Shown here piece after piece: positions 1 through 64,000 of a stretch of DNA of 64,000 nucleotides. The position numbers were made by a program, and so were the translations under genes. Each line of letters opens with the position of its first letter. Within the stretch, counting starts at the first letter, position 1. Under the pieces are notes generated by a model. That model did no database searches and was not told the origin of the DNA. It saw nothing but the letters and a program-made list of their open reading frames with translations. The stretch is from positions 3,968,001 to 4,032,000 of the forward strand of contig NZ_CP007035.1 in NCBI RefSeq assembly GCF_000243115.2. Reading direction: 5' to 3'. The stretch is from Niabella soli DSM 19437. GTDB lineage: Bacteria; Bacteroidota; Bacteroidia; Chitinophagales; Chitinophagaceae.

Positions 1-1754
1 AGTTCTATGAATTGCTGAAAACCTTTCCGGACGTACTAAGCAAATACCAGCACAAGTTCCGGTATATTATGATTGATGAGTACCAGGATACCAACCCCGC
101 ACAATATGAGATTGTAAAATTGTTAGGGGCCATGAACGAGAATGTGTGCGTGGTGGGGGATGATGCGCAAAGCATTTACAGCTTTCGCGGCGCTACTATT
201 CAGAATATCCTGCAGTTTCAGAAAGATTATGATGAGGTAAAAGTGGTAAAACTGGAACAGAATTACCGCAGTACCCAAAATATCATACATGTTGCCAACG
301 AAGTGATACGGAACAACAAAGCGCAAATCCCAAAAGTGCTGTTTACCGAGAATCAGGGCGGGGAGAAGATAAGGATCGTGCAAACGATGACAGATAACGA
401 TGAGGGAAAATTTGTGGCAGATACGATCCAGGAGCAGAAGCTGCGGAACCATTTCTCCAACAAGGATTTTGCCATTCTTTATCGCACGAATGCACAAAGC
501 CGCGCCTTCGAGGAATCCTTAAGGCGCATGGGGATTGCTTACACTATGTACGGAGGTATTAGTTTTTACCAGCGCAAAGAGATCAAAGACCTGGTGGGGT
601 ATCTGCGGCTGATCGTAAACCCGCGTGATGAAGAAGCGTTAAAACGTATCATCAACTATCCGGTGCGCGGTATCGGCAAAACAACGATCGACAAAATATT
701 GCTGGCCGCCAATACCCATAATATTACCATGTGGGAAGTACTGGAAAAAGCAGATCAGTTTGGCTTCCGGTCCGGCACATTGGGTATCATTCAGGATTTC
801 GTGATCCTGATCAGAAGTTGTGCCAGTATGCTGAAACAGCACAATGCCTACGACGTGGCTTTTCATGTAGGCAAGCAAACGAACCTGGTAAAAGAACTGT
901 TCAATGATAAAAGCACCGAGGGGTTGCAACGCTATGAAAATATCCAGGAGCTGCTCAATTCAATCAAAGAATGGGTCGAAAGCCCGGACAACGACGAAGG
1001 GGAAGTAGTAGATAAAAGCCTGGGCGCCTATCTGCAGCAGATCACCCTATTGACAGATTCAGATAATAAGGATCCTGACGCGGATACGGTAAAACTGATG
1101 ACCATTCACGCAGCCAAAGGGCTTGAGTTTGCCTGTGTATTTGCCGCAGGTCTGGAGGAAATGTTGTTTCCTAATGCCATGAGCATTAACACCAGGGAGG
1201 AACTGGAGGAAGAACGTCGTTTGTTCTATGTGGTAGTAACAAGGGCCAAGGAAAAACTATGGATCTCTTATGCCAATACGCGCTACAAATTCGGATCGCT
1301 GGTGCAAAACGATCCCAGCCGGTTTATCAGTGAGCTGCCCCCGGAATATATCGACAATAGCTATTCCGGTGGCGGCACCAGGCAGAGCTCATTTGGCTAT
1401 GGAAATACCGGCGCTGCTTATGAACGCATGAGCGGCGGATGGGGCAGTAGTCGTTTCGATGCTGCCACAAAATTTGGTCCTGCTCCATCAAAAAAAACCG
1501 TACCGGAGTACCTGGGCTCCAAACCCGAAGCAAAAAAAGTAGTGGAGCACAAGCCTTCGGTCGATTTTCAGGCCAGCGATAGTAGCGATATCGCCGTAGG
1601 CCAACGGGTGGAGCACCAGAAATTCGGTTTTGGCGAAGTGCTGAAACTGGAAGGGAACCAACATAATAAAATGGCTGTAATTAAATTTGACAGCAACGGC
1701 GAAAAGAAAATTCTGCTCAACTACGCGCGGCTTAAAATCTTAAGCAAAAACTAA
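1..1754 (+). CDS. UvrD/PcrA-family DNA helicase, C-terminal part (5' truncated by window edge)
   Basis: Superfamily 1A 3'-5' DNA helicase acting in excision repair and replication restart. The frame is already open at base 3, before any start codon, so the N-terminal part with the Walker A motif lies outside the window. Visible motifs, counting from the leucine codon at base 12, are motif II IDEYQDTN near residue 21, motif III GDDAQSIYSFRGA near 49, motif IV LEQNYRST near 81, motif V IHAAKGLEF near 365 and motif VI with VVVTRAKEKL near 407. A Ser/Gly/Lys-rich linker follows, and then a C-terminal Tudor-like segment (VGQRVEHQKFGFGEV) of the kind that docks PcrA/UvrD on RNA polymerase. The motifs make the family call secure. 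Whether the genome would call it uvrD or pcrA cannot be decided from this part. Confidence 0.95.
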   Translation, partial: FYELLKTFPDVLSKYQHKFRYIMIDEYQDTNPAQYEIVKLLGAMNENVCVVGDDAQSIYSFRGATIQNILQFQKDYDEVKVVKLEQNYRSTQNIIHVANEVIRNNKAQIPKVLFTENQGGEKIRIVQTMTDNDEGKFVADTIQEQKLRNHFSNKDFAILYRTNAQSRAFEESLRRMGIAYTMYGGISFYQRKEIKDLVGYLRLIVNPRDEEALKRIINYPVRGIGKTTIDKILLAANTHNITMWEVLEKADQFGFRSGTLGIIQDFVILIRSCASMLKQHNAYDVAFHVGKQTNLVKELFNDKSTEGLQRYENIQELLNSIKEWVESPDNDEGEVVDKSLGAYLQQITLLTDSDNKDPDADTVKLMTIHAAKGLEFACVFAAGLEEMLFPNAMSINTREELEEERRLFYVVVTRAKEKLWISYANTRYKFGSLVQNDPSRFISELPPEYIDNSYSGGGTRQSSFGYGNTGAAYERMSGGWGSSRFDAATKFGPAPSKKTVPEYLGSKPEAKKVVEHKPSVDFQASDSSDIAVGQRVEHQKFGFGEVLKLEGNQHNKMAVIKFDSNGEKKILLNYARLKILSKN

Positions 1755-1792
1755 AATAAATAGTAAACACCCAGAGTTCTTACACATTGATT

Positions 1793-1861
1793 TTTAGCAG
1801 AATAGATGCTAAAGACGCCCTTCCTGCACCTAAGTGGGAAAAAAACGCCCCATTTTAGCAT
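1793..1861. other. Three alternating arms that can form two exclusive hairpins
   Basis: The heptamer TTTAGCA occurs at 1793-1799 and 1854-1860, and its complement TGCTAAA at 1807-1813. The middle arm can pair either with the left copy (short loop) or with the right copy (enclosing a 40-base loop), so the two hairpins exclude each other. The block lies between the helicase stop and the RAYT-like gene starting at 1962. No T-tract follows either hairpin, so neither is a simple terminator. It could be a decayed target repeat of the neighbouring RAYT-like protein or a leader switch. Both readings are inference. Confidence 0.35.
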
Positions 1862-1961
1862 AATTGGAACAAGTTTTGCCGTGTAAAAAACGACTAACGT
1901 TTAATAAATATTTCTTAAAACGAATAGGACGAGTTTTTATGATGTTAAGACGGCAATTATC

Positions 1962-2591
1962 ATGAATAATGAGCGGGTTATAGCAATGGATGAGCATGGG
2001 TGTTATTCTCTTACACTTGAAACAGCAGATCTGATCGATATTTTTATCAGGCCGGTGTATAAACAGATCGCTGTGCATTCTCTTAATTATTATATCAATA
2101 GTAAAGGGCTTATTGTTTATGGTTGGTGCCTGATGCCCAACAAACTCTATATGATTTGCAAAACGCAAAAAAATAGTTCCTTCGGGGAACTGCGGGAGAG
2201 TTTTAAAGAATTTACTACCGAAAAAGTGATGGAAGCTGTTGGCGACGAGCCTTTGGAACGACAGGAATGGCTTATTGAACATTTTCGAAAAAATACAGGC
2301 CTGTTTAAAACATTTAAGAAACTGGCAATATGGAAACAGGTGAAAGAAATGCAGGTCCTTGATTTAAACCGTCCCGAAAGTATTGCCGAGCACCTGAGCC
2401 TCATTCATACCATCCCTGTTCAGCAACGCATCGTCCGTTATCCGGCCGATTTTATTTACAGCTCTGCATTTGATTATGAAACCGGAACCGAAGGCCTTGT
2501 AAAAATAACCCGGCTTCCCGTTGTGGAAGCAGCGTTGGATGACATTGAAAACAGGAAAAGCGTTTTTAAGACAAAATTTAACAGGAGATAG
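1962..2591 (+). CDS. RAYT/IS200-like (Y1 HUH) transposase-related protein with degenerate active site
   Basis: 209 residues with the layout of Bacteroidota REP-associated tyrosine transposase-like proteins. An N-terminal beta region leads to WCLMPNKLYMICKT (about 52-65), where active members read LMPNHVHLI. The region around AIWKQVKEMQ (about 125) replaces the usual Trp-Gln segment, and the C-terminal block LIHTIPVQQRIV plus FIYSSAFDY corresponds to the family's YIH-NPV-AGIV and YSSA-DY signature. The two metal-binding histidines of the HUH motif are replaced by Lys and Tyr, so strand-transfer chemistry is unlikely. The reading frame is nonetheless intact for 209 codons and has its own terminator, which suggests a retained, repurposed DNA/RNA-binding role rather than decay. 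ATG 1962 is the first start after the spacer; an upstream ATG at 1939 runs straight into a stop. Confidence 0.72.
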   Translation: MNNERVIAMDEHGCYSLTLETADLIDIFIRPVYKQIAVHSLNYYINSKGLIVYGWCLMPNKLYMICKTQKNSSFGELRESFKEFTTEKVMEAVGDEPLERQEWLIEHFRKNTGLFKTFKKLAIWKQVKEMQVLDLNRPESIAEHLSLIHTIPVQQRIVRYPADFIYSSAFDYETGTEGLVKITRLPVVEAALDDIENRKSVFKTKFNRR

Positions 2592-2620
2592 CGCGCACTG
2601 GACACGAAACAGATATTTTT

Positions 2621-2652
2621 GCCAGACTTAATAATTGAAGTCTGGCATTTTT
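2621..2652 (+). terminator. Rho-independent terminator abutting the next start codon
   Basis: A perfect 9-bp stem, GCCAGACTT 2621-2629 with AAGTCTGGC 2638-2646 and an 8-base loop, is followed by ATTTTT. The T-run ends at 2652 and the ATG of the muramidase gene begins at 2653. It would terminate the RAYT-like gene 30 bases after its stop, but its position also lets it act on the following gene's translation start. Confidence 0.75.
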
Positions 2653-3447
2653 ATGGCAACCAAAAGAAAAAGAAGAAAACGCAAAAAAGGGCTATCTCCC
2701 GACCAATGGCGGTTGTTGTTAGCGCTGTTTGCGCTGGCATTGTTGCTGGGAGTCTTTTTTATGCTGGACTGGTCCCGCAGATTTGATGTGGAAGTAAAGC
2801 GCTACCCCCAGTTTGGTATCGATATCCCGGTAGACTATCCCATACATGGTATTGACGTATCACGTTATCAGCAAACCATTCTTTGGACCGAAGTAAAAGC
2901 AATGCGCGTCGATAGTTTAAAAATCGGTTTTGCCTTTATAAAAGCCACAGAGGGGGAAGAGGATTCGGACGAACAGTTTAAAAAAAACTGGAGCCGCGCA
3001 CGCCAGGCCAGGATGATCCGCGGCCCGTATCATTATTTTATTCCGTCAAAAGATGCGCGGAAGCAGGCGGTGAACTTTATTAAGAATGTGACTTTATCCC
3101 GCGGCGACCTTCCGCCGGTGCTGGATGTGGAACAAGCCAATAACCTCGCAGCGGGTCAGATACGCGCCGGGGTTAAAATATGGCTGCAATTGGTGGAACA
3201 GCACTATAAGATCAGACCAATACTTTATACCAATCCCGAATTTTACGAAAAATATCTTGGAAAAGATTTTGATGCCTATCCCTTATGGGTGGCGCACTAT
3301 TTCGAAAAAAGAAAACCGAAGATCAAACGTGATTGGCTAATCTGGCAGCATAACAATGCCGGTCGGGTAAACGGCATTGCTACTGCTGTTGATTTTAATG
3401 TCTTTAATGGAGATTCGGCCGCCTTTCGATCGATACTTGTAAAGTAA
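2653..3447 (+). CDS. Membrane-anchored GH25 family lysozyme (muramidase)
   Basis: Glycoside hydrolase 25 that cleaves the MurNAc-GlcNAc bond of peptidoglycan. A very basic N-terminus (KRKRRKRKK) precedes one hydrophobic helix (about residues 20-41 from the chosen start), so the catalytic domain is tethered and faces the periplasm. Family landmarks are HGIDVSRYQ (substrate-binding strand 1 with the catalytic Asp), FAFIKATEG, RGPYHYF, and PPVLDVEQ with the Asp-x-Glu catalytic pair. Near the C-terminus, LWVAHYFEKRKP and DWLIWQHNNAGRVNGI are the conserved Trp-containing strands. I start at ATG 2653; a TTG at 2635 in frame falls inside the terminator stem and is less likely. No autolysin partner or phage gene is nearby, so a role in cell-wall remodelling is inferred. 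Confidence 0.9.
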   Translation: MATKRKRRKRKKGLSPDQWRLLLALFALALLLGVFFMLDWSRRFDVEVKRYPQFGIDIPVDYPIHGIDVSRYQQTILWTEVKAMRVDSLKIGFAFIKATEGEEDSDEQFKKNWSRARQARMIRGPYHYFIPSKDARKQAVNFIKNVTLSRGDLPPVLDVEQANNLAAGQIRAGVKIWLQLVEQHYKIRPILYTNPEFYEKYLGKDFDAYPLWVAHYFEKRKPKIKRDWLIWQHNNAGRVNGIATAVDFNVFNGDSAAFRSILVK

Positions 3448-3450
3448 AAA

Positions 3451-3789
3451 CTACGATTTTTTCGCGTTGGCGTTCACATATTGTGTCACCTGCGAAACCT
3501 GGAGGTCGTTCAGTTTGGCTTTTTTAACCATTGAATTCAGAATAGGTTTCCATTCTTCCTCCGTCCAGTCGCCGGTATTTTTCTTCTGATGGCATTTGGT
3601 GCATTTTACTTCAAAAATAGCCTTACCGGCCACCAGTGGGTTGCTCGACGCAAAATCAGCGGTATCTGGTTTATTGCCCGTGACCGCTTCAACCGGCCGG
3701 CTGGGAATGGTGGGGGCCGCTTTATGTGAACAACTGTAAATAACCGCGATTCCGGTACACAACACACACAGTAATAAAAGTCTCTTCAT
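3451..3789 (-). CDS. Monohaem cytochrome c-type lipoprotein
   Basis: 112 residues. A signal peptide ends in the lipobox-like VIYSCS, so the mature protein is probably a lipoprotein. After a Pro/Ala-rich linker come AGKAIFEVKC and the haem-attachment motif CTKCH, then a C-terminal helix with MVKKAKL and VTQYV that resembles the small c-type cytochromes of anaerobic/aerobic Bacteroidota respiratory chains. The methionine of MVKKAK is a candidate distal haem ligand. It is a paralogue of the gene at 3867-4181 on the same strand, with which it shares the block from KCTKCH to the C-terminus. It would shuttle electrons at the membrane surface; its redox partners are not visible here. The gene sits tail-to-tail with the muramidase, 3 bases apart. 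Confidence 0.85.
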   Translation of the reverse strand: MKRLLLLCVLCTGIAVIYSCSHKAAPTIPSRPVEAVTGNKPDTADFASSNPLVAGKAIFEVKCTKCHQKKNTGDWTEEEWKPILNSMVKKAKLNDLQVSQVTQYVNANAKKS

Positions 3790-3820
3790 ATTTTGGAGAA
3801 AATTTAAGGGTAGGCAAAAA

Positions 3821-3845
3821 TAAAAAACCTCCCGTTAAAGGAGGT
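3821..3845 (-). terminator. Rho-independent terminator of the upstream cytochrome gene
   Basis: Read on the minus strand, ACCTCC, a 7-base loop and GGAGGT are followed by a run of T. The stem is 3827-3832 with 3840-3845. It lies between the two tandem cytochrome genes, so they are probably separate transcripts or the downstream copy is expressed only by read-through. Confidence 0.8.
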
Positions 3846-3866
3846 AAATCATTTTAGAAAGAATGG

Positions 3867-4181
3867 TTATTTTTTTGAATTGGCATAAACATACGAAGAG
3901 ACCTGCTGTATTTCATCGTTAGATAGCTTCGCTTTTTTAACCATTGCGGCTAATATGGGTCGCAGATCTTCGTAAGATTTAGATGCCACAACCTCTGTTT
4001 TAGCCTTATGGCATTTGGTACATTTTGTGGTGAAGATCGTTTGCCCCGCGCTAACAGTGGTCGCGTCACTGCTTATGGCACTGGCCTCGGGTATGGTAGC
4101 CGCCGTAGCGGAAGGAGATGCCTTTGGCGAACAGGCTACCGCCAGAAGAACAATAGAAGCGCCAATAACTATCTTTTTCAT
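3867..4181 (-). CDS. Monohaem cytochrome c-type lipoprotein (paralogue)
   Basis: 104 residues, lipoprotein signal MKKIVIGASIVLLAVACS with the lipobox cysteine near residue 17, then a low-complexity Ser/Ala/Thr linker and the haem site CTKCHK. The fold segment AGQTIFTTKCTKCH...LRPILAAMVKKAKLSNDEIQQVSSYVYAN parallels that of the gene at 3451-3789 almost position for position, so the pair arose by tandem duplication. The N-terminal linkers are unrelated, as expected for spacer regions. Likely an electron carrier anchored in a membrane leaflet and facing the periplasm. Partner and potential are unknown. Confidence 0.85.
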   Translation of the reverse strand: MKKIVIGASIVLLAVACSPKASPSATAATIPEASAISSDATTVSAGQTIFTTKCTKCHKAKTEVVASKSYEDLRPILAAMVKKAKLSNDEIQQVSSYVYANSKK

Positions 4182-4341
4182 ATTAATGTTTTTATTACTA
4201 AAAGTAACAATAAATACGCCAACTTACAGTAGTGTGACAAATATTTTTGACAATCCGGTGTTTATGAACTGCATTGTTGGAAAGGCAGGAAGATATTGCC
4301 TTTGGCTTGCCGTTCACTGCCCCGCCGGCCTGGGATGCTTT

Positions 4342-4971
4342 TTAATCGCCCTGCTGAATTGAAAACGGTGAGCGATAACTTCTATACTCCTTTATCCAAT
4401 GCAACAGGCCGAAGGCAACAATTCCGCTAAAAATAAAATACTCCAAACTGTAGAATTTGATACCCTTGACGTAGTATAGAACCGCAGCTACCAGGTCAAC
4501 CAACAGCCAGATGACCCAGCATTCTATCTTTTTCTGGATCATATAAAAAGTGGCAAGAATACTCAAAACCATAATAAAGGAATCAACAAAGGGATATGCG
4601 CTGGGCGCAGAGAACAACCCGGGGAGCCATTCATGTAAACGCGCGGCAAAATTGCCCAGCAGCAAAGTACCCGCCAGGGTAGCGGAGACGGTAAGGATCC
4701 GGTCGCGCCGGTTCATATAGCTTACCTTCAGTTCTTTTTTTGTATCAGCTTCGCCTTCCCTGGGGTGCGACCATCGCCACCAGCCCACCACATTGGTAAT
4801 AAAGAAAAATACCTGCAGCAGCATATCGGGGTACAATTGTACCTGGTAGTAAAGAATAAAGGAAAGCGTCACATTGACGATACCCATGGGCCAACTGCTG
4901 ATCCGGGCCTTTGCAGAAAGCCAGGTAGCGGCCAGGCCGGTAAGCACACCAAAAAATTCTATATAACTCAT
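4342..4971 (-). CDS. pnuC: PnuC-type vitamin/nicotinamide riboside transporter
   Basis: Seven-helix facilitator of the PnuC family, which moves nicotinamide riboside or (PnuT/PnuX relatives) thiamine or riboflavin by diffusion and trapping. I choose ATG 4971, giving MSYIEFFGVLTGLAATWL, the usual family N-terminus; a TTG at 5025 would add 18 residues. Landmarks are SWPMGIVNV, the YPDMLLQVFFFITNVVGWWRW segment with the substrate-stacking tryptophans, and CWVIWLLVDLVAAVLYYVKG near the C-terminus (the W-x3-D element). Substrate cannot be told from sequence alone. I looked for a TPP riboswitch upstream, which would indicate a thiamine transporter, and saw none. Confidence 0.87.
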   Translation of the reverse strand: MSYIEFFGVLTGLAATWLSAKARISSWPMGIVNVTLSFILYYQVQLYPDMLLQVFFFITNVVGWWRWSHPREGEADTKKELKVSYMNRRDRILTVSATLAGTLLLGNFAARLHEWLPGLFSAPSAYPFVDSFIMVLSILATFYMIQKKIECWVIWLLVDLVAAVLYYVKGIKFYSLEYFIFSGIVAFGLLHWIKEYRSYRSPFSIQQGD

Positions 4972-5142
4972 GGAATATCCCAGGAGTTTAAAGAATTCCT
5001 TATGAATATCAAATATCGTTGCCAAGAAAATTATTGTCAGGGGGAAATGGACTTACATAGATCTAACAAAACCACTAAGAGGTTAAGGTTCATTAACCCC
5101 TTCCCTTAATGGCCTTAAGGGTTGATCGGGAGGTCTGTATCT

Positions 5143-5727
5143 TTATAATTTCAGGCCACCTATCAGGTGCTTCACCATATTCTCCTCTATTTCTTCTGCA
5201 GTATGGGTTTTGGCGCTTTTTTGCCAGAATTCCAACCCCCGTACGGAAGAAAGAATGTTCAATACCACTACATAAGGAGAAACCGGTTTGAATTCTTTAT
5301 TATCGATCCCTTCCTGAACAATGGTTTCAATCTTTTTTACATAACGGCGGCGATCACTGACAAACTCGCTTAATTTATCCTCTTCCAGGTGAATCCATTC
5401 GCTTACCATCACAGAGTAAGACTCAAAATGGTCGATCATCATTTTGGTATGAAAACGGATCAGTGATTCTATCCGTTGCAGGGCCGTCTCCGATGCGTTC
5501 ATATTTTCCAGTTGCTCCTGGCAATCCCGGGCTATCGAAAAAACGATCTCATCAAGGATCTCTCCCTTTGATTGTATATGGTTATAAAGACTGGCCGCCT
5601 CAATACCGATTTTTTCCGCCAGGTCGCGCATAGACGTTCCGGTATAACCTTTTTCGCGGAACATGCGGGCCGCAGTTTTCAAAATTTCTTCTTTCTTTGA
5701 CGAACGTTTGCGAGTTGTGGTAGCCAT
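5143..5727 (-). CDS. TetR/AcrR family transcriptional regulator
   Basis: 194 residues. The N-terminal helix-turn-helix (about residues 12-58) reads ILKTAARMFREKGYTGTSMRDLAEKIGIEAASLYNHI, the standard TetR_N pattern with the Tyr-Asn-His recognition helix. The helical C-terminal ligand domain contains a long FHTKMMIDHF helix and the segment EWIHLEEDKLSEFVSDRRRYVKKIE, resembling regulators of acyl-CoA or aromatic catabolism, but the ligand is not predictable. It is divergent from the PfkB kinase gene with 95 bases between starts, so it may control that gene as well as itself. ATG 5727 is confirmed by a -7 box only 4 bases upstream, which implies a leaderless or nearly leaderless mRNA. Confidence 0.9.
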   Translation of the reverse strand: MATTTRKRSSKKEEILKTAARMFREKGYTGTSMRDLAEKIGIEAASLYNHIQSKGEILDEIVFSIARDCQEQLENMNASETALQRIESLIRFHTKMMIDHFESYSVMVSEWIHLEEDKLSEFVSDRRRYVKKIETIVQEGIDNKEFKPVSPYVVVLNILSSVRGLEFWQKSAKTHTAEEIEENMVKHLIGGLKL

Positions 5728-5731
5728 GTTT

Positions 5732-5739
5732 CAAAACTA
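5732..5739 (-). promoter_or_regulatory. -7 box TAGTTTTG for tetR, 4 bases from ATG
   Basis: Perfect TAnnTTTG on the minus strand, followed by AAAC and then the ATG at 5727. In this promoter class the transcript begins a few bases after the box, so it would start at or next to the ATG. No TTTG is seen at the usual spacing upstream. Confidence 0.55.
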
Positions 5740-5784
5740 TGGTTTTTTAATGATATATCAGCATCAAAATATACAGGTTTCGGC

Positions 5785-5792
5785 TACCTTTG
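5785..5792 (+). promoter_or_regulatory. -7 box TACCTTTG for the PfkB kinase gene
   Basis: Perfect TAnnTTTG followed by CCGCC, 30 bases before ATG 5823. The CCGCC continuation is shared with the ffs promoter in this window. A clear -33 TTTG is not visible. Confidence 0.6.
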
Positions 5793-5822
5793 CCGCCGTA
5801 TTTTTAACAAAAAACAAATTTC

Positions 5823-6749
5823 ATGTCAGTAATAACAGTTGGAACGATGGCTTTTGACGCCATTGAAACGCCCTTTGGGAAAACGAACAAAATTGTAGGT
5901 GGCTCGGCACTATACGCGGCTTATGCAGCGAGCTACTTTGTAAAACCCGTTCAGCAGCTTTCCATTATTGGCTATGATTTTCCGGAAGAGGAATTGGGAT
6001 CGCTTGAGGAAAGAGGAGTGCAGTTGGAAGGGGTTGAAAAGGTGGCCGATAAAAAATCGTTCTTCTGGAGCGGGCGCTATCATGAGGACATGAATTCAAG
6101 AGATACCCTGGTTACCGATCTGAATGTGCTGGCCGATTTTGATCCGAAGGTGCCGGACAGCTACCAGGGCGCCGAATTCCTGATGCTGGGCAACCTGATG
6201 CCAAAAATACAGATCAGCGTTATTGAGCAATTGAAACAAAAGCCAAAACTGGTGGTGCTGGATACAATGAACTTTTGGATGGAAACCGCCCTGCCCGACC
6301 TGGAAGTGGTACTAAAAAAAGTGGATCTGCTGATGGTAAATGATTCTGAAGCCCGGCAGTTAACGCAGCAGCATTCGCTTATAAAAGCGGCCAAAAAGAT
6401 CCGGGAAATGGGCCCTAAGTATTTGATTATCAAAAAAGGAGAAAACGGCGCTTTGTTGTTTTATGAAGAAAAGGTCTTTTTTGCCCCGGCTTTTCCGCTC
6501 GAAGATGTATTTGACCCCACCGGCGCTGGCGATACTTTCGCCGGTGGTTTTATCGGCTATCTGGCTAAAACCAATGATATCAGTTTCCAGAACATGAAAA
6601 AGGCGATCATTGCGGGCTCTGCCCTGGCCAGCTTCTGCGTTGAAAAGTTTGGCAATACCAGGCTCAGGGAGCTTACAAAAGAGGAACTGAACGACCGGAT
6701 CCGGCTTTTTAAAGAATTGACCCATTTTGAAACAGAGCTTTCTCTGTAG
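5823..6749 (+). CDS. PfkB (ribokinase) family sugar/nucleoside kinase
   Basis: 308 residues with the ribokinase fold. The family signature DPTGAGDTFAGGF, carrying the catalytic Asp and anion hole, lies near residue 225. N-terminal VGGSALYAAYAASYF is the substrate-binding GG segment, and LMVNDSEARQL with YLIIKKGENGALL marks the ATP-binding half. Families with this outline phosphorylate sugars, nucleosides or sugar phosphates; the short lid loop suggests a monosaccharide or nucleoside. This is a common orphan kinase of Bacteroidota and its substrate is not known to me. It is monocistronic: own promoter upstream, strong terminator downstream. The TetR regulator is divergent. Confidence 0.88.
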   Translation: MSVITVGTMAFDAIETPFGKTNKIVGGSALYAAYAASYFVKPVQQLSIIGYDFPEEELGSLEERGVQLEGVEKVADKKSFFWSGRYHEDMNSRDTLVTDLNVLADFDPKVPDSYQGAEFLMLGNLMPKIQISVIEQLKQKPKLVVLDTMNFWMETALPDLEVVLKKVDLLMVNDSEARQLTQQHSLIKAAKKIREMGPKYLIIKKGENGALLFYEEKVFFAPAFPLEDVFDPTGAGDTFAGGFIGYLAKTNDISFQNMKKAIIAGSALASFCVEKFGNTRLRELTKEELNDRIRLFKELTHFETELSL

Positions 6750-6755
6750 CGTTTT

Positions 6756-6802
6756 GAATACCGGTGCGGTTTCCAAAACGGCACCGGTGTTCAGGTTTTT
6801 TT
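6756..6802 (+). terminator. Rho-independent terminator of the PfkB kinase gene
   Basis: A stem GAATACCGGTGC (6756-6767) with GCACCGGTGTTC (6781-6792), one wobble pair, is followed by AGG and seven T. The end of this T-run also supplies the -33 TTTG of the asd promoter. Confidence 0.85.
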
Positions 6803-6831
6803 GGAGAATAATTATTCTCTGTCTATTTTTG
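6800..6831 (+). promoter_or_regulatory. Consensus promoter of the asd leader
   Basis: TTTG at 6800-6803, a 20-base spacer, then TATTTTTG at 6824-6831. This is an exact match to the Bacteroidota housekeeping consensus TTTG-N19-21-TAnnTTTG. Transcription should begin near 6837-6839, about 10 bases before the leader ATG at 6849. Confidence 0.75.
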
Positions 6832-6848
6832 TTCTGATGGCAATTAAG

Positions 6849-6884
6849 ATGAAACATACAAAAACTACAAAAAAGTGTCCCTAG
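6849..6884 (+). CDS. asd leader peptide (Lys/Thr-rich attenuator peptide)
   Basis: An 11-codon frame encoding MKHTKTTKKCP then TAG. Four of the 11 residues are Lys and three are Thr, and the run from codon 4 to 9 is only Thr and Lys. These are end products made from aspartate semialdehyde, the product of the gene that follows. An in-frame ATG at 6837 would add MAIK (Ile and another Lys and Met, also aspartate-family amino acids), but that codon sits at the expected transcription start, so 6849 is preferred. The stop codon overlaps the first base of the antiterminator arm, the layout required for ribosome-position sensing. Confidence 0.75.
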   Translation: MKHTKTTKKCP

Positions 6885-6957
6885 TGGAAGGTCGTGGTGT
6901 TTGTGTGGTCAACATAAATTTTAACAGGCCTTCCGTAAATCCGGAAGGCTTTTTTTT
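6884..6957 (+). terminator. Transcription attenuator: antiterminator versus terminator before asd
   Basis: The terminator is GCCTTCCG 6928-6935 with CGGAAGGC 6942-6949, followed by eight T (6950-6957). The competing antiterminator pairs 6884-6893 with 6927-6936: six Watson-Crick pairs GGAAGG/CCTTCC plus three wobbles and one C-G. Both use the same CCTTCC arm, so they exclude each other. A ribosome stalled on the Lys/Thr codons (6858-6875) leaves 6884 onward free and favours antitermination. A ribosome reaching the stop codon covers this arm, so the terminator forms. Confidence 0.78.
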
Positions 6958-6980
6958 AACATAAAACGCGTAAAACAACA

Positions 6981-7988
6981 ATGAAAGTAGCCGTTGTGGG
7001 TGCCACAGGTTTGGTGGGCACCAAAATGTTGCAGGTTTTGGCAGAAAGAAATTTTCCTGTATCTGAATTAGTTCCCGTTGCTTCAGCAAAAAGTGTGGGT
7101 AAGGAAGTAGCATTTAAAGGCAAACAATATAAAGTCGTAAGTATGGAAGACGCCATTGCTGCCAAGCCGGATGTGGCGCTGTTTTCAGCAGGCGGCAGCA
7201 CTTCTGCCGAGTGGGCTCCGAAATTTGCAGCAGCCGGCATAACGGTTATTGACAACTCTTCCGCATGGCGGATGGACCCTAAAGTACCATTGGTGGTTCC
7301 GGAGATCAATGCTGATATATTGACCAGCAATGATAAAATAATTGCCAACCCCAATTGCTCTACTATTCAAATGGTGGTGGCCCTGGCGCCGCTGCATAAA
7401 GCCTATAATGCAAAACGCATTGTGGTTTCTACTTACCAGAGTGTTACCGGTACCGGCGTAAAGGCGGTGAGCCAGCTAAAAGGAGAACGGCAGCAGGAAG
7501 TGGCCGGCGCAACAGGGGATTACGAAATGGCGTATAAATATCCCATCGATTTGAATGTGATCCCGCAAATAGATGTGTTTGTGGACAACGGCTATACCAA
7601 GGAAGAGATGAAAATGGTTAATGAAACCAAAAAGATCATGCGCGATGATTCCATCCGGGTAACGGCAACCACCGTTCGTATACCGGTAATGGGCGGCCAC
7701 AGCGAAGCGGTAAATATCGAATTTGAAAATGAATTTGACCTTGCCGATGTGCGCAATTTACTGGAAACAGCCCCTGGGGTAGTAGTGGTAGATGACCTGG
7801 CCAGCCAACAGTACCCCATGCCTAAGGATGCGCATGAAAAGGATGAAGTGTTCGTGGGGCGTATCCGCCGGGACGAATCGCAACCCAAAACCCTCAATCT
7901 GTGGGTGGTGAGCGATAATTTACGTAAGGGTGCCGCAACGAACGCTGTACAGGTAGCGGAATACCTGGCAGCAAGCAATCTGATATAA
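6981..7988 (+). CDS. asd: Aspartate-semialdehyde dehydrogenase
   Basis: NADPH-dependent reduction of L-aspartyl-4-phosphate to aspartate semialdehyde, the branch-point precursor of lysine/diaminopimelate, threonine, isoleucine and methionine. 335 residues, normal length. The N-terminal nucleotide-binding loop is VGATGLVGTKML, the DNSSAWRMD segment follows, the catalytic cysteine lies in NPNCSTIQ near residue 128, and the histidine base is in RIPVMGGHSEAV near 240. The gene is alone behind its own promoter and an apparent Lys/Thr attenuator ending 23 bases before the ATG. That supports regulation by charged tRNA-Lys and tRNA-Thr. Downstream is an intricate palindrome and then uppS. Confidence 0.96.
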   Translation: MKVAVVGATGLVGTKMLQVLAERNFPVSELVPVASAKSVGKEVAFKGKQYKVVSMEDAIAAKPDVALFSAGGSTSAEWAPKFAAAGITVIDNSSAWRMDPKVPLVVPEINADILTSNDKIIANPNCSTIQMVVALAPLHKAYNAKRIVVSTYQSVTGTGVKAVSQLKGERQQEVAGATGDYEMAYKYPIDLNVIPQIDVFVDNGYTKEEMKMVNETKKIMRDDSIRVTATTVRIPVMGGHSEAVNIEFENEFDLADVRNLLETAPGVVVVDDLASQQYPMPKDAHEKDEVFVGRIRRDESQPKTLNLWVVSDNLRKGAATNAVQVAEYLAASNLI

Positions 7989-8096
7989 AAATTTAAAATG
8001 TAAAATATTGAATGTAAAAGTTAAAAGTTGCTGCTAACAGACGGATCCCGCTTTTAACTTCTACATTTTTCGTTTATTATTCTACATTTTAAATTT
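7989..8096. repeat. Nested AT-rich palindrome between asd and uppS
   Basis: The outer arms AAATTTAAAATGTA (7989-8002) and TACATTTTAAATTT (8083-8096) are exact 14-bp complements. Inner arms 8011-8027 and 8051-8067 pair over 17 positions with one wobble. The centre is GC-rich (CAGACGGATCCCG). It fills the whole gap between asd and the uppS start. No T-tract follows directly, but the cruciform or RNA hairpin would be very large. A related AT-rich word occurs at 40501-40540. Confidence 0.7.
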
Positions 8097-8110
8097 ACTT
8101 TGCATCCAGT

Positions 8111-8857
8111 ATGTCAGATTTAGCAGACAAAATAGATAAGGACCGCCTGCCCCGTCATATAGCTATTATAATGGATGGGAACGGGCGGTGGGCGCAGGAG
8201 CAGGGGCAGGATCGCCTGTTTGGGCATTATCATGGGGTCGAGAGTGTGCGGGATATTGTGGAAGGGTGCGCGGAACTGGGCATTGGCTACCTCACTCTTT
8301 ATGCCTTTAGCACAGAAAACTGGGACCGGCCCCAATACGAGGTAACAGGGCTGATGGAATTGCTGGTGGCTACCATCCGGAAAGAAGCAGAAGTACTGCA
8401 TAAAAACAACATCCGCCTGCAAGTGATCGGTGATATGAGCATGCTGCCGGATTACGCCCGCCAGGAGCTAAATGAGGCGTTAGAGATGACCGCAGGAAAC
8501 AGGGGGCTGAACCTGGTAATGGCATTAAGCTACAGTGGTCGCTGGGAGCTCCTTAATGCGGTAAAGGAAATAGCGGGGGAAGTAAGCCGCGGCGGGCTGA
8601 AGCTGGAAAATATCACCCAGGATACCCTGCAGCAACATCTTTGCACCTACGGATTTCCCGACCCGGAACTGATGATCCGTACCGGCGGCGAATACCGGAT
8701 CAGCAATTTCTTATTGTACCAGTTGGCTTATGCCGAACTCCACTTCACCGAGGTGCGCTGGCCCGATTTCAGAAAAGCAAACCTTTACGAAGCGATCATT
8801 GACTATCAAAACCGGGAGCGTAGATTCGGCAAAACATCGGCTCAGGTAACAGAATAG
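8111..8857 (+). CDS. uppS: Isoprenyl (undecaprenyl diphosphate) transferase
   Basis: cis-prenyltransferase that builds the C55 lipid carrier for peptidoglycan and surface glycans. 248 residues. HIAIIMDGNGRWA near residue 18 carries the catalytic Asp and the GNGRWA phosphate loop. GHYHGVESVRDIV, LTLYAFSTENWDRP and, near the C-terminus, LMIRTGGEYRISNFLLYQLAYAE with the RxG and SNF elements complete the family set. ATG 8111 fits the conserved N-terminus. The next genes are bamA and two skp paralogues, a common envelope-biogenesis neighbourhood in Bacteroidota. Confidence 0.96.
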   Translation: MSDLADKIDKDRLPRHIAIIMDGNGRWAQEQGQDRLFGHYHGVESVRDIVEGCAELGIGYLTLYAFSTENWDRPQYEVTGLMELLVATIRKEAEVLHKNNIRLQVIGDMSMLPDYARQELNEALEMTAGNRGLNLVMALSYSGRWELLNAVKEIAGEVSRGGLKLENITQDTLQQHLCTYGFPDPELMIRTGGEYRISNFLLYQLAYAELHFTEVRWPDFRKANLYEAIIDYQNRERRFGKTSAQVTE

Positions 8858-9033
8858 CACCCGATTAGTTTACTAAAAGCTGCTATTACCACAAATACAG
8901 GTTCTTTTTAACATACAGTTTCCAAATTTTACCGTTAATTTGCCGCCGCAATGGGGTGGAAGGGTTGAATGAGAAATTGGTAGACTCCTGCTTTGCACAA
9001 CAAAATTGATTACCGTAATACTTTAACCTTTAT

Positions 9034-11766
9034 ATGCGCTTTTTTATTTACAGAATTTGCATTGTAACTATATCTATTTTTGCGGCTAATCATGCTTTTT
9101 CACAGGTTGATTCTACTCCGGTAACTTCGGTTGATCCGAGGATTGAGGAATTTCTTCAAAGCTCACAACAAAAAGAATATACGCTGTCTAATGTAAAAAT
9201 CACCGGTGTAACTTATCTGGATTCTACTATTGTTTTATCAGTTGCGGGGCTCCAAAAAGGGCAAAAGTTTGTATATCCCGGTTCTGATATTTTTGCCCGT
9301 GCTATCAATAACCTTTGGAAACAAAAGCTTTTCGCCAATGTGGAAGTTTATATTACCAGTGTTGATAATGATAAAGTAGGAGTGGAAATAGCCATCCTGG
9401 AGCGCCCGCGCCTGGGAAGCTTTAAGTTTGAGGGGGTTAAAAAAACAGAAATCGAGGAACTGACAAAGAAGATCGGCCTGGTAAAACAATCGATCCTCTC
9501 CGAAAATACCCGGCAAAATATTAAACAGGTGGTAAAAACCTATTTTGAAGAAAAAGGTTTTTATGATATCAATACGACGCTGGTGGAAACACCTGATCCC
9601 GTTTATAAAAACTCCAGCGCGCTTACTATTAAAATAGACAAAGGCAAGAAAGTAAAAATTGATGAAATTAACTTTTTTGGCAATGATAATGTTGAGTCGG
9701 CCAAGCTGAAAAAGCAGATGAAGGGCACCAAGGAAATGACCCGGATGTCCCTGTATCCTTCTTCTTATGTAAGCCCTTATGGTCCCAAGCAGATCTATTC
9801 CTTTAATGAATATATGAAGGATTGGGGCTTTTTAACCGGCACCAAAACCTTAAAAGTACTGGATCCGTATTTCCGGTTTAAATTTTTCAGCTCCTCCAAA
9901 TTCAATCCGAAGAAATATGATGAGGATAAGGATAAAGTGCTGAAGTACTTTAACTCCAAGGGCTACCGCGATGCCCAGATCCTTGCCGATACCCAGGTGA
10001 TCCAGAATAACAAAATGTATGTGGACCTGAAGGTAATGGAAGGACATAAATACTATTTTGGGAACATCACCTGGAAGGGAAATAAAGAGTTTAGTGATAC
10101 GGTGCTGAACGCAATACTTAAGATCAATAAAGGCGATATTTATAACGCTACCATTCTGAACAAGCGCCTGGGGCTTGAGCCCAGCCAGGATCAGTATGAT
10201 ATTACCACATTGTATAATGACAAGGGGTATCTTTTCTTTAATATAACTCCCTGGGAAACAAAGATATATAACGACACTATCGATTATGAGATCCGTATGG
10301 TTGAAGGCCCTATTGCCCGCATCAAGAACGTAAATATCATGGGGAATGAACGCACCAAGGACCATGTGATCCGCCGGGAACTGCGGACGATCCCCGGTGA
10401 ATTGTTCAGCCGGACCGACCTGATGCGCTCTATCCGTGAACTGAATACCCTGAACTTTTTTGAACAGGAATCGATCAATCCGCAACCGGTGCCCAACCAG
10501 GCGGATGGAACGGTTGACATTAACTGGAAGCTGAAAGAAAAATCCTCCGACCAGTTGGAGCTTTCCGCCGGATGGGGCGGCGGTATTGGTTTGACCGGCA
10601 CCCTGGGGGTAACCTTCAATAACTTTTCCATCCGTAATATCTGGAAAAAAGAAGCCTGGGATCCGTTGCCCGTGGGGGATGGACAAAAGCTGAGCCTGCG
10701 CGTTCAGTCGAACGGTAAAATTTACCGCTCTTACAACGCCTCGTTTACAGAACCCTGGCTGGGCGGAAAGAAAAGGAATTCGCTGACGATATCCTATAAT
10801 AACAGTAAGTACCACATGGGTGGGTATGACTATAGTACCAACCGTTATATCTTCTCTGATACTTCTTCCTTAACCGTTAACGGCGTTAGCGTTGGTTTGG
10901 GTAAACAATTGAAATGGCCCGATGACTTTTTCACGATCAACTACATCGCTTCTTTTACGCGATATGATGTGAGGAATATGGGCTTGCAGTACGGATTGCC
11001 GTTTCAGACCGGTAAATCCAATAACCTGAGCTTTAAGATTATGCTTACCCGCAATTCCGTATCGGATCCTATCTTCCCCAGAAGTGGTAGTGAGCTGACG
11101 GCAAGCGTGCAGGCCACACCTCCGTATTCTTTATGGGGTGGCTCATATAAAGCAGGGAGGGAGTATGAAAATGTAGAATACCATAAATGGCGTTTTGGCG
11201 CCACCTGGTATGTTCCGCTGGGACGGCCTAAAGGCGATGATAAAAACCGGCAGTTTGTATTGAAGCTGGCAGCCAAATACGGTTTTATGGGCCGGTATAA
11301 CAAAAACCTGGATTACTCACCATTTGAGCGTTTCCAGTTGGGTGACGCGGGCATGAATACCACTTATTCCTTAACAGGGTTTGACATCATTGCCTTGCGC
11401 GGTTACCCGATCTTTACCAACTCGGACCCTCGTGTAAATCCGGATAACGGAAGCTCCAGCATCTATAATAACCTGTTTACTATCTTTAATAAATACCAGG
11501 CAGAGTTGCGGTATCCGCTGGTTACAAACCCCAGCAGTACTATCTACGGATTGGCGTTCTTTGAAGCGGCAAATGGCTGGCGCGATTATAAGGACTATAA
11601 CCCCTTCCGCCTGCGCCGGGCTGCTGGTTTGGGTATGCGTTTTTATCTGCCGATGTTTGGTTTGCTTGGGTTTGACTATGGTATCGGGCTGGATCGCCTC
11701 GCACCCGGACAAGGGCTTAAAAACGCCGGTAAGTTTACCTTTATGCTTGGGTTTGAGCCGGAATAA
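9034..11766 (+). CDS. bamA: Outer-membrane protein assembly factor BamA (Omp85)
   Basis: 910 residues. A signal peptide ends at AFSQ. The N-terminal 480 residues are POTRA repeats (recognisable pieces: YTLSNVKITGVTYLD, LGSFKFEGVKKTEIEEL, VKIDEINFFGNDNVESAKL, YYFGNITWKGNKEF, ARIKNVNIMGNERTKDHVI), and the rest is the 16-strand Omp85 barrel ending FMLGFEPE. The loop-6 Arg-Gly-Tyr of ALRGYP near residue 787 corresponds to the conserved VRGF motif. It folds and inserts barrel proteins in the outer membrane. It is longer than the E. coli protein, as is usual in this phylum. The two skp genes that follow probably form one operon with it. It is distinct from the TamL-like Omp85 at 51-53 kb. Confidence 0.95.
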   Translation: MRFFIYRICIVTISIFAANHAFSQVDSTPVTSVDPRIEEFLQSSQQKEYTLSNVKITGVTYLDSTIVLSVAGLQKGQKFVYPGSDIFARAINNLWKQKLFANVEVYITSVDNDKVGVEIAILERPRLGSFKFEGVKKTEIEELTKKIGLVKQSILSENTRQNIKQVVKTYFEEKGFYDINTTLVETPDPVYKNSSALTIKIDKGKKVKIDEINFFGNDNVESAKLKKQMKGTKEMTRMSLYPSSYVSPYGPKQIYSFNEYMKDWGFLTGTKTLKVLDPYFRFKFFSSSKFNPKKYDEDKDKVLKYFNSKGYRDAQILADTQVIQNNKMYVDLKVMEGHKYYFGNITWKGNKEFSDTVLNAILKINKGDIYNATILNKRLGLEPSQDQYDITTLYNDKGYLFFNITPWETKIYNDTIDYEIRMVEGPIARIKNVNIMGNERTKDHVIRRELRTIPGELFSRTDLMRSIRELNTLNFFEQESINPQPVPNQADGTVDINWKLKEKSSDQLELSAGWGGGIGLTGTLGVTFNNFSIRNIWKKEAWDPLPVGDGQKLSLRVQSNGKIYRSYNASFTEPWLGGKKRNSLTISYNNSKYHMGGYDYSTNRYIFSDTSSLTVNGVSVGLGKQLKWPDDFFTINYIASFTRYDVRNMGLQYGLPFQTGKSNNLSFKIMLTRNSVSDPIFPRSGSELTASVQATPPYSLWGGSYKAGREYENVEYHKWRFGATWYVPLGRPKGDDKNRQFVLKLAAKYGFMGRYNKNLDYSPFERFQLGDAGMNTTYSLTGFDIIALRGYPIFTNSDPRVNPDNGSSSIYNNLFTIFNKYQAELRYPLVTNPSSTIYGLAFFEAANGWRDYKDYNPFRLRRAAGLGMRFYLPMFGLLGFDYGIGLDRLAPGQGLKNAGKFTFMLGFEPE

Positions 11767-11807
11767 TCCTCCTTTTAACGATTTTTTATAGAAAATTGTA
11801 TTTGTAT

Positions 11808-12320
11808 ATGAAACAACTGTTTACGCTGCTTATTGCATTAGCTGCATTTGCGACATCAGCCACCGCTCAGAAATATATTATTATTGACACCCGTTATATT
11901 TTTGATAAAATGCCGGAATATAAACAGGTGCAGACAGCAGTAAATGCGGCCGCTGCGGATTGGCAAAAAGAGATCGACAGCAAACAAGCCATCCTGGATA
12001 AGGCTTATGATGAATATGATTCCCAGCAAAGTATGCTAAGTGCAGATGCCCGGAAGAAGAAAGAAGCCGATCTTTTTAATAAGGAAAAGGAATTGCGGGA
12101 TCTGCAAAAGAAGCGCTTTGGCTTTGAAGGCGACCTGTTTAAGAAACGCCAGGAGGCGATGCAGCCCCTGCAGGAGAAGGTAAACAGAGCGGTACAGAAA
12201 TTGGTTATGGATAACGGCTATGATTTGGTTTTGGATAAAAGTGAGGGAAAATCTATTATATTTGCCGACCCAAAATTGGATAAAAGTGACGCTGTGCTGA
12301 AATTATTGACAGGAAAATAG
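11808..12320 (+). CDS. Skp/OmpH family periplasmic chaperone (first copy)
   Basis: 170 residues from ATG 11808; an upstream TTG at 11796 would spoil the signal peptide MKQLFTLLIALAAFATSATAQ. The mature protein opens KYIIIDTRYIFDKMPEY, a beta strand typical of Skp. Then comes a long Lys/Glu/Asp/Gln-rich helical hairpin (about residues 40-130), and the C-terminal strand YDLVLDKSEGKSIIFADPKLD. As a trimeric jellyfish-like holdase it would escort unfolded barrel proteins to BamA, encoded 41 bases upstream. One of two tandem paralogues. Confidence 0.9.
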   Translation: MKQLFTLLIALAAFATSATAQKYIIIDTRYIFDKMPEYKQVQTAVNAAAADWQKEIDSKQAILDKAYDEYDSQQSMLSADARKKKEADLFNKEKELRDLQKKRFGFEGDLFKKRQEAMQPLQEKVNRAVQKLVMDNGYDLVLDKSEGKSIIFADPKLDKSDAVLKLLTGK

Positions 12321-12416
12321 GCAACGCTTCCTTTGGTTCAATCATCATAAACAAACAACAAAAATTATAAACCCGTCCCGCCCGCAACAATGGAACGGAC
12401 AAACAAAAAAAAGTAA

Positions 12417-13010
12417 ATGAAAAGAATAAAAGTTCTTGCTTTAGCAGCAGGGTTGGTTATCACAGGCTTATCGGCTTCAGCACAAAAGATCGCCGCCGTG
12501 GATATGGATGGTTTGGTGTATAGCCTGCCTGAAATACAGACTGTGCAAAAGACAATGCAAACATTTCAACAAGATTCAATCGGCGGTGAATATACCCGTT
12601 TGTCGAAAGAATTACATGATAAGGACAGCGTCTACAAAGATGCTAAAACATCGGCATCCGTTAAAGCTACACTTGAGAAAGAGATGGCGCCAATACAGAA
12701 TACTTTAATGGGCTGGCAGCAGATTGCAGGCGAACTTAACCAGCAAAAGCAACAACAACTATTAGCGCCTTTATATAACAAAGTGCACCAGGCCATTACA
12801 GCCGTAGCAAAAGAAAAAGGGTATGCCTATGTTTTGCAAATAGGCGCCTTTATTGTTGCACCGGAAGCAGATAATATTTCTCTTGCTGTAGCGCAAAAGC
12901 TGGGCATTAAGGTTGACCAGGGCGCTGGCGCTCCTGCCGGTGGTGCAGCTCCGGCAAGTGGTACTAAAGCTCCGGCAAAAGTTCCGGCGAAGACCCCGGC
13001 AAAAAAATAA
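12417..13010 (+). CDS. Skp/OmpH family periplasmic chaperone (second copy, Pro/Ala/Lys tail)
   Basis: 197 residues: signal peptide MKRIKVLALAAGLVITGLSASAQ, then KIAAVDMDGLVYSLPEIQ and the coiled helical arms, ending with YAYVLQIGAFIVAPEADNIS as in the first copy. It has an extra C-terminal tail of about 35 residues made only of Ala, Pro, Gly, Lys, Thr and Ser (PAKVPAKTPAKK at the end), absent from the upstream paralogue and likely disordered. A strong terminator follows 24 bases after the stop, closing the bamA operon. Confidence 0.88.
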   Translation: MKRIKVLALAAGLVITGLSASAQKIAAVDMDGLVYSLPEIQTVQKTMQTFQQDSIGGEYTRLSKELHDKDSVYKDAKTSASVKATLEKEMAPIQNTLMGWQQIAGELNQQKQQQLLAPLYNKVHQAITAVAKEKGYAYVLQIGAFIVAPEADNISLAVAQKLGIKVDQGAGAPAGGAAPASGTKAPAKVPAKTPAKK

Positions 13011-13033
13011 CCGGTTAAAATACTACAGATATA

Positions 13034-13071
13034 GCGACCCCGCACTGATTTCAGTTGCGGGGTCGCTTTTT
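13034..13071 (+). terminator. Rho-independent terminator of the bamA-skp-skp unit
   Basis: GCGACCCCGCA (13034-13044) pairs perfectly with TGCGGGGTCGC (13056-13066), with an inner CTGA/TCAG extension, followed by five T. Confidence 0.9.
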
Positions 13072-13116
13072 ATGGGGCAAACGCATCCATTAGCGGTTTA
13101 ACAGATTGATAATAAC

Positions 13117-13595
13117 CCGCCATCAATTTTATTAAAAACCCATGGGCATGTTGATTGCAAAGGATAGTATTGCCGGACCGATATATAAGCCGGGCCCGCC
13201 CGGATAGACCGGTCGGACGGGCCTATGGCTCTCTGGTTCTACTTACGCACAGGTTAATAAGGAACTGAAGGCCCTTGTTAACCTATTAAACCGAGGCCAC
13301 GCCTCTTGTATGTTCATTGGTGGGGTGAGCTCTGGTCCGGTACAATGACATTCCTTATGCCACGGAAAGTCAGGGGCTTGTTCATCAGGCAAATCCGGAA
13401 TAAATTCGGGATTGAAGAGCTGAGCCGAGAATTAAGTACCATCGGCACGATCCATTTGAGTTTGGAAATAATGCCGGGCTGCAGGAACCCTGCCTGTTTT
13501 CTCAATTGTCTGCCGCCATACCCAATTAATAGCAATGGGAGCGGGGAGCCTACGCTCATTATGATAATTTTGATGCCGGTTCATTATGATAATTT
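13117..13595. repeat. Structured direct repeat, copy A, upstream of acyltransferase gene
   Basis: About 480 bases that align by eye, with gaps, to 14829-15265 in the same orientation. Shared blocks include ATCAATTTTATTAAAA (13122), TGGCTCTCT (13226), CCTTGTTAACC (13273), ATTAAACCGAGGCCACGCCT (13285), GCATCGGCAC-like CCATCGGCACGATCCATTT (13439) and CATTATGATAATTTTGAT (13557). Copy A can fold a 12-bp stem AGGTTAATAAGG/CCTTGTTAACCT and a 9-position stem AATCCGGAA/TTCGGGATT (one mismatch). A palindromic insert GGCCCG..CGGGCC near 13193-13222 is missing from copy B. No convincing gene lies inside. The stretch 13072-13116 before it and 13596-13665 after it show nothing else. Confidence 0.65.
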
Positions 13596-13665
13596 GCGCA
13601 TTAAAATTTCAGCGCCCTATTTTTTAGTTACAAACTCCCTAAATTTGAAAAGTTAAATATCCTGA

Positions 13666-14793
13666 ATGAAATATCGTTTTCAAGTATTGGACATTTTTCG
13701 CGGCTTGTTCGCGTCTTTTGTATTTCTCTACCATCTAAGTGCATTTAGCCAAACGGCGATCATTAATAACGGATTCGTATACAACTCCGATATGTTTGTA
13801 GATTTCTTTTTTGTACTTAGCGGATTTGTAATTGGTTATAGTTATGAACACCTTGCATCCACAAAGGAGTTAGGCAAATTTTTTAAGAAAAGAGTACTAC
13901 GCATTTACCCGCTGCATTTTGTGATGTTGCTGGCATTTTTGATGATGGAAGTCGCCAAGCACCTTTTGGCGAATAAAATACACGTAAACAATCTTCATTC
14001 GGAAAATAATCTCTACACGTTCATCTCTTCTCTGTTTTTGCTCAATTCATTTCCCGTTTTTCATGTAAAGGATGTGAGTTGGAATATCCCCAGTTGGTCT
14101 ATCAGCGCCGAAATGGCGGCCTATTTTATATTTGGTTGGCTGCTGCTTGCAATCAATAAACCTAAGTTTTATAAGATGCGGGCCGTTGCCTATTCTATAA
14201 TATTGTTGCTGGCAACTTTTTCATTTATTTATATCACTAAAGGGATTAAACTGAATTACACTTTTGATTATGGTTTTCTGCGTGGTATTATAGGGTTCTT
14301 TACCGGATTGCTTTGTCTTCTTTTTTTTCTGCGAACAAAAGAATTTATGTTTAAGGTTTCGGGTGTTTTCTTTTCTGTTGCAGAAACGGTAGCGCTGGTA
14401 TTGGTTTGTTTAAGTATCTATTATGGTACATTATTAAAACCCGTTGGGCTAATATATGAGCTGATATTTTTTTTGTGCATTTATATATTTTCATTTGAGA
14501 AAGGGTTTATATCCGGGGGGATGAAAAAGATAAAAGTCCTTGGAAAAGTTGGTAAATATTCTTATTCCATTTACATGACCCACGCATTGCTCATCAGCCT
14601 GTTTAACGTATTATTCATCCGGATCTTAAAATTTCCGCCAACGGCATATTCTTATTTGTTTATACTCAACTATCTGTTAATTTATTTTGTGTCTTCCCTG
14701 ACATACAAACACATTGAGTTAAAATTTTATAGTCAGAAGCGGAGTGATAAAAGAATATTGACAACGGCTGCAACTGATTCTTATTCCAATTAA
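13666..14793 (+). CDS. Acyltransferase family 3 (OafA/YrhL-type) membrane protein
   Basis: 375 residues, about ten hydrophobic helices, beginning YRFQVLDIFRGLFASFVFLYHL: the Asp-x2-Arg-Gly and the downstream histidine are the acyltransferase-3 signature. MFVDFFFVLSGFVIGYSYEH and KKRVLRIYPLHFVMLL (the conserved Arg-x-Tyr-Pro-Leu-His) follow. SWSISAEMAAYFIFGW supplies the conserved Ser-x-Glu. Such proteins O-acetylate surface glycans or lipids using cytosolic acyl donors. The gene is visibly AT-richer than its neighbours and is bracketed by two diverged copies of the same ~450-bp element, pointing to acquisition as a unit. No glycan biosynthesis gene is adjacent, so the acceptor is unknown. Confidence 0.88.
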   Translation: MKYRFQVLDIFRGLFASFVFLYHLSAFSQTAIINNGFVYNSDMFVDFFFVLSGFVIGYSYEHLASTKELGKFFKKRVLRIYPLHFVMLLAFLMMEVAKHLLANKIHVNNLHSENNLYTFISSLFLLNSFPVFHVKDVSWNIPSWSISAEMAAYFIFGWLLLAINKPKFYKMRAVAYSIILLLATFSFIYITKGIKLNYTFDYGFLRGIIGFFTGLLCLLFFLRTKEFMFKVSGVFFSVAETVALVLVCLSIYYGTLLKPVGLIYELIFFLCIYIFSFEKGFISGGMKKIKVLGKVGKYSYSIYMTHALLISLFNVLFIRILKFPPTAYSYLFILNYLLIYFVSSLTYKHIELKFYSQKRSDKRILTTAATDSYSN

Positions 14794-14828
14794 ACATTAA
14801 GAAACGCTGTCATGCTGAGTTATTTAAT

Positions 14829-15265
14829 AAACCGGTATCAATTTTATTAAAATACTTGTGATGCTGATTGACTAATGGGGTATCGCTGCAGGATCAACTT
14901 ATAGGCCGAGCCGATGGCTCTCTACTTTTAGTTGCGCGCTTTTAACAAGAAACTAAAGTTCCTTGTTAACCCATTAAACCGAGGCTACGCCTCTTCAACG
15001 TTTACTGACTGGAGGTTTCAACTAGTTTAATCATATGCTCAATGTGACAGAAAGCCAGAGGCTTGCGTTCTTCAGGTAACTTCGGAATTTATTCCGAAGT
15101 AATGAGCCAAATATAGGAGATTGACTGCCATCGGCACAATCCATTTCGAAAGCAAGCCCAGGCCTGCTATTGCTCTTAGCTAACGAGCACCCCGCCTGCT
15201 TTGATCACAATGAAGGAGAATCCATAAGTCCATTATGATAATTTTGATACCTGTTCATTATTAGT
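14829..15265. repeat. Structured direct repeat, copy B, downstream of acyltransferase gene
   Basis: Counterpart of 13117-13595, same orientation, starting ATCAATTTTATTAAAA (14838) and ending CATTATGATAATTTTGAT (15231). It can form GAGCC-GAT-GGCTC (14908), TTAACAAG..CTTGTTAA with an inner AACT/AGTT (14942-14969), GAGGC-TAC-GCCTC (14981) and a perfect 9-bp stem ACTTCGGAA/TTCCGAAGT (15079-15100). In the last stem two base pairs differ from copy A by compensating changes on both sides (A-T to C-G, C-G to T-A). No gene is seen within it, and 15266-15350 holds nothing recognisable. Confidence 0.65.
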
Positions 15266-15350
15266 CTAAGTTAACCGATACATCCGCTGGCCAGGTGAAG
15301 CAAAAAAACAACAATGCCTCGCTGGTCAAATGTGGTATTGTTTTACCCTC

Positions 15351-17732
15351 TTACCGCTTCCCCTGCTGCTTTTTTGAGAAGCTGATCAGCAGTGCCGGCA
15401 GCAAAATCAGATTGGTAAAAGTGGCGGTGATCAATGTTAATGAGGTTAACCAGCCCAGGGCCTGGGTACCACCAAAATTGCTGAAGCAAAAGATAATGAA
15501 CCCGGCTATCAACACCATAGAGGTATACAAAATACTAATACCGGTGCTATGAATGGTTTGCACCACGGTGGCTTCTATCTGGTTTTGATGATTGGGCAAT
15601 TCCTGTTTGTAGTTTACCAAAAAGCGGATGGTAATATCGATGGCAATACCTAAGGCAACGCTGAAAATAAGGACCGTACTGGGTTTTAGCGGAATGCCCG
15701 CCCATCCCATAACACCGGCGGTAATCGCCAATGGAATGATATTCGGGATCAGCGAACAGAACAGGATACGGACTGATTTAAACAGGTAAAGCATACACAA
15801 TGCGATCAGCAGGAAGGCCCAAAGAATACTTTCCTTTAATCCATTGATAATAAATTGTCCTCCTTCAAGGAAGGTAATGGTGGTGCCGGTGAGGGTTACT
15901 TTGTATTTATCCGGCGGGAACAATTCGCTGATCCGTTTTTTTATACCGTCCATAAGTCCCGGAAGTTTGTGCGATCCCACGTCTGCCATGTTTACACTGA
16001 TGCGGGCTTCCTGGCGGCTGCTATCCATAAAGCTGGACAATAGTTTTGTGAAAGTAGAACCGGTTTTGCCGCCTGTAGCGGGACTATTATTCATATTGAG
16101 GTATTCGGCCAATCCGGGGAGGTCAAATTCCGATGGCATTGAATAATTGGTGCTATCGCCTTCATAAAAAGCCTGTTTTGCAAATTTCAGACCCTCTGTA
16201 ATGCTTAAGGGACGTGCTATTTCGGGCTGTGACGCCAGGTATTGCGCTAAAGAATCAATTTTAACCAGATTATTAAAATTACGGGTAACGCCAAATTTTT
16301 TGCGGGTATCTACCAGGATCTCCAGCGGCATCACTCCTTTAAAATTCCGCTCGAAGAATTTCAGGTCTGTGTAAATTTTATCGTTTTGCGGTACATCATC
16401 CACCATATGCGCATTGCTTTGCAATCTGAAAATGCCCATAGTGGCAACGACCAGAATGATTACCGTTGCAGCATATATGGTTTTGCGGTTGTGAATGGAC
16501 CATTTTTCCAGCCGGTCCAGCCACCGGTTTAGACGGGCGTTGTGTAAATATTTTGTATGCCTGGTTTTGGGTGCGGGAAGAAAGCTGAGCACTGCGGGGA
16601 TCAGCAATAAGGAGATAAAAAAGAGCAGCATGATATTGATCCCGGCAACGGCGCCAAATTCCTGTAAGATCTCGCTTTTGGTGAGCGCAAATACGGCAAA
16701 ACCCACGGCAGCGGCCAGGTTACAGAATAAGGTAACCACCCCCATTTTGCTCACCATATGCTCCAGCGCCTGCATTTTAAGCGTTTTATTATTAGCCCGG
16801 ATGGTTGCATCCGACAGGTTTTCTGTTAACTCGCTCCAACTGGTATGAAATTTATTAAGGAAATAAATACAGTTAGGAATGCCGATGACCACAATGAGTG
16901 GTGGTATCAGTGCGGTTAATAAGGTAATACTGTATCCAAATAAATGCATGGTGGCCATGCTGAATAGCACTCCTATGATCACCACGGAAAGTGATAACAG
17001 CATGGAGCTGAAGGAACGGAAGAACAAGAGGAGGATGACAGCAGAAAGCACGATGGACGCAATTAAGAAATAGCGCATTTCATGCGCGATACGGGCGGCC
17101 AGGACGGTGCGTATATAAGGCAGGCCGCTTAGTTTCACATCAATGCCGGTGGCTGCAGTGAAGGCAGCTACTTCTTTTTTTACCGCCGCAATTGCAGCGT
17201 CACGGGCACCGGAGTTGATAACCTGCTTGTTCATGCGCAACCCCATCAGGTAGGCATGTGTTGCCGGGTTGTAAAGAAATCCCTGGTAAAATGGAAAATT
17301 CTGAAAGGCGCCGGCTCCGGAATCGATTTGCGCCTGGGTGAGTGCCCCGGAGGGGAATATTTTGTGAACCGTTAGTTTTTGTGATGCAACATCTTTTACC
17401 AGCGCTATGGCATTGGGCACGCTGATGATATCTTCCACCCCCGGTACTTTTTTTAAGTTCGCCTGTAACTGCTGATACCGGTTGAATATTTTTTCTGAAA
17501 AAAGCTGGTCGGTCTGAATGCCCACTACCAGCATATTACCATCTTCGCCATACTTCTTTTTAAATTCCTGGTAGGCAATATTTACGGGGTTATTGGTGGG
17601 TATGGCTTTTGAGAACTCATAGCTTAAACCGACTTTACTGGCCCAATATCCTGCTATTCCGGTTGCAACTGCCAGTATTATTAAAAGAATGACGCGGTTT
17701 TTAAGAATAAAACTGCCGATACGCTTCCACAT
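15351..17732 (-). CDS. MMPL/RND superfamily exporter
   Basis: 793 residues from ATG 17732 (MWKRIGSFILKNRVILLIILAV). The frame is open for 74 more codons upstream, but that stretch has no family-like sequence. Two homologous halves each have one N-terminal helix, a large extracytoplasmic loop and five helices. The helix-rich blocks are YFLIASIVLSAVILLLFFRSF to LLIPAVLSFLPAP in the first half, and LWAFLLIALCMLYLFKS to LILLPALLISF in the second. Loop segments such as SKAIPTNNPVNIAYQEFKKKYGEDGNM match the hopanoid/hydrophobe-type predicted exporters rather than tripartite drug pumps. There is no membrane-fusion or TolC partner next to it. Proton-driven export of a lipid or hydrophobic compound is the family-level expectation. 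Confidence 0.85.
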   Translation of the reverse strand: MWKRIGSFILKNRVILLIILAVATGIAGYWASKVGLSYEFSKAIPTNNPVNIAYQEFKKKYGEDGNMLVVGIQTDQLFSEKIFNRYQQLQANLKKVPGVEDIISVPNAIALVKDVASQKLTVHKIFPSGALTQAQIDSGAGAFQNFPFYQGFLYNPATHAYLMGLRMNKQVINSGARDAAIAAVKKEVAAFTAATGIDVKLSGLPYIRTVLAARIAHEMRYFLIASIVLSAVILLLFFRSFSSMLLSLSVVIIGVLFSMATMHLFGYSITLLTALIPPLIVVIGIPNCIYFLNKFHTSWSELTENLSDATIRANNKTLKMQALEHMVSKMGVVTLFCNLAAAVGFAVFALTKSEILQEFGAVAGINIMLLFFISLLLIPAVLSFLPAPKTRHTKYLHNARLNRWLDRLEKWSIHNRKTIYAATVIILVVATMGIFRLQSNAHMVDDVPQNDKIYTDLKFFERNFKGVMPLEILVDTRKKFGVTRNFNNLVKIDSLAQYLASQPEIARPLSITEGLKFAKQAFYEGDSTNYSMPSEFDLPGLAEYLNMNNSPATGGKTGSTFTKLLSSFMDSSRQEARISVNMADVGSHKLPGLMDGIKKRISELFPPDKYKVTLTGTTITFLEGGQFIINGLKESILWAFLLIALCMLYLFKSVRILFCSLIPNIIPLAITAGVMGWAGIPLKPSTVLIFSVALGIAIDITIRFLVNYKQELPNHQNQIEATVVQTIHSTGISILYTSMVLIAGFIIFCFSNFGGTQALGWLTSLTLITATFTNLILLPALLISFSKKQQGKR

Positions 17733-18132
17733 AGGACTCCAATGCTTTAAAATGAGCTGCAAAGAAACAAAAAATAGACGGTTTGGGACGCACCAATTAT
17801 CAATTTGGCTACAGGTTGCAGGTTTTTGGATGCTGGACGTTGGATGCGGGATTCTGGGAAACACAGCATAAGAAATTTTGAATAAGAAATGTAAAAGCAG
17901 ATTGGGTTTCAATAATGGAAGTTTCCAAACGACAACCAAATAGTCAATAGTCAATGGTCAATCGGAGATCCGTTTCGCGTTGAGCGTTCAGCATTGAGCG
18001 TTGCGCATTCAGCTTCAATATTTTGATAACGAATACTTTATCTTAATATGTTAATTGTTAATAATTTGAACTATTCCTGCATTCCCCGGTTGTAAAAAAC
18101 CTACCTTGCAATGCATAAAATGGTAAGGCGAA
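17733..18132. other. 400-base spacer with word-like tandem repeats upstream of recO
   Basis: Two arrays of short near-repeats are visible: TAGTCAA-TAGTCAA-TGGTCAA at 17940-17960, and GCGTTGAGCGTTCAGCATTG followed by AGCGTTGCGCATTCAGC at 17978-18014 (units of about 7-9 bases ending in GCG/TTGA/CA). No gene or terminator is evident. An array of the same kind in inverted orientation follows recO at 18968-19009. Confidence 0.5.
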
Positions 18133-18888
18133 TTGACAGATCTGTTGCATAAAACAAAAGGGCTTGTGCTGAAAACGGTTAAATACGGGGAAACCAGTGT
18201 GATCGTTTCGGTTTATACCGAGCTTTTTGGCTTGCAATCGTATCTGGTTAATGGCGTTCGTACCGTTTCAAAAAAGGGAAATACAAAGGCCAATTTTTTT
18301 CAGCCTGCGGCATTGCTGGACCTGGTGGTTTATTATAACGAGTTTAAACAACTGAACCGTATTAAAGAATATAAATGGGTGGCCGTTCATGCCCACCTGT
18401 TTACTGATGTATTAAAGAATGGCGTAGCCTTATACATGACGGAGTTGCTGACGAATTGCCTGAAAGAGCCTGAAAACAATCCCGATCTTTTTGCTTTTAT
18501 TGAAGATAGCTGGAATCACTTAAACGATTGTTCTGATGCAGTTATGGCTAATTTTCCCGTGTTCTTTGCCGTGCACCTGACGAACTTTTTTGGGTTTATG
18601 CCAAGGCACCGGCAGGAGGCAGGGGAACAGGCTGACGCATTGTTTGACCTCCGGGATGGCGTTTTTACAATCGCTTTGCCGGCGCATCCGTTTTACCTGG
18701 AAGCCCGCTATGCGCAGGTGGTAGCCGAACTACTGCGGGTGCGACGACCGGAAGAACTGGTAGAAATACAAATAAACGCGTCTGTGCGCGGGCATATACT
18801 GGCGGCGATGGAACAGTATTATTCCCTGCATATACCGGATTTTGGGCGATTGAAATCGTTGCCGGTGCTGAGGGAGATCCTGCGGTAG
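18133..18888 (+). CDS. recO: DNA repair protein RecO
   Basis: 251 residues. RecO loads RecA onto SSB-coated single strands with RecR in the RecF pathway. The N-terminal OB-fold begins HKTKGLVLKTVKYGETSVIVSVYTELFGLQSYLVNGVR, which is diagnostic. The helical C-terminal half ends with GRLKSLPVLREIL. There is no ATG in frame: a stop at 18124 leaves TTG 18133 or TTG 18145 (the latter giving MHKTKG, closer to relatives). The zinc-binding cysteines found in some RecO proteins are absent, as is usual in this phylum. It stands alone between an exporter and an amidohydrolase, flanked by word-like repeats on both sides. Confidence 0.93.
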   Translation: MTDLLHKTKGLVLKTVKYGETSVIVSVYTELFGLQSYLVNGVRTVSKKGNTKANFFQPAALLDLVVYYNEFKQLNRIKEYKWVAVHAHLFTDVLKNGVALYMTELLTNCLKEPENNPDLFAFIEDSWNHLNDCSDAVMANFPVFFAVHLTNFFGFMPRHRQEAGEQADALFDLRDGVFTIALPAHPFYLEARYAQVVAELLRVRRPEELVEIQINASVRGHILAAMEQYYSLHIPDFGRLKSLPVLREILR

Positions 18889-18898
18889 ACCGATTTTT

Positions 18899-18946
18899 TA
18901 TCGCTAAAAGCGATAGAATAAGGCTTCGAGACTACAAGTCTCGAAG
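18899..18946 (+). repeat. Double-hairpin element, copy 1 (3' of recO)
   Basis: TATCGCT-AAA-AGCGATA (18899-18915), then GAATAAGG, then CTTCGAGAC-TACAA-GTCTCGAAG (18924-18946). A second copy at 62776-62823 keeps both stems, loops and the spacer, and differs by paired, compensating substitutions in both stems. It starts 10 bases after the recO stop. No T-run follows, so it is not an ordinary terminator. Confidence 0.75.
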
Positions 18947-18960
18947 AGCGTGAGAGCGTG

Positions 18961-19010
18961 AGAATGATCAACGCTCAACGCATAATGCAGAACGCAAAAT
19001 GCTAAACGCC
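18961..19010 (-). repeat. Word-like repeat array, inverted relative to that before recO
   Basis: On the minus strand it reads as GCGTTTAGCATTTTGCGTTC, TGCATTATGCGTTGAGCGTT: 7-9 base units of the same style as 17978-18014, so recO is bracketed by inverted arrays. Confidence 0.5.
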
Positions 19011-19044
19011 CGAACCTAAAACTTGAGACTTGCGACCTGTAACC

Positions 19045-20190
19045 TTAATAAATCCTGGTGATCTCGTTGCCCGCCACCTGTACCACCCCAGGCTTTTTCC
19101 CTTTTTCAAAGCTGCCGTACAGATGATCAATTTTAAGCGCTCTTGCTCCGTTGATGGTAGCCCAGGGCAGCATCTGGTCGATGGTGAGCTGCGGGAAATG
19201 TTTCTGTATGCGCAGCAGCTCGCTCCAGATATTTAAGTCGTAGTTGGAGGCCAGGCTATCCGTTCCCAAAACAAGGGAGGCTTGTTGTTCTATAAACATC
19301 GGGATATCGGGTAGCAGGTTGCTGATATAATAGTTGGCATTGGGGCACAAGCACCAGAACGCCGCAGGGAAGCGGCTTTTGGCGTATTGAATATCTGCAG
19401 CAGTGGTAAAAACATTGTGAATGAACAATAACTGCTGTTCTCTTTTTAAATAAGCACCATAGGTTTGCAGGCTTGTTTTGCCAGAAGGCATCACCGGCGC
19501 CTGTTGCAATTGGAGGCGTTCATATAAATCTTTAAAACCCCCGGCGCCGCTGCGGAACCATTCATCCTCATCGGCAGTTTCCTGGTTATGAATGCTGAGC
19601 AAGTGGTTGCCCGGAAAATCGCTCAACAGCTTCCAAAGGGGTGTTGAAACCGAGTAAGGTGCGTGTGGGGTTAGGGAAAGCTGGCGGGGATGGAACACCT
19701 GCTGATAATCGTCGTAAACCTTTTTATAGGTTTGAAAATTTTCTGCCGCCTGTGCCGGTTCAAACCCGATGACCTCTATAAAATTATGATAATAGAGCTT
19801 GCGTTTTGCTTTTTGGAAAAGGGTATCGGTGGTGTTGCAAATATCGCCCACGGCAACGATCCCGTTTTTGAGCATCGTCGCTTCCGCCTGCTCAATGGCT
19901 GTTGGAATTTGCTCCGGATGGGTGTTTCTTTGTCTAACCACCTGATTTACAAACTTTAACAGTCCGGTATGTTCTTCAATCATTCCCTTCATGTGGCTTA
20001 GTTCCAGGTGGCAATGGCAATTGATAAAACCCGGGCTCAATAGTCCGTTTACTTTTTTAATAGCGTCGCCGGCTTCGGCAGTGGGAACGACTGCTTCTAT
20101 GGTGCCGTCGTTGGTTACTATTAAAACGGAATTTTCTTTAAAGCCATATCCGTCGAAAATTCTATCTGCCGTTAATTTTATAAAGTTCAT
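19045..20190 (-). CDS. Amidohydrolase family deaminase-like enzyme
   Basis: 381 residues, metal-dependent TIM-barrel hydrolase of the cytosine/adenosine deaminase-like clan. The N-terminal beta cap (ADRIFDGYGFKENSVLIV) leads to LLSPGFINCHCHLELSHMKG with the HxH metal ligands near residues 59-61. TPHAPYSVS supplies a metal histidine near 178, SIHNQET a further histidine-glutamate pair, and LVLGTDSLASNYDLNIWSEL the metal aspartate near 311. The HCHLELSHMKG form, with Glu after the second His, resembles aminodeoxyfutalosine deaminases and chlorohydrolase-like proteins. Futalosine-route menaquinone synthesis is a possible role, but no mqn gene is in the window to support it. The gene is convergent with recO. 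Confidence 0.8.
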   Translation of the reverse strand: MNFIKLTADRIFDGYGFKENSVLIVTNDGTIEAVVPTAEAGDAIKKVNGLLSPGFINCHCHLELSHMKGMIEEHTGLLKFVNQVVRQRNTHPEQIPTAIEQAEATMLKNGIVAVGDICNTTDTLFQKAKRKLYYHNFIEVIGFEPAQAAENFQTYKKVYDDYQQVFHPRQLSLTPHAPYSVSTPLWKLLSDFPGNHLLSIHNQETADEDEWFRSGAGGFKDLYERLQLQQAPVMPSGKTSLQTYGAYLKREQQLLFIHNVFTTAADIQYAKSRFPAAFWCLCPNANYYISNLLPDIPMFIEQQASLVLGTDSLASNYDLNIWSELLRIQKHFPQLTIDQMLPWATINGARALKIDHLYGSFEKGKKPGVVQVAGNEITRIY

Positions 20191-20392
20191 TAAAACATAT
20201 TTTTTGCCGGGAAGGCGGGCAAGCGGTAATTAAAAAACAAGATCTTTCCGTATTTCCGGCTAATTATTGCTTAATCAGCTCCCCTATATTCCGTTGCTGA
20301 AGAGCTTGCGATCCCGCTTTTGGGCGGGACAGGCTCCAGGAAGCCGCCATATATTCTGCTGCCGGTATTCAATAAATACCCCTCTTTTTAGC

Positions 20393-20400
20393 TAACTTTG
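20393..20400 (+). promoter_or_regulatory. -7 box TAACTTTG for prfA
   Basis: Exact TAnnTTTG followed by CGCCCC, 43 bases before ATG 20443. A -33 TTTG is not obvious. The rest of 20191-20442 carries a small inverted repeat ATCCCGC-TTTT-GGGCGGGAC near 20311 and no gene. Confidence 0.55.
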
Positions 20401-20442
20401 CGCCCCTCCGATAGTTGTCGGGTTCAAAAATAAACTTTTCTG

Positions 20443-21507
20443 ATGTTAGATAAACTGGAAGCTATAAAAGCGCGGTACGATCAATTGGGGGTTGCCCTGA
20501 CGAACCCTGAAATTGTGGGCAATAATAAAAAATTTGCGGCAACCAGTAAGGAGTACCGCAGCCTGGAAAAGATCGTTATTGCTTATAATGATTATAAAGG
20601 ATTGCTGGATGACCTGGCCTTTAATAAGGAGGCGCTGAACGGCGATGATGAAGAGCTGCGCGAGCTGGCGAAGGAAGAGGTTACCGGCCTGGAGGAAAAA
20701 AAGGAGGCAATGGAAAGCCATATCCGCCAATTGCTGATCCCGAAAGACCCGCAGGATGAGAAGAATGTGATCATGGAGGTGCGCGCCGGAACGGGTGGTG
20801 ATGAAGCCAGCCTGTTTGCCGGTGACCTGTTGCGGATGTATATTAAATATTGCGAGCGGCATGGGTTTAAAACGGCCGTGCTGAGCGAAAGTGAAGGAAC
20901 GGTAGGCGGCTACAAAGAAGTGCAACTGGAGGTGACGGGCGATGATGTATATGGCACCTTGAAGTTTGAAAGCGGCGTGCACCGGGTGCAGCGCGTGCCC
21001 AATACGGAAACGCAGGGCCGGGTACACACTTCGGCGGCCACCGTTGCTGTGATGCCCGAAGCCGAGGAGATCGATTTTGAACTGAAGGAAAGCGAGGTGA
21101 AGATGGAAACTTCCCGGAGCGGGGGCGCCGGCGGCCAGAACGTAAATAAAGTGGAAACCAAGGTGATGCTGACGCATATTCCAACGGGAACCGTGGTTAT
21201 TTGTCAGACCGAACGTACCCAGTTGGGTAACCGCGAAAAGGCGATGCAGATGATGCGCACCAAATTATATGAAGAGCAGGTACGCAAACAAGAAGAAGAA
21301 ATATCCCGTCACCGGAAAAGCCTGGTAAGCTCCGGCGACCGCAGTGCCAAGATACGAACTTACAACTACCCGCAGGGCCGGGTTACGGACCACCGTATTA
21401 ACCTGACCTCCTACAACCTGGATGCTTTTATGAATGGCGAGATCCAGGAGTTTATTGATAAGCTGCAGTTCGCTGAGAATTCGGAAAAGTTGACGAAACA
21501 GGAGTAG
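20443..21507 (+). CDS. prfA: Peptide chain release factor 1
   Basis: 354 residues, standard RF1 length. It terminates translation at UAA and UAG. The catalytic GGQ motif is in [18 protein letters not shown] near residue 230, the glutamine being the residue methylated by PrmC. The PxT-type stop recognition segment lies upstream in [22 protein letters not shown]. The N-terminal helical domain spans residues 1-110. The C-terminal [27 protein letters not shown] is typical of RF1 rather than RF2. The hemK/prmC methylase is not adjacent. Confidence 0.96.
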
Positions 21508-21871
21508 GACAACTGAGCTATAAATTTTAAGCTGCCACAAATACCCGCCTGAACCGGGCGGGCAGGCACGAATGAATTATCTGATGCTCGTTTTTCAAGA
21601 ACAGACACGAATCAAAAAGCGCTAAGGCCGAAGCCGCGAGGCTTTTAATTTATTAGCGTCTTGGCGGTTAAATAAAATAACAGTAATAGCGACGCTTGGT
21701 TGTCATTGGAAATCATTCCCGCAGGGGCGCTGGAATTCGTGGCATTTCATAATGCCATAAACAAGCATAAAACCCCCATTATTTCCTACCTGATATTGAG
21801 CTCTAATGCCAAAGTGTTGAGCCATCTGGTTGAATCCTCCGTTATCTCTGTGGTTTTATTTAAAGAGACTC
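21508..21871. other. 364-base spacer with palindromic and word-like repeats
   Basis: Holds a hairpin CCCGCC-TGAACCG-GGCGGG at 21544-21562 between repeated CACGAAT words (21568 and 21605), then AAAAAGCGCTAAGGCCG and TTAGCGTCTTGGCGGTTAAA (21616-21671), all in the style of the other intergenic word repeats of this window. No protein-coding sequence was recognised. It lies between two convergent genes. Confidence 0.45.
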
Positions 21872-24823
21872 CTATCGCCGGAACCGCCCCTGGCCGCCAC
21901 CCATGCCCCTCATGCCTTTTGGCGCTGATGATGGCCCCATGCTGCCCTGCTGTTGGTTGCCAGCTCTTTTGTTGCCACCCTTTGCCTTTCCGCCAAACTT
22001 TCTTGGATAGTAGGTTAGCGATAGCATATAGAATTGCTGCAGGCCGTTTGAGATGGTGGTCCGCACCATATTGTTATTGGCAAAATTGTCGATGTTTTTA
22101 TTCTGATGCAGAATGTCGAATACGGAGAATTTCACTTCCGCCGTTTTCATTTTCAGAAAACGATAGGTTACCGACGCATTCCAGATGGTGGCCTTCACCG
22201 ATTGATTAGTGGCAGAAATATTGTTGAGGTAATTGATATTACTGCTCAGCATAAAATTTTTTGGTACGGTGAGATTGAAGTTCGCCCGCGTGCTGTAGGT
22301 TTTTGATTTTAACTGGGACTTCTGACCCAGGGTATCCGTTTGCACGGTATTGTTATTGGAGAGCGATTGGCCAATGGTAATATTAAAAACCTCGAGTGCA
22401 CTATAAAACAGGTTTAACGAGTTGTTGATGTTTTCATTTTTAAAAGGAGCTTTTTTGGTGTTCAGGTATTGATAGGCGGCTGTAGCATTATACCCGCCGT
22501 TATAACGAACCTGGAACATATTCTTTTTTACGCGGAAGGAGGCGCTGCCGTTAAGGGACGCGCTGTAAGACTGCCGGTTATCAATATTAATGAGATAGGA
22601 TTTACGACCGCCGTTTTTATTAAGAAAACTACTGTCAGAAATAGAATTCTTTACATTGGTATAGCCCAAATTAAGCCCGGCCGTATACGTGTTTTTTTCA
22701 TTGAACTTTTGTGTGTTGTAGTTCGAATTAAGATTATAGGTATTGCCAAAAGCTGATTTCAGGTAAGGATTGCCGATAACCGTATTATACTTATTGATGT
22801 TGTCGATGATCGGGTACAGTTGATCAATCGTTGGGGCGGTAGCGCTGCTGTTCCGGTTCAGCCCAAGGCTGAAGTTATATTTGTTAAACCGGTTATAACT
22901 GTAATAAAGGGAGGCCGCCGGCGTAAAGAAACTATAGTTGCGCTCAATATTCCGGTAACTTAAAGTGGAGGTGTTCTTTTGAAACACGATCTGATCCTGC
23001 AGATCCACCCGGGCGGTCAGACTTTTATAGTACCGGTCGGAAAGGAACCTGGTAACCGTTTTAAAGAAGCTGATACCCGGCCGGTTTTCAATATTCACTA
23101 CTGAGTTATTATTGGTTAGTGTGTCATTGAGCTTGTAGGTATTGGTAAGCGTATCCCGGTCGGCTACATTGGCATTGAGGTCAGATTTATTGTATTTGAA
23201 ATTATTTCTTAACCCGATATTAATGTTCCAGAAATTATAGCTTCCGAAAAGCAGCGAGCGGAGGCCGTTATAGTTCAACCCGATGTTAGTAGTGAAATTG
23301 GAATTTTCATTGTGGTATTTCCGGTCGTATTTATCTGTATAGATGCTATCCACCAATGATTCAAACTCCGTTATCCTTTTGCTGTCGCTTTGGCTGTTGC
23401 TGTATGCAACCGAATAGTTGGTTGAAAAACTTTTCTTATTGATCCCTTCATCATAGTCGTTATTATTGAAGTAACCATTGAAGTTCATATTATTTGAACG
23501 TGACTGTGCCACCGTGCTGTTGAGCCCGTTACTGGCAGCGAGCGTATCATTTCTGAAGGCATGGGTGGCGCCGGTGGAAGCGGTATTACTATTGGTCCAG
23601 TTATAACTGGCGTTTAACGAAAAGGAGGTGGCCCGCTTGCGGTTATTGTAACCCGTGTTGACGGACTGGTACAAGGTATTGCTGAGGTTGTGCTGGTTGT
23701 TGTAGGTAGTAAGCGTAAAGGGGCTAACCGGGTCCGGCACTTTTTGAACCGTAGTGCTGTTGTTGGTTACATTGCCCTTGGTCTCCCGCAAATTATAGTC
23801 CCCGTTTAAAGAGTTGTCGAATCTTGAATTGGTGGTTTCATTAAAACTATGCTGTGCATAGGCCCCGAAATAATTAACCGTGTTGAGGCCGTTCTGATTT
23901 GCGTTGGGAGTGCCAAAGTTCCGGCGGTTGTAAGACCGATAGGTATTGTTTTGCATGGCTTCCTGAACATTTTGCACCGTTTTATTGGTGTTGTTCAGGT
24001 TCCCGGCAATGCCGATCTTATTTTTCTTATCGTAAAGCTGTAAAGAAAGGTCGCCTTCATAGCGATTGTCTGTTCCTATTCCGGCAGTTACTTTTCCAAA
24101 ATAGCCCTTCTTTTTATCGGGGCGCAATTTGATATTCATGGTAACCGTTGAGTCCAGATCCGTATTGGTAAGGTCTTGTTTGCTGTAGTCTTTTTCCTTG
24201 TATACCTGTATTTTTTCTATAGCATTTTTGGGAAGGTTTTGGGTGGCCATTTCCGGGCTGTTGCCAAAAAAGGCCTTGCCGTCTACATAAACGTTGTTTA
24301 CTTTTTTCCCATTTACGGTAATCGTTCCATCGCTCCACATCGTTACGCCCGGCACTCTTAGCAGCATATCTTCCACCACCGCCGATGAATCCAGCTTGAA
24401 CGCGCCTGGATTTATTTCGAGCGTGTCGCCGTTCATTTTAACCGGCACTACCGCTTTTACCACTACTTCGTCCAGGCGTTTGGCGGTATCTCTCAGCAGG
24501 CTTATTTTTTTGAAATCGTATAAACTTTTTAGTGAATCGAGTCGCAGTTCTCTGGAGAAATCCAAATAACCGGTATAGCTTACGGAAACGAGGAGCAACG
24601 TGTTCAACGGCAAATCGCCAATATTAAATTCTCCCTGGTTATTGGAGATCTGATAATTGAGCAATGCTGAATCTGATTTTTTATAAACGGTCACCGTTGC
24701 TGACTGCAAGGCAAAACTGTGCAGGGAATCTTCAACAATACCTTTTACCACGCCTTTTTGGGCGAGTAGGGTAACGGGTAATAAAAGTAACAGCGACAGG
24801 AGTAGGTTTCTTAGTTGCTTCAC
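21872..24823 (-). CDS. TonB-dependent-receptor-like outer-membrane beta-barrel protein
   Basis: 983 residues. Signal peptide MKQLRNLLLSLLLLLPVTLLAQ, then a carboxypeptidase-regulatory-like (CNA-B-type) domain GVVKGIVEDSLHSFALQSATV to about residue 110. A plug-like segment includes DMLLRVPGVTMWSDGTITVNGKKVNNVYVDGKAFFGN, followed by an Asn/Tyr/Ser-rich barrel of the OMP_b-brl_3 type. The C-terminus after LSLTYYPRKFGG is unusual: a Gly/Met/Gln/Arg-rich tail ending GMGGGQGRFRR rather than a terminal aromatic strand residue. Its start overlaps the end of the propeller gene by 4 bases (ATGA), so both are translated from one mRNA. Proteins of this class are outer-membrane transporters or structural barrels; the ligand is unknown. 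Confidence 0.82.
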   Translation of the reverse strand: MKQLRNLLLSLLLLLPVTLLAQKGVVKGIVEDSLHSFALQSATVTVYKKSDSALLNYQISNNQGEFNIGDLPLNTLLLVSVSYTGYLDFSRELRLDSLKSLYDFKKISLLRDTAKRLDEVVVKAVVPVKMNGDTLEINPGAFKLDSSAVVEDMLLRVPGVTMWSDGTITVNGKKVNNVYVDGKAFFGNSPEMATQNLPKNAIEKIQVYKEKDYSKQDLTNTDLDSTVTMNIKLRPDKKKGYFGKVTAGIGTDNRYEGDLSLQLYDKKNKIGIAGNLNNTNKTVQNVQEAMQNNTYRSYNRRNFGTPNANQNGLNTVNYFGAYAQHSFNETTNSRFDNSLNGDYNLRETKGNVTNNSTTVQKVPDPVSPFTLTTYNNQHNLSNTLYQSVNTGYNNRKRATSFSLNASYNWTNSNTASTGATHAFRNDTLAASNGLNSTVAQSRSNNMNFNGYFNNNDYDEGINKKSFSTNYSVAYSNSQSDSKRITEFESLVDSIYTDKYDRKYHNENSNFTTNIGLNYNGLRSLLFGSYNFWNINIGLRNNFKYNKSDLNANVADRDTLTNTYKLNDTLTNNNSVVNIENRPGISFFKTVTRFLSDRYYKSLTARVDLQDQIVFQKNTSTLSYRNIERNYSFFTPAASLYYSYNRFNKYNFSLGLNRNSSATAPTIDQLYPIIDNINKYNTVIGNPYLKSAFGNTYNLNSNYNTQKFNEKNTYTAGLNLGYTNVKNSISDSSFLNKNGGRKSYLINIDNRQSYSASLNGSASFRVKKNMFQVRYNGGYNATAAYQYLNTKKAPFKNENINNSLNLFYSALEVFNITIGQSLSNNNTVQTDTLGQKSQLKSKTYSTRANFNLTVPKNFMLSSNINYLNNISATNQSVKATIWNASVTYRFLKMKTAEVKFSVFDILHQNKNIDNFANNNMVRTTISNGLQQFYMLSLTYYPRKFGGKAKGGNKRAGNQQQGSMGPSSAPKGMRGMGGGQGRFRR

Positions 24824-26067
24824 AGTCCTTCCTTGGGTTTTAATTGGATTATTACAGGGTTGTCTGCTTCCCTGGCATTTTCCAGGAATTTATTTAAAGC
24901 GGCGTTGGTGCATTGGGGCGTTCTGCTCTGTATGCTGTTCTTTACATTGAGCACAGATTTTGCAGGAAGGCTCAGATAAATGTTTTCCTTATCGAACCCT
25001 TTTATCGTGGTTCCGTATAGGGGTAAATAGCAGGTGGAGCTATCCGATGAGATTTTATTATAATCATAAATAAGCTCCAGTTTATTGTCAAATACATACC
25101 GGTTATAGCCATTAAACAGCCGCAGGTTAAAAAACAAAAGATTCCTGAACTGGATCACATTATCGATCTGGCTGGCATAGGAGGAGTGCTCCATTTTGTA
25201 CATATCCATTTCCCCGCGGCTTTTGAAATCCTGGGTAAAAAAGGAGGCGGGAACTGCATTGTCGATCGGCAAAACTAATTTGTAATCTTCCTTTAATTCA
25301 GTTGGCGTAAGGGTATATATTTCGTACCGGAAGGGACGGGTGATAAGCAAAACGGAATCGTTATGCGTTGGCATAATGGTACATTGCGCAGCCCCGGAGA
25401 AATAAAAAATGGACTCTGATTGTTTATTGTAGGGCAAATAGGTTTGCAGCAATTCTTTGTTGTTGATGATTTTTAACTGGTAATCCAGTGTGTCCCTGCT
25501 GTTTTTTTGGGCTTTGATAAAACTGGTCGCGAATCTATTTCCGTCAAACAGGACCGGGTTCGTAAAGGCATACCGAAAATCTTTGATCTCCTGTGTTTTT
25601 GCTGCAAGAACATTATCCAGGAAAAAATAAGTTGCTTTTACATACCGGGAAATGTCTTTTTGGGAATCGGCATCCAGGTACGCTTGTATTTTAACCGATG
25701 GAACATTGTAATTTTTATTGAGGCTAAAGATGAGCAATGCATTTTTGGAGTGATCCAGTTGTATATCCTGAATACGGAACCTTTTTATTTTGTATTTGTA
25801 AACAAAGGAGCCCGCTTTAGTAAAAAAATAAATGGCATTGGTATCTCCATCCAGAATGATAAAATAATCATGGGTCACTACCAGCTTCTTTATAGCGCCG
25901 AAAATGCTTTTCTTTGTTGTTTGCAGTGGAATAAACTGCATATCATCAAAGAGTTTCGCAGCAGGCGCCCCCATCGTTTTGGAAGGATCAATATACAGCG
26001 TTTTTGACTGTGCCGTTAGTCCCTGCACGATCCATAAAGCACATAAAGCAATCAAAATTTTTTTCAT
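24820..26067 (-). CDS. 6-bladed beta-propeller secreted protein
   Basis: 415 residues. Signal peptide ends at GLTAQ. The rest is repeated four-stranded blade patterns such as FDDMQFIPLQTTKKSIFGAIKKLVVTHDYFIILDGDTNAIYFFTKAGSFVYKYK, the typical opening blade of the Bacteroidota 6-bladed beta-propeller family (initial metal/peptide strand, then a blade with DGD and FTKAG). The C-terminal half contains FRNLLFFNLRLFNGYNRYVFDNK. Such proteins often accompany a TonB-linked barrel and are exported to the periplasm or the outer surface. Here the gene precedes the barrel gene at 21872-24823 with a 4-base overlap, so the two products probably work together. Function otherwise unknown. Confidence 0.75.
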   Translation of the reverse strand: MKKILIALCALWIVQGLTAQSKTLYIDPSKTMGAPAAKLFDDMQFIPLQTTKKSIFGAIKKLVVTHDYFIILDGDTNAIYFFTKAGSFVYKYKIKRFRIQDIQLDHSKNALLIFSLNKNYNVPSVKIQAYLDADSQKDISRYVKATYFFLDNVLAAKTQEIKDFRYAFTNPVLFDGNRFATSFIKAQKNSRDTLDYQLKIINNKELLQTYLPYNKQSESIFYFSGAAQCTIMPTHNDSVLLITRPFRYEIYTLTPTELKEDYKLVLPIDNAVPASFFTQDFKSRGEMDMYKMEHSSYASQIDNVIQFRNLLFFNLRLFNGYNRYVFDNKLELIYDYNKISSDSSTCYLPLYGTTIKGFDKENIYLSLPAKSVLNVKNSIQSRTPQCTNAALNKFLENAREADNPVIIQLKPKEGL

Positions 26068-26158
26068 CGTATCTATTATCAGAGGTCGGAATTGTCAAAA
26101 ATACAACTATCAGACAGATCTTATTGTAAATGGTTTAATTAAAACTTTTTATAAAGAA

Positions 26159-26188
26159 GCCCCGCCGTAAAAACAGCAGGGCTTTTTT
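26159..26188. terminator. Intergenic terminator between TonB receptor and propeller gene
   Basis: GCCCCGC (26159-26165) pairs with GCAGGGC (26176-26182), one mismatch, with six T on the plus side and an A/T-rich flank on the other. Since both flanking genes are on the minus strand, the useful direction is minus (end of the TonB receptor transcript). The better T-run lies on the plus side, so it may work in both directions. Confidence 0.5.
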
Positions 26189-26217
26189 GATTGCTCTGTA
26201 TGGATGAAAAATTTATT

Positions 26218-26345
26218 CCAGGAATTCGTGTTCAATCAGTCGTGAAATGCCATCCCGATAGCTATCGGGAGGCAAACGTGAGAAGCGCAGGTTTATCGTC
26301 CGCCTGAACGGAAGGGGCAGGTTTCTCGTCTGCCGATATGGTATA
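26218..26345. repeat. Palindrome-bearing intergenic repeat
   Basis: Contains a perfect 16-base palindrome CCCGATAGCTATCGGG at 26254-26269 and two related phrases, GCAGGTTTATCGTCCGCCTG (26288) and GGGCAGGTTTCTCGTCTGCC (26316). The full spacer 26068-26380 holds this block and the terminator and no gene. Confidence 0.45.
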
Positions 26346-26380
26346 AGATTTTATAATGAACATTCGTTAATAATTTTTTA

Positions 26381-29350
26381 TTATTTTAATATGTTATCCA
26401 GAGTGATGGTGGTATAATACAGCCCACCAAGTGTTGGGCCGCCGGCATATTGCAGGTAGCGGTGGTTCAGCAGGTCGCTTGCCCCTAATTTTATTGTTGC
26501 TTTTAACTTAGGAATACGAACGTTCACTTGTGCATCAACAGTATTAAAAGCGCTGATGCCTCCGGTTACTAAAGGACTTTCCCACAGGAAGGCGTTTTGC
26601 CAGCGCCAGGTAATATTAAAGCCCATGTTTTTTAATAGTTCCCTGTTTCCAAAGGTGAGGTTGGTGGTCCAGTCTGGCGTATTGAAGCCTGTAATAAAGA
26701 TGTCATCGGTTTTATTCGCCTTCATTTTATTATAGCTGGCGTTTGCTTTCAAAAGAAAATGGTGGGGAAGGCTATAGGTGATGCCTAAAGAGGACCCGTA
26801 GTTAATATATTTATTTTTCGCATTGGTATACACCCGGTAGCGGTCCTGCCCATTGCTGGCGGCTGTAGTAACGGTGGTCGTGGTAGCGTCCCGGTTGCGA
26901 TCGAGCATCGCCAGCACGGCTGCATCAGAGCCGATGGTTGCACCTTTGGGAACAAAAACCTGTACCTGTCCTAAAAAACCGTAGTAGGTATTGGTATAAG
27001 CGTCGATGTCTACCACAACCCTGTTATCAAATAAGATGCTTTTATAACCCACCTCAACCGAATTTATTTTTTCCGGCGCTGCTTTGGGCAGGTTTGCCGG
27101 AACCAATAGTGCGCGGTTGGCTAAGGCCGCTGCGTCGGTATTGCCCTGGGCGCTTACCGCCGCATTAAAATTGATAACCGATTGTTGCGTATAACTGTTT
27201 TCGAGATAGCCCAACCCGTCATTGATATAGGACAAGCTTCCCACACGTTTTACCCGACCGTTGTTTACAAAGGAAAGCGCTTCAAACAATGCGGGGAAGC
27301 GGTATCCCTGCTGATAGGTTACGCGGAAATTGTGTTTTTGATTGGCGGTATAAACGGCAGCAATGCGGGGCGTGATCTTTGGATCAAATTCGGGGTTATA
27401 ATCATAACGCAGGGATCCGAACAATTTCAGCCGTTCCCCAAGCAGGGTTTTTGTTGCCTGGGCAAAGCCGCCGAATTTTTTATAGAGCACGTCTTTCCCA
27501 AAGCTGCCGTCGGGCAGGGGTTTGTTACGGTCGGCAATAGGCCGGCTGAAATCAACGAAGTTATTACCGTCCGGTATCACTGCATAGATGCGGGCATCCG
27601 CGCCTACCAGTAAATTGAACACCTTTATTTTCGAAGAAAGGTCCCACTGGGCTTCTGTATGATAGAGCTTACTTTTTTGTATCAGGGCAGCTCCCCCGGT
27701 TACCGGCGCGTCGGGGATGGAAGCGGATTTTATATCCCAGTTATTAATTTTTGTGATTACGTTTTTTAAGGAATCAAAATAAGGCGTTCCGGGAACGGCG
27801 CGGCCTGCATCCGCCTGCTGGCGGGCATAGGCGGTTGCATCTGCCAGGTTGGATGCCGTTAAACCTCCGTGTGACGTACCGTATGCTGTTAACGCATTTT
27901 TATACTTAGTGCCCCAACTGGCGGGTGTTTTTGTATCGGAAGCTCCGCCGCTGTAGAGATCCAGGTTATCGGCCAGGGGCTTTACGTTATAGGAACTTCC
28001 GGTATTTTCAATAGAAAGATAGGAGAGCCAGGAAAAGTTTTTGTTCTTAAACTGCAGGGCATGGTTCTGCACCATAACGCCCTGCAGCCTTACTTTATTA
28101 CCGCGTTGGAACACACCGTCCATGCTACCCACGCGATAGGTATAGGAGAGCTCGGAGTTATCAGTAGGTTTATAATGCAACGACCCGTCGAATTTTATAT
28201 TTTTTACCTGCGGGGAAACGAGGTCGGTTTCCCAGTAACCCGTTCTGGCCACCCGCAGGGTCTGGTTGGTTTTTCCATCAATGGTTAAACCGCCAATGGA
28301 CACCACATTGCTGCCTGCCAGCGCATCGTCGCCATATTTGTTCCAGCCATCAAAAGCCGCATTGGCAGCGCCGTCCAATGAAGGAAAGCCCGGGTTGGCG
28401 CTTTTGAGGTTATTGGGATTTTGATCCAGTCGCGTGTTGGAGATCCAATCCGTACCCTGCAGGTAATCAAAATTGAGTTTAAATGCAAATTTGTTGTTGA
28501 CTGCTTTTGCATACCGGAGCGCTGTTTCGGTTAACGCAGCGGGGGAATGATCTTTCCCGTCTACATGATTCACCCCAATCTTCTGGTAAACACTCAGCCC
28601 TTGGCTGGTAAACGGATTCCGGGTAAGGAGGTTGGCCATACCGTTGATGGCATTCATTCCATAAAGCGCGGAAGCCGCCCCGGGCGTGATCTCCACGCTT
28701 TGAATGTCCAGTTCTGTGGGGCCGATAGCATTGCCCAGCGGAACGCCTAATGTAGCCGCCTGCATATCTACTCCATCCACCAATTGCATAAAGCGAAAAT
28801 TATTGGGGATATTAAAACCACGGGTATTAGGCACTTTAAACGTGAGGCTCGAAGTGGTCATCTGCACGCCTTTTACATTTTCCAGTGCATCATAAAAGCC
28901 CGGCGCTGCAGATTCTTTTATGGCCCGGATGTCCAGTTTTTCAATGGCCACAGGAGATTTTAAAATACTTTCCGACACGCGGGAAGCGGTCACTACCACT
29001 TCATTACCCAGGACCGTGCGCGTGGTTAATGCAATATTTAAATTGGAGCCGGTGCCCTTTACAGTAATTTCCCGCGCATCGTAGCCAACAGACGAAATAA
29101 CCAGGGTGAAAGGGATCCGTGCCCTTGTGCGCAGGGTAAAGTTACCCAGAGAATCGGTGGTAGTGCCCTCATTGGTGTTTTTGATCTGGATGCTGGCTCC
29201 GGCCAGTGATTCGTGTTTCTGATCGTCTGTTATGCGACCGGTTATCTGAAGGATATTGGCTTCCTGGGCCCGAACCGCAAAACTATTTATTAGAAAAAAA
29301 CCTGTTAGCAAAAGGTATAAGGAAATGGAGTTTGATTTAAAGTGAGACAT
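26381..29350 (-). CDS. TonB-dependent receptor, predicted member of the sulfur regulon
   Basis: 989 residues. Signal peptide ends at AVRAQ. A carboxypeptidase-regulatory-like domain follows (ITGRITDDQKHESLAGASIQIKNTNEGTTTDSLGNF, about 30-110). The plug domain starts at NEVVVTASRVSESILKSPVAIEKLDIRAI (TonB-box-like ending) and continues through VKGVQMTTSSL, RGFNIPNNFRFMQLVDGVD and VEITPGAASALYGMNAINGMANLLTRNPF. A 22-strand barrel ends GLYYTTITLDNILK. It takes up a ligand across the outer membrane using TonB energy. No SusD partner is adjacent, which fits a small ligand rather than a glycan. Two CTAC-N7-GTAG operators shared with the sulfate-assimilation units lie upstream, one on the -33 element, so a sulfur-containing ligand is inferred. 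Confidence 0.88.
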   Translation of the reverse strand: MSHFKSNSISLYLLLTGFFLINSFAVRAQEANILQITGRITDDQKHESLAGASIQIKNTNEGTTTDSLGNFTLRTRARIPFTLVISSVGYDAREITVKGTGSNLNIALTTRTVLGNEVVVTASRVSESILKSPVAIEKLDIRAIKESAAPGFYDALENVKGVQMTTSSLTFKVPNTRGFNIPNNFRFMQLVDGVDMQAATLGVPLGNAIGPTELDIQSVEITPGAASALYGMNAINGMANLLTRNPFTSQGLSVYQKIGVNHVDGKDHSPAALTETALRYAKAVNNKFAFKLNFDYLQGTDWISNTRLDQNPNNLKSANPGFPSLDGAANAAFDGWNKYGDDALAGSNVVSIGGLTIDGKTNQTLRVARTGYWETDLVSPQVKNIKFDGSLHYKPTDNSELSYTYRVGSMDGVFQRGNKVRLQGVMVQNHALQFKNKNFSWLSYLSIENTGSSYNVKPLADNLDLYSGGASDTKTPASWGTKYKNALTAYGTSHGGLTASNLADATAYARQQADAGRAVPGTPYFDSLKNVITKINNWDIKSASIPDAPVTGGAALIQKSKLYHTEAQWDLSSKIKVFNLLVGADARIYAVIPDGNNFVDFSRPIADRNKPLPDGSFGKDVLYKKFGGFAQATKTLLGERLKLFGSLRYDYNPEFDPKITPRIAAVYTANQKHNFRVTYQQGYRFPALFEALSFVNNGRVKRVGSLSYINDGLGYLENSYTQQSVINFNAAVSAQGNTDAAALANRALLVPANLPKAAPEKINSVEVGYKSILFDNRVVVDIDAYTNTYYGFLGQVQVFVPKGATIGSDAAVLAMLDRNRDATTTTVTTAASNGQDRYRVYTNAKNKYINYGSSLGITYSLPHHFLLKANASYNKMKANKTDDIFITGFNTPDWTTNLTFGNRELLKNMGFNITWRWQNAFLWESPLVTGGISAFNTVDAQVNVRIPKLKATIKLGASDLLNHRYLQYAGGPTLGGLYYTTITLDNILK

Positions 29351-29368
29351 AAAATATATAATTATTTT

Positions 29369-29387
29369 GTCTACTAAATTAGTAGAC
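29369..29387. promoter_or_regulatory. CTAC-N7-GTAG operator, proximal to TonB receptor start
   Basis: GTCTACTAAATTAGTAGAC is a perfect 19-base palindrome 18 bases before the start codon at 29350. It has the same CTAC-N7-GTAG core as the sites at 29541, 39181 and 42984. A candidate Rrf2-family binding site in the 5' untranslated region. Confidence 0.7.
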
Positions 29388-29518
29388 TAATTAAGTAAAA
29401 AAAGGGATTGATCAGGAGCGGCTGCTACAACAGGCTGCTGCGGGGTGCATAGTGCCACTACACATAATTCGATGATGATTGTTAAATTGTACTGTGTCCA
29501 TGCTTTCAATTGAGAGTG

Positions 29519-29550
29519 CAAATATAGGGCGGCGATATTAGTCTACCAAA
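29519..29550 (-). promoter_or_regulatory. Consensus promoter of the TonB receptor gene
   Basis: On the minus strand, TTTG at 29550-29547, a 20-base spacer, then TATATTTG at 29526-29519. This is an exact match to the Bacteroidota consensus. It predicts a 5' untranslated leader of roughly 160 bases. Confidence 0.72.
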
Positions 29551-29560
29551 AAAGTAGGAT
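29541..29560. promoter_or_regulatory. CTAC-N7-GTAG operator covering the -33 element
   Basis: GTCTACCAAAAAAGTAGGAT, core CTAC 29543-29546 and GTAG 29554-29557. The -33 TTTG of the promoter (29547-29550) lies inside the core spacer, so a bound protein would block RNA polymerase. The rest of 29351-29693 shows no gene. Confidence 0.7.
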
Positions 29561-29693
29561 AATAAAATTTAACGGCTCGTGTTTTTGATCTGTTTCCTGA
29601 GATGTTTTAAAATGCTGCCAGGCCCCATTTTCATAGCTATCGTCTTATAAATTAGTTGAAAAGTTATAGCCATACAAACAGTATAGAGAATCC

Positions 29694-32027
29694 CTACAAT
29701 AAGATTCTATGAAAAGAAAAGGGGATAGAATTGGACAATCCTATTACTGATATTTTAATTTTTTTTGGATGATCATTGTTGGTGAATTTTATATGCTCAA
29801 TAGCTGTTTCACCTTCTGTTAACATAAAATCACTCCATAATAAAAGACTTCGGATATCCGTTCCGAGGGTTTCTTCATTATGTGTTAATGCCGGAGCTTC
29901 GAAGGGATAATTCTGTTTTTCATAGCCCGCAACAGCTATAGAACCAGCTTTGGTACTGTATCCTGCCGATTGTAATGCTGCTCCTGTTTTTAAGTAAATG
30001 AATATTTGATGGGAAGCTCCTTTCCCCTGCACTTTGATCATTGCAACATCAGAAACAGGTATATCTAGATCTGTCTTTTGAACTTGAAATTCATTCACAA
30101 AATAGGAAAAAGATTTTTCATCACCCGGTACCCGGCCGCGGATCCATTGAGCAACCGTGCTCGCTCCTGTTTTTTGATCTTTATTTACAAAATCATATAT
30201 CGTTTCACGGGGGTTATAAAACCTTCCCGAACTTAATCGTTCATCTAATTCCTGGGTGGCAGACTTTGCTTTTGCTCTTACGATAACTTCCTGCAATTGT
30301 TTGCTTTTGTCATGCGCCATTGCTACATTTTTTAATGTTTGGACACTTCGTAAAATTTGGCCTGATAAGCGCTCGTCTAAAGTTGTTGTTATATAATTGT
30401 TTTGTGGGAGTGGTGATAGATAGTGCTTTTCGCCGGAATCTCGCGTCAGGGTTAGCTTTAAAAGTTTATTGTCAAATTTTTTATCACCTGAATAACAAGT
30501 TACGCTAGCGGCTCCCTCAAATATCAACCCATTTAATTGAAAGTGCCCGGTTTTGTCTGTTTTGATTTGAAAGAGCTGACGGGAGGAATCTGCAAAATAA
30601 AACATCAGGTTTGCTGAGGCATTTTCGACCGGCTTATTTTTGTACAATATTTGCCCGTTGTAGGACAAGTAATTATCATCCGGAAACGGTGTATCAGGAA
30701 GGTTGCCTGATAATAATTGGCCCCAATCAAAACGTCTCCATTTTTCGCTCATCATTAATGCGTCAATTGCTTCTTTTTTGTTGTTGGTTACATTATGGAA
30801 ATATTCTGATGGAGATTTAATTTCATCAATAAAATCAGACGTTAGCCATAACGAACTTATTAGATCAACATGGGAAACATCATCAGTACCCTCATCGATA
30901 GCGGCAATAAAACAAATTGTATTTGAATCCAGTTTCACAGCGAGTTCATTTTCTCCGCGCGGGGTTAAGTTTTTCTTTAGAATATTTAGCTGAGGTGCGG
31001 AAGGTTTATCCGGAGTCAGAAAGCATAACCGCTCGGCCTTGAGATTAAAGGAATCGTCAAAAAGCGAGAATCTTACAACGCCTTTTGCCATATTTTTCGT
31101 TGTAAAGGTTCGTCTGAAAATTGTATCAACGCTACTTATTTTGGCTTTGTAAACAATATCGAAGTTGTTTGTGCCAATTAATCTGAAAGTTTGATTTTGC
31201 GGAATATTTTTGAAGTTGATAGTGTAGGTAAGGGTAGTATCCGTTTGTTCCATACTCATTGCTACTCCCGAAGCGGATACGTTTGGAAGTACTCGTGTTT
31301 GTACTCGTTTTGAGCTATCTGTCAGCCTGATTTCATAAATGTGCCCGAACGCAGGAGTAAGCTTACAAAGAGCTACGTTATGATCTAGCGGGTGAAATGA
31401 TGCTAGCACACTATTTGATGTCTTATCCGATAAAGTTCCGGTGATACTATTAATGTTGATCTTTGAGCCTAAGAAACGTATAACGATTTTTGAAGGAACA
31501 CCATCAATTAACTTTCCCGCTTCCGGCATTGCAGTGAAACTCCATTGACTGGTATCGGCAACTATTGCGTAATGTTCTTTTGGATTGTAAATAATTACAG
31601 GCTTCAGGTATTGGAATCTTTCGTCAAAATTTAGCATCCGTTTTGTGTAGGCTCTGAGATAATATACCCCTGTTGATAAGGAGTCGGGTAGTTTTAAGCT
31701 TGTTTCGGACACCCCTTTGTAGATGGGTGAAATACTTTGTGAAATAATTTTTTTCCTTTTGTCGAGAATTTCAATAAATAAATTTGACGAAATATCTGAC
31801 AGCTCATATCCCGTAAAAACAAATCCTTTTGCAAAAATTGTTTCCCCGGATATGTATTGCTCTTTGTCCCGTATTAAGGAGATCTTTTCCTGCTTATATT
31901 TTTCGCTGTATCCACTTAATAAGGAATCTGCCTTACTTTGCGTAAAGGCCGCCAGATTCAAAGACGCAAGAGATAGAACCAAACTGATTTTTATACTCCT
32001 TCTTGCAGCAAGTTGTTTTGTGGGCAA
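29694..32027 (-). CDS. MG2-like / TonB-plug-domain surface protein with anomalous start
   Basis: Up to 777 residues from TTG 32027 (the frame stays open to a TTG at 32096). A signal peptide IKISLVLSLASLNLAAFTQS is followed by macroglobulin-MG2-like repeats (ISLIRDKEQYISGETIFAKGFVFTGYELSD, TGVYYLRAYTKRML). A carboxypeptidase-regulatory-like strand region comes next (GQILYKNKPVENASANLMFY, near 490 from that start). The C-terminal portion has a plug-like segment around QEVIVRAKAKSATQELDERL. Such Bacteroidota proteins resemble secreted alpha-2-macroglobulin/plug hybrids of unknown function. No ATG precedes the signal peptide: the codon where one is expected (31992-31994) is ATA. The gene is visibly AT-richer than its neighbours. 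Confidence 0.65.
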   Translation of the reverse strand: MPTKQLAARRSIKISLVLSLASLNLAAFTQSKADSLLSGYSEKYKQEKISLIRDKEQYISGETIFAKGFVFTGYELSDISSNLFIEILDKRKKIISQSISPIYKGVSETSLKLPDSLSTGVYYLRAYTKRMLNFDERFQYLKPVIIYNPKEHYAIVADTSQWSFTAMPEAGKLIDGVPSKIVIRFLGSKININSITGTLSDKTSNSVLASFHPLDHNVALCKLTPAFGHIYEIRLTDSSKRVQTRVLPNVSASGVAMSMEQTDTTLTYTINFKNIPQNQTFRLIGTNNFDIVYKAKISSVDTIFRRTFTTKNMAKGVVRFSLFDDSFNLKAERLCFLTPDKPSAPQLNILKKNLTPRGENELAVKLDSNTICFIAAIDEGTDDVSHVDLISSLWLTSDFIDEIKSPSEYFHNVTNNKKEAIDALMMSEKWRRFDWGQLLSGNLPDTPFPDDNYLSYNGQILYKNKPVENASANLMFYFADSSRQLFQIKTDKTGHFQLNGLIFEGAASVTCYSGDKKFDNKLLKLTLTRDSGEKHYLSPLPQNNYITTTLDERLSGQILRSVQTLKNVAMAHDKSKQLQEVIVRAKAKSATQELDERLSSGRFYNPRETIYDFVNKDQKTGASTVAQWIRGRVPGDEKSFSYFVNEFQVQKTDLDIPVSDVAMIKVQGKGASHQIFIYLKTGAALQSAGYSTKAGSIAVAGYEKQNYPFEAPALTHNEETLGTDIRSLLLWSDFMLTEGETAIEHIKFTNNDHPKKIKISVIGLSNSIPFSFHRILL

Positions 32028-32316
32028 ATGATGTTTTTTTCTGCTATTAATGATATTAAAGACTCTTGTACTTGCTAATGTACGTCTTTTTTGCAATGTT
32101 GTTATTTGCGAATATTATGAAACAGACAGTGAATGCAGATGCAGATTTCGAAGATTGTTAGAAGAATAAAATCGGTGTTTTAGAGCAGCTCCAGAGAGGC
32201 TCTGGCTGTTACTAAATATCGGCGGCGTTTAAGCAGTGATGTTGTTCGACCATTGGAACTGCTTCAGTAAATAACCGAATACATAATTTTCGTGTCGTTA
32301 TGTAGATAGGATGCCT

Positions 32317-33888
32317 TTATAAAAAAGCCGCCTTGTAAATAGTGATCAAACTCATGGTAATTACCAGCACTCCCACTACAACGAACATCTTTTTAGTCGG
32401 TAATTTTGAAGTAAGCATAGCAGAAAAAGGAGCGGTAACAATACCGCCGATCAACAGGCCGGCTACAATATTCCAATGTTGAATACCGAGTGTGAAAACA
32501 AACGTAATGGCGCTGGTAAGCGTTAAAATAAATTTGGCTACCGTAGAGCTTCCGATTACGTAGCGGGGGCTTCTGCCGTTTTTGATAAACGTGCCCGTTA
32601 CCAGCGGCCCCCAGCCGCCGCCGCCAAAAGAATCAATAAAACCACCGGCCAGACCTAAGGCGGTGATGTTTGTTTTTTTCGAAGTGATTTTTTTCTTTTT
32701 CTTGTTAAACGTGTTCATTAAAATGCGCACGCCCAAATACAAGGTATAAGCGGCAATGAACGGCTTGGTGATCCGGGCATCCCGCTCCCCTAAATAAGAG
32801 AGTGTCAAAGCCCCGATAACGGCCCCGATAACGGCGGGTATGGCTAATGCCTTGGTCAGCTTTTTATTTACATTTCCTAATTTAAAATGACTGATGCTTC
32901 CGGCTGCGGTGGTAAAGGATTCGGCGGAGTGAATGCTGGCGCTTACAATAGGTGGCGCCACATTCAGCATCAACAAAATGGTAGTACAGATAACGCCATA
33001 ACCCATTCCCATTGATCCGGCAACGATCTCGGCCAAAAAACCTACCAGCAACATCCAATAAAACAAGTGGTTATCCTTGCTCAAAAAATGAACGATGCTG
33101 TCGGAAAAGCCAAAGGCATAAATAATATAAACGGCAAAAGCAATGATCAGAAATAAACCAATCCCGATCAAATAAGGGGTACTCCGTCTGGTGGCGCTGG
33201 CCAATAATGCTGCGCTTTCCACCACTTCACTTTCCGGCGGGTTATCAATGTTATATTCCCCGTCACTGTTAATACCATTTACCGCGAACTCCTTCGTAAT
33301 ATGATTCAGTACCTTTACTTTGTGATCCAGATTGCCGGACAATTGATTGCGGATGTTCTGCATGTTATCCAGTAGCTCGTCCATCTCTTCAGGAATAGCT
33401 GCCGTCAACGTTTCGCGCAAACGTTTGGCGATGGTGGGGGATTTTCCGTTGGTGGAAATGGCGATTTTCAAATGCCCCTTTTTAACAACCGAACCCAGGT
33501 AAAAATCGCAAAACTCCGGTTTGTCTGCGATGTTGATCAATTTTTTCTCTTCTTCAGCAACTGCTTTTATTTCTCTGGCGGTTGTGATATCATTTACAGC
33601 AGCAATAACCAGGTCTGCATTGCGAATGTCTTCGGGGGTGTAGCCCCTTTCCTCAATATGAAGACCTGTATATTGAGCCGGTAATTCTTTTATTGCGGGT
33701 AGTACCGTTTTGCCCACCAGGTTGATCCGCGTGCCAGGCGCGTTCCCCAGTACGGCTTGCAATTTTTCCAATGCAACATTGCCGCCTCCGATAATAAGCA
33801 AATTCAGTTCTTCCAGTTTTAAGAATACCGGAAAAAGGTTGTTGCCTTCTTTTACAGGGGTGTTGTCTGTATGTGTGTGGTTGTTCAC
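32317..33888 (-). CDS. Siroheme synthase (CysG N-domain) fused to TauE/SafE sulfite-exporter permease
   Basis: 523 residues in two parts. Residues 17-210 form a precorrin-2 dehydrogenase/sirohydrochlorin ferrochelatase module: FPVFLKLEELNLLIIGGGNVALEKL (NAD-binding GxGxxA), DLVIAAVNDITTAREI, INIADKPEFCDFYLGSVVKKGHLKIAISTNGKSPTIAKRLRE. After a linker, residues 240-523 are a TSUP (TauE/SafE) permease with about eight helices, including VGFLAEIVAGSMGMGYGVICTT and GLAGGFIDSFGGGGWGPLVTG, the family's two repeated Gly-rich helices. The enzyme end makes sirohaem, the cofactor of the sulfite reductase encoded three genes upstream, and the permease end would move sulfite, sulfate or an organosulfonate. 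It is the last gene of unit 2. Confidence 0.88.
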   Translation of the reverse strand: MNNHTHTDNTPVKEGNNLFPVFLKLEELNLLIIGGGNVALEKLQAVLGNAPGTRINLVGKTVLPAIKELPAQYTGLHIEERGYTPEDIRNADLVIAAVNDITTAREIKAVAEEEKKLINIADKPEFCDFYLGSVVKKGHLKIAISTNGKSPTIAKRLRETLTAAIPEEMDELLDNMQNIRNQLSGNLDHKVKVLNHITKEFAVNGINSDGEYNIDNPPESEVVESAALLASATRRSTPYLIGIGLFLIIAFAVYIIYAFGFSDSIVHFLSKDNHLFYWMLLVGFLAEIVAGSMGMGYGVICTTILLMLNVAPPIVSASIHSAESFTTAAGSISHFKLGNVNKKLTKALAIPAVIGAVIGALTLSYLGERDARITKPFIAAYTLYLGVRILMNTFNKKKKKITSKKTNITALGLAGGFIDSFGGGGWGPLVTGTFIKNGRSPRYVIGSSTVAKFILTLTSAITFVFTLGIQHWNIVAGLLIGGIVTAPFSAMLTSKLPTKKMFVVVGVLVITMSLITIYKAAFL

Positions 33889-33898
33889 TGAATAGTTA

Positions 33899-33970
33899 AT
33901 AGTTGCTGATCATAGCTTATGGATCATAGATCGTGGTATACAGGCAGGGGGATCATAAGCCGTAGAGATC
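33899..33970. repeat. Intercistronic imperfect palindrome
   Basis: CTGATCATAGCTTATGGATC (from 33906) is nearly the reverse complement of GATCATAAGCCGTAGAGATCAG (33951-33972), with ATCATAG-like words repeated within. It fills the gap between cysE and the fusion gene. Confidence 0.55.
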
Positions 33971-34814
33971 AGTTTGATGTTTTAAATATTTTTTCCACGG
34001 AATCTTTATAAGAAAAATTTTGCTTTGCCACTACTTCACTTTTATGATATACCAGTGAGCCGGGCGGTACGCTAAACGTGATCCAGGCATTACCGCCAAT
34101 GATGCTGTCTTTCCCGATGATCGTTTCGCCGCCCAGAATGGTAGCGCCGGAATAAATGACCACATTGTCTTCCACAACGGGATGCCGGCGTTTATCTTTT
34201 TTGTTTTTTGAAGAATTCAATGCGCCAATGGTAACGCCCTGGTAGATCTTCACTTTTTCGCCGATGACCGCAGTCTCACCAATAACCACTCCTGTCCCAT
34301 GATCGATAAAAAAGGAACCACCAATGGAGGCGCCGGGATGAATGTCGATACCCGTTTTACTGTGTGCATATTCGGTAAAAATACGCGGCAACGCCCGGAT
34401 GCCTGCTTTCCAGAGAGCATTGGAGATACGGTACACGGCAATGGTATAAAATCCCGGGTAGGCGTGCAGCACCTCTTCTTTATTCAGCGCTGCGGGATCA
34501 TTGGCTACAAAAAAAGATGCGTCTTTCTGAAGGGTTTCATAGATGTCCGGCAGTTTCTTAAAGAACTGATCCGAGAGGCTTTGGGCTTTGCTTCCATCAC
34601 TTACCACATCATATATCAATGTTGTTAAATGGCTTTTTAAGGAAAACCACCCTTTTTCAAGATCGCTTTCTTTTTGATTGACGCCGGTTTTGGGTACAAA
34701 CAAAAAATCAAAAATATCGTCGATAAACTGATGGCTCAATTCTTTGTCCGGAATATTGCCACTGTGTTTTTTATTATGCTTTTGCAGCAGGCTTAAAAAA
34801 TCTTTATCAGTCAT
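33969..34814 (-). CDS. cysE: Serine O-acetyltransferase
   Basis: Transfers acetyl from acetyl-CoA to serine, making O-acetylserine, the acceptor of the sulfide produced by the preceding genes. 281 residues. An N-terminal helical domain (1-150) is followed by the left-handed parallel beta-helix of hexapeptide repeats, with IDIHPGASIGGSFFIDHGTGVVIGETAVIG containing the catalytic His and Asp of FIDHGTG. VKIYQGVTIGALN, NVVIYSGATILGGETIIGKDSIIGGNAWI and PPGSLVYH follow. The longer N-terminus is typical of the EpsC/SatA branch. ATG 34814 follows sulfite reductase by 38 bases, and a hairpin occupies that gap. No cysK is present in the window. Confidence 0.94.
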   Translation of the reverse strand: MTDKDFLSLLQKHNKKHSGNIPDKELSHQFIDDIFDFLFVPKTGVNQKESDLEKGWFSLKSHLTTLIYDVVSDGSKAQSLSDQFFKKLPDIYETLQKDASFFVANDPAALNKEEVLHAYPGFYTIAVYRISNALWKAGIRALPRIFTEYAHSKTGIDIHPGASIGGSFFIDHGTGVVIGETAVIGEKVKIYQGVTIGALNSSKNKKDKRRHPVVEDNVVIYSGATILGGETIIGKDSIIGGNAWITFSVPPGSLVYHKSEVVAKQNFSYKDSVEKIFKTSN

Positions 34815-34830
34815 TGTGTTTGTTTTTGTA

Positions 34831-34861
34831 AACCTGTGAGTTTTCTAAAACCTCACAGGTT
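34831..34861. repeat. Intercistronic hairpin ACCTGTGAG family
   Basis: AACCTGTGAG (34831-34840) pairs perfectly with the region ending CTCACAGGTT (34852-34861). It overlaps the last codons of the sulfite reductase gene. A related hairpin GAGGGTTTTAAAAACCTC lies after truB at 51002-51019. Confidence 0.65.
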
Positions 34862-36523
34862 GGGTTGGATCCATTTCCGTTGCGAGAAATCACCAAAGGT
34901 TTCCTCCGGCGCTCTTTCTTTTACGTAAACACCAAAAAGCTCGTCCAGCGTTTCCAGGATCTGTGTTTCGTTCAGACTGTCTTTATATTTGGTGTTCAGC
35001 CGTTCTCCCAGGCGATCGCCGCCTATGTGCAAATTATATTTTCCGAGCGAAGTGCCTACAAAACCGATCTCCGCATTTGGAGAACGCCCGCAACCATTGG
35101 GACAGCCGGTCATTCTTATAATAATATCGTCTTGCTCCAGCTCATGTTTTTGCAAAACGGGTTCCAGTTTTGTGATCAGTGTCGGAAGATACCGTTGTGC
35201 TTCCGCCATAGCCAAACCACAGGTATTCAGCGCTACACAAGCCATCGAGTTTCTGCGGGCCGGGCTGGCTTCTGAAGTGGTTTGGATGATCTGGTGCTCC
35301 TTCAGGATGGCTTCTATCTCCGCTTTGTCGACATCGAGGATATCGCTGATGATTAAATTTTGATTGCAGGTAAAACGGAAATTGGCTTTACCGGTTTCTG
35401 CTATTTTCAGCAGGCCTGTTTTTAAGGGGTAATTGTTTTCATCCACTACCCGCCCGTTTTCGATAAACAGGGTATAGTACCATTTACCTTCATGGTTTTG
35501 CGACCAGCCAAAGGCATCTTTCCTGCTGGTAAACGCATAAGGGCGTGCCGGTTCAAACTTAAAGCCGCAGCGTTTTTCTACTTCTTCCTTGTATTGCTCC
35601 ACACCCATTTTGTCGATGGTGTATTTTATGCGGGCCTGTTTCCGGTCGCTGCGATTGCCAAAGTCGCGTTGTACCGTAATGACTTCGTAAATGGCTTTAA
35701 AAATATTTTCCTTTGGAACATATCCCAGCATGCTTCCCAGCCGGGCATAGGTAGCCGCATTACCATGCGTAGAGCCCAAACCGCCGCCGGCAGCGAGGTT
35801 GAAGCCTTTTAGTTTACCATCTTCAATTATGGCGATCAATCCCAGATCATTAATGAACACATCAATGTCATTATTAGGGGGTATGGCAATACCTATTTTA
35901 AATTTCCTGGGAAGATAGCGGTCCTGGTAAAGGGGATCTTCCTCGGTGGTCTCTACCAGTTTTTCAGCGTCCATCCATATTTCATAATAACCGCGGCTTT
36001 TAGGCAGATGACGCGCACTGATCTCCCGGGCTAACTGATACAATTCCTCATGCAGTGGTGATTCTTTTGGATGCGAAGCGCAGGTAACATTACGATTTAC
36101 ATCGCCGCAGGCGGCAATAGAATCCAGATGCAACGTATTAAACGAACTAATGGTCGGTTTAATATGCGATTTTAAAATGCCATGTAGCTGGATGGTTTGC
36201 CGGGTGGTAATTTTTATAGTGCCGGTAGAATGCTTACCAGCAATATGGTGCAGGCCGATCCATTGTTCCGGTGTCATAAAACCTCCGGGGAGCCGCAGCC
36301 GGATCATATACATATAGTAAGGTTCCAGTTTTTTCTGACTTCTTTCTTCGCGGCGGTCGCGGTCGTCCTGCATGTACATGCCATGAAACTTGACCAGCGC
36401 CTGATCGTCTTCCCGGATAGCGCCGGTATAATCATCTTTCAGACTTTCTTTCAACGTGCCCCGCAGCCCCTGGCTGGCCATTTTTATTTTCTCCGTACCC
36501 GATAAATTATTTTTCTCGCTCAT
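34853..36523 (-). CDS. cysI: Assimilatory sulfite reductase, sirohaem-[4Fe-4S] subunit
   Basis: Six-electron reduction of sulfite to sulfide. 556 residues with the duplicated nitrite/sulfite reductase ferredoxin-like halves. The first half has YYMYMIRLRLPGGFMTPEQW, GTIKITTRQTIQLHGI and CGDVNRNVTCASHP. The cluster/sirohaem ligands are in CVALNTCGLAMAE (Cys-x5-Cys) and MTGCPNGCGRSPNAEIGFVG (Cys-x3-Cys). These are the four cysteines expected for the coupled cofactor. Pairing with the flavoprotein gene immediately upstream supports the NADPH-dependent CysJI-type enzyme rather than a ferredoxin-dependent one. ATG 36523, 82 bases after cysJ; the gap holds tandem word repeats. Confidence 0.95.
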   Translation of the reverse strand: MSEKNNLSGTEKIKMASQGLRGTLKESLKDDYTGAIREDDQALVKFHGMYMQDDRDRREERSQKKLEPYYMYMIRLRLPGGFMTPEQWIGLHHIAGKHSTGTIKITTRQTIQLHGILKSHIKPTISSFNTLHLDSIAACGDVNRNVTCASHPKESPLHEELYQLAREISARHLPKSRGYYEIWMDAEKLVETTEEDPLYQDRYLPRKFKIGIAIPPNNDIDVFINDLGLIAIIEDGKLKGFNLAAGGGLGSTHGNAATYARLGSMLGYVPKENIFKAIYEVITVQRDFGNRSDRKQARIKYTIDKMGVEQYKEEVEKRCGFKFEPARPYAFTSRKDAFGWSQNHEGKWYYTLFIENGRVVDENNYPLKTGLLKIAETGKANFRFTCNQNLIISDILDVDKAEIEAILKEHQIIQTTSEASPARRNSMACVALNTCGLAMAEAQRYLPTLITKLEPVLQKHELEQDDIIIRMTGCPNGCGRSPNAEIGFVGTSLGKYNLHIGGDRLGERLNTKYKDSLNETQILETLDELFGVYVKERAPEETFGDFSQRKWIQPNL

Positions 36524-36530
36524 CTTTTTT

Positions 36531-36600
36531 GTTTCTGGTTTCTGGTTTCTAGTTTCTGGTTGTATTCAAACAATGAACTATAAACCCTAAACAATAAATT
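36531..36600. repeat. Intercistronic tandem word repeats between cysJ and sulfite reductase
   Basis: GTTTCTG-GTTTCTG-GTTTCTA-GTTTCTG-GTT (36531-36561) is a 7-base tandem array. It is followed by AATGAACTATAAACCCTAAA (36572), the same word that forms the hairpin at 42252-42289. Confidence 0.6.
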
Positions 36601-36605
36601 TATTT

Positions 36606-38300
36606 TTAGTAAACATCTTTCGAATAGCGCCCTTCTTCTTCTAACTGTGCCAAATAATTACGGGCGTCTTCTTCTGATTTTCCTTTGTCTTGCAACAGCG
36701 CAACCAGCGTGGCTTCCACATCCGAGCACATGGGATCTTTTGCTCCACAAATATAAAGGTGGGCGCCATTGTTCAGCCATTCTATCACTTCATCGCCCTT
36801 TTCCTTAACGCGGTGTTGCACATAAACCTTTTGGTCGGTATCCCGTGAAAAAGCAAGGTCCAGGTTATTCAAAATGCCGGTTTCACGGTAGCTCTGGATC
36901 TCGGTTTGGTAAAGGAAGTCGCTAACAAAATGTTGTTCTCCAAAAAACAACCAGTTCTTGCCGCTGGCGCCGGTGGCATCCCGCTCGGCAAGGAAGGAAC
37001 GGAAGGGCGCTACGCCGGTGCCGGGGCCGATCATGATAATATCTTTATTTTCTTCCGGAAGCTTAAAGTGCTTTGCTTTCTGAATATAAAATTCTATTTC
37101 ATGCCCTTCATCAAGGTCTGATAAAAACTCGCTGCACAAACCATAACGCTCTTCATCTTCCACGGTAAACAGGTTCTTGGAAACCGTGATATGAATCTCA
37201 TTTTCCCCATGTGCGTTGGGTGAAGAAGAGATAGAATAGAGCCGGGGCGATAATGCGGTTAACAATTTGATGACCTCCTCAAACTGTGCGGCGTCTTTAA
37301 CCGGGTAGATGCGCAGCAGATCGTACAGGCTCATCCGCGTATCCGGGATCTGTTGCCTGGTAAGCTCTGCATATTTTTTGACGGTCGACTTCAGTAGATA
37401 ACAAATATTCAAATGCTGGCTCAACAGGTCGCGCACATTGGCCTTAATTTTTTCGGTCTGAATTTCTTTTTCAGGGTCAATGCCGGTAATGCCGATGATC
37501 TTATTGATCATGTTCTGCTTGTTGGTAGGCACAATACCCAGGGCATCGCCGGGCTGATAAGCGATAGGCGCTTCCGTCGCAATTTCGATATGAAACGTTT
37601 GCTTATTAGACCCACGGTCGTTCAGATTAATGTTGGTAATGACCTTACCCATATAATATTTTCTTCCCTGGGGTTTTGTTTCAGCCGGTGCCGCCACCGT
37701 TGCCGTAGACGTGGTTGATTGCAAAGCCGCAGTAACATTGTCCAGCCAGTGCTGGGCATCGGTCTCATAATCGACATCGCATTTTTTCAACGGCAATACC
37801 CGGTGGGCGCCCAGGGCCTCCAGGCGGGCATCTACATCTTCACCTGTTTTGCAGAACTCAGGATAGGAGCTGTCTCCCAGGCCCAGTACTGCAAACTTCA
37901 GCTTGCTTAAGTTCAGTTGGTTTTCATGAATATAATCGTAGAATTTTTTTGCCAGCAGCGGCGGTTCGCCTTCCCCCTGGGTGCTGATGACCACAAAAAA
38001 ATATTCCTCCTTGGGAAGATCTGCAATGCGGTACTGATCCAGCCCGGTTAGTTTTACTGTAATACCTTTTTTCTTGGCGATGCCTGCTAATTGTGTGGCC
38101 AGTTTTTTTGCATTGCCGGTTTCGGTTCCATATACCAGGGTTATTTTTTTGGATACTGTTGGCACGGCGGTTGCAGCTTCCTGTCCGCCGGCAGTGCCCT
38201 GGGCCAACCCGGCAAAAAAGCCGCTTGCCCAAAGCAATTCATCTCTTGAAAGCGTTGGGGCCAGCGTTTTGATGGCGCCCAATTTTGCATCAGATAGCAT
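36606..38300 (-). CDS. cysJ: NADPH-sulfite reductase flavoprotein subunit (CysJ-type)
   Basis: Passes electrons from NADPH through FAD and FMN to the haemoprotein encoded next. 564 residues. The flavodoxin-like FMN domain (about 50-190) opens ITLVYGTETGNAKKLATQLA with the phosphate loop, then STQGEGEPPLLAKKFYDY and LGLGDSSYPEFCKTGEDVD. An FAD-binding domain contains YQPGDALGIVPTN and PRLYSISSSPNAHGENEIHITV (the RxYSISSS flavin motif). The NADP domain has IMIGPGTGVAPFRSFLAERDA and LYICGAKDPM, ending with YSKDVY. ATG 38300 overlaps the end of sumT by 11 bases, implying coupled translation. Confidence 0.94.
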   Translation of the reverse strand: MLSDAKLGAIKTLAPTLSRDELLWASGFFAGLAQGTAGGQEAATAVPTVSKKITLVYGTETGNAKKLATQLAGIAKKKGITVKLTGLDQYRIADLPKEEYFFVVISTQGEGEPPLLAKKFYDYIHENQLNLSKLKFAVLGLGDSSYPEFCKTGEDVDARLEALGAHRVLPLKKCDVDYETDAQHWLDNVTAALQSTTSTATVAAPAETKPQGRKYYMGKVITNINLNDRGSNKQTFHIEIATEAPIAYQPGDALGIVPTNKQNMINKIIGITGIDPEKEIQTEKIKANVRDLLSQHLNICYLLKSTVKKYAELTRQQIPDTRMSLYDLLRIYPVKDAAQFEEVIKLLTALSPRLYSISSSPNAHGENEIHITVSKNLFTVEDEERYGLCSEFLSDLDEGHEIEFYIQKAKHFKLPEENKDIIMIGPGTGVAPFRSFLAERDATGASGKNWLFFGEQHFVSDFLYQTEIQSYRETGILNNLDLAFSRDTDQKVYVQHRVKEKGDEVIEWLNNGAHLYICGAKDPMCSDVEATLVALLQDKGKSEEDARNYLAQLEEEGRYSKDVY

Positions 38301-39165
38301 GTTTTAAATTATTTTGTTGATGTATAGCGATCATTTCTTCTTTTACCGGCTTAAAGTAGTTTTGATTGGTGCTGCTGTTCTGCAACCATTTGAACTGTTC
38401 GTGCAGCGCTACTACTTTCCCGATCACTACGAGGCTGGGGGACGCAAGATCCGTCCCCTGTAATTGTTGTTTATAGTCGTATAAACTGCAGGTATGCACC
38501 CGCTGAAAACAGGTTGTGGCTTGCTCAATGACAGCCAACTGTTTTTCAGCAGCTATATTGTTTTGCACCAGTTTTTCAACTACCTGGTCCAGGGTGCCCG
38601 ATGACATGTAGAATACCAGTGTATCGTCTGTTGCCGCCAATTCTTTCCAATGGGTATCCGTTACAGTATCAGCTTTATAATAGGTCATAAAGCGGACGGC
38701 AGTTGCATAACCTCTTGCGGTAAGGGGCATGCCGGAATAAGCGGCGGCGCCCAATGCGGCGGTCACGCCCGGTATAATTTCGTAGGAAATATTATGTTCG
38801 GTCAGTATTTGCAGCTCGTCTAAAATATTGGAGAATATGGAAGCGTCGCCGCCTTTTATGCGTACCACAAATTTCCCTTGTAAGGCATGTTCCACCAGCA
38901 GCGCATTGATCGAGCTTTGCGGCGTTGATCTTTTTTTGCTGCATTCTTTTCCTACACGAATAATTTCCGCTTCCGGTGCAACATAACGATGCAGGATCAC
39001 ATCGCTTACCAGCCGGTCGGCCAGTACCACATCGGCTTTGCGGAGCGCTTCTGCGGCCTTAACCGTGATCAGGTCCGGATCACCGGGCCCCGCACCTGCC
39101 AACACCACTTTCCCCGTTCCGGCGGAAGGCTTTTTTGTATTGCGTTGTAACTGTTGAAGAAGCAT
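38290..39165 (-). CDS. sumT: Uroporphyrinogen-III C-methyltransferase
   Basis: SAM-dependent double methylation of uroporphyrinogen III to precorrin-2, the first committed step of sirohaem synthesis; the next two steps are in the fused protein at 32317-33888. 291 residues, single-domain SUMT. Landmarks are GKVVLAGAGPGDPDLITVKAAEAL (SAM loop), DVVLADRLVS, KFVVRIKGGDASIFSN (the GGD motif), YEIIPGVTAALGAAAYSGMPLTARG and LVFYMSSGTLDQV. It is the first gene of unit 2, with a terminator and an operator in its 93-base upstream gap. The symbol cobA is also used for this enzyme. Confidence 0.94.
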   Translation of the reverse strand: MLLQQLQRNTKKPSAGTGKVVLAGAGPGDPDLITVKAAEALRKADVVLADRLVSDVILHRYVAPEAEIIRVGKECSKKRSTPQSSINALLVEHALQGKFVVRIKGGDASIFSNILDELQILTEHNISYEIIPGVTAALGAAAYSGMPLTARGYATAVRFMTYYKADTVTDTHWKELAATDDTLVFYMSSGTLDQVVEKLVQNNIAAEKQLAVIEQATTCFQRVHTCSLYDYKQQLQGTDLASPSLVVIGKVVALHEQFKWLQNSSTNQNYFKPVKEEMIAIHQQNNLKHAI

Positions 39166-39180
39166 TGTTATTTTTTTTAT

Positions 39181-39198
39181 TCTACTTGAAGAGTAGAC
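39181..39198. promoter_or_regulatory. CTAC-N7-GTAG operator before sumT
   Basis: TCTACTTGAAGAGTAGAC, cores CTAC 39182-39185 and GTAG 39193-39196, ends 16 bases from the sumT ATG. It lies between a TTTG upstream on the minus strand and the start codon, placing it over the likely promoter of unit 2. Confidence 0.72.
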
Positions 39199-39207
39199 TT
39201 TTTGATC

Positions 39208-39257
39208 AAAAAAAACCGATGGAGCGGCACCGGTTCAGGACCCGTGCCGCCGCATCG
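39208..39257 (-). terminator. Rho-independent terminator after cysN
   Basis: Two-tier stem: CGATG/CATCG outside (39217-39221, 39253-39257) and GCGGCAC/GTGCCGC inside (39224-39230, 39244-39250). On the minus strand it is followed by eight T (39208-39215). It separates unit 1 (prx-cysH-cysD-cysN) from unit 2 (sumT onward). Confidence 0.82.
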
Positions 39258-39258
39258 A

Positions 39259-40500
39259 TCAATTCAGCAACACAGCGGCTACTGTGCTGTTGCTGGTTTC
39301 GTCTATTAAAATTGCGTTGCCGTAATCGCTGAGTGATGCAAAATCATCATACACCAATGGTGCGGCAGTTTTGATTTTTGCGCGCACGATCTCGTTCAAT
39401 TTAACACCATCTTCTGCGGGAATGCGTTCCAATGTGTTTACGTCCAGTTTGTATTCCACTTCGCGCACGATCGTTTTTATTAAACGGCTTTTATGCTGGA
39501 GGAAATATTTGTTACCCTGGATCAGCGGCTTATTGTCCAGCCAGCAAAGGACTACTTCTATTTCATTTGCTACTTTGGGTAAGTTATCGGCCCGGGCAAA
39601 AGTATCGCCGCGGCTGATGTCGATATCGTCTGCAATATGCAGTACTGCTGCTTGCGGTGCAAATGCTTCCTGCACTTCCACGCCTCCTACTTCAATTTTT
39701 GTAATAGTAGAGGTAATGCCTGCAGGCAGAATTTGTATACTATCGCCTACTTTATAAACCCCGCTGATCACCTGGCCGGCATAACCACGATAGTCGTGCA
39801 GTTCGGTAGTTTGCGGGCGGATCACATATTGCACCTGGAAGCGCGGATCTTCGTGGTTGATATCGGTATCAACCTGCACTTCTTCCAAAAACTCCAGTAA
39901 AGGACTGCCTTTGTACCAGGGCATGTTTTTAGAAGGCTCCACGATATTGTCTCCCAGCAATGCTGAGATCGGAGTATAGCTTATATTTTTTAATTGTAGT
40001 TGCTCGGCTACTTTTTCATAGTCGGCTTTTATTTCATTGTACCGCTCTTCAGAAAAATCAACCAGGTCCATTTTATTAATCGCTACTACCACATGCGGAA
40101 TCTTTAACAGGGAAGCGATAATAGAATGACGGCGGGTTTGCTCAATAACGCCTGCGCGTGCATCGATCAGGATCACGATCAGGCTGGAGTTGGACGCACC
40201 GGTGATCATATTCCGGGTGTATTGCACGTGGCCCGGCGCATCAGCGATAATGAACTTTCTTTTTGGAGTAGAAAAATAACGATAGGCCACGTCAATCGTA
40301 ATGCCCTGCTCTCTTTCCGCCCTTAAACCGTCTGTAAGCAGCGCCAGGTCAATCCCATCGGCATTTTTGTTTTTCGATTGTTTTTCCAGTGCCTCCAGTT
40401 GGTCTACCAGGATGCTTTTGCTATCGTACAACAATCTTCCGATCAAAGTGCTTTTACCGTCGTCTACACTGCCCGCAGTTATGAAACGTAATATATCCAT
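39259..40500 (-). CDS. cysN: Sulfate adenylyltransferase subunit 1 (GTPase)
   Basis: GTP-hydrolysing partner of CysD; together they make APS from sulfate and ATP. 413 residues, an EF-Tu-like GTPase: G1 GSVDDGKSTLIGRLLYDSK at residues 10-28, G2/Switch I EREQGITID, G3 DAPGHVQYTRNM, G4 NKMD near 145, then two beta-barrel domains with FQVQYVIRP and GYAGQVISG. It lacks a C-terminal CysC (APS kinase) domain, unlike many fused NodQ-type proteins. That fits the APS-reducing CysH encoded two genes upstream. ATG 40500, 36 bases after cysD. The gap carries an AT-rich word repeat (40501-40536). Confidence 0.95.
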   Translation of the reverse strand: MDILRFITAGSVDDGKSTLIGRLLYDSKSILVDQLEALEKQSKNKNADGIDLALLTDGLRAEREQGITIDVAYRYFSTPKRKFIIADAPGHVQYTRNMITGASNSSLIVILIDARAGVIEQTRRHSIIASLLKIPHVVVAINKMDLVDFSEERYNEIKADYEKVAEQLQLKNISYTPISALLGDNIVEPSKNMPWYKGSPLLEFLEEVQVDTDINHEDPRFQVQYVIRPQTTELHDYRGYAGQVISGVYKVGDSIQILPAGITSTITKIEVGGVEVQEAFAPQAAVLHIADDIDISRGDTFARADNLPKVANEIEVVLCWLDNKPLIQGNKYFLQHKSRLIKTIVREVEYKLDVNTLERIPAEDGVKLNEIVRAKIKTAAPLVYDDFASLSDYGNAILIDETSNSTVAAVLLN

Positions 40501-40536
40501 TTGAAAATGCTGAATTTGAAATTTAAAATTTTGAAT

Positions 40537-41445
40537 TTAGAAGTAGCCTCCCTTTTTCCGGTCCTCCATCGCGGCTTCGGTTACTCGGTCGTCAATCCTG
40601 GTTTCGCCTCTTTCAGAGATACGGGTAGCCATAATTTCATTAACCACTTCATCTAATGTAGAAGCATTGGACTCAACGGCAGCGGTACAGGTCATGTCAC
40701 CTACGGTGCGGTAACGTACTTTTTTGGTTGCAATAACATCCGTGTCATCAATAGTGATATAATCGGAAACGGCGATCAGTTGCCCTTCGTGTTGGATCAC
40801 TTCGCGGTCATGTGCGAAATAAATAGAAGGGAGGCCGATGCCTTCTTTCTTGATATAGCTCCATACATCCAGCTCCGTCCAGTTGCTGATAGGGAATACG
40901 CGAACGTTCTCGCCTTTATGAATGCGGCCATTATAAATATTCCATAATTCAGGGCGTTGCAATTTGGGCTCCCACTGACCAAATTCGTCTCTCACCGAAA
41001 AGATACGTTCCTTGGCCCTTGCTTTTTCCTCATCGCGCCGGGCACCGCCAATGCAAGCATCAAATTTAAATTCCTCAATGGTATCCAGCAGGGTATGGAT
41101 CTGCAGCCAGTTGCGGCTGGCAAATTTCCCCTTGGGCTCGGTCAGATGTTTTTGTTTAATGGTATCTTCTACCTTACGCACGATCAATTCCGCGCCCACT
41201 TCTTTTGCCAGTGCATCGCGGAAGGCCAACGCTTCCGGGAAATTGTGCCCCGTATCAATATGCACCAACGGAAAAGGAAGTTTACCGGGTGCAAAGGCCT
41301 TTTTGGCCAGTTGAACCAGGGTAATGGAATCCTTACCGCCGCTAAATAATAATGCCGGTTTTTCAAATTGTGCAGCTACTTCTCTGAAAATGTAAATACT
41401 TTCAGCTTCCAATTGCTCTAAATAGTCCAGTTTATACTCACCCAT
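40537..41445 (-). CDS. cysD: Sulfate adenylyltransferase subunit 2
   Basis: Catalytic N-type ATP pyrophosphatase of the CysDN sulfurylase. 302 residues. The PP-loop is FSGGKDSITL near residue 34, followed by VHIDTGHNFPEALAFRD and the conserved GGARRDEEKARAKERIFSVRDEFGQWEPKLQRPELW segment, and FPISNWTELDVWSYI. The C-terminal MEDRKKGGYF is the standard ending. The start MGEYKLDYLEQLEAESIYIFRE agrees with homologues. It lies between cysH and cysN in unit 1. Confidence 0.96.
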   Translation of the reverse strand: MGEYKLDYLEQLEAESIYIFREVAAQFEKPALLFSGGKDSITLVQLAKKAFAPGKLPFPLVHIDTGHNFPEALAFRDALAKEVGAELIVRKVEDTIKQKHLTEPKGKFASRNWLQIHTLLDTIEEFKFDACIGGARRDEEKARAKERIFSVRDEFGQWEPKLQRPELWNIYNGRIHKGENVRVFPISNWTELDVWSYIKKEGIGLPSIYFAHDREVIQHEGQLIAVSDYITIDDTDVIATKKVRYRTVGDMTCTAAVESNASTLDEVVNEIMATRISERGETRIDDRVTEAAMEDRKKGGYF

Positions 41446-41533
41446 ACAATATCTTCTTTATACAGATCCGCTGTGCGGATTCTTTTCAAAATTTTTTTGT
41501 TGTTTTCGCGGTTAGCGGTTTTTACCGTTCAAT

Positions 41534-42238
41534 TTATTGGTGCACGTGGAGCCCGCATTCTTTGTGCGATACTTCCCACCACCACCTTCCGGCCCTGGGG
41601 TCTTCACCCCGCTCAATAGCCCGGGTGCAGGGGGCACAACCAATGCTGATAAAGCCTTTATCATGCAAAGGATTATACGGAATGTTTTTCTCTTTGATAT
41701 AATCGATCATCTGCTCATAGCTCCAATGGATCAGCGGGTTGAATTTGTATAGCTTACGGTCTTCATCCCACTCGATCATTTTCATCTCCTTCCGGTTGTC
41801 CGACTGTTCGCTGCGCAGGCCGGTGATCCACACCTTGGCGCCCTGCAGTGCACGGTTCAGGGGTTTTACTTTCCGGATAAAACAGCATTGCTTGCGGTTT
41901 TCAACGGATTCATAAAAACCATTAACGCCTTTTTCTTTTACATAAGCCTCCACATCGGCAGCTTCAGGAAAATACACCTCGATGTTTGTTCTGTACCGGG
42001 CATTGGTTTTTTCCAACAGATCATAATGCTCGTAAAACAACCGTCCGGTATCCAGTGTAAAGATCCGCACCGGTAATTTGTTGGTGGCAATAACTTCCGT
42101 GAGCACCTGGTCTTCCTGGCCCAGCGAGGAGGAAAGTACGGTTTCGCCGGGGAACTGATCTGTAACCCGTTTCAGCGCGTCCGCCAACGGAGCATTTTCT
42201 ATTTCCTGTATTTGTGCTGCTGTAAACACGTTTGCCAT
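41534..42238 (-). CDS. cysH: Adenylyl-sulfate (APS) reductase, CysH family
   Basis: Reduces APS to sulfite with thioredoxin. 234 residues. The P-loop-like LSSSLGQEDQVL and IFTLDTGRLFYEHYDL are shared by all CysH. The cysteine pair in NRKQCCFIRKVKPLNRAL plus the pair in ISIGCAPCTRAIERGEDPRAGRWWWE form the [4Fe-4S] site that marks APS-specific, rather than PAPS-specific, reductases. The catalytic cysteine is in HKECGLH near the C-terminus. No APS kinase gene is seen, consistent with direct use of APS. It lies 65 bases after the peroxiredoxin gene; the gap is a near-complete hairpin. Confidence 0.94.
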   Translation of the reverse strand: MANVFTAAQIQEIENAPLADALKRVTDQFPGETVLSSSLGQEDQVLTEVIATNKLPVRIFTLDTGRLFYEHYDLLEKTNARYRTNIEVYFPEAADVEAYVKEKGVNGFYESVENRKQCCFIRKVKPLNRALQGAKVWITGLRSEQSDNRKEMKMIEWDEDRKLYKFNPLIHWSYEQMIDYIKEKNIPYNPLHDKGFISIGCAPCTRAIERGEDPRAGRWWWEVSHKECGLHVHQ

Positions 42239-42251
42239 TTATGGTTTATCA

Positions 42252-42289
42252 TTTATGGTTTATAGTCGCGTTGAACTATAAACCATAAA
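42252..42289. repeat. Intercistronic 15-bp perfect hairpin between prx and cysH
   Basis: TTTATGGTTTATAGT (42252-42266) pairs exactly with ACTATAAACCATAAA (42275-42289), loop CGCGTTGA. The arms are themselves built of the repeated word TATGGTTTAT. Related words occur at 36572 and 46503. Confidence 0.75.
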
Positions 42290-42303
42290 CAATAAATGAA
42301 AAA

Positions 42304-42939
42304 TTAAATATTCGGTTGAGGCGTATAACGCAGGTAAGGTTTTACCTCTTTTACACCCTTAGGGAATTTTTTAATAGCATCTTCCGTGCTGATGGAAGGA
42401 ACGATGATCACATCTTCACCTTGCTTCCAGTCTGCCGGTGTAGCCACACTGTGGTTGGCAGTCAACTGTAAAGAATCGATCACACGCAGTACTTCCTGGA
42501 AATTTCTTCCGGTAGAAGCAGGGTAGGTGATGATCAGTTTTACTTTTTTATCGGGCCCGATGATGAACAGGGAACGCACGGTTGCTTTCTCTGAAGCATT
42601 GGGGTGGATCATGTCATAAAGTGTGGCAATATTGCGATCGGGGTCTGCCAGGATGGGGAAATCTACGGAACAATTGTTGGTTTCATTGATATCGTTTCTC
42701 CAGCCCAGATGTGAATCCAGCGGATCAACGCTTACGGCTAACGCCTTCACGTTTCTTTTTTCAAATTCGCTTTTCAGTAAAGCTGTTTTCCCTAATTCTG
42801 TTGTACAAACCGGGGTGTAATCTGCGGGGTGTGAAAAAAGAACGCCCCAGGAATTGCCCAGGTAATCATGAAAAGAAATTTCTCCTTCTGTGGACTGCGC
42901 TTTGAAGTCGGGCGCAATGTCTCCTAATCTTAATGACAT
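42304..42939 (-). CDS. 1-Cys (Prx6-type) peroxiredoxin
   Basis: Thiol peroxidase, 211 residues. The peroxidatic cysteine lies in HPADYTPVCTTELGKTALL near residue 45. LAVSVDPLDSHLGWRNDIN, FPILADPDRNIATLYDMIHPNA and VRSLFIIGPDKKVKLIITYPASTGRNF are the Prx6-family blocks. The longer C-terminal dimerisation extension ends KPYLRYTPQPN. It heads unit 1 of the sulfur locus and has a CTAC-N7-GTAG site in its promoter region, so it is co-regulated with sulfate reduction. It may protect Fe-S enzymes or handle reactive sulfur, which is inference. Confidence 0.92.
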   Translation of the reverse strand: MSLRLGDIAPDFKAQSTEGEISFHDYLGNSWGVLFSHPADYTPVCTTELGKTALLKSEFEKRNVKALAVSVDPLDSHLGWRNDINETNNCSVDFPILADPDRNIATLYDMIHPNASEKATVRSLFIIGPDKKVKLIITYPASTGRNFQEVLRVIDSLQLTANHSVATPADWKQGEDVIIVPSISTEDAIKKFPKGVKEVKPYLRYTPQPNI

Positions 42940-42983
42940 AATACAAACTATTTTTTGAGTTATTAAATAACTATTTTATAAAA

Positions 42984-43001
42984 CCTACCAACTAAGTAGA
43001 C
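42984..43001. promoter_or_regulatory. CTAC-N7-GTAG operator before the prx-cysH-cysD-cysN unit
   Basis: CCTACCAACTAAGTAGAC, cores CTAC 42985-42988 and GTAG 42996-42999, 45 bases upstream of the start codon. The flank AGTAGACTAAT is identical to that at 29381-29391. A separate palindrome AGTTATT-A-AATAACT lies at 42958-42972. Confidence 0.7.
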
Positions 43002-43171
43002 TAATAGGATAAAAAAATAGAGGACCGCAAGGTAGGAATTTTTTTTTAACCGGACGGCGAAAAAATTGGTTTTAATTTTTTTTTACATAAAAAACGGACA
43101 ACTGTTGTTAGTGAGCCAGGCTCTTTAGGATGTAGTGTTATATTAGGGGAGCAGCAGCGGAGCGGGTTTTA

Positions 43172-43579
43172 TTAATCCTGGAGGTCTTTCAGCGTGCGGT
43201 TTTCCAGCACCTGCAACGTAGCGTCCCGCACCTGTTTCATAACGTCATTGAGCCCGCAGTGTTTTTCATCGCAATTTTTACAGCGTTCATAAAAATACAG
43301 GCTTACGCAGGGGAGCATGGAAATAGGCCCGTCGATCAACCGGATAATGGTTGCCATTTTAACATCGGCCGGATTTTTTTTGAAAAAATAACCGCCGCCT
43401 TTACCTTTTTTGCTTTCCAGGATATCTGCTTTTTTAAGCTCCAGCAGGATGTTTTCCAGAAACTTAAGAGGAATGCGTTTCTTTTTTGCGATCTCGGAGA
43501 TCAGCACGGGGCCATCCTGTTGCTTATCAGCCAGATAGCTAAGCGCTTTAAAAGCGTATTGCGATTTTTTTGTGAGCAT
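43172..43579 (-). CDS. Rrf2-family transcriptional regulator, likely Fe-S or thiol sensing
   Basis: 135 residues. The N-terminal winged helix begins MLTKKSQYAFKALSYLA, the hallmark of Rrf2/IscR/CymR proteins, with ISEIAKKKRIPLKFLENILLELKKADILESKKGKGGGYFF forming the recognition helix and wing. Cysteines 91, 100, 103 and 108 (spacing x8, x2, x4) are placed like the cluster-binding cysteines of IscR/NsrR. It is encoded immediately upstream of, and on the same strand as, the sulfur units, with 232 bases between its 3' end and the peroxiredoxin start. It is the obvious candidate to bind the four CTAC-N7-GTAG sites. No such site precedes its own gene. Confidence 0.9.
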   Translation of the reverse strand: MLTKKSQYAFKALSYLADKQQDGPVLISEIAKKKRIPLKFLENILLELKKADILESKKGKGGGYFFKKNPADVKMATIIRLIDGPISMLPCVSLYFYERCKNCDEKHCGLNDVMKQVRDATLQVLENRTLKDLQD

Positions 43580-43681
43580 ATAGTAATAACAAATGTTAGG
43601 TCATAAAGTTAAGAAACTCTTGGTTCAAAAATGAACCCGTACACCCATTAACTGTCTTTTTCTATTTATAAATCTGCGAAT

Positions 43682-44674
43682 TTATTTCAGCCGGTGACGC
43701 TGATTCTGTAAAACATTTTGGAGGGTCCAGGGGATCTGTTTTTCGAAAGGCATTTGCCTTTCAGGGCAATCTTCTTTGGAACAAAGCACACATTGAAAGG
43801 ACCTGCAGCCGTCTGAATGAACGAAGAATTCAACCGCTTCGCCATATTTATTGCGGATCAGCGCCGTCAGCTTATCAATTTCCTGGTGGGCCTGGAGCAC
43901 ATTCAGGTACCAGGGCACGGTAAGATGACAATCAATATGCAATACACTGCCATACTTTATAACACGGAAATTGTGCAGGTCGACCCAGTTTTGACTGCGG
44001 TGCTCGTTTATATAGTGGATCATTTCCCCGAGCAATTGCTCATCTGCTTCGTCCATAATGCCGGCCACCGACCGGCGTAATATGGTATAGGAAGTGTATA
44101 GGATAAAGGCTGCAAGTAAGATGGCCACAACCGAGTCGATCCAGTGCAGCCCTGTAAAATACACCAGCGCCAGTCCTATGATAATGGTAATTGTGGACCA
44201 GGTATCGGTTTGCAGGTGTTTGCCACTTACCTCCAGCGCCAGGGAATGATTCTTTTTTCCTATTTTGATGCAAACGCCTCCCAGGGCGTAATTCGCAATT
44301 GCGGTGACGGCAATAAGCAGCATTCCGATGTCCAGCCGGTTCAACATAACGGGATGAATCAACTGGTCGATTGCCTTGTATAAAATGACCAGGCCCGCAA
44401 TGCCGATCATGGTGCCTTCAACAGCGGCAGATAAAAACTCAGCTTTGCCATGCCCATAAGGATGATTTTCATCGCGTGGCTGCGCCGCCAGGTAAAGGCT
44501 GTACAGCCCAATGAAGCCCGCGGCCACATTGGCAATGCTTTCCAGCGCATCGGTCAGTATTGCAACGGAGTACGTAAAGAAATATGCGATGAATTTTATG
44601 ATCAGTAATAACAGCGATACTGCTACCACCCACTTTTGAATTTTGATATTTTGTCTGGATTCCGTGGTTGTCAT
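43682..44674 (-). CDS. Cation diffusion facilitator (CDF) metal transporter with Cys-rich tail
   Basis: 330 residues, six helices. The TM2 metal site is in ILTDALESIANVAAG, DENHPYGHGKAEFLSA is the conserved cytoplasmic loop, and TM5 carries LHWIDSVVAILLAAF with the His/Asp pair. The C-terminal cytoplasmic ferredoxin-like domain (VDLHNFRVIKYGSVLHIDCHLTVPWYLNV) is followed by a tail CRSFQCVLCSKEDCPERQMPF with four cysteines near residues 298-312. Such tails occur in some Bacteroidota members and could bind Zn or Fe. Proton-coupled efflux of Zn, Fe, Mn or Co is the family role. It lies 27 bases after the LptF/G gene and precedes the Rrf2 gene. Confidence 0.9.
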   Translation of the reverse strand: MTTTESRQNIKIQKWVVAVSLLLLIIKFIAYFFTYSVAILTDALESIANVAAGFIGLYSLYLAAQPRDENHPYGHGKAEFLSAAVEGTMIGIAGLVILYKAIDQLIHPVMLNRLDIGMLLIAVTAIANYALGGVCIKIGKKNHSLALEVSGKHLQTDTWSTITIIIGLALVYFTGLHWIDSVVAILLAAFILYTSYTILRRSVAGIMDEADEQLLGEMIHYINEHRSQNWVDLHNFRVIKYGSVLHIDCHLTVPWYLNVLQAHQEIDKLTALIRNKYGEAVEFFVHSDGCRSFQCVLCSKEDCPERQMPFEKQIPWTLQNVLQNQRHRLK

Positions 44675-44701
44675 GATGAATAAAAAAGGGTTTCAGGAAG
44701 G

Positions 44702-46459
44702 TTAGGATTTTCCGGAGTTCAGGCGTTTCTGTTTTATCTTACTCAAGAGCTTTCGCCTGAGGCGGTTGTAGAATTCCTTATTAAAAAGATTGGAATCGTG
44801 CATGGCTTTATACGTAAGAAAGACGCCGATTGGAGCAAGGATGAAAGTGGAAAGCCACAATCCTGAAAAAGCGCTGAGGCTGCCTTCTTTCGCCATTTTT
44901 TCACCCGTGTTGGAAGAAAAATAAAACACCAGAAAAAATACGATCGCAAAGATCATGGGCGTTCCCAGCCCACCCTTACGGATAATAGAGCCCAGGGGGG
45001 CGCCAATCATAAACATCAGGAAGCAGGCCAGTGCCAGCACGATCTTTTTATGCCATTCTATTTTATAGCGCCGGATATTTTTCTCCTGTTCCTGTATGCT
45101 GCTGAGGTTAATGCTGGCATTATCTTTTGCCGCATTAATATTTCCAAGCGCCCGTTCTCCCAGGTTGCTTTGCACACTGTCTGGCAAAAATGCCGTGAGG
45201 GTTTGAGCTTCCTGTTTTTTCTTTCGCAGCGCCGCGCTGTCGGTTTTGACCGTGTTGCGGGCAACAGAATCGAGTGGGACGACTGGTATCGCGGGTTTTG
45301 CCCGCACAACCGAATCGCTCTTCTTTTGGATACTGTCTGCCCGTGCGGCTCTTTTTTTCCTCTTTTTTATTTTTTTTGCGGCAGCGGAAAGTGCTGCTGT
45401 TGCCGAATCTTTTTTATGTAAAACGGAGTCTTTTTTTATGGGTTTTGCTGCTACAGCAACCGCTTTTCCTGTTACCGAATCCAGGCCTCTGAAAGCTTCA
45501 TTGTTCTTTTTAAAATTGAGCACGGAATCCGGAATGGTGACTCCTTTTACCACGCTATCCTTATACTGTAATAAACTGAAGTTGGCCATCATATTGGATC
45601 GGTAGCGGCCAATTTCCGCATCTGCAACTCTCGTCATGGAATCGATCGAAAGATTCAGTTGCCGCATATTCAATACCCGTTCATTATTGCGGTTATTGCT
45701 GTCACTGGACGATTTAAAGTTAAAAGAACTGATGTCCAGTTGCATTTTATATTGCTGAAAACCGAGGCGTACGTATTCGGTGGCGGAGTCGGAACGGTTG
45801 CCGCGTTCCTGGTAGCGCCATCCGTCTTTAAAAACGATATCCAGGAACCGTTTGTCGGGGGAGGGGCGCATGGTGCCGCTTTTGGCGATCACAAAGTTAT
45901 CCTGCAGGGCGCCATATGCATTATTTTCAAAAACAATTACATCCCGTATGGTGCTGTCGTCCTTTTCTTTTTTCCCGATTTTAATAGCAAAACGGTCCAG
46001 CTTGTCATAAAAGACACCTTCTTTGATATCAAAGGCTGGCTTGGCCAACACGATATCAGAGAGCATGGTGCGGGATTTTAGTTGCGCCACCGGGATAATA
46101 TAGTTGGCAAAAAGAAAGGCGCAAAAACTGATAAAAAGCGATACAAAAACCAGGGGGCGCATAAAACGGAGCAACGATATTCCCGAGGATTTGACGGCCA
46201 CCAGCTCAAAAGATTCGCCCAGGTTGCCGAAAGTCATTAATGAAGACAACAGCACGGCCAGGGGCAGGGCCAGCGGGATCAATACCGCGCTCTGGTACCA
46301 GATAAATTTCAGAATGGTGAATGCATCCAGCCCTTTGCCCACAAAATCATCGATCCACAACCAAAAGAACTGCATTACCAGTACAAAGAGCGTAATGAAA
46401 AAAGTGGCCACAAACGGGCCAATAAATGATTTAATAATTAGTTTGTCTAACTTTTTCAA
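44702..46459 (-). CDS. LptF/LptG-family (YjgP/YjgQ) lipopolysaccharide export permease
   Basis: 585 residues, far longer than the about 360 of E. coli LptF/G. Three N-terminal helices (LDKLIIKSFIGPFVATFFITLFVLVMQ; LIPLALPLAVLLSSLMTFGNLGESFELVA; LVFVSLFISFCAFLFANYIIP) precede the periplasmic beta-jellyroll. Three C-terminal helices (IVLALACFLMFMIGAPLGSIIRKGGLG and after) complete the ABC permease of the LPS bridge. Between the jellyroll and the last helices, residues about 325-415 are a Lys/Ala/Ser/Asp-rich low-complexity insert with recurring xDSx units (KKDSV, KKDSA, SDSV, LDSV, TDSA). The insert is probably disordered and periplasmic. The ATPase LptB is not encoded nearby. Confidence 0.9.
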   Translation of the reverse strand: MKKLDKLIIKSFIGPFVATFFITLFVLVMQFFWLWIDDFVGKGLDAFTILKFIWYQSAVLIPLALPLAVLLSSLMTFGNLGESFELVAVKSSGISLLRFMRPLVFVSLFISFCAFLFANYIIPVAQLKSRTMLSDIVLAKPAFDIKEGVFYDKLDRFAIKIGKKEKDDSTIRDVIVFENNAYGALQDNFVIAKSGTMRPSPDKRFLDIVFKDGWRYQERGNRSDSATEYVRLGFQQYKMQLDISSFNFKSSSDSNNRNNERVLNMRQLNLSIDSMTRVADAEIGRYRSNMMANFSLLQYKDSVVKGVTIPDSVLNFKKNNEAFRGLDSVTGKAVAVAAKPIKKDSVLHKKDSATAALSAAAKKIKKRKKRAARADSIQKKSDSVVRAKPAIPVVPLDSVARNTVKTDSAALRKKKQEAQTLTAFLPDSVQSNLGERALGNINAAKDNASINLSSIQEQEKNIRRYKIEWHKKIVLALACFLMFMIGAPLGSIIRKGGLGTPMIFAIVFFLVFYFSSNTGEKMAKEGSLSAFSGLWLSTFILAPIGVFLTYKAMHDSNLFNKEFYNRLRRKLLSKIKQKRLNSGKS

Positions 46460-46591
46460 TTCCTTCCTGTTTCTGGTCTGCTGTACCTGGTACCTGGATC
46501 ATGGTTTATAGTTAAGGGTTCATAGCTCACGCGCCATGAACTATGATCTATTTGCCATAAACTCTTTAATTTGCAAATAACGCATACAATA

Positions 46592-47221
46592 ATGGAACAA
46601 ACAAAATTAAGCCTTTCTGCACAGGAGCTGGCAATGGTCACCGACCCCGGAATTATTTTAACAAAGAATGGGGTTTTGCAAAAAATGCAGTCAGCATTGT
46701 ATGCGCTTTATGCCTGGCAGCAGGATTTTGTGGCAAAGAACAACGGGTTGCCGGCGGCGTTATTTGAAACGAACGGGAAAGTGGCTAAAGGCGAAAGTTA
46801 TAAGGGGTTACCGTATGTTTTGCTCGATTACCCCCGTAATTTCAGGCAGGGTCATTTTTTTTCTATAAGGAGCCTCTTCTGGTGGGGCCGGCAGGTAAGT
46901 ACAACGTTGCATCTTTCAGGAAACCAGGTACAGCGGTGGGCGCCCCTGTTATGCCGGCGCATAAGCTGTTTACAGGAACATCATTTTTATTTGAGTTATA
47001 GCGGTGATGAGTGGGAGCATGACCTAAGCGAAGATACCTACAGCCCGCTTGCTGAAATGACGATTGACGAACTACAGCGCATCACTGCCCATAGCCGGTT
47101 TCTTAAAATAGCTTCCTTTATAGCCATTGGCCAGCTCATTGACGCGCCGGAGTTCTGGCGGAACCGCTTCCGCACGCTACTGGAAATTCTTTTTAAACCT
47201 GAGGAAGGCGGGGCTGTTTAG
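46592..47221 (+). CDS. Conserved hypothetical protein
   Basis: 209 residues from ATG 46592. I do not recognise a characterised family. Visible features are an N-terminal helix LSLSAQELAMVTDPGIILTKNGVLQKM, the phrase GLPYVLLDYPRNFRQGHFFSIRSLFWWGRQVSTTLHLSG, and C-terminal ITAHSRFLKIASFIAIGQLIDAPEFWRNRFRTLLEIL. No signal peptide or membrane helix is evident, so it is probably cytosolic. The pattern is that of a lineage-conserved protein of about 210 residues. A near-promoter TTAATTTG lies about 20 bases upstream. It is convergent with the START-like gene and divergent from lptF/G, so context gives no function. Confidence 0.65.
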   Translation: MEQTKLSLSAQELAMVTDPGIILTKNGVLQKMQSALYALYAWQQDFVAKNNGLPAALFETNGKVAKGESYKGLPYVLLDYPRNFRQGHFFSIRSLFWWGRQVSTTLHLSGNQVQRWAPLLCRRISCLQEHHFYLSYSGDEWEHDLSEDTYSPLAEMTIDELQRITAHSRFLKIASFIAIGQLIDAPEFWRNRFRTLLEILFKPEEGGAV

Positions 47222-47240
47222 ATTTAATTGATCAGAGAGG

Positions 47241-47618
47241 TCAGTTACCCAGGCGATGGAATAATTCCTTGACCTGGTAATCCCAAAGCTGGCTTTGGTC
47301 TTTAAGCTCTCTTTTTTCCGCGAAATCGGTGATTACAAGGATGGTCTGGTTCGTAATTTCAGATTTATCGATACGGAACTCAAAATATTCGCTTTTTGGC
47401 GCGCCCACCCAATGGAAGCGGATAAAACGCTCTTCTTCCTGGTCCAGTACTTCCGCTTCTTCTGTAGAACCGTTCCAACCAAAATAGAAATGCCCGTTCC
47501 TTTCGTCCACTGTTTCCGCAAACCACTCACCCAACCCGTTTGATGTAGCCAAAAATTCATATAAAATGGTCGGGGAACAACGAACCGGGAACTCAAGTGT
47601 ATATAGCTGTTTACTCAT
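47241..47618 (-). CDS. START-like (SRPBCC) domain protein
   Basis: 125 residues. MSKQLYTLEFPVRCSPTILYEFLATSNGLGEWFAETVDERNGHFYFGWNGSTEEAEVLDQEEERFIRFHWVGAP follows the helix-grip pattern: first strand, paired helices with LxxWFA, then a meander with FxW. A long C-terminal helix is QSQLWDYQVKELFHRLGN. It resembles the START-like family restricted to Bacteroidota, related to AHSA1 proteins, which binds small hydrophobic ligands or acts as a co-chaperone. Ligand unknown. A 13-bp hairpin lies 136 bases upstream. Confidence 0.75.
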   Translation of the reverse strand: MSKQLYTLEFPVRCSPTILYEFLATSNGLGEWFAETVDERNGHFYFGWNGSTEEAEVLDQEEERFIRFHWVGAPKSEYFEFRIDKSEITNQTILVITDFAEKRELKDQSQLWDYQVKELFHRLGN

Positions 47619-47753
47619 CTCTGTTGGGTATATTTAATAATCCAATTCGCTACAATAATATTAAAATTATATTACTGTCAAAATTTTTTTTAAAAATCAG
47701 GGGTTTAGGAGGATAGTGGGGTGGTTTTTGATGAATTAAACACTTTTTAACCT

Positions 47754-47786
47754 GCAATACCAAAATTTGCACAATTTTGATATTGC
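47754..47786. repeat. 13-bp hairpin between mnmE and the START-like gene
   Basis: GCAATACCAAAAT (47754-47766) and ATTTTGATATTGC (47774-47786) pair with one mismatch around the loop TTGCACA. It has no adjacent T-run. It may be an operator or RNA leader for the START-like gene. Confidence 0.45.
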
Positions 47787-47819
47787 AAAAACGGTGCAAT
47801 GGGAGCAGGGAAGTTTCTT

Positions 47820-49193
47820 TTATTTCCCAATACAGAACTTCCCAAAGATCGTTCCTAATATATCCCGGTCTACTTCTACCTGACCGGTGATGGCACCAAG
47901 ATAGTGGAGCGCACGCCGGATATCTATTGATAACAGATCGCCGGTAAGGCCTTGTTCCATCCCTGTTTCAATGGCCTGAAGGCTTTCCATCATTTTTGCC
48001 AGCGCCTCATAATGGCGGGCATTGGTTACAATGGTGTTTTCAGTTTTGATGGTATCGCCGATCGCTTTTTCGTACATCAGGTCTTTAAGAGCTTCAATGC
48101 CGGTATTGTTTTTTGCACTGATCGCAATTTCTGATTCTTTATTTCTGATTGCTGATTTCTGATTTCCCTTGTGATCGGTTTTGTTCCACACCGTAATGGT
48201 CTTGTCAGCAAAAGGCGCCAGCCAGTCAATAGGAGTATTGTCCGGATCGGTAATGTCTGACAGGTGCAGGATCAATGCTGCTTTCTCCGCGTTCTGCTTG
48301 CTGCGTTTGATGCCGATGCTTTCGATCTGGTCCAACGTGTGCTCGCGGATGCCTGCTGTATCTATCAGCCGGAACAGCACTCCCTTTATATTCAGCGTTT
48401 CCTCAATAGTATCCCGCGTAGTGCCGGCAATATCGCTCACAATAGCGCGTTCCTCATTCAGCAATGCGTTTAACAATGTGCTTTTACCTACATTGGGTTT
48501 TCCGATGATGGCAACGGCAACGCCATTCTTGATTACATTGCCTAATTGAAAGGAGTTGAGCAAATTTGAGATCTGCGATTTGAGATTTGCGATCAGGCTT
48601 TTGAACTGTGCGCGGTCGGCAAACTCCACGTCCTCATCGCTGAAATCCAGTTCCAATTCAATTAATGCAGCAAAATTGATCAGTTGATCCCGGAGTTGGG
48701 CCAGTTCGCCGGAGAACCCGCCCCGCAGTTGTTGCAGGGCTGCCTGTTGCTGGGCCTTGCTATCGGCAGCGATCAGGTCCGCTACAGCTTCTGCCTGAGC
48801 CAGATCCAGCTTTCCATTTAAGAAGGCCCGCTGGGTGTATTCACCGGCCCGGGCCAGCCGGGCGCCGGTGGCAACAGCAGCTTCCAGTATTTTCCGGAGA
48901 ATATAGGGAGAGCCGTGCCCGCTGATCTCCACCACATCTTCCCCGGTATAACTTTTGGGCCCCTTGAATATGGTGACCACTACTTCGTCGATAAACTCCC
49001 CTCCACCCGGATCAATGATATGCCCGAAATGAACCGTATGCGAGGGCTGAAGGGTGAGCTCCCGCCCCTTGAAAATTTTACCCGCAATCGCAAGGGCGTC
49101 CGAACCGCTCAGCCTTATGACGCCAATGGCGCCCACACCCGGAGGAGTGGCAATAGCGACGATAGTATCTTCAAACCCAGAAAGATGATTCAT
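47820..49193 (-). CDS. mnmE: tRNA modification GTPase MnmE
   Basis: With MnmG it installs the cmnm5 group on wobble uridine of tRNAs. 457 residues. The N-terminal formyl-THF-binding domain begins DTIVAIATPPGVGAIGVIRLSG. The helical domain contains KSYTGEDVVEISGHGSPYIL and GARLARAGEYTQRAFLNGKLDLAQAEAVADLI. The inserted G domain has GKPNVGKSTLLNALL (G1), SDIAGTTRDTIEE (G2), LIDTAGIRE (G3) and NKTD (G4), and the essential C-terminal FCIGK is present. The -7 box TACTTTTG lies only 5 bases before the ATG, suggesting a leaderless message. Confidence 0.96.
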   Translation of the reverse strand: MNHLSGFEDTIVAIATPPGVGAIGVIRLSGSDALAIAGKIFKGRELTLQPSHTVHFGHIIDPGGGEFIDEVVVTIFKGPKSYTGEDVVEISGHGSPYILRKILEAAVATGARLARAGEYTQRAFLNGKLDLAQAEAVADLIAADSKAQQQAALQQLRGGFSGELAQLRDQLINFAALIELELDFSDEDVEFADRAQFKSLIANLKSQISNLLNSFQLGNVIKNGVAVAIIGKPNVGKSTLLNALLNEERAIVSDIAGTTRDTIEETLNIKGVLFRLIDTAGIREHTLDQIESIGIKRSKQNAEKAALILHLSDITDPDNTPIDWLAPFADKTITVWNKTDHKGNQKSAIRNKESEIAISAKNNTGIEALKDLMYEKAIGDTIKTENTIVTNARHYEALAKMMESLQAIETGMEQGLTGDLLSIDIRRALHYLGAITGQVEVDRDILGTIFGKFCIGK

Positions 49194-49198
49194 GGCTG

Positions 49199-49206
49199 CA
49201 AAAGTA
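49199..49206 (-). promoter_or_regulatory. -7 box TACTTTTG for mnmE, 5 bases from ATG
   Basis: Exact TAnnTTTG on the minus strand followed by CAGCC and the ATG at 49193. With initiation 5-7 bases after the box the mRNA would start at the start codon. The spacer 49207-49410 otherwise contains only TCTGTGAAAATCTG-like words. Confidence 0.55.
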
Positions 49207-49410
49207 CCGATTCGGGGGGATAGCGCCTATATGCCCGCTTTTCGGGAACATAACACTTTTATTTTCACTGATTCTTCAGATTCACAAAGAAGCTTTTAAA
49301 CCTTTTGCGCAATCACTATTCTTTTCTGTGAAAATCTGTTGTTTCTGTGAGCCGTACATTCATATTATACTTAATTTTATTGCCTTCATCCAATTAATTG
49401 TAATCTTATC

Positions 49411-50196
49411 ATGCAAGTACGGTTTTTGCCTTTCCTGGTTTTATTGTTTGCTCTGTGCCCCTTTATTTCAAAATCTCAAAAAACTGCTCAGCCCGAGTAT
49501 TACCAATTGTCCATATATAAATATTCCAAAACTGAACAGGAAGCAGTGCTGAAGCAGTATTTTGAAACAGCGCTGGTGCCGGCGCTGCATCGTCAGCAGA
49601 TCAACCGGGTGGGTGTGTTTGAAAAAATAGCGAATGATACTGCTGCCGTAAAGGAGCTTTATGTATTGATTCCTCTTAAGAACCCCGGTCAACAGGAATT
49701 GGTCAGGCAGCGGCTGCAAAAGGATGCGCCTTATCTTTCGGCGAGCCAGCCCTTCCGCGAAGCGAATTATAAAACTCCTGCGTATGACCGTATGGAAACC
49801 ATATGGCTGAAAGCATTTGCGCTGATGCCGGCGCTGAAGATCCCTGCATTAACGGGACAGAAGCAGGAGCGGGTGTATGAACTCCGCAGTTATCAAAGTC
49901 CTACCGAGCAATTATTTCGCAGTAAAGTAAAAATGTTTAACGAGGGCGGTGAGATCGCTATTTTCAAAAACCTGAACTTTAATGCGGTTTTTTATGGGGA
50001 AGTGATTGCGGGCTGTCATATGCCCAACCTGATGTACCTGACCACGCATGAAAACAAGGAAGACCGGGATGCCCACTGGAAAAGCTTTGGCAGCGACCCG
50101 GCCTGGAAACGGCTGAATACAATGGAGGAGTATAAAAACAATGTTTCTCATATCGATATTTCTTTTCTTCGACCTCTGGCTTGTTCGGATATTTAA
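49411..50196 (+). CDS. NIPSNAP-family secreted protein
   Basis: 261 residues. Signal peptide MQVRFLPFLVLLFALCPFISKS, then two ferredoxin-like NIPSNAP repeats. The first is YYQLSIYKYSKTEQEAVLKQYFETALVPALHRQQINRVGVFE. The second and better conserved is RVYELRSYQSPTEQLFRSKVKMFNEGGEIAIFKNLNFNAVFYGEVIAG, followed by LMYLTTHENKEDRDAHWKSFGSDPAWKRL. The alpha-beta barrel of this family is also found in many Bacteroidota secreted proteins of unknown role. It probably acts in the periplasm. Downstream, truB has its own promoter. Confidence 0.85.
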   Translation: MQVRFLPFLVLLFALCPFISKSQKTAQPEYYQLSIYKYSKTEQEAVLKQYFETALVPALHRQQINRVGVFEKIANDTAAVKELYVLIPLKNPGQQELVRQRLQKDAPYLSASQPFREANYKTPAYDRMETIWLKAFALMPALKIPALTGQKQERVYELRSYQSPTEQLFRSKVKMFNEGGEIAIFKNLNFNAVFYGEVIAGCHMPNLMYLTTHENKEDRDAHWKSFGSDPAWKRLNTMEEYKNNVSHIDISFLRPLACSDI

Positions 50197-50287
50197 CAGC
50201 GTTTGTGTAAAGGTCTCCCACAGATCGCGCTGATTTTCGCAGAAAAAGAGCCTGTCTGCAGTGGTCTGCGTATTCTGCGGGAAACCT

Positions 50288-50295
50288 TACTTTTG
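50288..50295 (+). promoter_or_regulatory. -7 box TACTTTTG for truB, 6 bases from ATG
   Basis: Exact TAnnTTTG followed by CCCGAA and ATG 50302, the same arrangement as mnmE and tetR. The upstream 50219-50285 is a word-like repeat with CACAGAT, CGCAGA and CTGCG units. Confidence 0.55.
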
Positions 50296-50301
50296 CCCGA
50301 A

Positions 50302-51003
50302 ATGAAAAAGGAACATTTAAAAGAGATCGATTTTGCCGAAGGCGCGGTATTACTGATCGATAAACCGTTGGAGTGGACGTCTTTTGACGTGGTGCGGAAA
50401 GTGCGGAACCTGATCCGGGTAAAAAAAGTAGGGCATGCAGGCACGCTGGACCCCCTGGCAACGGGTTTGCTGGTGGTTTGTACGGGAAAGTTCACCAAGC
50501 AGATCAATACGTATATGGCGCGGGAAAAGGAATATACCGGCACTTTTACGATCGGCGCCGTTACGCCTACTTACGACCTGGAAAGCAGCCCTGAGAATTT
50601 TAAACCTTACGAGCATATTACCCTTTTTGAAATAGAAGCAGCCACGCATCAATTTACAGGAACCATCCAGCAAATCCCCCCGGCACATTCTGCTATTAAA
50701 AAGGATGGTAAACGGGTGTATGAGTTGGCGCGTAAGGGAATCGAAGTGCAACTGGATCCCCGGACGGTAGTAATTTCAAGCTTTGAAATAGACGCTACCA
50801 GGCTCCCGGAGATCGCTTTTAAAGTGGTTTGTTCTACCGGAACCTATATCCGGAGCCTGGCGCATGATTTTGGACAGGCCCTGGGCTGCGGCGCTTATTT
50901 GAGCAGTCTGCGGCGCACCCGCATCGGGTCGTTTTCCGTTAACGAAGCGATTACGATGGATGCGTTCACGGAAGCTATGAAGGAACGGAAGGCCGATCTG
51001 TGA
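50302..51003 (+). CDS. truB: tRNA pseudouridine-55 synthase
   Basis: Isomerises U55 in the T-loop of tRNA. 233 residues from ATG 50302 (MKKEHLKEIDFAEGAVLLIDKPLEW); the frame is open 33 codons further upstream but through repeat sequence with no homology. The catalytic aspartate is in VGHAGTLDPLATGLLVV near residue 48. KEYTGTFTIGAVTPTYDLES, IQQIPPAHSAIKKDGKRVYELARKG and CSTGTYIRSLAHDFGQALGCGAYLSSLRRTRIG are the remaining TruB motifs. The C-terminal PUA domain is short or absent, as often in this phylum. A leaderless-type promoter lies just before the ATG. Confidence 0.95.
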   Translation: MKKEHLKEIDFAEGAVLLIDKPLEWTSFDVVRKVRNLIRVKKVGHAGTLDPLATGLLVVCTGKFTKQINTYMAREKEYTGTFTIGAVTPTYDLESSPENFKPYEHITLFEIEAATHQFTGTIQQIPPAHSAIKKDGKRVYELARKGIEVQLDPRTVVISSFEIDATRLPEIAFKVVCSTGTYIRSLAHDFGQALGCGAYLSSLRRTRIGSFSVNEAITMDAFTEAMKERKADL

Positions 51004-51026
51004 GGGTTTTAAAAACCTCATAGGTC

Positions 51027-53336
51027 TTAGAATATAAACGGATACCCGATGCCAATCTGCAACTGGCTGCCTTTAAAGAAGGGATAAGCGAAGAATTTGT
51101 TTTGATAGATGCTGTTTTCGGGGCTGGGGCTGGGGTCCTTGACCTTATAGGCATAATCGAGGCGGATCACAAAAAAGCCAAGATCTACCCGCATACCCGC
51201 GCCAGAACCAATGGCCAGGTCGGTACCCAGGCGCCCCAGTTTAAAGATCTGATCATTGGTGCCGGCATCTTTTTTCACCAGCCACACATTGCCCATATCG
51301 GTAAAGGCCGCGCCATTAACGGGGATGCCGGCAACTTTAAACAGTGGAAACCGGTACTCGAAATTCGCCTCCAGTTGCATGTCTCCAAACCGGTCGGGAA
51401 TACTGTAATCCCCTGTAAAATTATTGATATAGGAGCCCGGTCCTAATCGGCGCAATTGCCAGGCACGCATACTGTTGGGGCCGCCGGCAAAATATTGCTT
51501 AAAAAAGGGCAATTGGAGCCGCTTTTCCGGGTTGGGTGTGGAACCTAATTCGTACCCCAGCCCCGCAAAACCTCTTGTAATAAAAGAAGTTTTTGCCCAC
51601 CTGATCATACGGGCATACTCAATATCCATTTTTACAAAACGGTATAAATTATCATCAATAAATTTATTTTTCACCATGCCTGTTAACAGGCCCGATTCTT
51701 CAAAATTGGCACGGAATACGCTGGAATTGCGCCCGTTCCGCTCATTCCAGGGCATAATAAAATTCACAATCGTGGAGGTAATTAAACCATCGTTAAAAAG
51801 GTTTTTGATGGAAGGGTTTTGTACGATGAGCTTGTCCAGGCTGTCTCTTTTTACCAGGTAGGCGTATTCAATATTGGGTACTTTTAACCGTAAAGTGTAG
51901 GTCCTGTTTTTTGTAAGATAGTCTTTAGCATGCCAGGAAAATTCATAGCCCCAGGAGGCGTTTAATGAGCTAAGGTTGAAAAGATAGATCCTGTCGGTGC
52001 TTGTTGCATTAAGGGTGAATATAGAACGAAAATTACCCCTGAAATTATCTTTAAACGATTGCATGCCGGGGAAAATGAATCTTGGATAGGAAATAGAATT
52101 AGACAGGCTGAACTGCTGTGTCTGAATAATACGCCCGGCTGTAAACTGTCCCAGCTCTACCATATAGCTGGCATTGGTGGTCATGAGGTTGGCCGCCCGG
52201 GCGAAATTCCTGTTCTGCAATCCCATGGTTAACCCGATCCCGACAAAATTTCCGGTGATGGCACTCTGGCTGTAGCTGCTTTCCACGCTGGTGGTGAAAT
52301 TATATTTCTTGGCGGGAATCAGTTTTATGGCAATGTCCACAGTATCGGAACCCGTCCGTGGTATTTGCGCGATGTCTACCATGCGCCAGGTACCCACGCC
52401 GGTGAGGCGGTTCGTGGTGCGGGTATACCGTCTTTGATCATACCGATCGCCGGGATGAAAATAAATAAGTGGTGGAAATATCCTGGGTTTAAACTTGTTG
52501 GTATGTTGTATTACGCCAATGTTTTTTGCAAAGACCAGTGTGGTATCGCTCCTGGAAGGGTCATTACTGAAGGGGTCTACTGTTATTTTACCAATATAAT
52601 AGGGACGCAGGAGCGAGGTGTCATCCACCGGCCTCATGCGGATATTCAGGTTCGCGGTGGGGCTCATCCGGCGCTTTTTTAACAATTCCAGTTGTGCCGC
52701 CTGTTCGAAGGGGTCAAGCGAGGGCTGCAAAAGAGAAATATCCAGCGTATCCCATAAGCCAAAAAGCATCGACCGGGAAAAACGCAGGTAGCCGTTATTT
52801 CGGTAAAGCTCTACCAGCCGGTCCATTTCTGAGGAGATGGGCCCCTGTGCAAAAGGATCGCCTTTTTTTATAAGCTGTTTATCAAGGTTGCGCTGGGTTA
52901 ATTGCTGCAAACTGTCGTAGCGCAAGGTATAGGAAAGAGAATCAATACGGGTTACCGGCCCCGGCCAGATATTGAACTGGACAAATGCCCGTTGCTGCTC
53001 CCCTGCATTTTTAATGGCTGTTGTAAAAGCGATGGAGTCCCGGAAATAGCCCTGGGAGTTCAGGTAGTAATGCATGTTTTGCATCGACTTGCTGATCAGC
53101 CCTGTATCCAGTTTTGTGGGATTTTTTATCACAGCCCACAATACTTTATCCTGCTCTTTCGACTGTATGCTGTCGTCCAACTGCGGCACCAGGCCCGCCT
53201 CCAGCCTGCTTTTTTCATCTTTATCGGGCTGCCCGTTTACCTTTACGGTTGTTTGAAAGATAAAAGGATGCGCTTCCGGCGGATTTTTCACTATAGTAAA
53301 TAGTTTGCAGGAAGATAAAAACAACAGTGTGAGCAC
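51027..53336 (-). CDS. tamL: TamL-type Omp85 lipoprotein (BamA/TamA family)
   Basis: At least 769 residues. The N-terminus has the lipobox LSSCKLF, characteristic of the lipoprotein TamA homologues of Bacteroidota. POTRA-like domains (FIFQTTVKVNGQPDKDE; YYLNSQGYFRDSIAFT; KGDPFAQGPISSEMDRLVELYRNNGYLRFS; YYIGKITVDPF) lead to an Omp85 barrel with GGPNSMRAWQLRRLGPGSY as the loop-6 region and the terminal strand QLQIGIGYPFIF. It is thought to act with TamB in outer-membrane lipid or protein transport. Start is uncertain: GTG 53336 gives a very short signal peptide. CTG 53375 would add VKASKNTFLTVTV with the positive residues expected. No ATG exists in frame before a stop. Divergent from the rRNA methyltransferase gene. 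Confidence 0.88.
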   Translation of the reverse strand: MLTLLFLSSCKLFTIVKNPPEAHPFIFQTTVKVNGQPDKDEKSRLEAGLVPQLDDSIQSKEQDKVLWAVIKNPTKLDTGLISKSMQNMHYYLNSQGYFRDSIAFTTAIKNAGEQQRAFVQFNIWPGPVTRIDSLSYTLRYDSLQQLTQRNLDKQLIKKGDPFAQGPISSEMDRLVELYRNNGYLRFSRSMLFGLWDTLDISLLQPSLDPFEQAAQLELLKKRRMSPTANLNIRMRPVDDTSLLRPYYIGKITVDPFSNDPSRSDTTLVFAKNIGVIQHTNKFKPRIFPPLIYFHPGDRYDQRRYTRTTNRLTGVGTWRMVDIAQIPRTGSDTVDIAIKLIPAKKYNFTTSVESSYSQSAITGNFVGIGLTMGLQNRNFARAANLMTTNASYMVELGQFTAGRIIQTQQFSLSNSISYPRFIFPGMQSFKDNFRGNFRSIFTLNATSTDRIYLFNLSSLNASWGYEFSWHAKDYLTKNRTYTLRLKVPNIEYAYLVKRDSLDKLIVQNPSIKNLFNDGLITSTIVNFIMPWNERNGRNSSVFRANFEESGLLTGMVKNKFIDDNLYRFVKMDIEYARMIRWAKTSFITRGFAGLGYELGSTPNPEKRLQLPFFKQYFAGGPNSMRAWQLRRLGPGSYINNFTGDYSIPDRFGDMQLEANFEYRFPLFKVAGIPVNGAAFTDMGNVWLVKKDAGTNDQIFKLGRLGTDLAIGSGAGMRVDLGFFVIRLDYAYKVKDPSPSPENSIYQNKFFAYPFFKGSQLQIGIGYPFIF

Positions 53337-53410
53337 TGTTACAGTAAGAAATGTATTTTTGGACGCTTTTACCAGGATGTGATGGTTTAATTTAATAATT
53401 TATAGAACAG

Positions 53411-54145
53411 ATGATTCCTAAATCTGAGATCAAATATATCCAAACTTTATTCCAAAAAAAATTCAGAGATGCGGAGGGGTGCTATCTCATTGAAGGGCCA
53501 AAAATACTGGATGAGGCGCTTACTGCTGCCCAAACCGCTGTTAAAAAGATATTTGGATTAAGCGAATGGATCGATCAACACGAGTTCCGTTATCCTGATA
53601 TTGAAATGAATGTCGTTTCATCATTTGAACTGGAAAAAATAAGCCAGCTAAAAACGCCCAACCAGGTAATAGCCCTGATGGCAAAGCCGGAGCGGTCCGG
53701 TATTGTTAGTCCTCAACAGGATATTGTTCTGGCACTGGATGGTATACAGGATCCGGGAAACCTGGGAACCATCGTACGGATCGCTGATTGGTTTGGGATT
53801 CCCCAGGTAGTGTGCAGTAAGGATTGTGCTGATGTGTATGGCGGCAAAGTGGTTCAGGCGGCAATGGGAAGTATTTTCCGGGTGCCCGTTTGTTATGAAG
53901 ACCTGCCGGTGTGGATCGTGCGGCAAAAAAGAACGCCCGTGTATGGGGCCGTATTAGATGGCACGCCTTTAAAGCAGGTAAAACATGTGACCAGTGGCGT
54001 ATTGGTGATCGGCAATGAATCAAAAGGCATTCGCCCGGAGGTGGCCGCGCTACTCACAGAGAAAATTACCATTGAAAAAACGGGGGGTGCAGAATCATTA
54101 AACGCCGCCGTAGCAACCGGCATTTTGCTTGCCTACCTGAAATGA
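53411..54145 (+). CDS. TrmH/SpoU-family RNA 2'-O-methyltransferase
   Basis: 244 residues. The N-terminal substrate-binding domain is KYIQTLFQKKFRDAEGCYLIEGPKILDEAL. The SPOUT knot comprises motif 1 LALDGIQDPGNLGTIVRIADWFGI (with the catalytic Arg), motif 2 GVLVIGNESKGIRPEVAALL and motif 3 GGAESLNAAVATGILLAYL. Methylates a ribose in rRNA or tRNA with SAM; the specific position is not predictable (RlmB-like outline). The association with a divergent tamL gene is frequent in this phylum. Its 3' end overlaps the convergent permease gene by 13 bases. Confidence 0.92.
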   Translation: MIPKSEIKYIQTLFQKKFRDAEGCYLIEGPKILDEALTAAQTAVKKIFGLSEWIDQHEFRYPDIEMNVVSSFELEKISQLKTPNQVIALMAKPERSGIVSPQQDIVLALDGIQDPGNLGTIVRIADWFGIPQVVCSKDCADVYGGKVVQAAMGSIFRVPVCYEDLPVWIVRQKRTPVYGAVLDGTPLKQVKHVTSGVLVIGNESKGIRPEVAALLTEKITIEKTGGAESLNAAVATGILLAYLK

Positions 54146-55368
54146 ATCGCTTTTACCACCTGAACTTTTTTTACGATATAGGTTGGAATAAGCAATACCA
54201 GCAAGCAAACAAGGAAAGTAGAAAGACAAATGGCGATAATTTCCCAGGCGGAAATGGCAACGGCCGCCTCGCTGAGATAATAAGCGCTTTCATCCAGTTT
54301 GATAAAGCCGGTTTTTAGTTGTGCGAAAATCAGCCCCAAAGCGCAAACAGCGCCAATAACAATGCCGGTTATGGTTATTAACAGGCTATGCCGCAGGAAT
54401 ATTTTCTGCACTGTCCAGTCGGAAGCGCCGATGGCTTTTAACACCCCGATCATCCGCATCCGCTCCAGCACCAGGATGATCAGGCAGGTGATCAGGTTGA
54501 TGACAGCCACAATGATCATAATAACGATGAGCAGGTTCCGGGTTACATCCTGCATATTCAGCCAGTCGAAGATATTCGGAACAAAGGTTTTGATGCTTTG
54601 GGCATCCCAGTCTTCCGGCATTGCCGGTGATTGCATCAGTTGATTGGCAACCGTATCAATTTTTTTATAGTCCCTGAGAAATACTTCGTACCCGCCAATC
54701 TGGTCAGCATCCCAGTCGTTCAGCCGGCGGATCAGTTTCAGATCAGCAATAGCAAAGGCTTTGTCGTATTCTTCAATGCCTGTTTTATAAATTCCGGTAA
54801 CGGTGAGCCGGTCCGGCCGCAGGGAGTTATCGGGGCGGATAAAATAGATCAGCACCCGGCTGCCGGTATCCAGTTTCAACTGTTGAGCCGTATAGTCGGA
54901 GAGCATGATCTCCCGGCTATAGGTAGAATCTGAAAACCGCGGGGGGCGCCCCTTTTGTATAAACTGCTTTAAATTGCTGAAGTTATAGGTACTGTCTACT
55001 CCTTTTACCAGCACCCCTTCCAGGTCGTCTTTCGTTTTTACAATGGCATACCTTGTGGCAAAGGGTTGAATAACGGCAACCTGTGGATTTTTTTTGATCT
55101 GCGCCACGAGGGCCGGGTTAGCTGTGATAGGAGTTTCCTCGGATACCACATATTGATAAGGGGCCATTGCCTGTATGCGGATATGGCCCCAGAAGCTAAA
55201 TACTTTTTCGCTGACCTTTTTTTGAAAACCGTTGGCAAAAGCCAGGGTGACGATCATTACCGCAACGCTGATAGCCGTAGCTGCAATGGAAAGCCTGATA
55301 ATAAAACGGGAAAAAGAGCGCTGTTTATTAAAGGCAATCCTGTTGGCAATAAAAGAAGCGGTATTCAA
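54133..55368 (-). CDS. FtsX/LolC-E-like ABC transporter permease
   Basis: 411 residues from TTG 55368 (an upstream in-frame stop excludes any ATG), giving MNTASFIANRIAFNKQRSFSRFIIRLSIAATAISVAVMIV, the usual LolE-type start with one helix. A large periplasmic MacB_PCD domain (about 50-265) follows, then three helices with the FtsX signature LERMRMIGVLKAIGASDWTVQKIFL. Such permeases extract lipoproteins for LolA transfer or export other envelope substrates. The cognate ATPase (lolD) is not adjacent. LolC/E is plausible but not proven, because Bacteroidota encode several such permeases. Confidence 0.85.
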   Translation of the reverse strand: MNTASFIANRIAFNKQRSFSRFIIRLSIAATAISVAVMIVTLAFANGFQKKVSEKVFSFWGHIRIQAMAPYQYVVSEETPITANPALVAQIKKNPQVAVIQPFATRYAIVKTKDDLEGVLVKGVDSTYNFSNLKQFIQKGRPPRFSDSTYSREIMLSDYTAQQLKLDTGSRVLIYFIRPDNSLRPDRLTVTGIYKTGIEEYDKAFAIADLKLIRRLNDWDADQIGGYEVFLRDYKKIDTVANQLMQSPAMPEDWDAQSIKTFVPNIFDWLNMQDVTRNLLIVIMIIVAVINLITCLIILVLERMRMIGVLKAIGASDWTVQKIFLRHSLLITITGIVIGAVCALGLIFAQLKTGFIKLDESAYYLSEAAVAISAWEIIAICLSTFLVCLLVLLIPTYIVKKVQVVKAIHFR

Positions 55369-55837
55369 CTGCGTGTTATATTTATTTTAGAACGATATAA
55401 ACGTCCTTTTTTAGCATATTTTTCTTTTTACCAAAAAGGTATTATTTAGTTTGTTCATGAATGCTTCAAACTCCATTATGAGCTTTTTATTTTTAACCGG
55501 TTTGATCTTTGATTTTAAAGACTCAAAATTCCTATGCTTAGATAATGTTGCCATTTCTGAACAGTTGTTGTCAAAGGTAATATGAATAATGAACCGGAAT
55601 CAATTCTGTAAACACTCAATCTCAAATGAAGTTGCCAAAAGCAATTCTAAACCACGGAGCTAGCAGAGAAGACCCAGCGGTAACGGAGGTGAAACGCTGA
55701 CTAACCCGGTGTCATAGCTTTGTTCCCTCTATGGTCATATTCTTGAGCTTTTGGAGACAATTTCATGGTCAATGCGACGATCGTTGCTCAACTAGCCTAA
55801 AAGAAAAATAATTTTGAGACTGGCTCATTTTAAATTG
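55369..55837. other. 470-base spacer, largely unexplained
   Basis: On the minus strand there is one small frame with ATG 55554 and stop at 55411-55413 (47 codons, Lys-rich, phrase FESLKSKIKPVKNKKLIMEF). I do not recognise it and do not claim it as a gene. On the plus strand a 24-codon frame starts at 55626. Neither has a promoter signal. 55560-55837 looks like decayed sequence. Confidence 0.3.
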
Positions 55838-56491
55838 TTATTGAAGCTTCTTGGCGTCCTCTAAAAATTTAGCCAGGCCTATATCGGTTAACGGATGTTT
55901 CAACAACCCGAGAATGGATTCCAGCGGGCTGGTAACCACGTGGGCGCCTGCTTCCGCACACCGGATAATGTGGTTGGGACTGCGCATAGAAGCGGCCAGT
56001 ACCTGAGTCTTTATTCCCTGGATATTATAGATATGAACGATCTGCTCTACCAGTTGTATGCCATCCCATCCCGTATCATCAATACGGCCCACAAACGGCG
56101 ATACATATTTTGCACCGGCCTTGGCACAAAGGATGGCCTGGCCCGCATTGAATACCAGGGTACAATTGGTTTTAATGCCGTTATCAGTAAACCATTTCAT
56201 TGCTTTTACGCCCTCTTTGATCATGGGCACTTTTACCACTATATTCGGATGAATGGCCGCCAGCTTCTTACCCTCCTCAATAATGCCATCAAAAGTAGTG
56301 CTTACTACTTCTGCACTGATATCTCCGTCTACTATATCACAAATGTCTTTATAATGTTTCATGATAGCTTCCTGCCCGGTAATTCCTTCTTTTGCCATTA
56401 AGGAAGGATTGGTGGTAACACCGTCCAGTACGCCCAACGCATTGGCCTCTCTGATCTGGTCCAGATTGGCGGTATCAATAAAAAATTTCAT
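55838..56491 (-). CDS. fsa: Transaldolase-like fructose-6-phosphate aldolase
   Basis: 217 residues, the small subtype of the transaldolase family (TalC/FSA/MipB). MKFFIDTANLDQIREANALGVLDGVTTNPSLM is the N-terminal strand pair with the substrate Asp. The Schiff-base lysine is K87 in NIVVKVPMIKEG. NCTLVFNAGQAILCAKAGAKYVSPFVGRIDD and QVLAASMRSPNHI carry the remaining barrel motifs. Members act either as fructose-6-phosphate aldolases or as true transaldolases in the pentose phosphate pathway, and sequence alone does not decide. A consensus -7 box lies 25 bases upstream. Confidence 0.93.
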   Translation of the reverse strand: MKFFIDTANLDQIREANALGVLDGVTTNPSLMAKEGITGQEAIMKHYKDICDIVDGDISAEVVSTTFDGIIEEGKKLAAIHPNIVVKVPMIKEGVKAMKWFTDNGIKTNCTLVFNAGQAILCAKAGAKYVSPFVGRIDDTGWDGIQLVEQIVHIYNIQGIKTQVLAASMRSPNHIIRCAEAGAHVVTSPLESILGLLKHPLTDIGLAKFLEDAKKLQ

Positions 56492-56516
56492 AATATTTTA
56501 TTTTTTAGTTGTTTAC

Positions 56517-56524
56517 CAAAAGTA
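56517..56524 (-). promoter_or_regulatory. Promoter of the fsa gene
   Basis: TACTTTTG on the minus strand (exact TAnnTTTG) with TTG 21 bases further upstream (56546-56548). Predicted transcription start is about 20 bases before ATG 56491. Confidence 0.6.
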
Positions 56525-56863
56525 CAATTTATAGGGCAATAAGAGCAATATAAATGACAATGACGTTTACTTAAGAGAACCTGAGACCCACGCGTTTCAC
56601 GCGCAGTTATTCAAATTAAACCCTTTCAGGGTTATCCCCCCGCTTATGCGATTAACCGGGTAATACATTATTGGCGGAAACGATCCATTAACTGTCATTG
56701 GTTGCTGACAGTAGCACTGAAGCTGAAGTGTGTTCCGATAACTTTCGGAACAAGAAAGGCTGATAGTAGTGCGAAAGAAGAGCGCCTGATTGAGGGTATT
56801 AATTTGACCAACTAAAGTAGTAACTGAAAAATGCAGGAAGCTGGCTGGCGCAGGTAAAAAAAT
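56525..56863. other. Spacer between fsa and ffs, no gene recognised
   Basis: About 340 bases. Small inverted repeats are visible (CCCTTTCAGGG near 56621; GTTCCGATAACTTTCGGAAC at 56734-56753, an 8-bp stem). A minus-strand frame across it continues into the SRP RNA gene and is not credible as protein. Confidence 0.35.
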
Positions 56864-56870
56864 AAAAAAA

Positions 56871-56965
56871 GGCAGGCTACTCACATCGCGCCGCTACAAC
56901 CACCTATCCTTGCTGTCTTCCGACCCTGGGGAGATTCGGTAGGAGCTGGCCGTATAAGACCTGCC
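56871..56965 (-). ncRNA. ffs: Signal recognition particle 4.5S RNA
   Basis: On the minus strand the 95-base transcript begins GGCAGG and ends CCTGCC, which close the terminal helix. The apical domain IV reads CCCAGGGTCGGAAGACAGCA then AGGATAGGTGG, matching the universal SRP core (GGTC.GGAAG..AGCA with the symmetric internal loop that binds the Ffh M domain). A T-run (TTTTTTTATTTTTTT, minus strand) follows directly as terminator, and a perfect -7 box TATATTTG lies 5 bases before the 5' end. ffh itself is at 61398. Ends are set by helix pairing and could shift by a few bases. Confidence 0.92.
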
Positions 56966-56970
56966 GGCGG

Positions 56971-56978
56971 CAAATATA
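56971..56978 (-). promoter_or_regulatory. -7 box TATATTTG of ffs
   Basis: Exact TAnnTTTG followed by CCGCC and then the GGCAGG 5' end of the SRP RNA. The RNA end fixes the distance from box to start at about 6 bases in this organism. Confidence 0.7.
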
Positions 56979-57030
56979 GGGTAAAGCAGGCAAAAGAAGG
57001 GAATTATTGTGCGGAAGCATGTGATATTTT

Positions 57031-57390
57031 TTGTATTTCTCACAGATGCCGCAGATTTACATAGAATTTGAAGGCATTCGTTGCGCCCTTGCGTCTTTGC
57101 GAGAAACCTCAGCCGCGGCGTCCCTGCTCCGCCGTATCGTTGCGAGAAATTTATTTCTCACAGATGCCACAGATTTACACAGATTTTTAAGGCAATTCGT
57201 TGCGTCCTTGTGTCTTTGCGAGAAACCTCAGCCGCGGCGTCCCTGCTCCGCCGTATCGCTGCGAGAAATTTATTTCTCACAGATGCCACAGATTTACACA
57301 GATTTTTAAGGCAATTCGTTGCGCCCTTGCGTCTTTGCGAGAAACCTCAATCGCCGCGCCACTGCTCCGCTGCGGCGCCGCGTGAAATCT
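57031..57390. repeat. Three-unit tandem repeat of 118-119 bp
   Basis: The phrase CACAGATGCC recurs at 57041, 57159 and 57278, each followed by RCAGATTTACAYAGA, then GCRTTCGTTGCGYCCTTG, CGTCTTTGCGAGAAACCTCA and a GC-rich segment with CTGCTCCGCYG. Units two and three are nearly identical. Unit one lacks a base, and the last unit diverges at its 3' end, next to the dinB stop. Frames run through it but repeat with the unit and are not genes. Confidence 0.85.
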
Positions 57391-58570
57391 ATTTTTTATT
57401 TTCCTCCCGCAATACTGGTTTGCTGGTGGCGGCTTTGGAAACAAGTGTTTTTCCAAAACGGTTTTTAATGGCATCCACGGCCTTGTAAAGATTTAATTTA
57501 TCCTCCTGCCGGCCGAACAGATCCATCTGCAACCCATCATCCGCCAGTTGGCTAAACCGGACGCCGATCAGTCGCACGGGCCTTCCTCTTTGCCAGGATC
57601 TTTCAAATATATCCTTTGCCTTTTGGATCAGTTCGTCGTCCAATGCGGTGTAAGGGATCGATTCCTGCCGGTTGGTGGTCTCAAAATTGCTGTAGCGGAT
57701 CTTAACTGTTATACACCCTGTAAGCTTATTATCCTGCCGCAGGTCGAAGGCATTGCGCTCCGTAAGCCTGATCAGTTTCCCGTATAGGTATTCCAGATCG
57801 GTTTGGTTTTCATGAAATGTAGTCTCCCGGCTCATGCTTTTTTGATCCCAATGGGTTTCCACATCAGCGCTACCTAACCCCTGGGATTTTCTCCACAGCT
57901 CTTCGCCCCACTTCCCCAGTTGGCCAATCAGCAGGTCTTTTGGCGTCATTGCAATATCTTTAATGGTATGCAGCCCCATCCGGCGCAGCCGCTGTTCTGT
58001 TTGCCTGCCCACGCCGTTGATCTTTTCAATCCCCAGTGGCCACAGGAAATCCTTTTCCTTTCCCTGGGGTATTTCCAGGAACCCATTGGGCTTGGCTTCA
58101 TTAGTGGCCATTTTGCTGATGAATTTTGCTGAAGATAACCCGCAGGAGATAGGCAGGTTAGTTTCTTTGATAATATACTCGCGCAATTCCCTGGCATACC
58201 GGCTCACCCCAAAAAATTTATCCATCCCGGTGAGGTCGCAATAGAATTCATCAATGGATGCTTTTTGGTAAAGCGGTACTTTTGATGCGATGATTTCCGT
58301 AACTATTTTTGAATACCGGCCATATTTTTCATGGTTCCCTTTCAATACAACTGCCTGTGGGCATAGTTTCATTGCAGTTTGCATGGGCATGGCGGAATGG
58401 ACGCCAAATTTCCGGGCCTCATAGCTGCAGGTGGCTACCACACCCCGCCCCGAAGTACCGCCAACGATCACCGGCTTCCCCTTCAGCTCCGGTTTCAGGA
58501 GCAACTCCACGGATACGAAAAAGGAATCCAGGTCAAAATGAACAATATAACGATTGGCGGATGACACCAA
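57389..58570 (-). CDS. dinB: DNA polymerase IV (Y family)
   Basis: Translesion polymerase. About 393 residues. RYIVHFDLDSFFVSVE has the first catalytic Asp pair, KPVIVGGTSGRGVVATCSYEARKFGVHSAMP the nucleotide-binding fingers, and ASIDEFYCDLTG the second acidic pair (SIDE motif, near residue 102). IKDIAMTPKDLLIGQLGKWGEELW is the thumb HhH region, and the little-finger domain follows. A C-terminal beta-clamp-binding segment may be LQMDLFG (QMDLFG near 361). No ATG is present: TTG 58570 or GTG 58567 is used. TAATTTTG at 58572-58579 sits directly before them, so the message may be leaderless. Confidence 0.94.
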   Translation of the reverse strand: MVSSANRYIVHFDLDSFFVSVELLLKPELKGKPVIVGGTSGRGVVATCSYEARKFGVHSAMPMQTAMKLCPQAVVLKGNHEKYGRYSKIVTEIIASKVPLYQKASIDEFYCDLTGMDKFFGVSRYARELREYIIKETNLPISCGLSSAKFISKMATNEAKPNGFLEIPQGKEKDFLWPLGIEKINGVGRQTEQRLRRMGLHTIKDIAMTPKDLLIGQLGKWGEELWRKSQGLGSADVETHWDQKSMSRETTFHENQTDLEYLYGKLIRLTERNAFDLRQDNKLTGCITVKIRYSNFETTNRQESIPYTALDDELIQKAKDIFERSWQRGRPVRLIGVRFSQLADDGLQMDLFGRQEDKLNLYKAVDAIKNRFGKTLVSKAATSKPVLREENKK

Positions 58571-58796
58571 ACAAAATTAAAAGACAGGCACAGGTCGTTC
58601 CAAGTTATCTTCAATTATTTTTTTAAAAAAAATAGCAACGGCGGGAGGTCGTAATATTATGATTTTCAATATACATTTGATTTAAATCAAAAGAAATGTT
58701 GAAAAAGCCCTGTGTTTTTCATCTAATTTTCATTCTTTAACATTTCATTTGGCACAAGGTTTGACCTTGAAATAGTTTAAAAAAAATCCGTAAAAC

Positions 58797-59696
58797 ATGA
58801 AAAAAATAGTTTATCCGGTCCTTTTGTTTTTGATCGGAAGCGCTGTAGTGATTTCCTGCAGTAAGAATGCTTCTGATTCTAACTCCGGCATACCGGCAGG
58901 ATCCCAGCGTTTATCCGTTTTTTTTACTGATGCTCCCGTTAGTTATGATTCTGTTCTGATCGATATCGTGTCGGTTGAAGCCAAAATGGATACTACCATT
59001 CATAAAGATGACGATCATTTTGGAGATAACGACCGGGATGATGATAACGACGACCTGAAATCAGGCGATCGGGATCACGATCATGACCACTATGGTACCT
59101 GGGTAAACCTGAATCTGGCAGCGGGTAAATATGATGTGTTGAAATTGAGAAATGGGTTAGATTCCCTTGTTGCCCAGGCCGATGTAAAAGGAACTGTTCG
59201 CAAAATCAGAATTAAATTAGGAACCGGCAGCTATTTGGTAAAGGGTGGAACACAATATCCGCTTAAATTGATTAATATGCGTAATGACAAGAACTATGTA
59301 TATATCAATTTGCATGATGGAGACCGTGATGACAATATGCAGACCGTAAAAGTCTGGATAGATTTTGACCTGGGAAGATCGATCATCGAGCGAGACGGTA
59401 AGTTCTACCTGTTGCCCATATTGAGGCCTTTCTGCGATAGAAAGTCCGGTAGAATTGAAGGCAAAGTGCTGCCCCGTGATGCCTGGGCTGTTGTAAGAGC
59501 CATTAGCGCTACAGCGGATACTTCCAGCGCATTACCCGACAAAGAAGATGGTGAATTTAAGATCCGGGGACTGAAAAATGGCACCTATAAAGTGTTGTAT
59601 CAGTCTACCAACGGTTACAAGGATACGGCTATCAACAACGTGGTAATTACAAACGGCAAAGAGGTTGATCTGCCCACTGTTACTATGCACAAGTAG
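58797..59696 (+). CDS. DUF4382-domain lipoprotein with Asp/His-rich insert
   Basis: 299 residues. Lipoprotein signal MKKIVYPVLLFLIGSAVVISC with the cysteine at residue 21, then GSQRLSVFFTDAPVSYDSVLIDIVSVEAKMD, the opening of DUF4382. Residues 69-99 are an insert made almost wholly of Asp, His, Asn, Gly and Arg (DDDHFGDNDRDDDNDD and DRDHDHDHYG), a likely metal-binding loop. GTWVNLNLAAGKYDVLKLRNGLDSLVAQADV continues the domain. The C-terminus (RIEGKVLPRDAWAVVRAI to VVITNGKEVDLPTVTM) is a carboxypeptidase-regulatory-like beta sandwich. The mature protein is exported and membrane-anchored. Function unknown. Strong terminator downstream. Confidence 0.82.
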   Translation: MKKIVYPVLLFLIGSAVVISCSKNASDSNSGIPAGSQRLSVFFTDAPVSYDSVLIDIVSVEAKMDTTIHKDDDHFGDNDRDDDNDDLKSGDRDHDHDHYGTWVNLNLAAGKYDVLKLRNGLDSLVAQADVKGTVRKIRIKLGTGSYLVKGGTQYPLKLINMRNDKNYVYINLHDGDRDDNMQTVKVWIDFDLGRSIIERDGKFYLLPILRPFCDRKSGRIEGKVLPRDAWAVVRAISATADTSSALPDKEDGEFKIRGLKNGTYKVLYQSTNGYKDTAINNVVITNGKEVDLPTVTMHK

Positions 59697-59721
59697 TTTT
59701 ACATAATAAATAAGACCCGGT

Positions 59722-59756
59722 GAAGCGCCCCTGAGTTGTTGGGGCGCTTCTTTTTT
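59722..59756 (+). terminator. Rho-independent terminator of the DUF4382 gene
   Basis: GAAGCGCCCC (59722-59731) pairs perfectly with GGGGCGCTTC (59741-59750), followed by six T. Confidence 0.9.
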
Positions 59757-59847
59757 GTACATCAATAGCCGGGAGACCGGGAAGGTTTGTGGTTAACTGC
59801 TTCAAATTTATCATCTTGCCGCCTTCCCCGGCGACAAAAAATGCCCC

Positions 59848-60372
59848 TTACCCCAGGTAGATATCCAGCAGGCCTTCGGGCAGCCTTACGGTGATGTTTT
59901 TATATTTGTGATCTACTTTTTTCAGGCTTTCTTCGTGCAGGGGTATATAAACTTCTTTTCCATGAACCAGCAGCCGGCAGAGCACCTGGTGGGGTTGTTC
60001 AATAACTTCCAGGATCTTTCCCAAAACCTGTTTATCGTCTTTAACCGTGTACCCTAAAAGACTTATGGGCGCAGTTCTGTTGGCATATTTTTTAAAATCA
60101 TCTTCACTTAGCCATACTTCTTTTTGCAATAGCGGTTTGGCGGCTTCCGGCGTGCTGATGTCTTCCAGTTTTAGATATACTTCTTCATCGTTTTTTACAC
60201 GTGTGGTTGTTACAAACCAGGGGATCAGGCTCCCGGCTTTGTCTTTTATCAATATTTTTTCAAGGCCTTCCAGCCCGGTATTGCCCAACGCATGTCGTAA
60301 GACCAGTTCTCCCTTTAGTCCGAATACGCCCGTTAATTTACCGATACTGATATTTTGTAGTTGCGGTTTCAT
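59848..60372 (-). CDS. rimM: Ribosome maturation factor RimM
   Basis: Assists maturation of the 30S head and binds S19. 174 residues. The N-terminal domain starts ISIGKLTGVFGLKGELVLRHALGN. The PRC-barrel C-domain includes ISLLGYTVKDDKQVLGKILEVIEQPHQVL and ends IPLHEESLKKVDHKYKNITVRLPEGLLDIYL, the invariant RimM ending. It follows rpsP on the same strand as usual, but a terminator lies between them and trmD does not follow. A palindrome TGTTTAAA-ATTAG-TTTAAACA (about 60391-60411) lies just upstream of its start. Confidence 0.94.
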   Translation of the reverse strand: MKPQLQNISIGKLTGVFGLKGELVLRHALGNTGLEGLEKILIKDKAGSLIPWFVTTTRVKNDEEVYLKLEDISTPEAAKPLLQKEVWLSEDDFKKYANRTAPISLLGYTVKDDKQVLGKILEVIEQPHQVLCRLLVHGKEVYIPLHEESLKKVDHKYKNITVRLPEGLLDIYLG

Positions 60373-60431
60373 TTTTTAGATAAAGAACTTTGTTTAAAAT
60401 TAGTTTAAACAACTTCAGAGAGCAATTAACT

Positions 60432-60453
60432 AAAAAAAGCGGCACAGGGCCGC
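60432..60453 (-). terminator. Rho-independent terminator between rpsP and rimM
   Basis: On the minus strand, GCGGC-CCTGT-GCCGC is followed by seven T. Short stem, but a clear T-run. It would reduce rimM expression relative to rpsP. Confidence 0.7.
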
Positions 60454-60479
60454 CTTTTCGATTTCAGAACTTTTTTCTA

Positions 60480-60953
60480 CTATTCGCTGTTACCTTCTGC
60501 AGTTGCATTAGGGGCTGATTCTTCTCTTGGAGCTGCAGCTCTGCGCGGCGCGGCGCTTGCCACCCTACGTTTCGCTTTTCTTTCCTCAATAGCTTTTGCA
60601 GTGCGTTTTTTAATCTGCTCGTCATGTTCAGCGCTCCATGCAGTGAATTTCTGCATAGCGGCTGCCTCGTCAAACAGACCCAGTTTTACTCCGCGCAGTA
60701 AGTGCTTCAGGTATAATACCCCTTTAAAACTTAAAATACGACGAACCGTATCAGTTGGAGTGGCTCCTTTGTTCAGCCATTCCAAAGCTTTCTGGCGATC
60801 CAGCTCAATTGTAGCAGGAATTGTCAGCGGGTTGTACGTACCTAATTTTTGAATGAACTTACCATCACGGGGGCTTCTGGCGTCTGCCACTACAATGAAG
60901 TAGAAAGGTCTTTTCTTTGACCCGTGTCTTTGCAATCTAATTTTAGCTGCCAT
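60480..60953 (-). CDS. rpsP: 30S ribosomal protein S16
   Basis: 157 residues. The first 85 are the universal S16 core: [42 protein letters not shown], then [36 protein letters not shown]-terminal extension of about 70 residues rich in Ala, Lys, Arg and Glu ([28 protein letters not shown]) is normal for Bacteroidota S16. The gene is preceded by a consensus -7 box TACTTTTG (61019-61026) and a hairpin at the very 5' end of the predicted message. It is followed by a terminator and rimM. Confidence 0.96.
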
Positions 60954-60995
60954 TTTAAATAGAAATTTAAGGCTTGTTTAAAAATAAAAATTAAT

Positions 60996-61026
60996 CCCAA
61001 CAATATTGTTTGGGGTGTCAAAAGTA
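60996..61026 (-). promoter_or_regulatory. rpsP promoter and 5'-terminal leader hairpin
   Basis: On the minus strand, TACTTTTG at 61026-61019 is followed after 4 bases by CCCCAAACAATATTGTTGGG (61014-60995), a palindrome with one extra base. The hairpin would be the first structure of the mRNA, about 45 bases before the rpsP ATG. It may be a stability element, an operator, or an S16 feedback site. This is inference. Confidence 0.5.
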
Positions 61027-61098
61027 ATTATTTTTTTGGTAAAGACCGGCAGTTTTCAACAGCTTTTAAAAAAAAAGACCGATTTTAAGATTTTATTA

Positions 61099-61236
61099 TT
61101 AAAGAGGCGTAATGATGTGAAAATTTTCAAAGCGGAAATCGAAAAAACGGTCCGGATCTGGCCTTAAGCCCATTCTTTTGTAAAGCATTACGCTTTCTTG
61201 ATCCTGCAGTGCTTTAAAATGGTATGGTTTCCCTGC
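61099..61236 (-). pseudogene. Remnant of a GNAT acetyltransferase (C-terminal end only)
   Basis: A 45-codon open stretch on the minus strand after an in-frame stop reads HFKALQDQESVMLYKRMGL, then RPDPDRFFDFRFENFHIITP and a stop. The Q-x-x-S-V-x-L-Y-K-R-M-G-L pattern is the last helix-turn of GNAT enzymes (usually N-x-x-A-x-x-L-Y-x-k-x-G-F), followed by final beta strands. Nothing upstream restores the acetyl-CoA loop, so it looks like a 3' relic. The rest of 60954-61397 holds the rpsP promoter and the ffh leader and no other gene. Confidence 0.4.
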
Positions 61237-61397
61237 TTACTTATTATCGTTTTTGATCAGGACACTCTTTTAAATTTTCCATCGCTCCTTTGCGTAATTT
61301 TACGGTTGAAAAATTTAATGTACGTTTGCAGGCATTTTTGAAGCTCAGGAAGTGCCTGAACGTTCAATAGGTAAATATTTATAGAAACAAACAGCAA

Positions 61398-62738
61398 ATG
61401 TTTAATAATCTACAGGATAAATTAGAATCGGCCTTTAAAAATCTGAAAGGGCAGGCGCGTATTACGGAGCTGAACGTTGCTTCAACTATTAAAGAAATTC
61501 GCCGGGCGCTGGTGGATGCGGATGTGAACTATAAAATAGCCAAGGAATTTACAGATAAGATCAGGGAAAAGGCAACAGGCGAAAAAGTGCTGAACGCGAT
61601 CAGTCCCGGTCAGTTGATGGTTAAAATCGTAAAGGATGAGCTCACCGAACTGATGGGCGGGGAGGAAGCCGTTTTTAATGCCAAAGGGAATCCTGCGGTG
61701 ATCCTGATCGCCGGATTGCAGGGAAGTGGTAAAACCACCTTTAGCGGTAAACTGGCCAATTATCTGAAAAGTAAAAAGGGTTTATCGCCGCTGCTGGTGG
61801 CGGCGGATATTTATCGCCCGGCGGCGATGGAACAGTTAAGGGTGTTAGGGGAGCAGATCGGAGTGGAAGTATATATTGAGCCGGAAAATAAAGATGCCGT
61901 AAGCATTGCAAAGAATGCCATTGCCGAATCAAAATCAAGAAATAAGAACGTTATCATTATTGATACGGCCGGACGCCTTGCGGTTGATGAGCAGATGATG
62001 ACGGAAGTGGCCGATATTAAAAATGCCGTTAACCCGCAGGAGATCCTGTTTGTGGTAGACAGCATGACCGGTCAGGACGCGGTGAATACGGCAAAAGCCT
62101 TTAATGAACGCCTTGACTTTTCGGGTGTAGTGCTCACAAAGTTAGACGGTGATACCCGTGGTGGTGCGGCATTGTCTATTAAGTATACGGTAAATAAACC
62201 GATCAAATTTGTAAGTAACGGTGAAAAAATGGATGCGCTGGATGTGTTTTATCCGGAACGGATGGCACAACGTATCCTGGGTATGGGAGATATCACAACC
62301 CTTGTAGAGCGCGCCCAGCAACAGTTTGATGAAGAGCAGGCAAAAAAACTGGAAAGCAAGATCCGCAAGAACAAATTTGATTTTGCGGATTTTAAAGCGC
62401 AGTTGGACCAGATCAAAAAGATGGGTAATATGAAGGACTTGCTGGGGATGATACCCGGTGTGGGCGCCAAGATTAAAGACCTCGACATCAGCGATGAAAG
62501 CTTTAAGGGCATTGAAGCGATGATTGATTCTATGACTCCTGAAGAGCGTAGCAACCCGGATATTATTAATGGCAGCCGTCGCAAACGCATTGCCACAGGT
62601 AGTGGAAAAGATATCGCAGAAGTAAACGCCTTTATGAAGCAGTTTGAACAAATGCGCGACATGATGAAGAACATGAATAAAATGGGCGCTTTTGGCCGCA
62701 TGATGCCGGGCATGGGAAAATTTAAAATGCCTTCGTAG
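61398..62738 (+). CDS. ffh: Signal recognition particle protein Ffh
   Basis: GTPase that targets ribosomes translating membrane proteins, acting with the 4.5S RNA encoded at 56.9 kb. 446 residues. N domain 1-90 (LQDKLESAFKNLKGQARITELNV). The G domain has G1 GLQGSGKTTFSGKLA near 106, the DIYRPAAMEQLRVLGEQ insertion-box segment, G3 DTAGRLAVDEQMM, and TKLDGDTRGGAALSI with G4 TKLD. The methionine-rich M domain from about 320 contains MGNMKDLLGMIPGV, NGSRRKRIATGSG (the RNA-binding SRRxRIAxGSG) and MMKNMNKMGAFGRMMPGMGKF. ATG 61398. Confidence 0.97.
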   Translation: MFNNLQDKLESAFKNLKGQARITELNVASTIKEIRRALVDADVNYKIAKEFTDKIREKATGEKVLNAISPGQLMVKIVKDELTELMGGEEAVFNAKGNPAVILIAGLQGSGKTTFSGKLANYLKSKKGLSPLLVAADIYRPAAMEQLRVLGEQIGVEVYIEPENKDAVSIAKNAIAESKSRNKNVIIIDTAGRLAVDEQMMTEVADIKNAVNPQEILFVVDSMTGQDAVNTAKAFNERLDFSGVVLTKLDGDTRGGAALSIKYTVNKPIKFVSNGEKMDALDVFYPERMAQRILGMGDITTLVERAQQQFDEEQAKKLESKIRKNKFDFADFKAQLDQIKKMGNMKDLLGMIPGVGAKIKDLDISDESFKGIEAMIDSMTPEERSNPDIINGSRRKRIATGSGKDIAEVNAFMKQFEQMRDMMKNMNKMGAFGRMMPGMGKFKMPS

Positions 62739-62775
62739 GAAGTGTATTTTAAAATTGCAGGTTTAGCATTGGTTG

Positions 62776-62823
62776 TATTGCTGAAAGCAATAGAATAAGG
62801 CTTCGGAACTACAAGTTCCGAAG
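62776..62823 (+). repeat. Double-hairpin element, copy 2 (3' of ffh)
   Basis: TATTGCT-GAA-AGCAATA (62776-62792), GAATAAGG, CTTCGGAAC-TACAA-GTTCCGAAG (62801-62823). Relative to 18899-18946, the first stem swaps a C-G for a T-A pair and the second swaps internal pairs on both sides, with the spacer and second loop unchanged. Confidence 0.75.
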
Positions 62824-62894
62824 AGCATAAATTAAGGAGGGGTCCCGTTCTTTGATGACGAGGTCCCTTTCTTCGTTCGGGATGACGGCAAAAA

Positions 62895-63209
62895 TTAATG
62901 ATCAAATCCCTTAAACCCCGGATCTACTATACGTTTCCAATCCGGATGCCGTTTAATATAGGCAAATACAAAAGGACATAAAGGAATAAGGGTCTTGCCA
63001 CTTTGCTCTATGTATTCCAGTGTTTTTTCTACAAGGGTAGTACCCACGCCTTTGCCTTCCAGCGCTGCAGGAACTTCAGTATGAACCAATGTAATGTGGT
63101 GGGGTGTTTCATTAAAACGGATAAAGGATTTATGCCCTTCTACAGTTAACTCAAATTGTTTGGCGGCGTCATCTTTTATCAATGGAAGCCCTATATATTC
63201 TGCTTTCAT
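62895..63209 (-). CDS. GNAT-type N-acetyltransferase (YjdJ-like short form)
   Basis: 104 residues. The short GNAT subfamily has one beta-sheet core: FELTVEGHKSFIRFNETPHHITLVHTEVPAALEGKGVGTTLVEKTLEYIEQSGKTLIPLCPFVFAYIKRHPDWKRIV. The acetyl-CoA pyrophosphate loop is LEGKGVGTTL near residue 50. The LIPLCPFVFAYIKRHP segment with a conserved Cys and Tyr is typical of the human GNAT YjdJ/YidJ-like group. Acceptor unknown. It lies 9 bases after the MDR oxidoreductase gene on the same strand, so probably co-transcribed. Confidence 0.87.
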   Translation of the reverse strand: MKAEYIGLPLIKDDAAKQFELTVEGHKSFIRFNETPHHITLVHTEVPAALEGKGVGTTLVEKTLEYIEQSGKTLIPLCPFVFAYIKRHPDWKRIVDPGFKGFDH

Positions 63210-63218
63210 AATACTTAT

Positions 63219-64000
63219 TTATTTTATTTTTATAACTAACCGCTTGCCGGGAGAAAGGGGTTGGTTCCAGGCGGTTTGAATGTTTTCCAAAGGGGCAGTA
63301 TCTATTTCAATATTGAGTTTTTTTGCCGCAGCTAACCGAAACGCTTCCGGCAGCAGTAGGGTATTAAACTCCTGGAAGTCTTGTGGCGACAGGCTCCCGA
63401 ACCCCGAGCCCAAAATTTCAATATCGCTGCTGCGTAAAGCGCCTGAACTTAACAGGAGTGAATCGCCGGCCATAGCACCCACCGTAACGATCACTGTTTT
63501 AGCCGCTACATGATCTATTCCCGCCCCCATTAATGCTTCAAGGAGCAGGGTTGCGGGTTTACCCCATAGGTAATCGATAACACTATCAATATGTTCTTGT
63601 TTATGGATGGCTTTTATCTGGCTAATGATTGTGTTATCGTCTTCTAAAAGAGAAATGGTATGGTCTGCGCCCAGTTCCCGTGCCCGCTCCAACTGGCGGG
63701 CATTGCGGCCTGTAGCAATAACTGTTTTTGCCCCATAGTATTTTGCCAACTGCACTGCTACAGTACCCGTAACGCCGGTTGCTCCGTTGATGAGCACTGT
63801 GCTGCCCTGCGTGATCTTTGCGCGGCATTTTAATGCCATAGCAGAACCGATCACTGCGTTGGGGAGCGCGGCCGCAATAGCCGGATCGATACCTTCTGGC
63901 AACGTTATATATTTCCCTTTATGGATCAGCGCTTTTTCAGCGATCGTACCGGAAATTCCCTGTGCGTATATGATGCTTCCGTCCGGCAAAGTGCCCACAC
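63219..64000 (-). CDS. Zinc-less MDR (quinone oxidoreductase-like) dehydrogenase, 5' end outside window
   Basis: At least 260 residues of a medium-chain dehydrogenase/reductase, truncated at the window edge. The frame is open to base 64000, so the N-terminal catalytic domain is incomplete. GSTVLINGATGVTGTVAVQLAKYYGAKTVIATGR is the NADP-binding Rossmann motif (AxxGxxG type as in QOR). LPNAVIGSAMALKCRAKI precedes it. ELGADHTISLLEDD and IDSVIDYLWGKPATLLLEAL follow. No structural zinc cysteines are seen, which points to the quinone/enone reductase branch. Substrate unknown. Confidence 0.85.
   Translation of the reverse strand, partial: VGTLPDGSIIYAQGISGTIAEKALIHKGKYITLPEGIDPAIAAALPNAVIGSAMALKCRAKITQGSTVLINGATGVTGTVAVQLAKYYGAKTVIATGRNARQLERARELGADHTISLLEDDNTIISQIKAIHKQEHIDSVIDYLWGKPATLLLEALMGAGIDHVAAKTVIVTVGAMAGDSLLLSSGALRSSDIEILGSGFGSLSPQDFQEFNTLLLPEAFRLAAAKKLNIEIDTAPLENIQTAWNQPLSPGKRLVIKIK

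Follow-up and report, generated by a model that had tools for sequence, protein, structure and literature searches.

Upstream of asd in Niabella soli DSM 19437 we identified a conserved RNA element that very probably acts as a ribosome-mediated transcription attenuator of this gene, as judged from sequence comparison and modelling. The leader peptide of this element appears to sense Lys and, less certainly, Thr. The in silico basis for the assignment comprises the parts of the element, their conservation, the covariation of a leader helix (P1), of an antiterminator arm and of a terminator, the ribosome geometry, and the correspondence between leader codons and gene products. Coordinates refer to the window, the whole 64,000-nucleotide stretch of DNA that was analysed, and all features described lie on its + strand.

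Parts of a candidate attenuator upstream of asd

The asd gene (6981..7988), presumed to be the gene controlled by the attenuator, was identified as aspartate-semialdehyde dehydrogenase by NCBIfam TIGR01296 (444.9 bits, cut-off 324.2), with NF011456 also above cut-off. Upstream of the attenuator lies a sugar-kinase-like gene (5823-6749), all of whose NCBIfam matches fell below cut-off. The consensus promoter that had been claimed before asd is present: a candidate -33-like element, TTTG (6800-6803), assigned by sequence reading, is followed after 20 nt by a -7 box, TATTTTTG (6824-6831; TAnnTTTG). The promoter scan covered 100 of the 103 leaders described below, three being skipped as their start was too near the sequence end. 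A TAnnTTTG-like box matching at least five of six consensus positions stood before the first ATG in 96/100 leaders, and a six-of-six match in 60/100, compared with 13% and 1.4%, respectively, of control windows upstream. The gap between box and first ATG was 7 to 9 nt in 73 of these 96 leaders (range 4 to 14) and 5 nt in the window. As the -7 box of Flavobacterium psychrophilum spans -12 to -5 in the excerpted text of PMC9723704, the predicted 5' UTR equals this gap minus 4. Applied to 6824-6831, this position rule from another genus would place the transcript start at 6836, with a 5' UTR of ~1 nt in the window and 0 to 10 nt in the other leaders. Such a near-leaderless start would be uncommon, since in F. 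psychrophilum the 5' UTRs have a median length of 24 bp and, among 890 genes, 5.5% of the mRNAs are leaderless (PMC9723704).

The preliminary description of this region had proposed an 11-codon leader, MKHTKTTKKCP, read in frame from 6849 (ATG AAA CAT ACA AAA ACT ACA AAA AAG TGT CCC TAG). We retain its Lys/Thr frame and move its start: the frame is open already from an ATG at 6837 (leader ORF MAIKMKHTKTTKKCP, 6837..6884, with the stop codon TAG at 6882-6884), which makes 6849 an internal ATG. Because an ATG at the place of 6849 is absent from 12/17 Niabella genomes and an in-frame ATG upstream of that place occurs in 17/17, the leader probably comprises 15 codons and starts at 6837, ~1 nt away from the predicted start of transcription.

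A terminator with eight T, and a competing arm that begins at the leader stop codon, had also been claimed, and both were found. The terminator stem pairs 6926-6935 with 6942-6951, and the eight T occupy 6950-6957, so that 3' arm and U tract together span 6942..6957. The antiterminator arm, GTGGAAGGTC (6884-6893), takes the final base of the leader stop codon as its first and can pair at 10/10 positions, G-U included, with GGCCTTCCGT (6927-6936). As this antiterminator 3' arm uses the terminator 5' strand (both lie in 6926..6936), the arm helix and the terminator exclude each other. Over 117 loci, window included, the best duplex between leader and terminator arm had a mean energy of -16.3 kcal/mol versus -8.1 (sd 2.7) for shuffled leaders, and it fell below the 5th percentile of shuffles in 100/117.

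The arm/terminator pairing was thus correctly described; the set of competing arms was incomplete, a further covarying helix having been missed. In this helix, P1, a 5' strand within the leader ORF (6855-6868) pairs with a 3' strand that we call region 2 (6894-6907). The minimum-energy fold consists of P1 plus the terminator, and the fold of 6840-6960 had a z of -2.97, with 1/200 shuffles as good. Region 2 adjoins the arm and is not itself an antiterminator strand. Since the arm lies within the loop of P1, P1 and the antiterminator cross, as in a pseudoknot, and share no strand. A linker, ACATAAAT (6912-6919), can in addition pair in folds with 6899-6906 inside the antiterminator loop to give a weak helix, P2. 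The layout is a topological variant of the classical four-region trp type; we do not take an antiterminating region 2 as defining all attenuators.

Conservation and spread of the module

We found asd in 17/17 Niabella genomes, and the leader frame, the arm and the terminator stood upstream of it in all 17. We screened 184 asd loci, drawn from several families of Bacteroidia, and accepted 117 as carriers of the module; these were left from 126 automatic calls after eight had been rejected by eye (L049, L078, L080, L083, L087, L097, L182 and L183) and L018 had been removed as a duplicate of L014. Removal of sequences at least 90% alike gave a set of 103 leaders, not all of which are from Chitinophagaceae: 24 came from a scan of named genomes, and at least one (L025) belongs to another family.

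A covariance model was built from 23 hand-chosen asd leaders. It recovered 99/100 loci already accepted and found 81/90 sampled Chitinophagaceae asd loci, a sample made up of the best 30 asd loci and 60 selected by hand out of 112 further genomes with a match, in which the 23 founding leaders match by construction and the opposite-strand matches L105 and L101 are left out of the 81; 9/90 had no match. Thus, alignment of Chitinophagaceae asd upstream regions, proposed earlier as a check, shows frame, arm and terminator kept together. In wider samples, searched with filters that lose weak matches, the model matched 70/298 genomes at the order level (E up to 0.01) and 17/295 at the class level (E up to 0.002). 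Thirteen of the class-level genomes lie outside the family; seven of their matches stood before asd (L338, L339, L341, L342, L344, L345 and L347; L341 and L342 are identical over the module, and L338 is on the same contig as L025). Of the others, L340 stood before hisG, L343 before trpE and L348 before asnB, and L346, L349 and L350 had no convincing leader. Within the N. soli genome the model gave nine matches at E up to 10, one of them being asd; the next two (E 0.14 and 0.18) lay before unrelated genes, and no leader was seen there. A comparison of the asd region with a plasmid collection, which is ill-suited to this purpose, gave no match.

No Rfam family matched the attenuator site at its gathering threshold. 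Among 18 sub-threshold matches (E up to 10, 6750-7000), Phe_leader (RF01859) was best, at 26.8 bits versus a gathering threshold of 55, and Thr_leader (RF00506) scored 14 versus 55. As the window element scores below every Rfam gathering threshold, the covariance model may merit curation. A lysine riboswitch and a T-box were considered and rejected, no such match having been found at gathering in the window or at E up to 10 in 6750-7000.

Covariation of P1, the arm and the terminator

P1 and the arm helix were first read from the single sequence and tested separately afterwards. In a mate-swap test, whose statistics ignore phylogeny, each strand was paired with its own partner or with partners from other relatives. 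For 101 leaders (the 103 minus L103 and L129, which have no recognisable arm), own pairings were stronger than swapped ones both for arm and terminator arm (-16.6 versus -14.1, z -11.1) and for leader and region 2, that is, P1 (-13.5 versus -10.8, z -11.7). The control pairings gave z 0.2 (leader with terminator arm) and -0.4 (arm with region 2). When repeated on 102 leaders with alignment-defined segments, the test gave z -10.7 for arm and terminator arm and z -14.7 for P1, with controls at 0.5 (leader with terminator arm) and 0.6 (leader with linker). The control values near zero argue against a general artefact. One pairing in the repeat, arm with linker, was weaker with its own partner than with swapped ones (z 3.5); this counts against the scheme and we have no explanation for it. 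P2, formed by region 2 and the linker, was weak, at z -4.8 with alignment-based segments and z -1.2 with the first segmentation. Covariation between antiterminator and terminator arms in relatives, a test suggested by the preliminary description, was therefore seen at z -11.1 and -10.7.

In a MAFFT alignment the arm helix had 52 double-changed cells versus 29.8 in shuffles, and P1 had 85 versus 47.9, with 0/500 shuffles as high in either case. The number of pairs with any double change was not clearly above shuffles, being matched in 36/500 for the arm helix and 199/500 for P1, and further pair types were equalled by 44/500 and 130/500 shuffles, respectively. In ~31 to 53 of 102 sequences, roughly one third to one half, the outer four base pairs of the arm helix cannot form. 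RNAalifold, run on the 102-sequence alignment (alignment A1 has 102 rows, the 103 leaders minus L113), predicted the terminator alone, and neither P1 nor the arm helix. Double changes occurred in 9/10 terminator pairs over 100 aligned matches, and the model-fitted alignment (A3; 100 rows, of which one, L105, is on the wrong strand) gave 272 versus 70 for P1 plus terminator, a figure from an alignment that itself leans towards the structure.

Ribosome positions and proposed mechanism

The spacing of stall codons, stop codon and competing arms had been said to fit the classical attenuation model base by base. The four-region topology is a variant, as set out above; the stall and stop geometry does fit, if a ribosome is assumed to cover 12 nt beyond the first base of its A site. 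With this footprint, and for the 101 leaders other than L103 and L129, a ribosome stalled at the last Lys codon would cover no more than 2 nt of the arm, and so leave it free, in 96/101, and a ribosome at the stop codon would cover it in 101/101. Relative to the start of the arm, the first base of the stop codon lies either 1 to 6 nt upstream or 6 to 15 nt downstream; no stop codon begins between these ranges.

We also folded the RNA with ribosomes at successive codons. As long as the terminator 3' arm is still to be transcribed, the folds contain the antiterminator for every A-site position in the leader through the last Lys (6873); with the A site at Cys 6876 part of it disappears, and at Pro 6879 or the stop none is left. 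At this stage it is predicted to form even when no ribosome is present, which counts against the proposed switch. In full-length equilibrium folds, the antiterminator wins for A sites 6843-6858 only, and the terminator is favoured at 6837-6840 and at 6861-6873, the last five Lys/Thr codons. The full-length result likewise counts against the switch, and read-through at these last codons must therefore rest on kinetics.

From these features we infer a mechanism in which transcript start, stalling, direction of the response, kinetic capture and the role of P1 are all model-based. RNA polymerase would start at ~6836, and a ribosome would begin at or beside the transcript 5' end. When charged Lys-tRNA, and probably Thr-tRNA too, is plentiful, the ribosome would read on to the stop codon and hide the arm (6884-6893), the terminator (6926-6951) would form, and asd would stay untranscribed. 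When charged Lys-tRNA, or less surely Thr-tRNA, is short, the ribosome would stall in KHTKTTKK and block P1, leaving the arm free to capture the emerging terminator 5' strand; pairing between region 2 and the ACATAAA linker may assist this capture. Transcription would then read through into asd. P1 probably acts as the 1:2 hairpin, either pausing RNA polymerase until the ribosome arrives or favouring termination when there is no translation; the energies do not settle which.

Amino acids putatively read by the leader

The preliminary description held that one leader senses Lys and Thr jointly. Its Lys part is borne out, at least three Lys being encoded in 103/103 leaders; the Thr part we regard as suggestive alone. 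Codon columns were anchored with a pattern in which Lys, Thr and Thr/Ile/Ser/Asn at their respective positions raise the score, and this leans the counts; with that anchoring, Lys occupies three columns in 95, 94 and 86 of 103 leaders, the last two standing before the stop region. Of the AAN codons at these columns, 275/277 have A or G as third base, with AAA and AAG both in use, and within leaders the base after AA is a purine in 85% of in-frame cases, versus 66% and 40% in the other two frames. Together with a Lys-rich copy of the module before dapA in six relatives, the Lys counts support well the conclusion that the leader senses Lys.

For Thr, the chief alternative is that the attenuator senses Lys only and that the Thr codons have no sensory role, being kept by P1 (ACATACAAA) and by A-rich composition; we put its chance a little below one half. 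Thr occurs in 96/103 leaders, twice or more in 80/103, which speaks for joint sensing; its absence from 7/103 favours the alternative. So do the position of the Thr at column -4 inside P1, and 6/17 Niabella leaders that lack Thr before the final Lys pair (L010-L014, KHTKIKKHP; L017, KHTKMKRV). The same direction is indicated by six distinct asd leaders from three further families, which hold 30% Lys, 9% Met and one Thr in total, and by the presence of the Lys-rich module before dapA, a gene of the Lys branch. The latter was seen at 4 among the 30 dapA matches listed (3/30 unreadable) and at two more loci (L227 and L213), and its carriers amount to at least six genomes, three of them of one genus.

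Against a Lys-only leader stands column -1, the residue before the final Lys pair, which lies mostly outside P1: it holds Thr in 56, Ile in 21, Asn in 10 and Ser in 9 of 103 leaders, a count towards which the anchoring leans, and all four Thr codons are in use there. Thr or Ile was found at this column in 77/103 asd leaders versus 0/6 dapA leaders (Fisher p 0.0004; for Thr, p 0.011). The dapA leaders have Val or Ser at column -1, whereas in the asd leaders from these six genomes Thr stands there in 5/6. This contrast is weaker than it looks, because three of the six are of one genus and the pattern rewards Thr. That N. soli thrA has a Thr/Ile leader of its own likewise tells against the Lys-only reading. 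In favour of that reading, dapA leaders still carry ~1.5 Thr each in total, versus ~2.2 in asd leaders. Taken together, the codon comparisons make joint sensing of Lys and Thr plausible, as an addition within Chitinophagaceae, and the evidence for it is suggestive.

Similar layouts before other amino-acid genes

Eighteen order-level matches of the covariance model were opened: four lay before dapA, eight before hisG, two before asd, one before pheA and one before an aminotransferase-aspartokinase pair, and two (L228 and L239) had no convincing leader; a nineteenth, L213, is the dapA locus counted above. The hisG leaders found by this asd-built model encode His, for example MKINLHIHHHTSYLAG. 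A Phe/Tyr leader, MITQTTFGFFGFYYFWYQK, precedes the pheA-like gene (202.5 bits, cut-off 219) and the aminotransferase-like and tyrA-like genes behind it; the aminotransferase-aspartokinase pair has a leader with matching codons, MMNNKPYKKDKKRIPQR. Among the class-level matches, the trpE leader is MKITMNNTWWWKNLRQTS (Trp), before an open frame of 493 codons that scored 437.8 bits against TIGR00564 (cut-off 517.7), and the asnB leader is MKTQTHNNNRFFALASR (Asn), before an asnB above cut-off. The covariation figures concern asd alone, and the layout before other genes was read by eye. The case that these leaders sense aminoacyl-tRNA supply is made most strongly by the match between codon content and product.

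In N. soli itself, hisG has the leader MKNLIHTHHHFTDLPK, and the Thr/Ile leader of thrA, MQHNFQNIQVSSCFVNGTTTTIITTP, belongs to another RNA design. No such leader was seen before its dapA or its single homoserine dehydrogenase gene.

We tentatively propose that Bacteroidia share an attenuator chassis that has been re-coded for Lys, Lys+Thr, His, Phe+Tyr, Trp and Asn, and in which leaders at branch points (asd; the pheA-aminotransferase-tyrA-like genes) read two end products, a proposal that we consider not quite an even bet. Its common design, held with the same reserve and just short of probable, would be a near-leaderless leader whose codons pair with a downstream strand and which, with that strand, encloses the antiterminator arm. 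To our knowledge, Lys and Asn are not among the amino acids read by ribosome-mediated attenuation, and if the proposal is true they would be additions. The genes asd, dapA, hisG, pheA, trpE and asnB offer a codon-swap series in nature on a like RNA layout, with which codon-specific sensing, gating by several amino acids and leaderless initiation become testable in Bacteroidota.

Other explanations for the conserved element

The terminated leader RNA, of ~120 nt, might also act in trans as a small RNA in the manner of Sinorhizobium meliloti rnTrpL, which is itself leaderless in the excerpts of PMC7298713 and PMC10117765. This precedent and the discrete short transcript to be expected lend the idea some support; we consider it unlikely, as the conserved parts are accounted for by the cis switch. 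Less likely still is that the conserved KHTKxTKK peptide arrests the ribosome upon ligand binding, a form of nascent-peptide sensing in place of codon starvation. Conservation of the peptide in much of the family and its strongly basic character speak for this reading; however, the divergent leaders MNFIITNTKKIKKHISNGEGV and MLKIYKYTTKHVLIKEG keep Lys and lose the peptide sequence, and a like layout bears HHHH, FFGFYYFWY, WWW or NNN before other genes. Least likely, and very improbable, is a constitutive terminator that serves the upstream kinase-like gene, whose read-through a hairpin with eight T could halt, or that lowers asd expression, with the leader frame a by-product of A-rich sequence: the covarying arm and P1, the spacing of promoter and start, the in-frame Lys codons and the stop/arm geometry would be unexpected without a translated leader.

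Comparison with known systems

Ribosome-mediated attenuation is a classical mechanism, known from the trp, his and thr types of Escherichia coli. With these the asd element shares product codons in the leader, an arm covered by the terminating ribosome, an antiterminator that takes the terminator 5' strand, a U-tract terminator and a leader helix. It differs from them in its Lys codons, in its predicted near-leaderless leader and in an arm that lies inside the loop of the 1:2-like helix and is not one of its strands. The lysine riboswitch (L box) also controls lysine-pathway genes by termination; it does so with an aptamer, whereas the asd element has a predicted translated leader and no Rfam match to that family. 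Attenuators for His, Thr, Trp, Phe and branched-chain amino acids were reportedly described by Vitreschak et al. in 2004, some of them in Bacteroidetes.

Within the phylum, the excerpts of two reports propose leader-peptide attenuation, in F. psychrophilum, there before amino-acid biosynthesis operons (PMC9723704), and in Bacteroides thetaiotaomicron (PMC7366714). These are of the same mechanism class, and the excerpts mention neither an asd nor a Lys case and contain no structure. We recognised no asd, Lys-coded or Asn-coded attenuator of Bacteroidota in the full-text literature searched, partly seen and with most subscription journals outside it. Ribosome-mediated attenuation is thus known, including hints in Bacteroidota, and the Lys-coded form at asd is new within that literature. 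The asd enzyme acts in both lysine and threonine synthesis, and the probable switch is widespread in Chitinophagaceae. Our analysis puts forward a specific way in which this family may control its aspartate pathway.

A parallel in codon content is SEP5 of S. meliloti, a small ORF that is translated, lies in the 5' UTR of a gene given as 'aspartate dehydrogenase' and includes six Thr and three Lys codons (PMC10117765). Like the asd leader, it ties Lys and Thr codons in a proposed leader peptide to the aspartate pathway; it differs in belonging to another phylum, and in the excerpt its leader role is merely suggested and an RNA structure is not given (PMC10117765). Leaderless leader peptides have been described for S. 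meliloti trpL (PMC7298713) and Corynebacterium glutamicum ilvBNC (PMC11857589). These share with the asd element a leader peptide that starts at or near the transcript 5' end, as is predicted here, and they differ in reading Trp and branched-chain codons and in belonging to other phyla.

Amino-acid leaders upstream of other biosynthetic genes

Leader peptides rich in His codons (HIHHH or HTHHH) precede hisG in all 12 Niabella genomes inspected (L322-L333, of which L323 is the hisG locus of N. soli DSM 19437 itself), and most of these 12 leaders are accompanied by an antiterminator arm resembling GTAAGCC and a terminator, GGCTTAC. The hisG matches at three further loci, L334, L336 and L337, each in a Niabella genome, carry internal stop codons, nine in the case of G007. 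These interrupted copies are perhaps decayed genes or assembly errors.

A leader with an Asn run, MKTQTHNNNRFFALASR, was found before the asparagine synthase B gene asnB at L348, in another Bacteroidia family. An arm and a terminator are also present at this locus, which we regard as a candidate Asn attenuator. At L237, a Lys-rich leader, MMNNKPYKKDKKRIPQR, lies upstream of aminotransferase-like and aspartokinase genes, accompanied by the arm AGGTAAGCC and the terminator GGGCTTACC. Upstream of pheA-like, aminotransferase-like and tyrA-like genes in Chitinophagaceae (L236), Phe, Tyr and Trp codons are combined in a single leader, MITQTTFGFFGFYYFWYQK, at a branch point other than asd.

Other features of the window

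In the asd promoter, the spacer separating the -33 box from the -7 box contains a perfect 16-bp palindrome, GAGAATAATTATTCTC (6804-6819), which could be an operator; the palindrome is not kept intact in L002, L008 or L009, Niabella relatives with the same promoter form. The window also encodes a Bacteroidales small SRP RNA on the minus strand (56866-56973; RF04183, 90.3 bits).

Leaders of thrA

The thrA (aspartokinase/homoserine dehydrogenase) gene of N. soli is preceded by the leader MQHNFQNIQVSSCFVNGTTTTIITTP (L303). By eye, a Thr/Ile run leads into a stop codon within a small hairpin, such as ACAACCCGTTAAGGGTTGT, in 16 of the 18 thrA loci inspected (the exceptions being L311 and L315); at these 16 loci ATATTACC often follows, and no clear U-tract terminator was seen. 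These thrA leaders follow a design other than that of the asd leaders.
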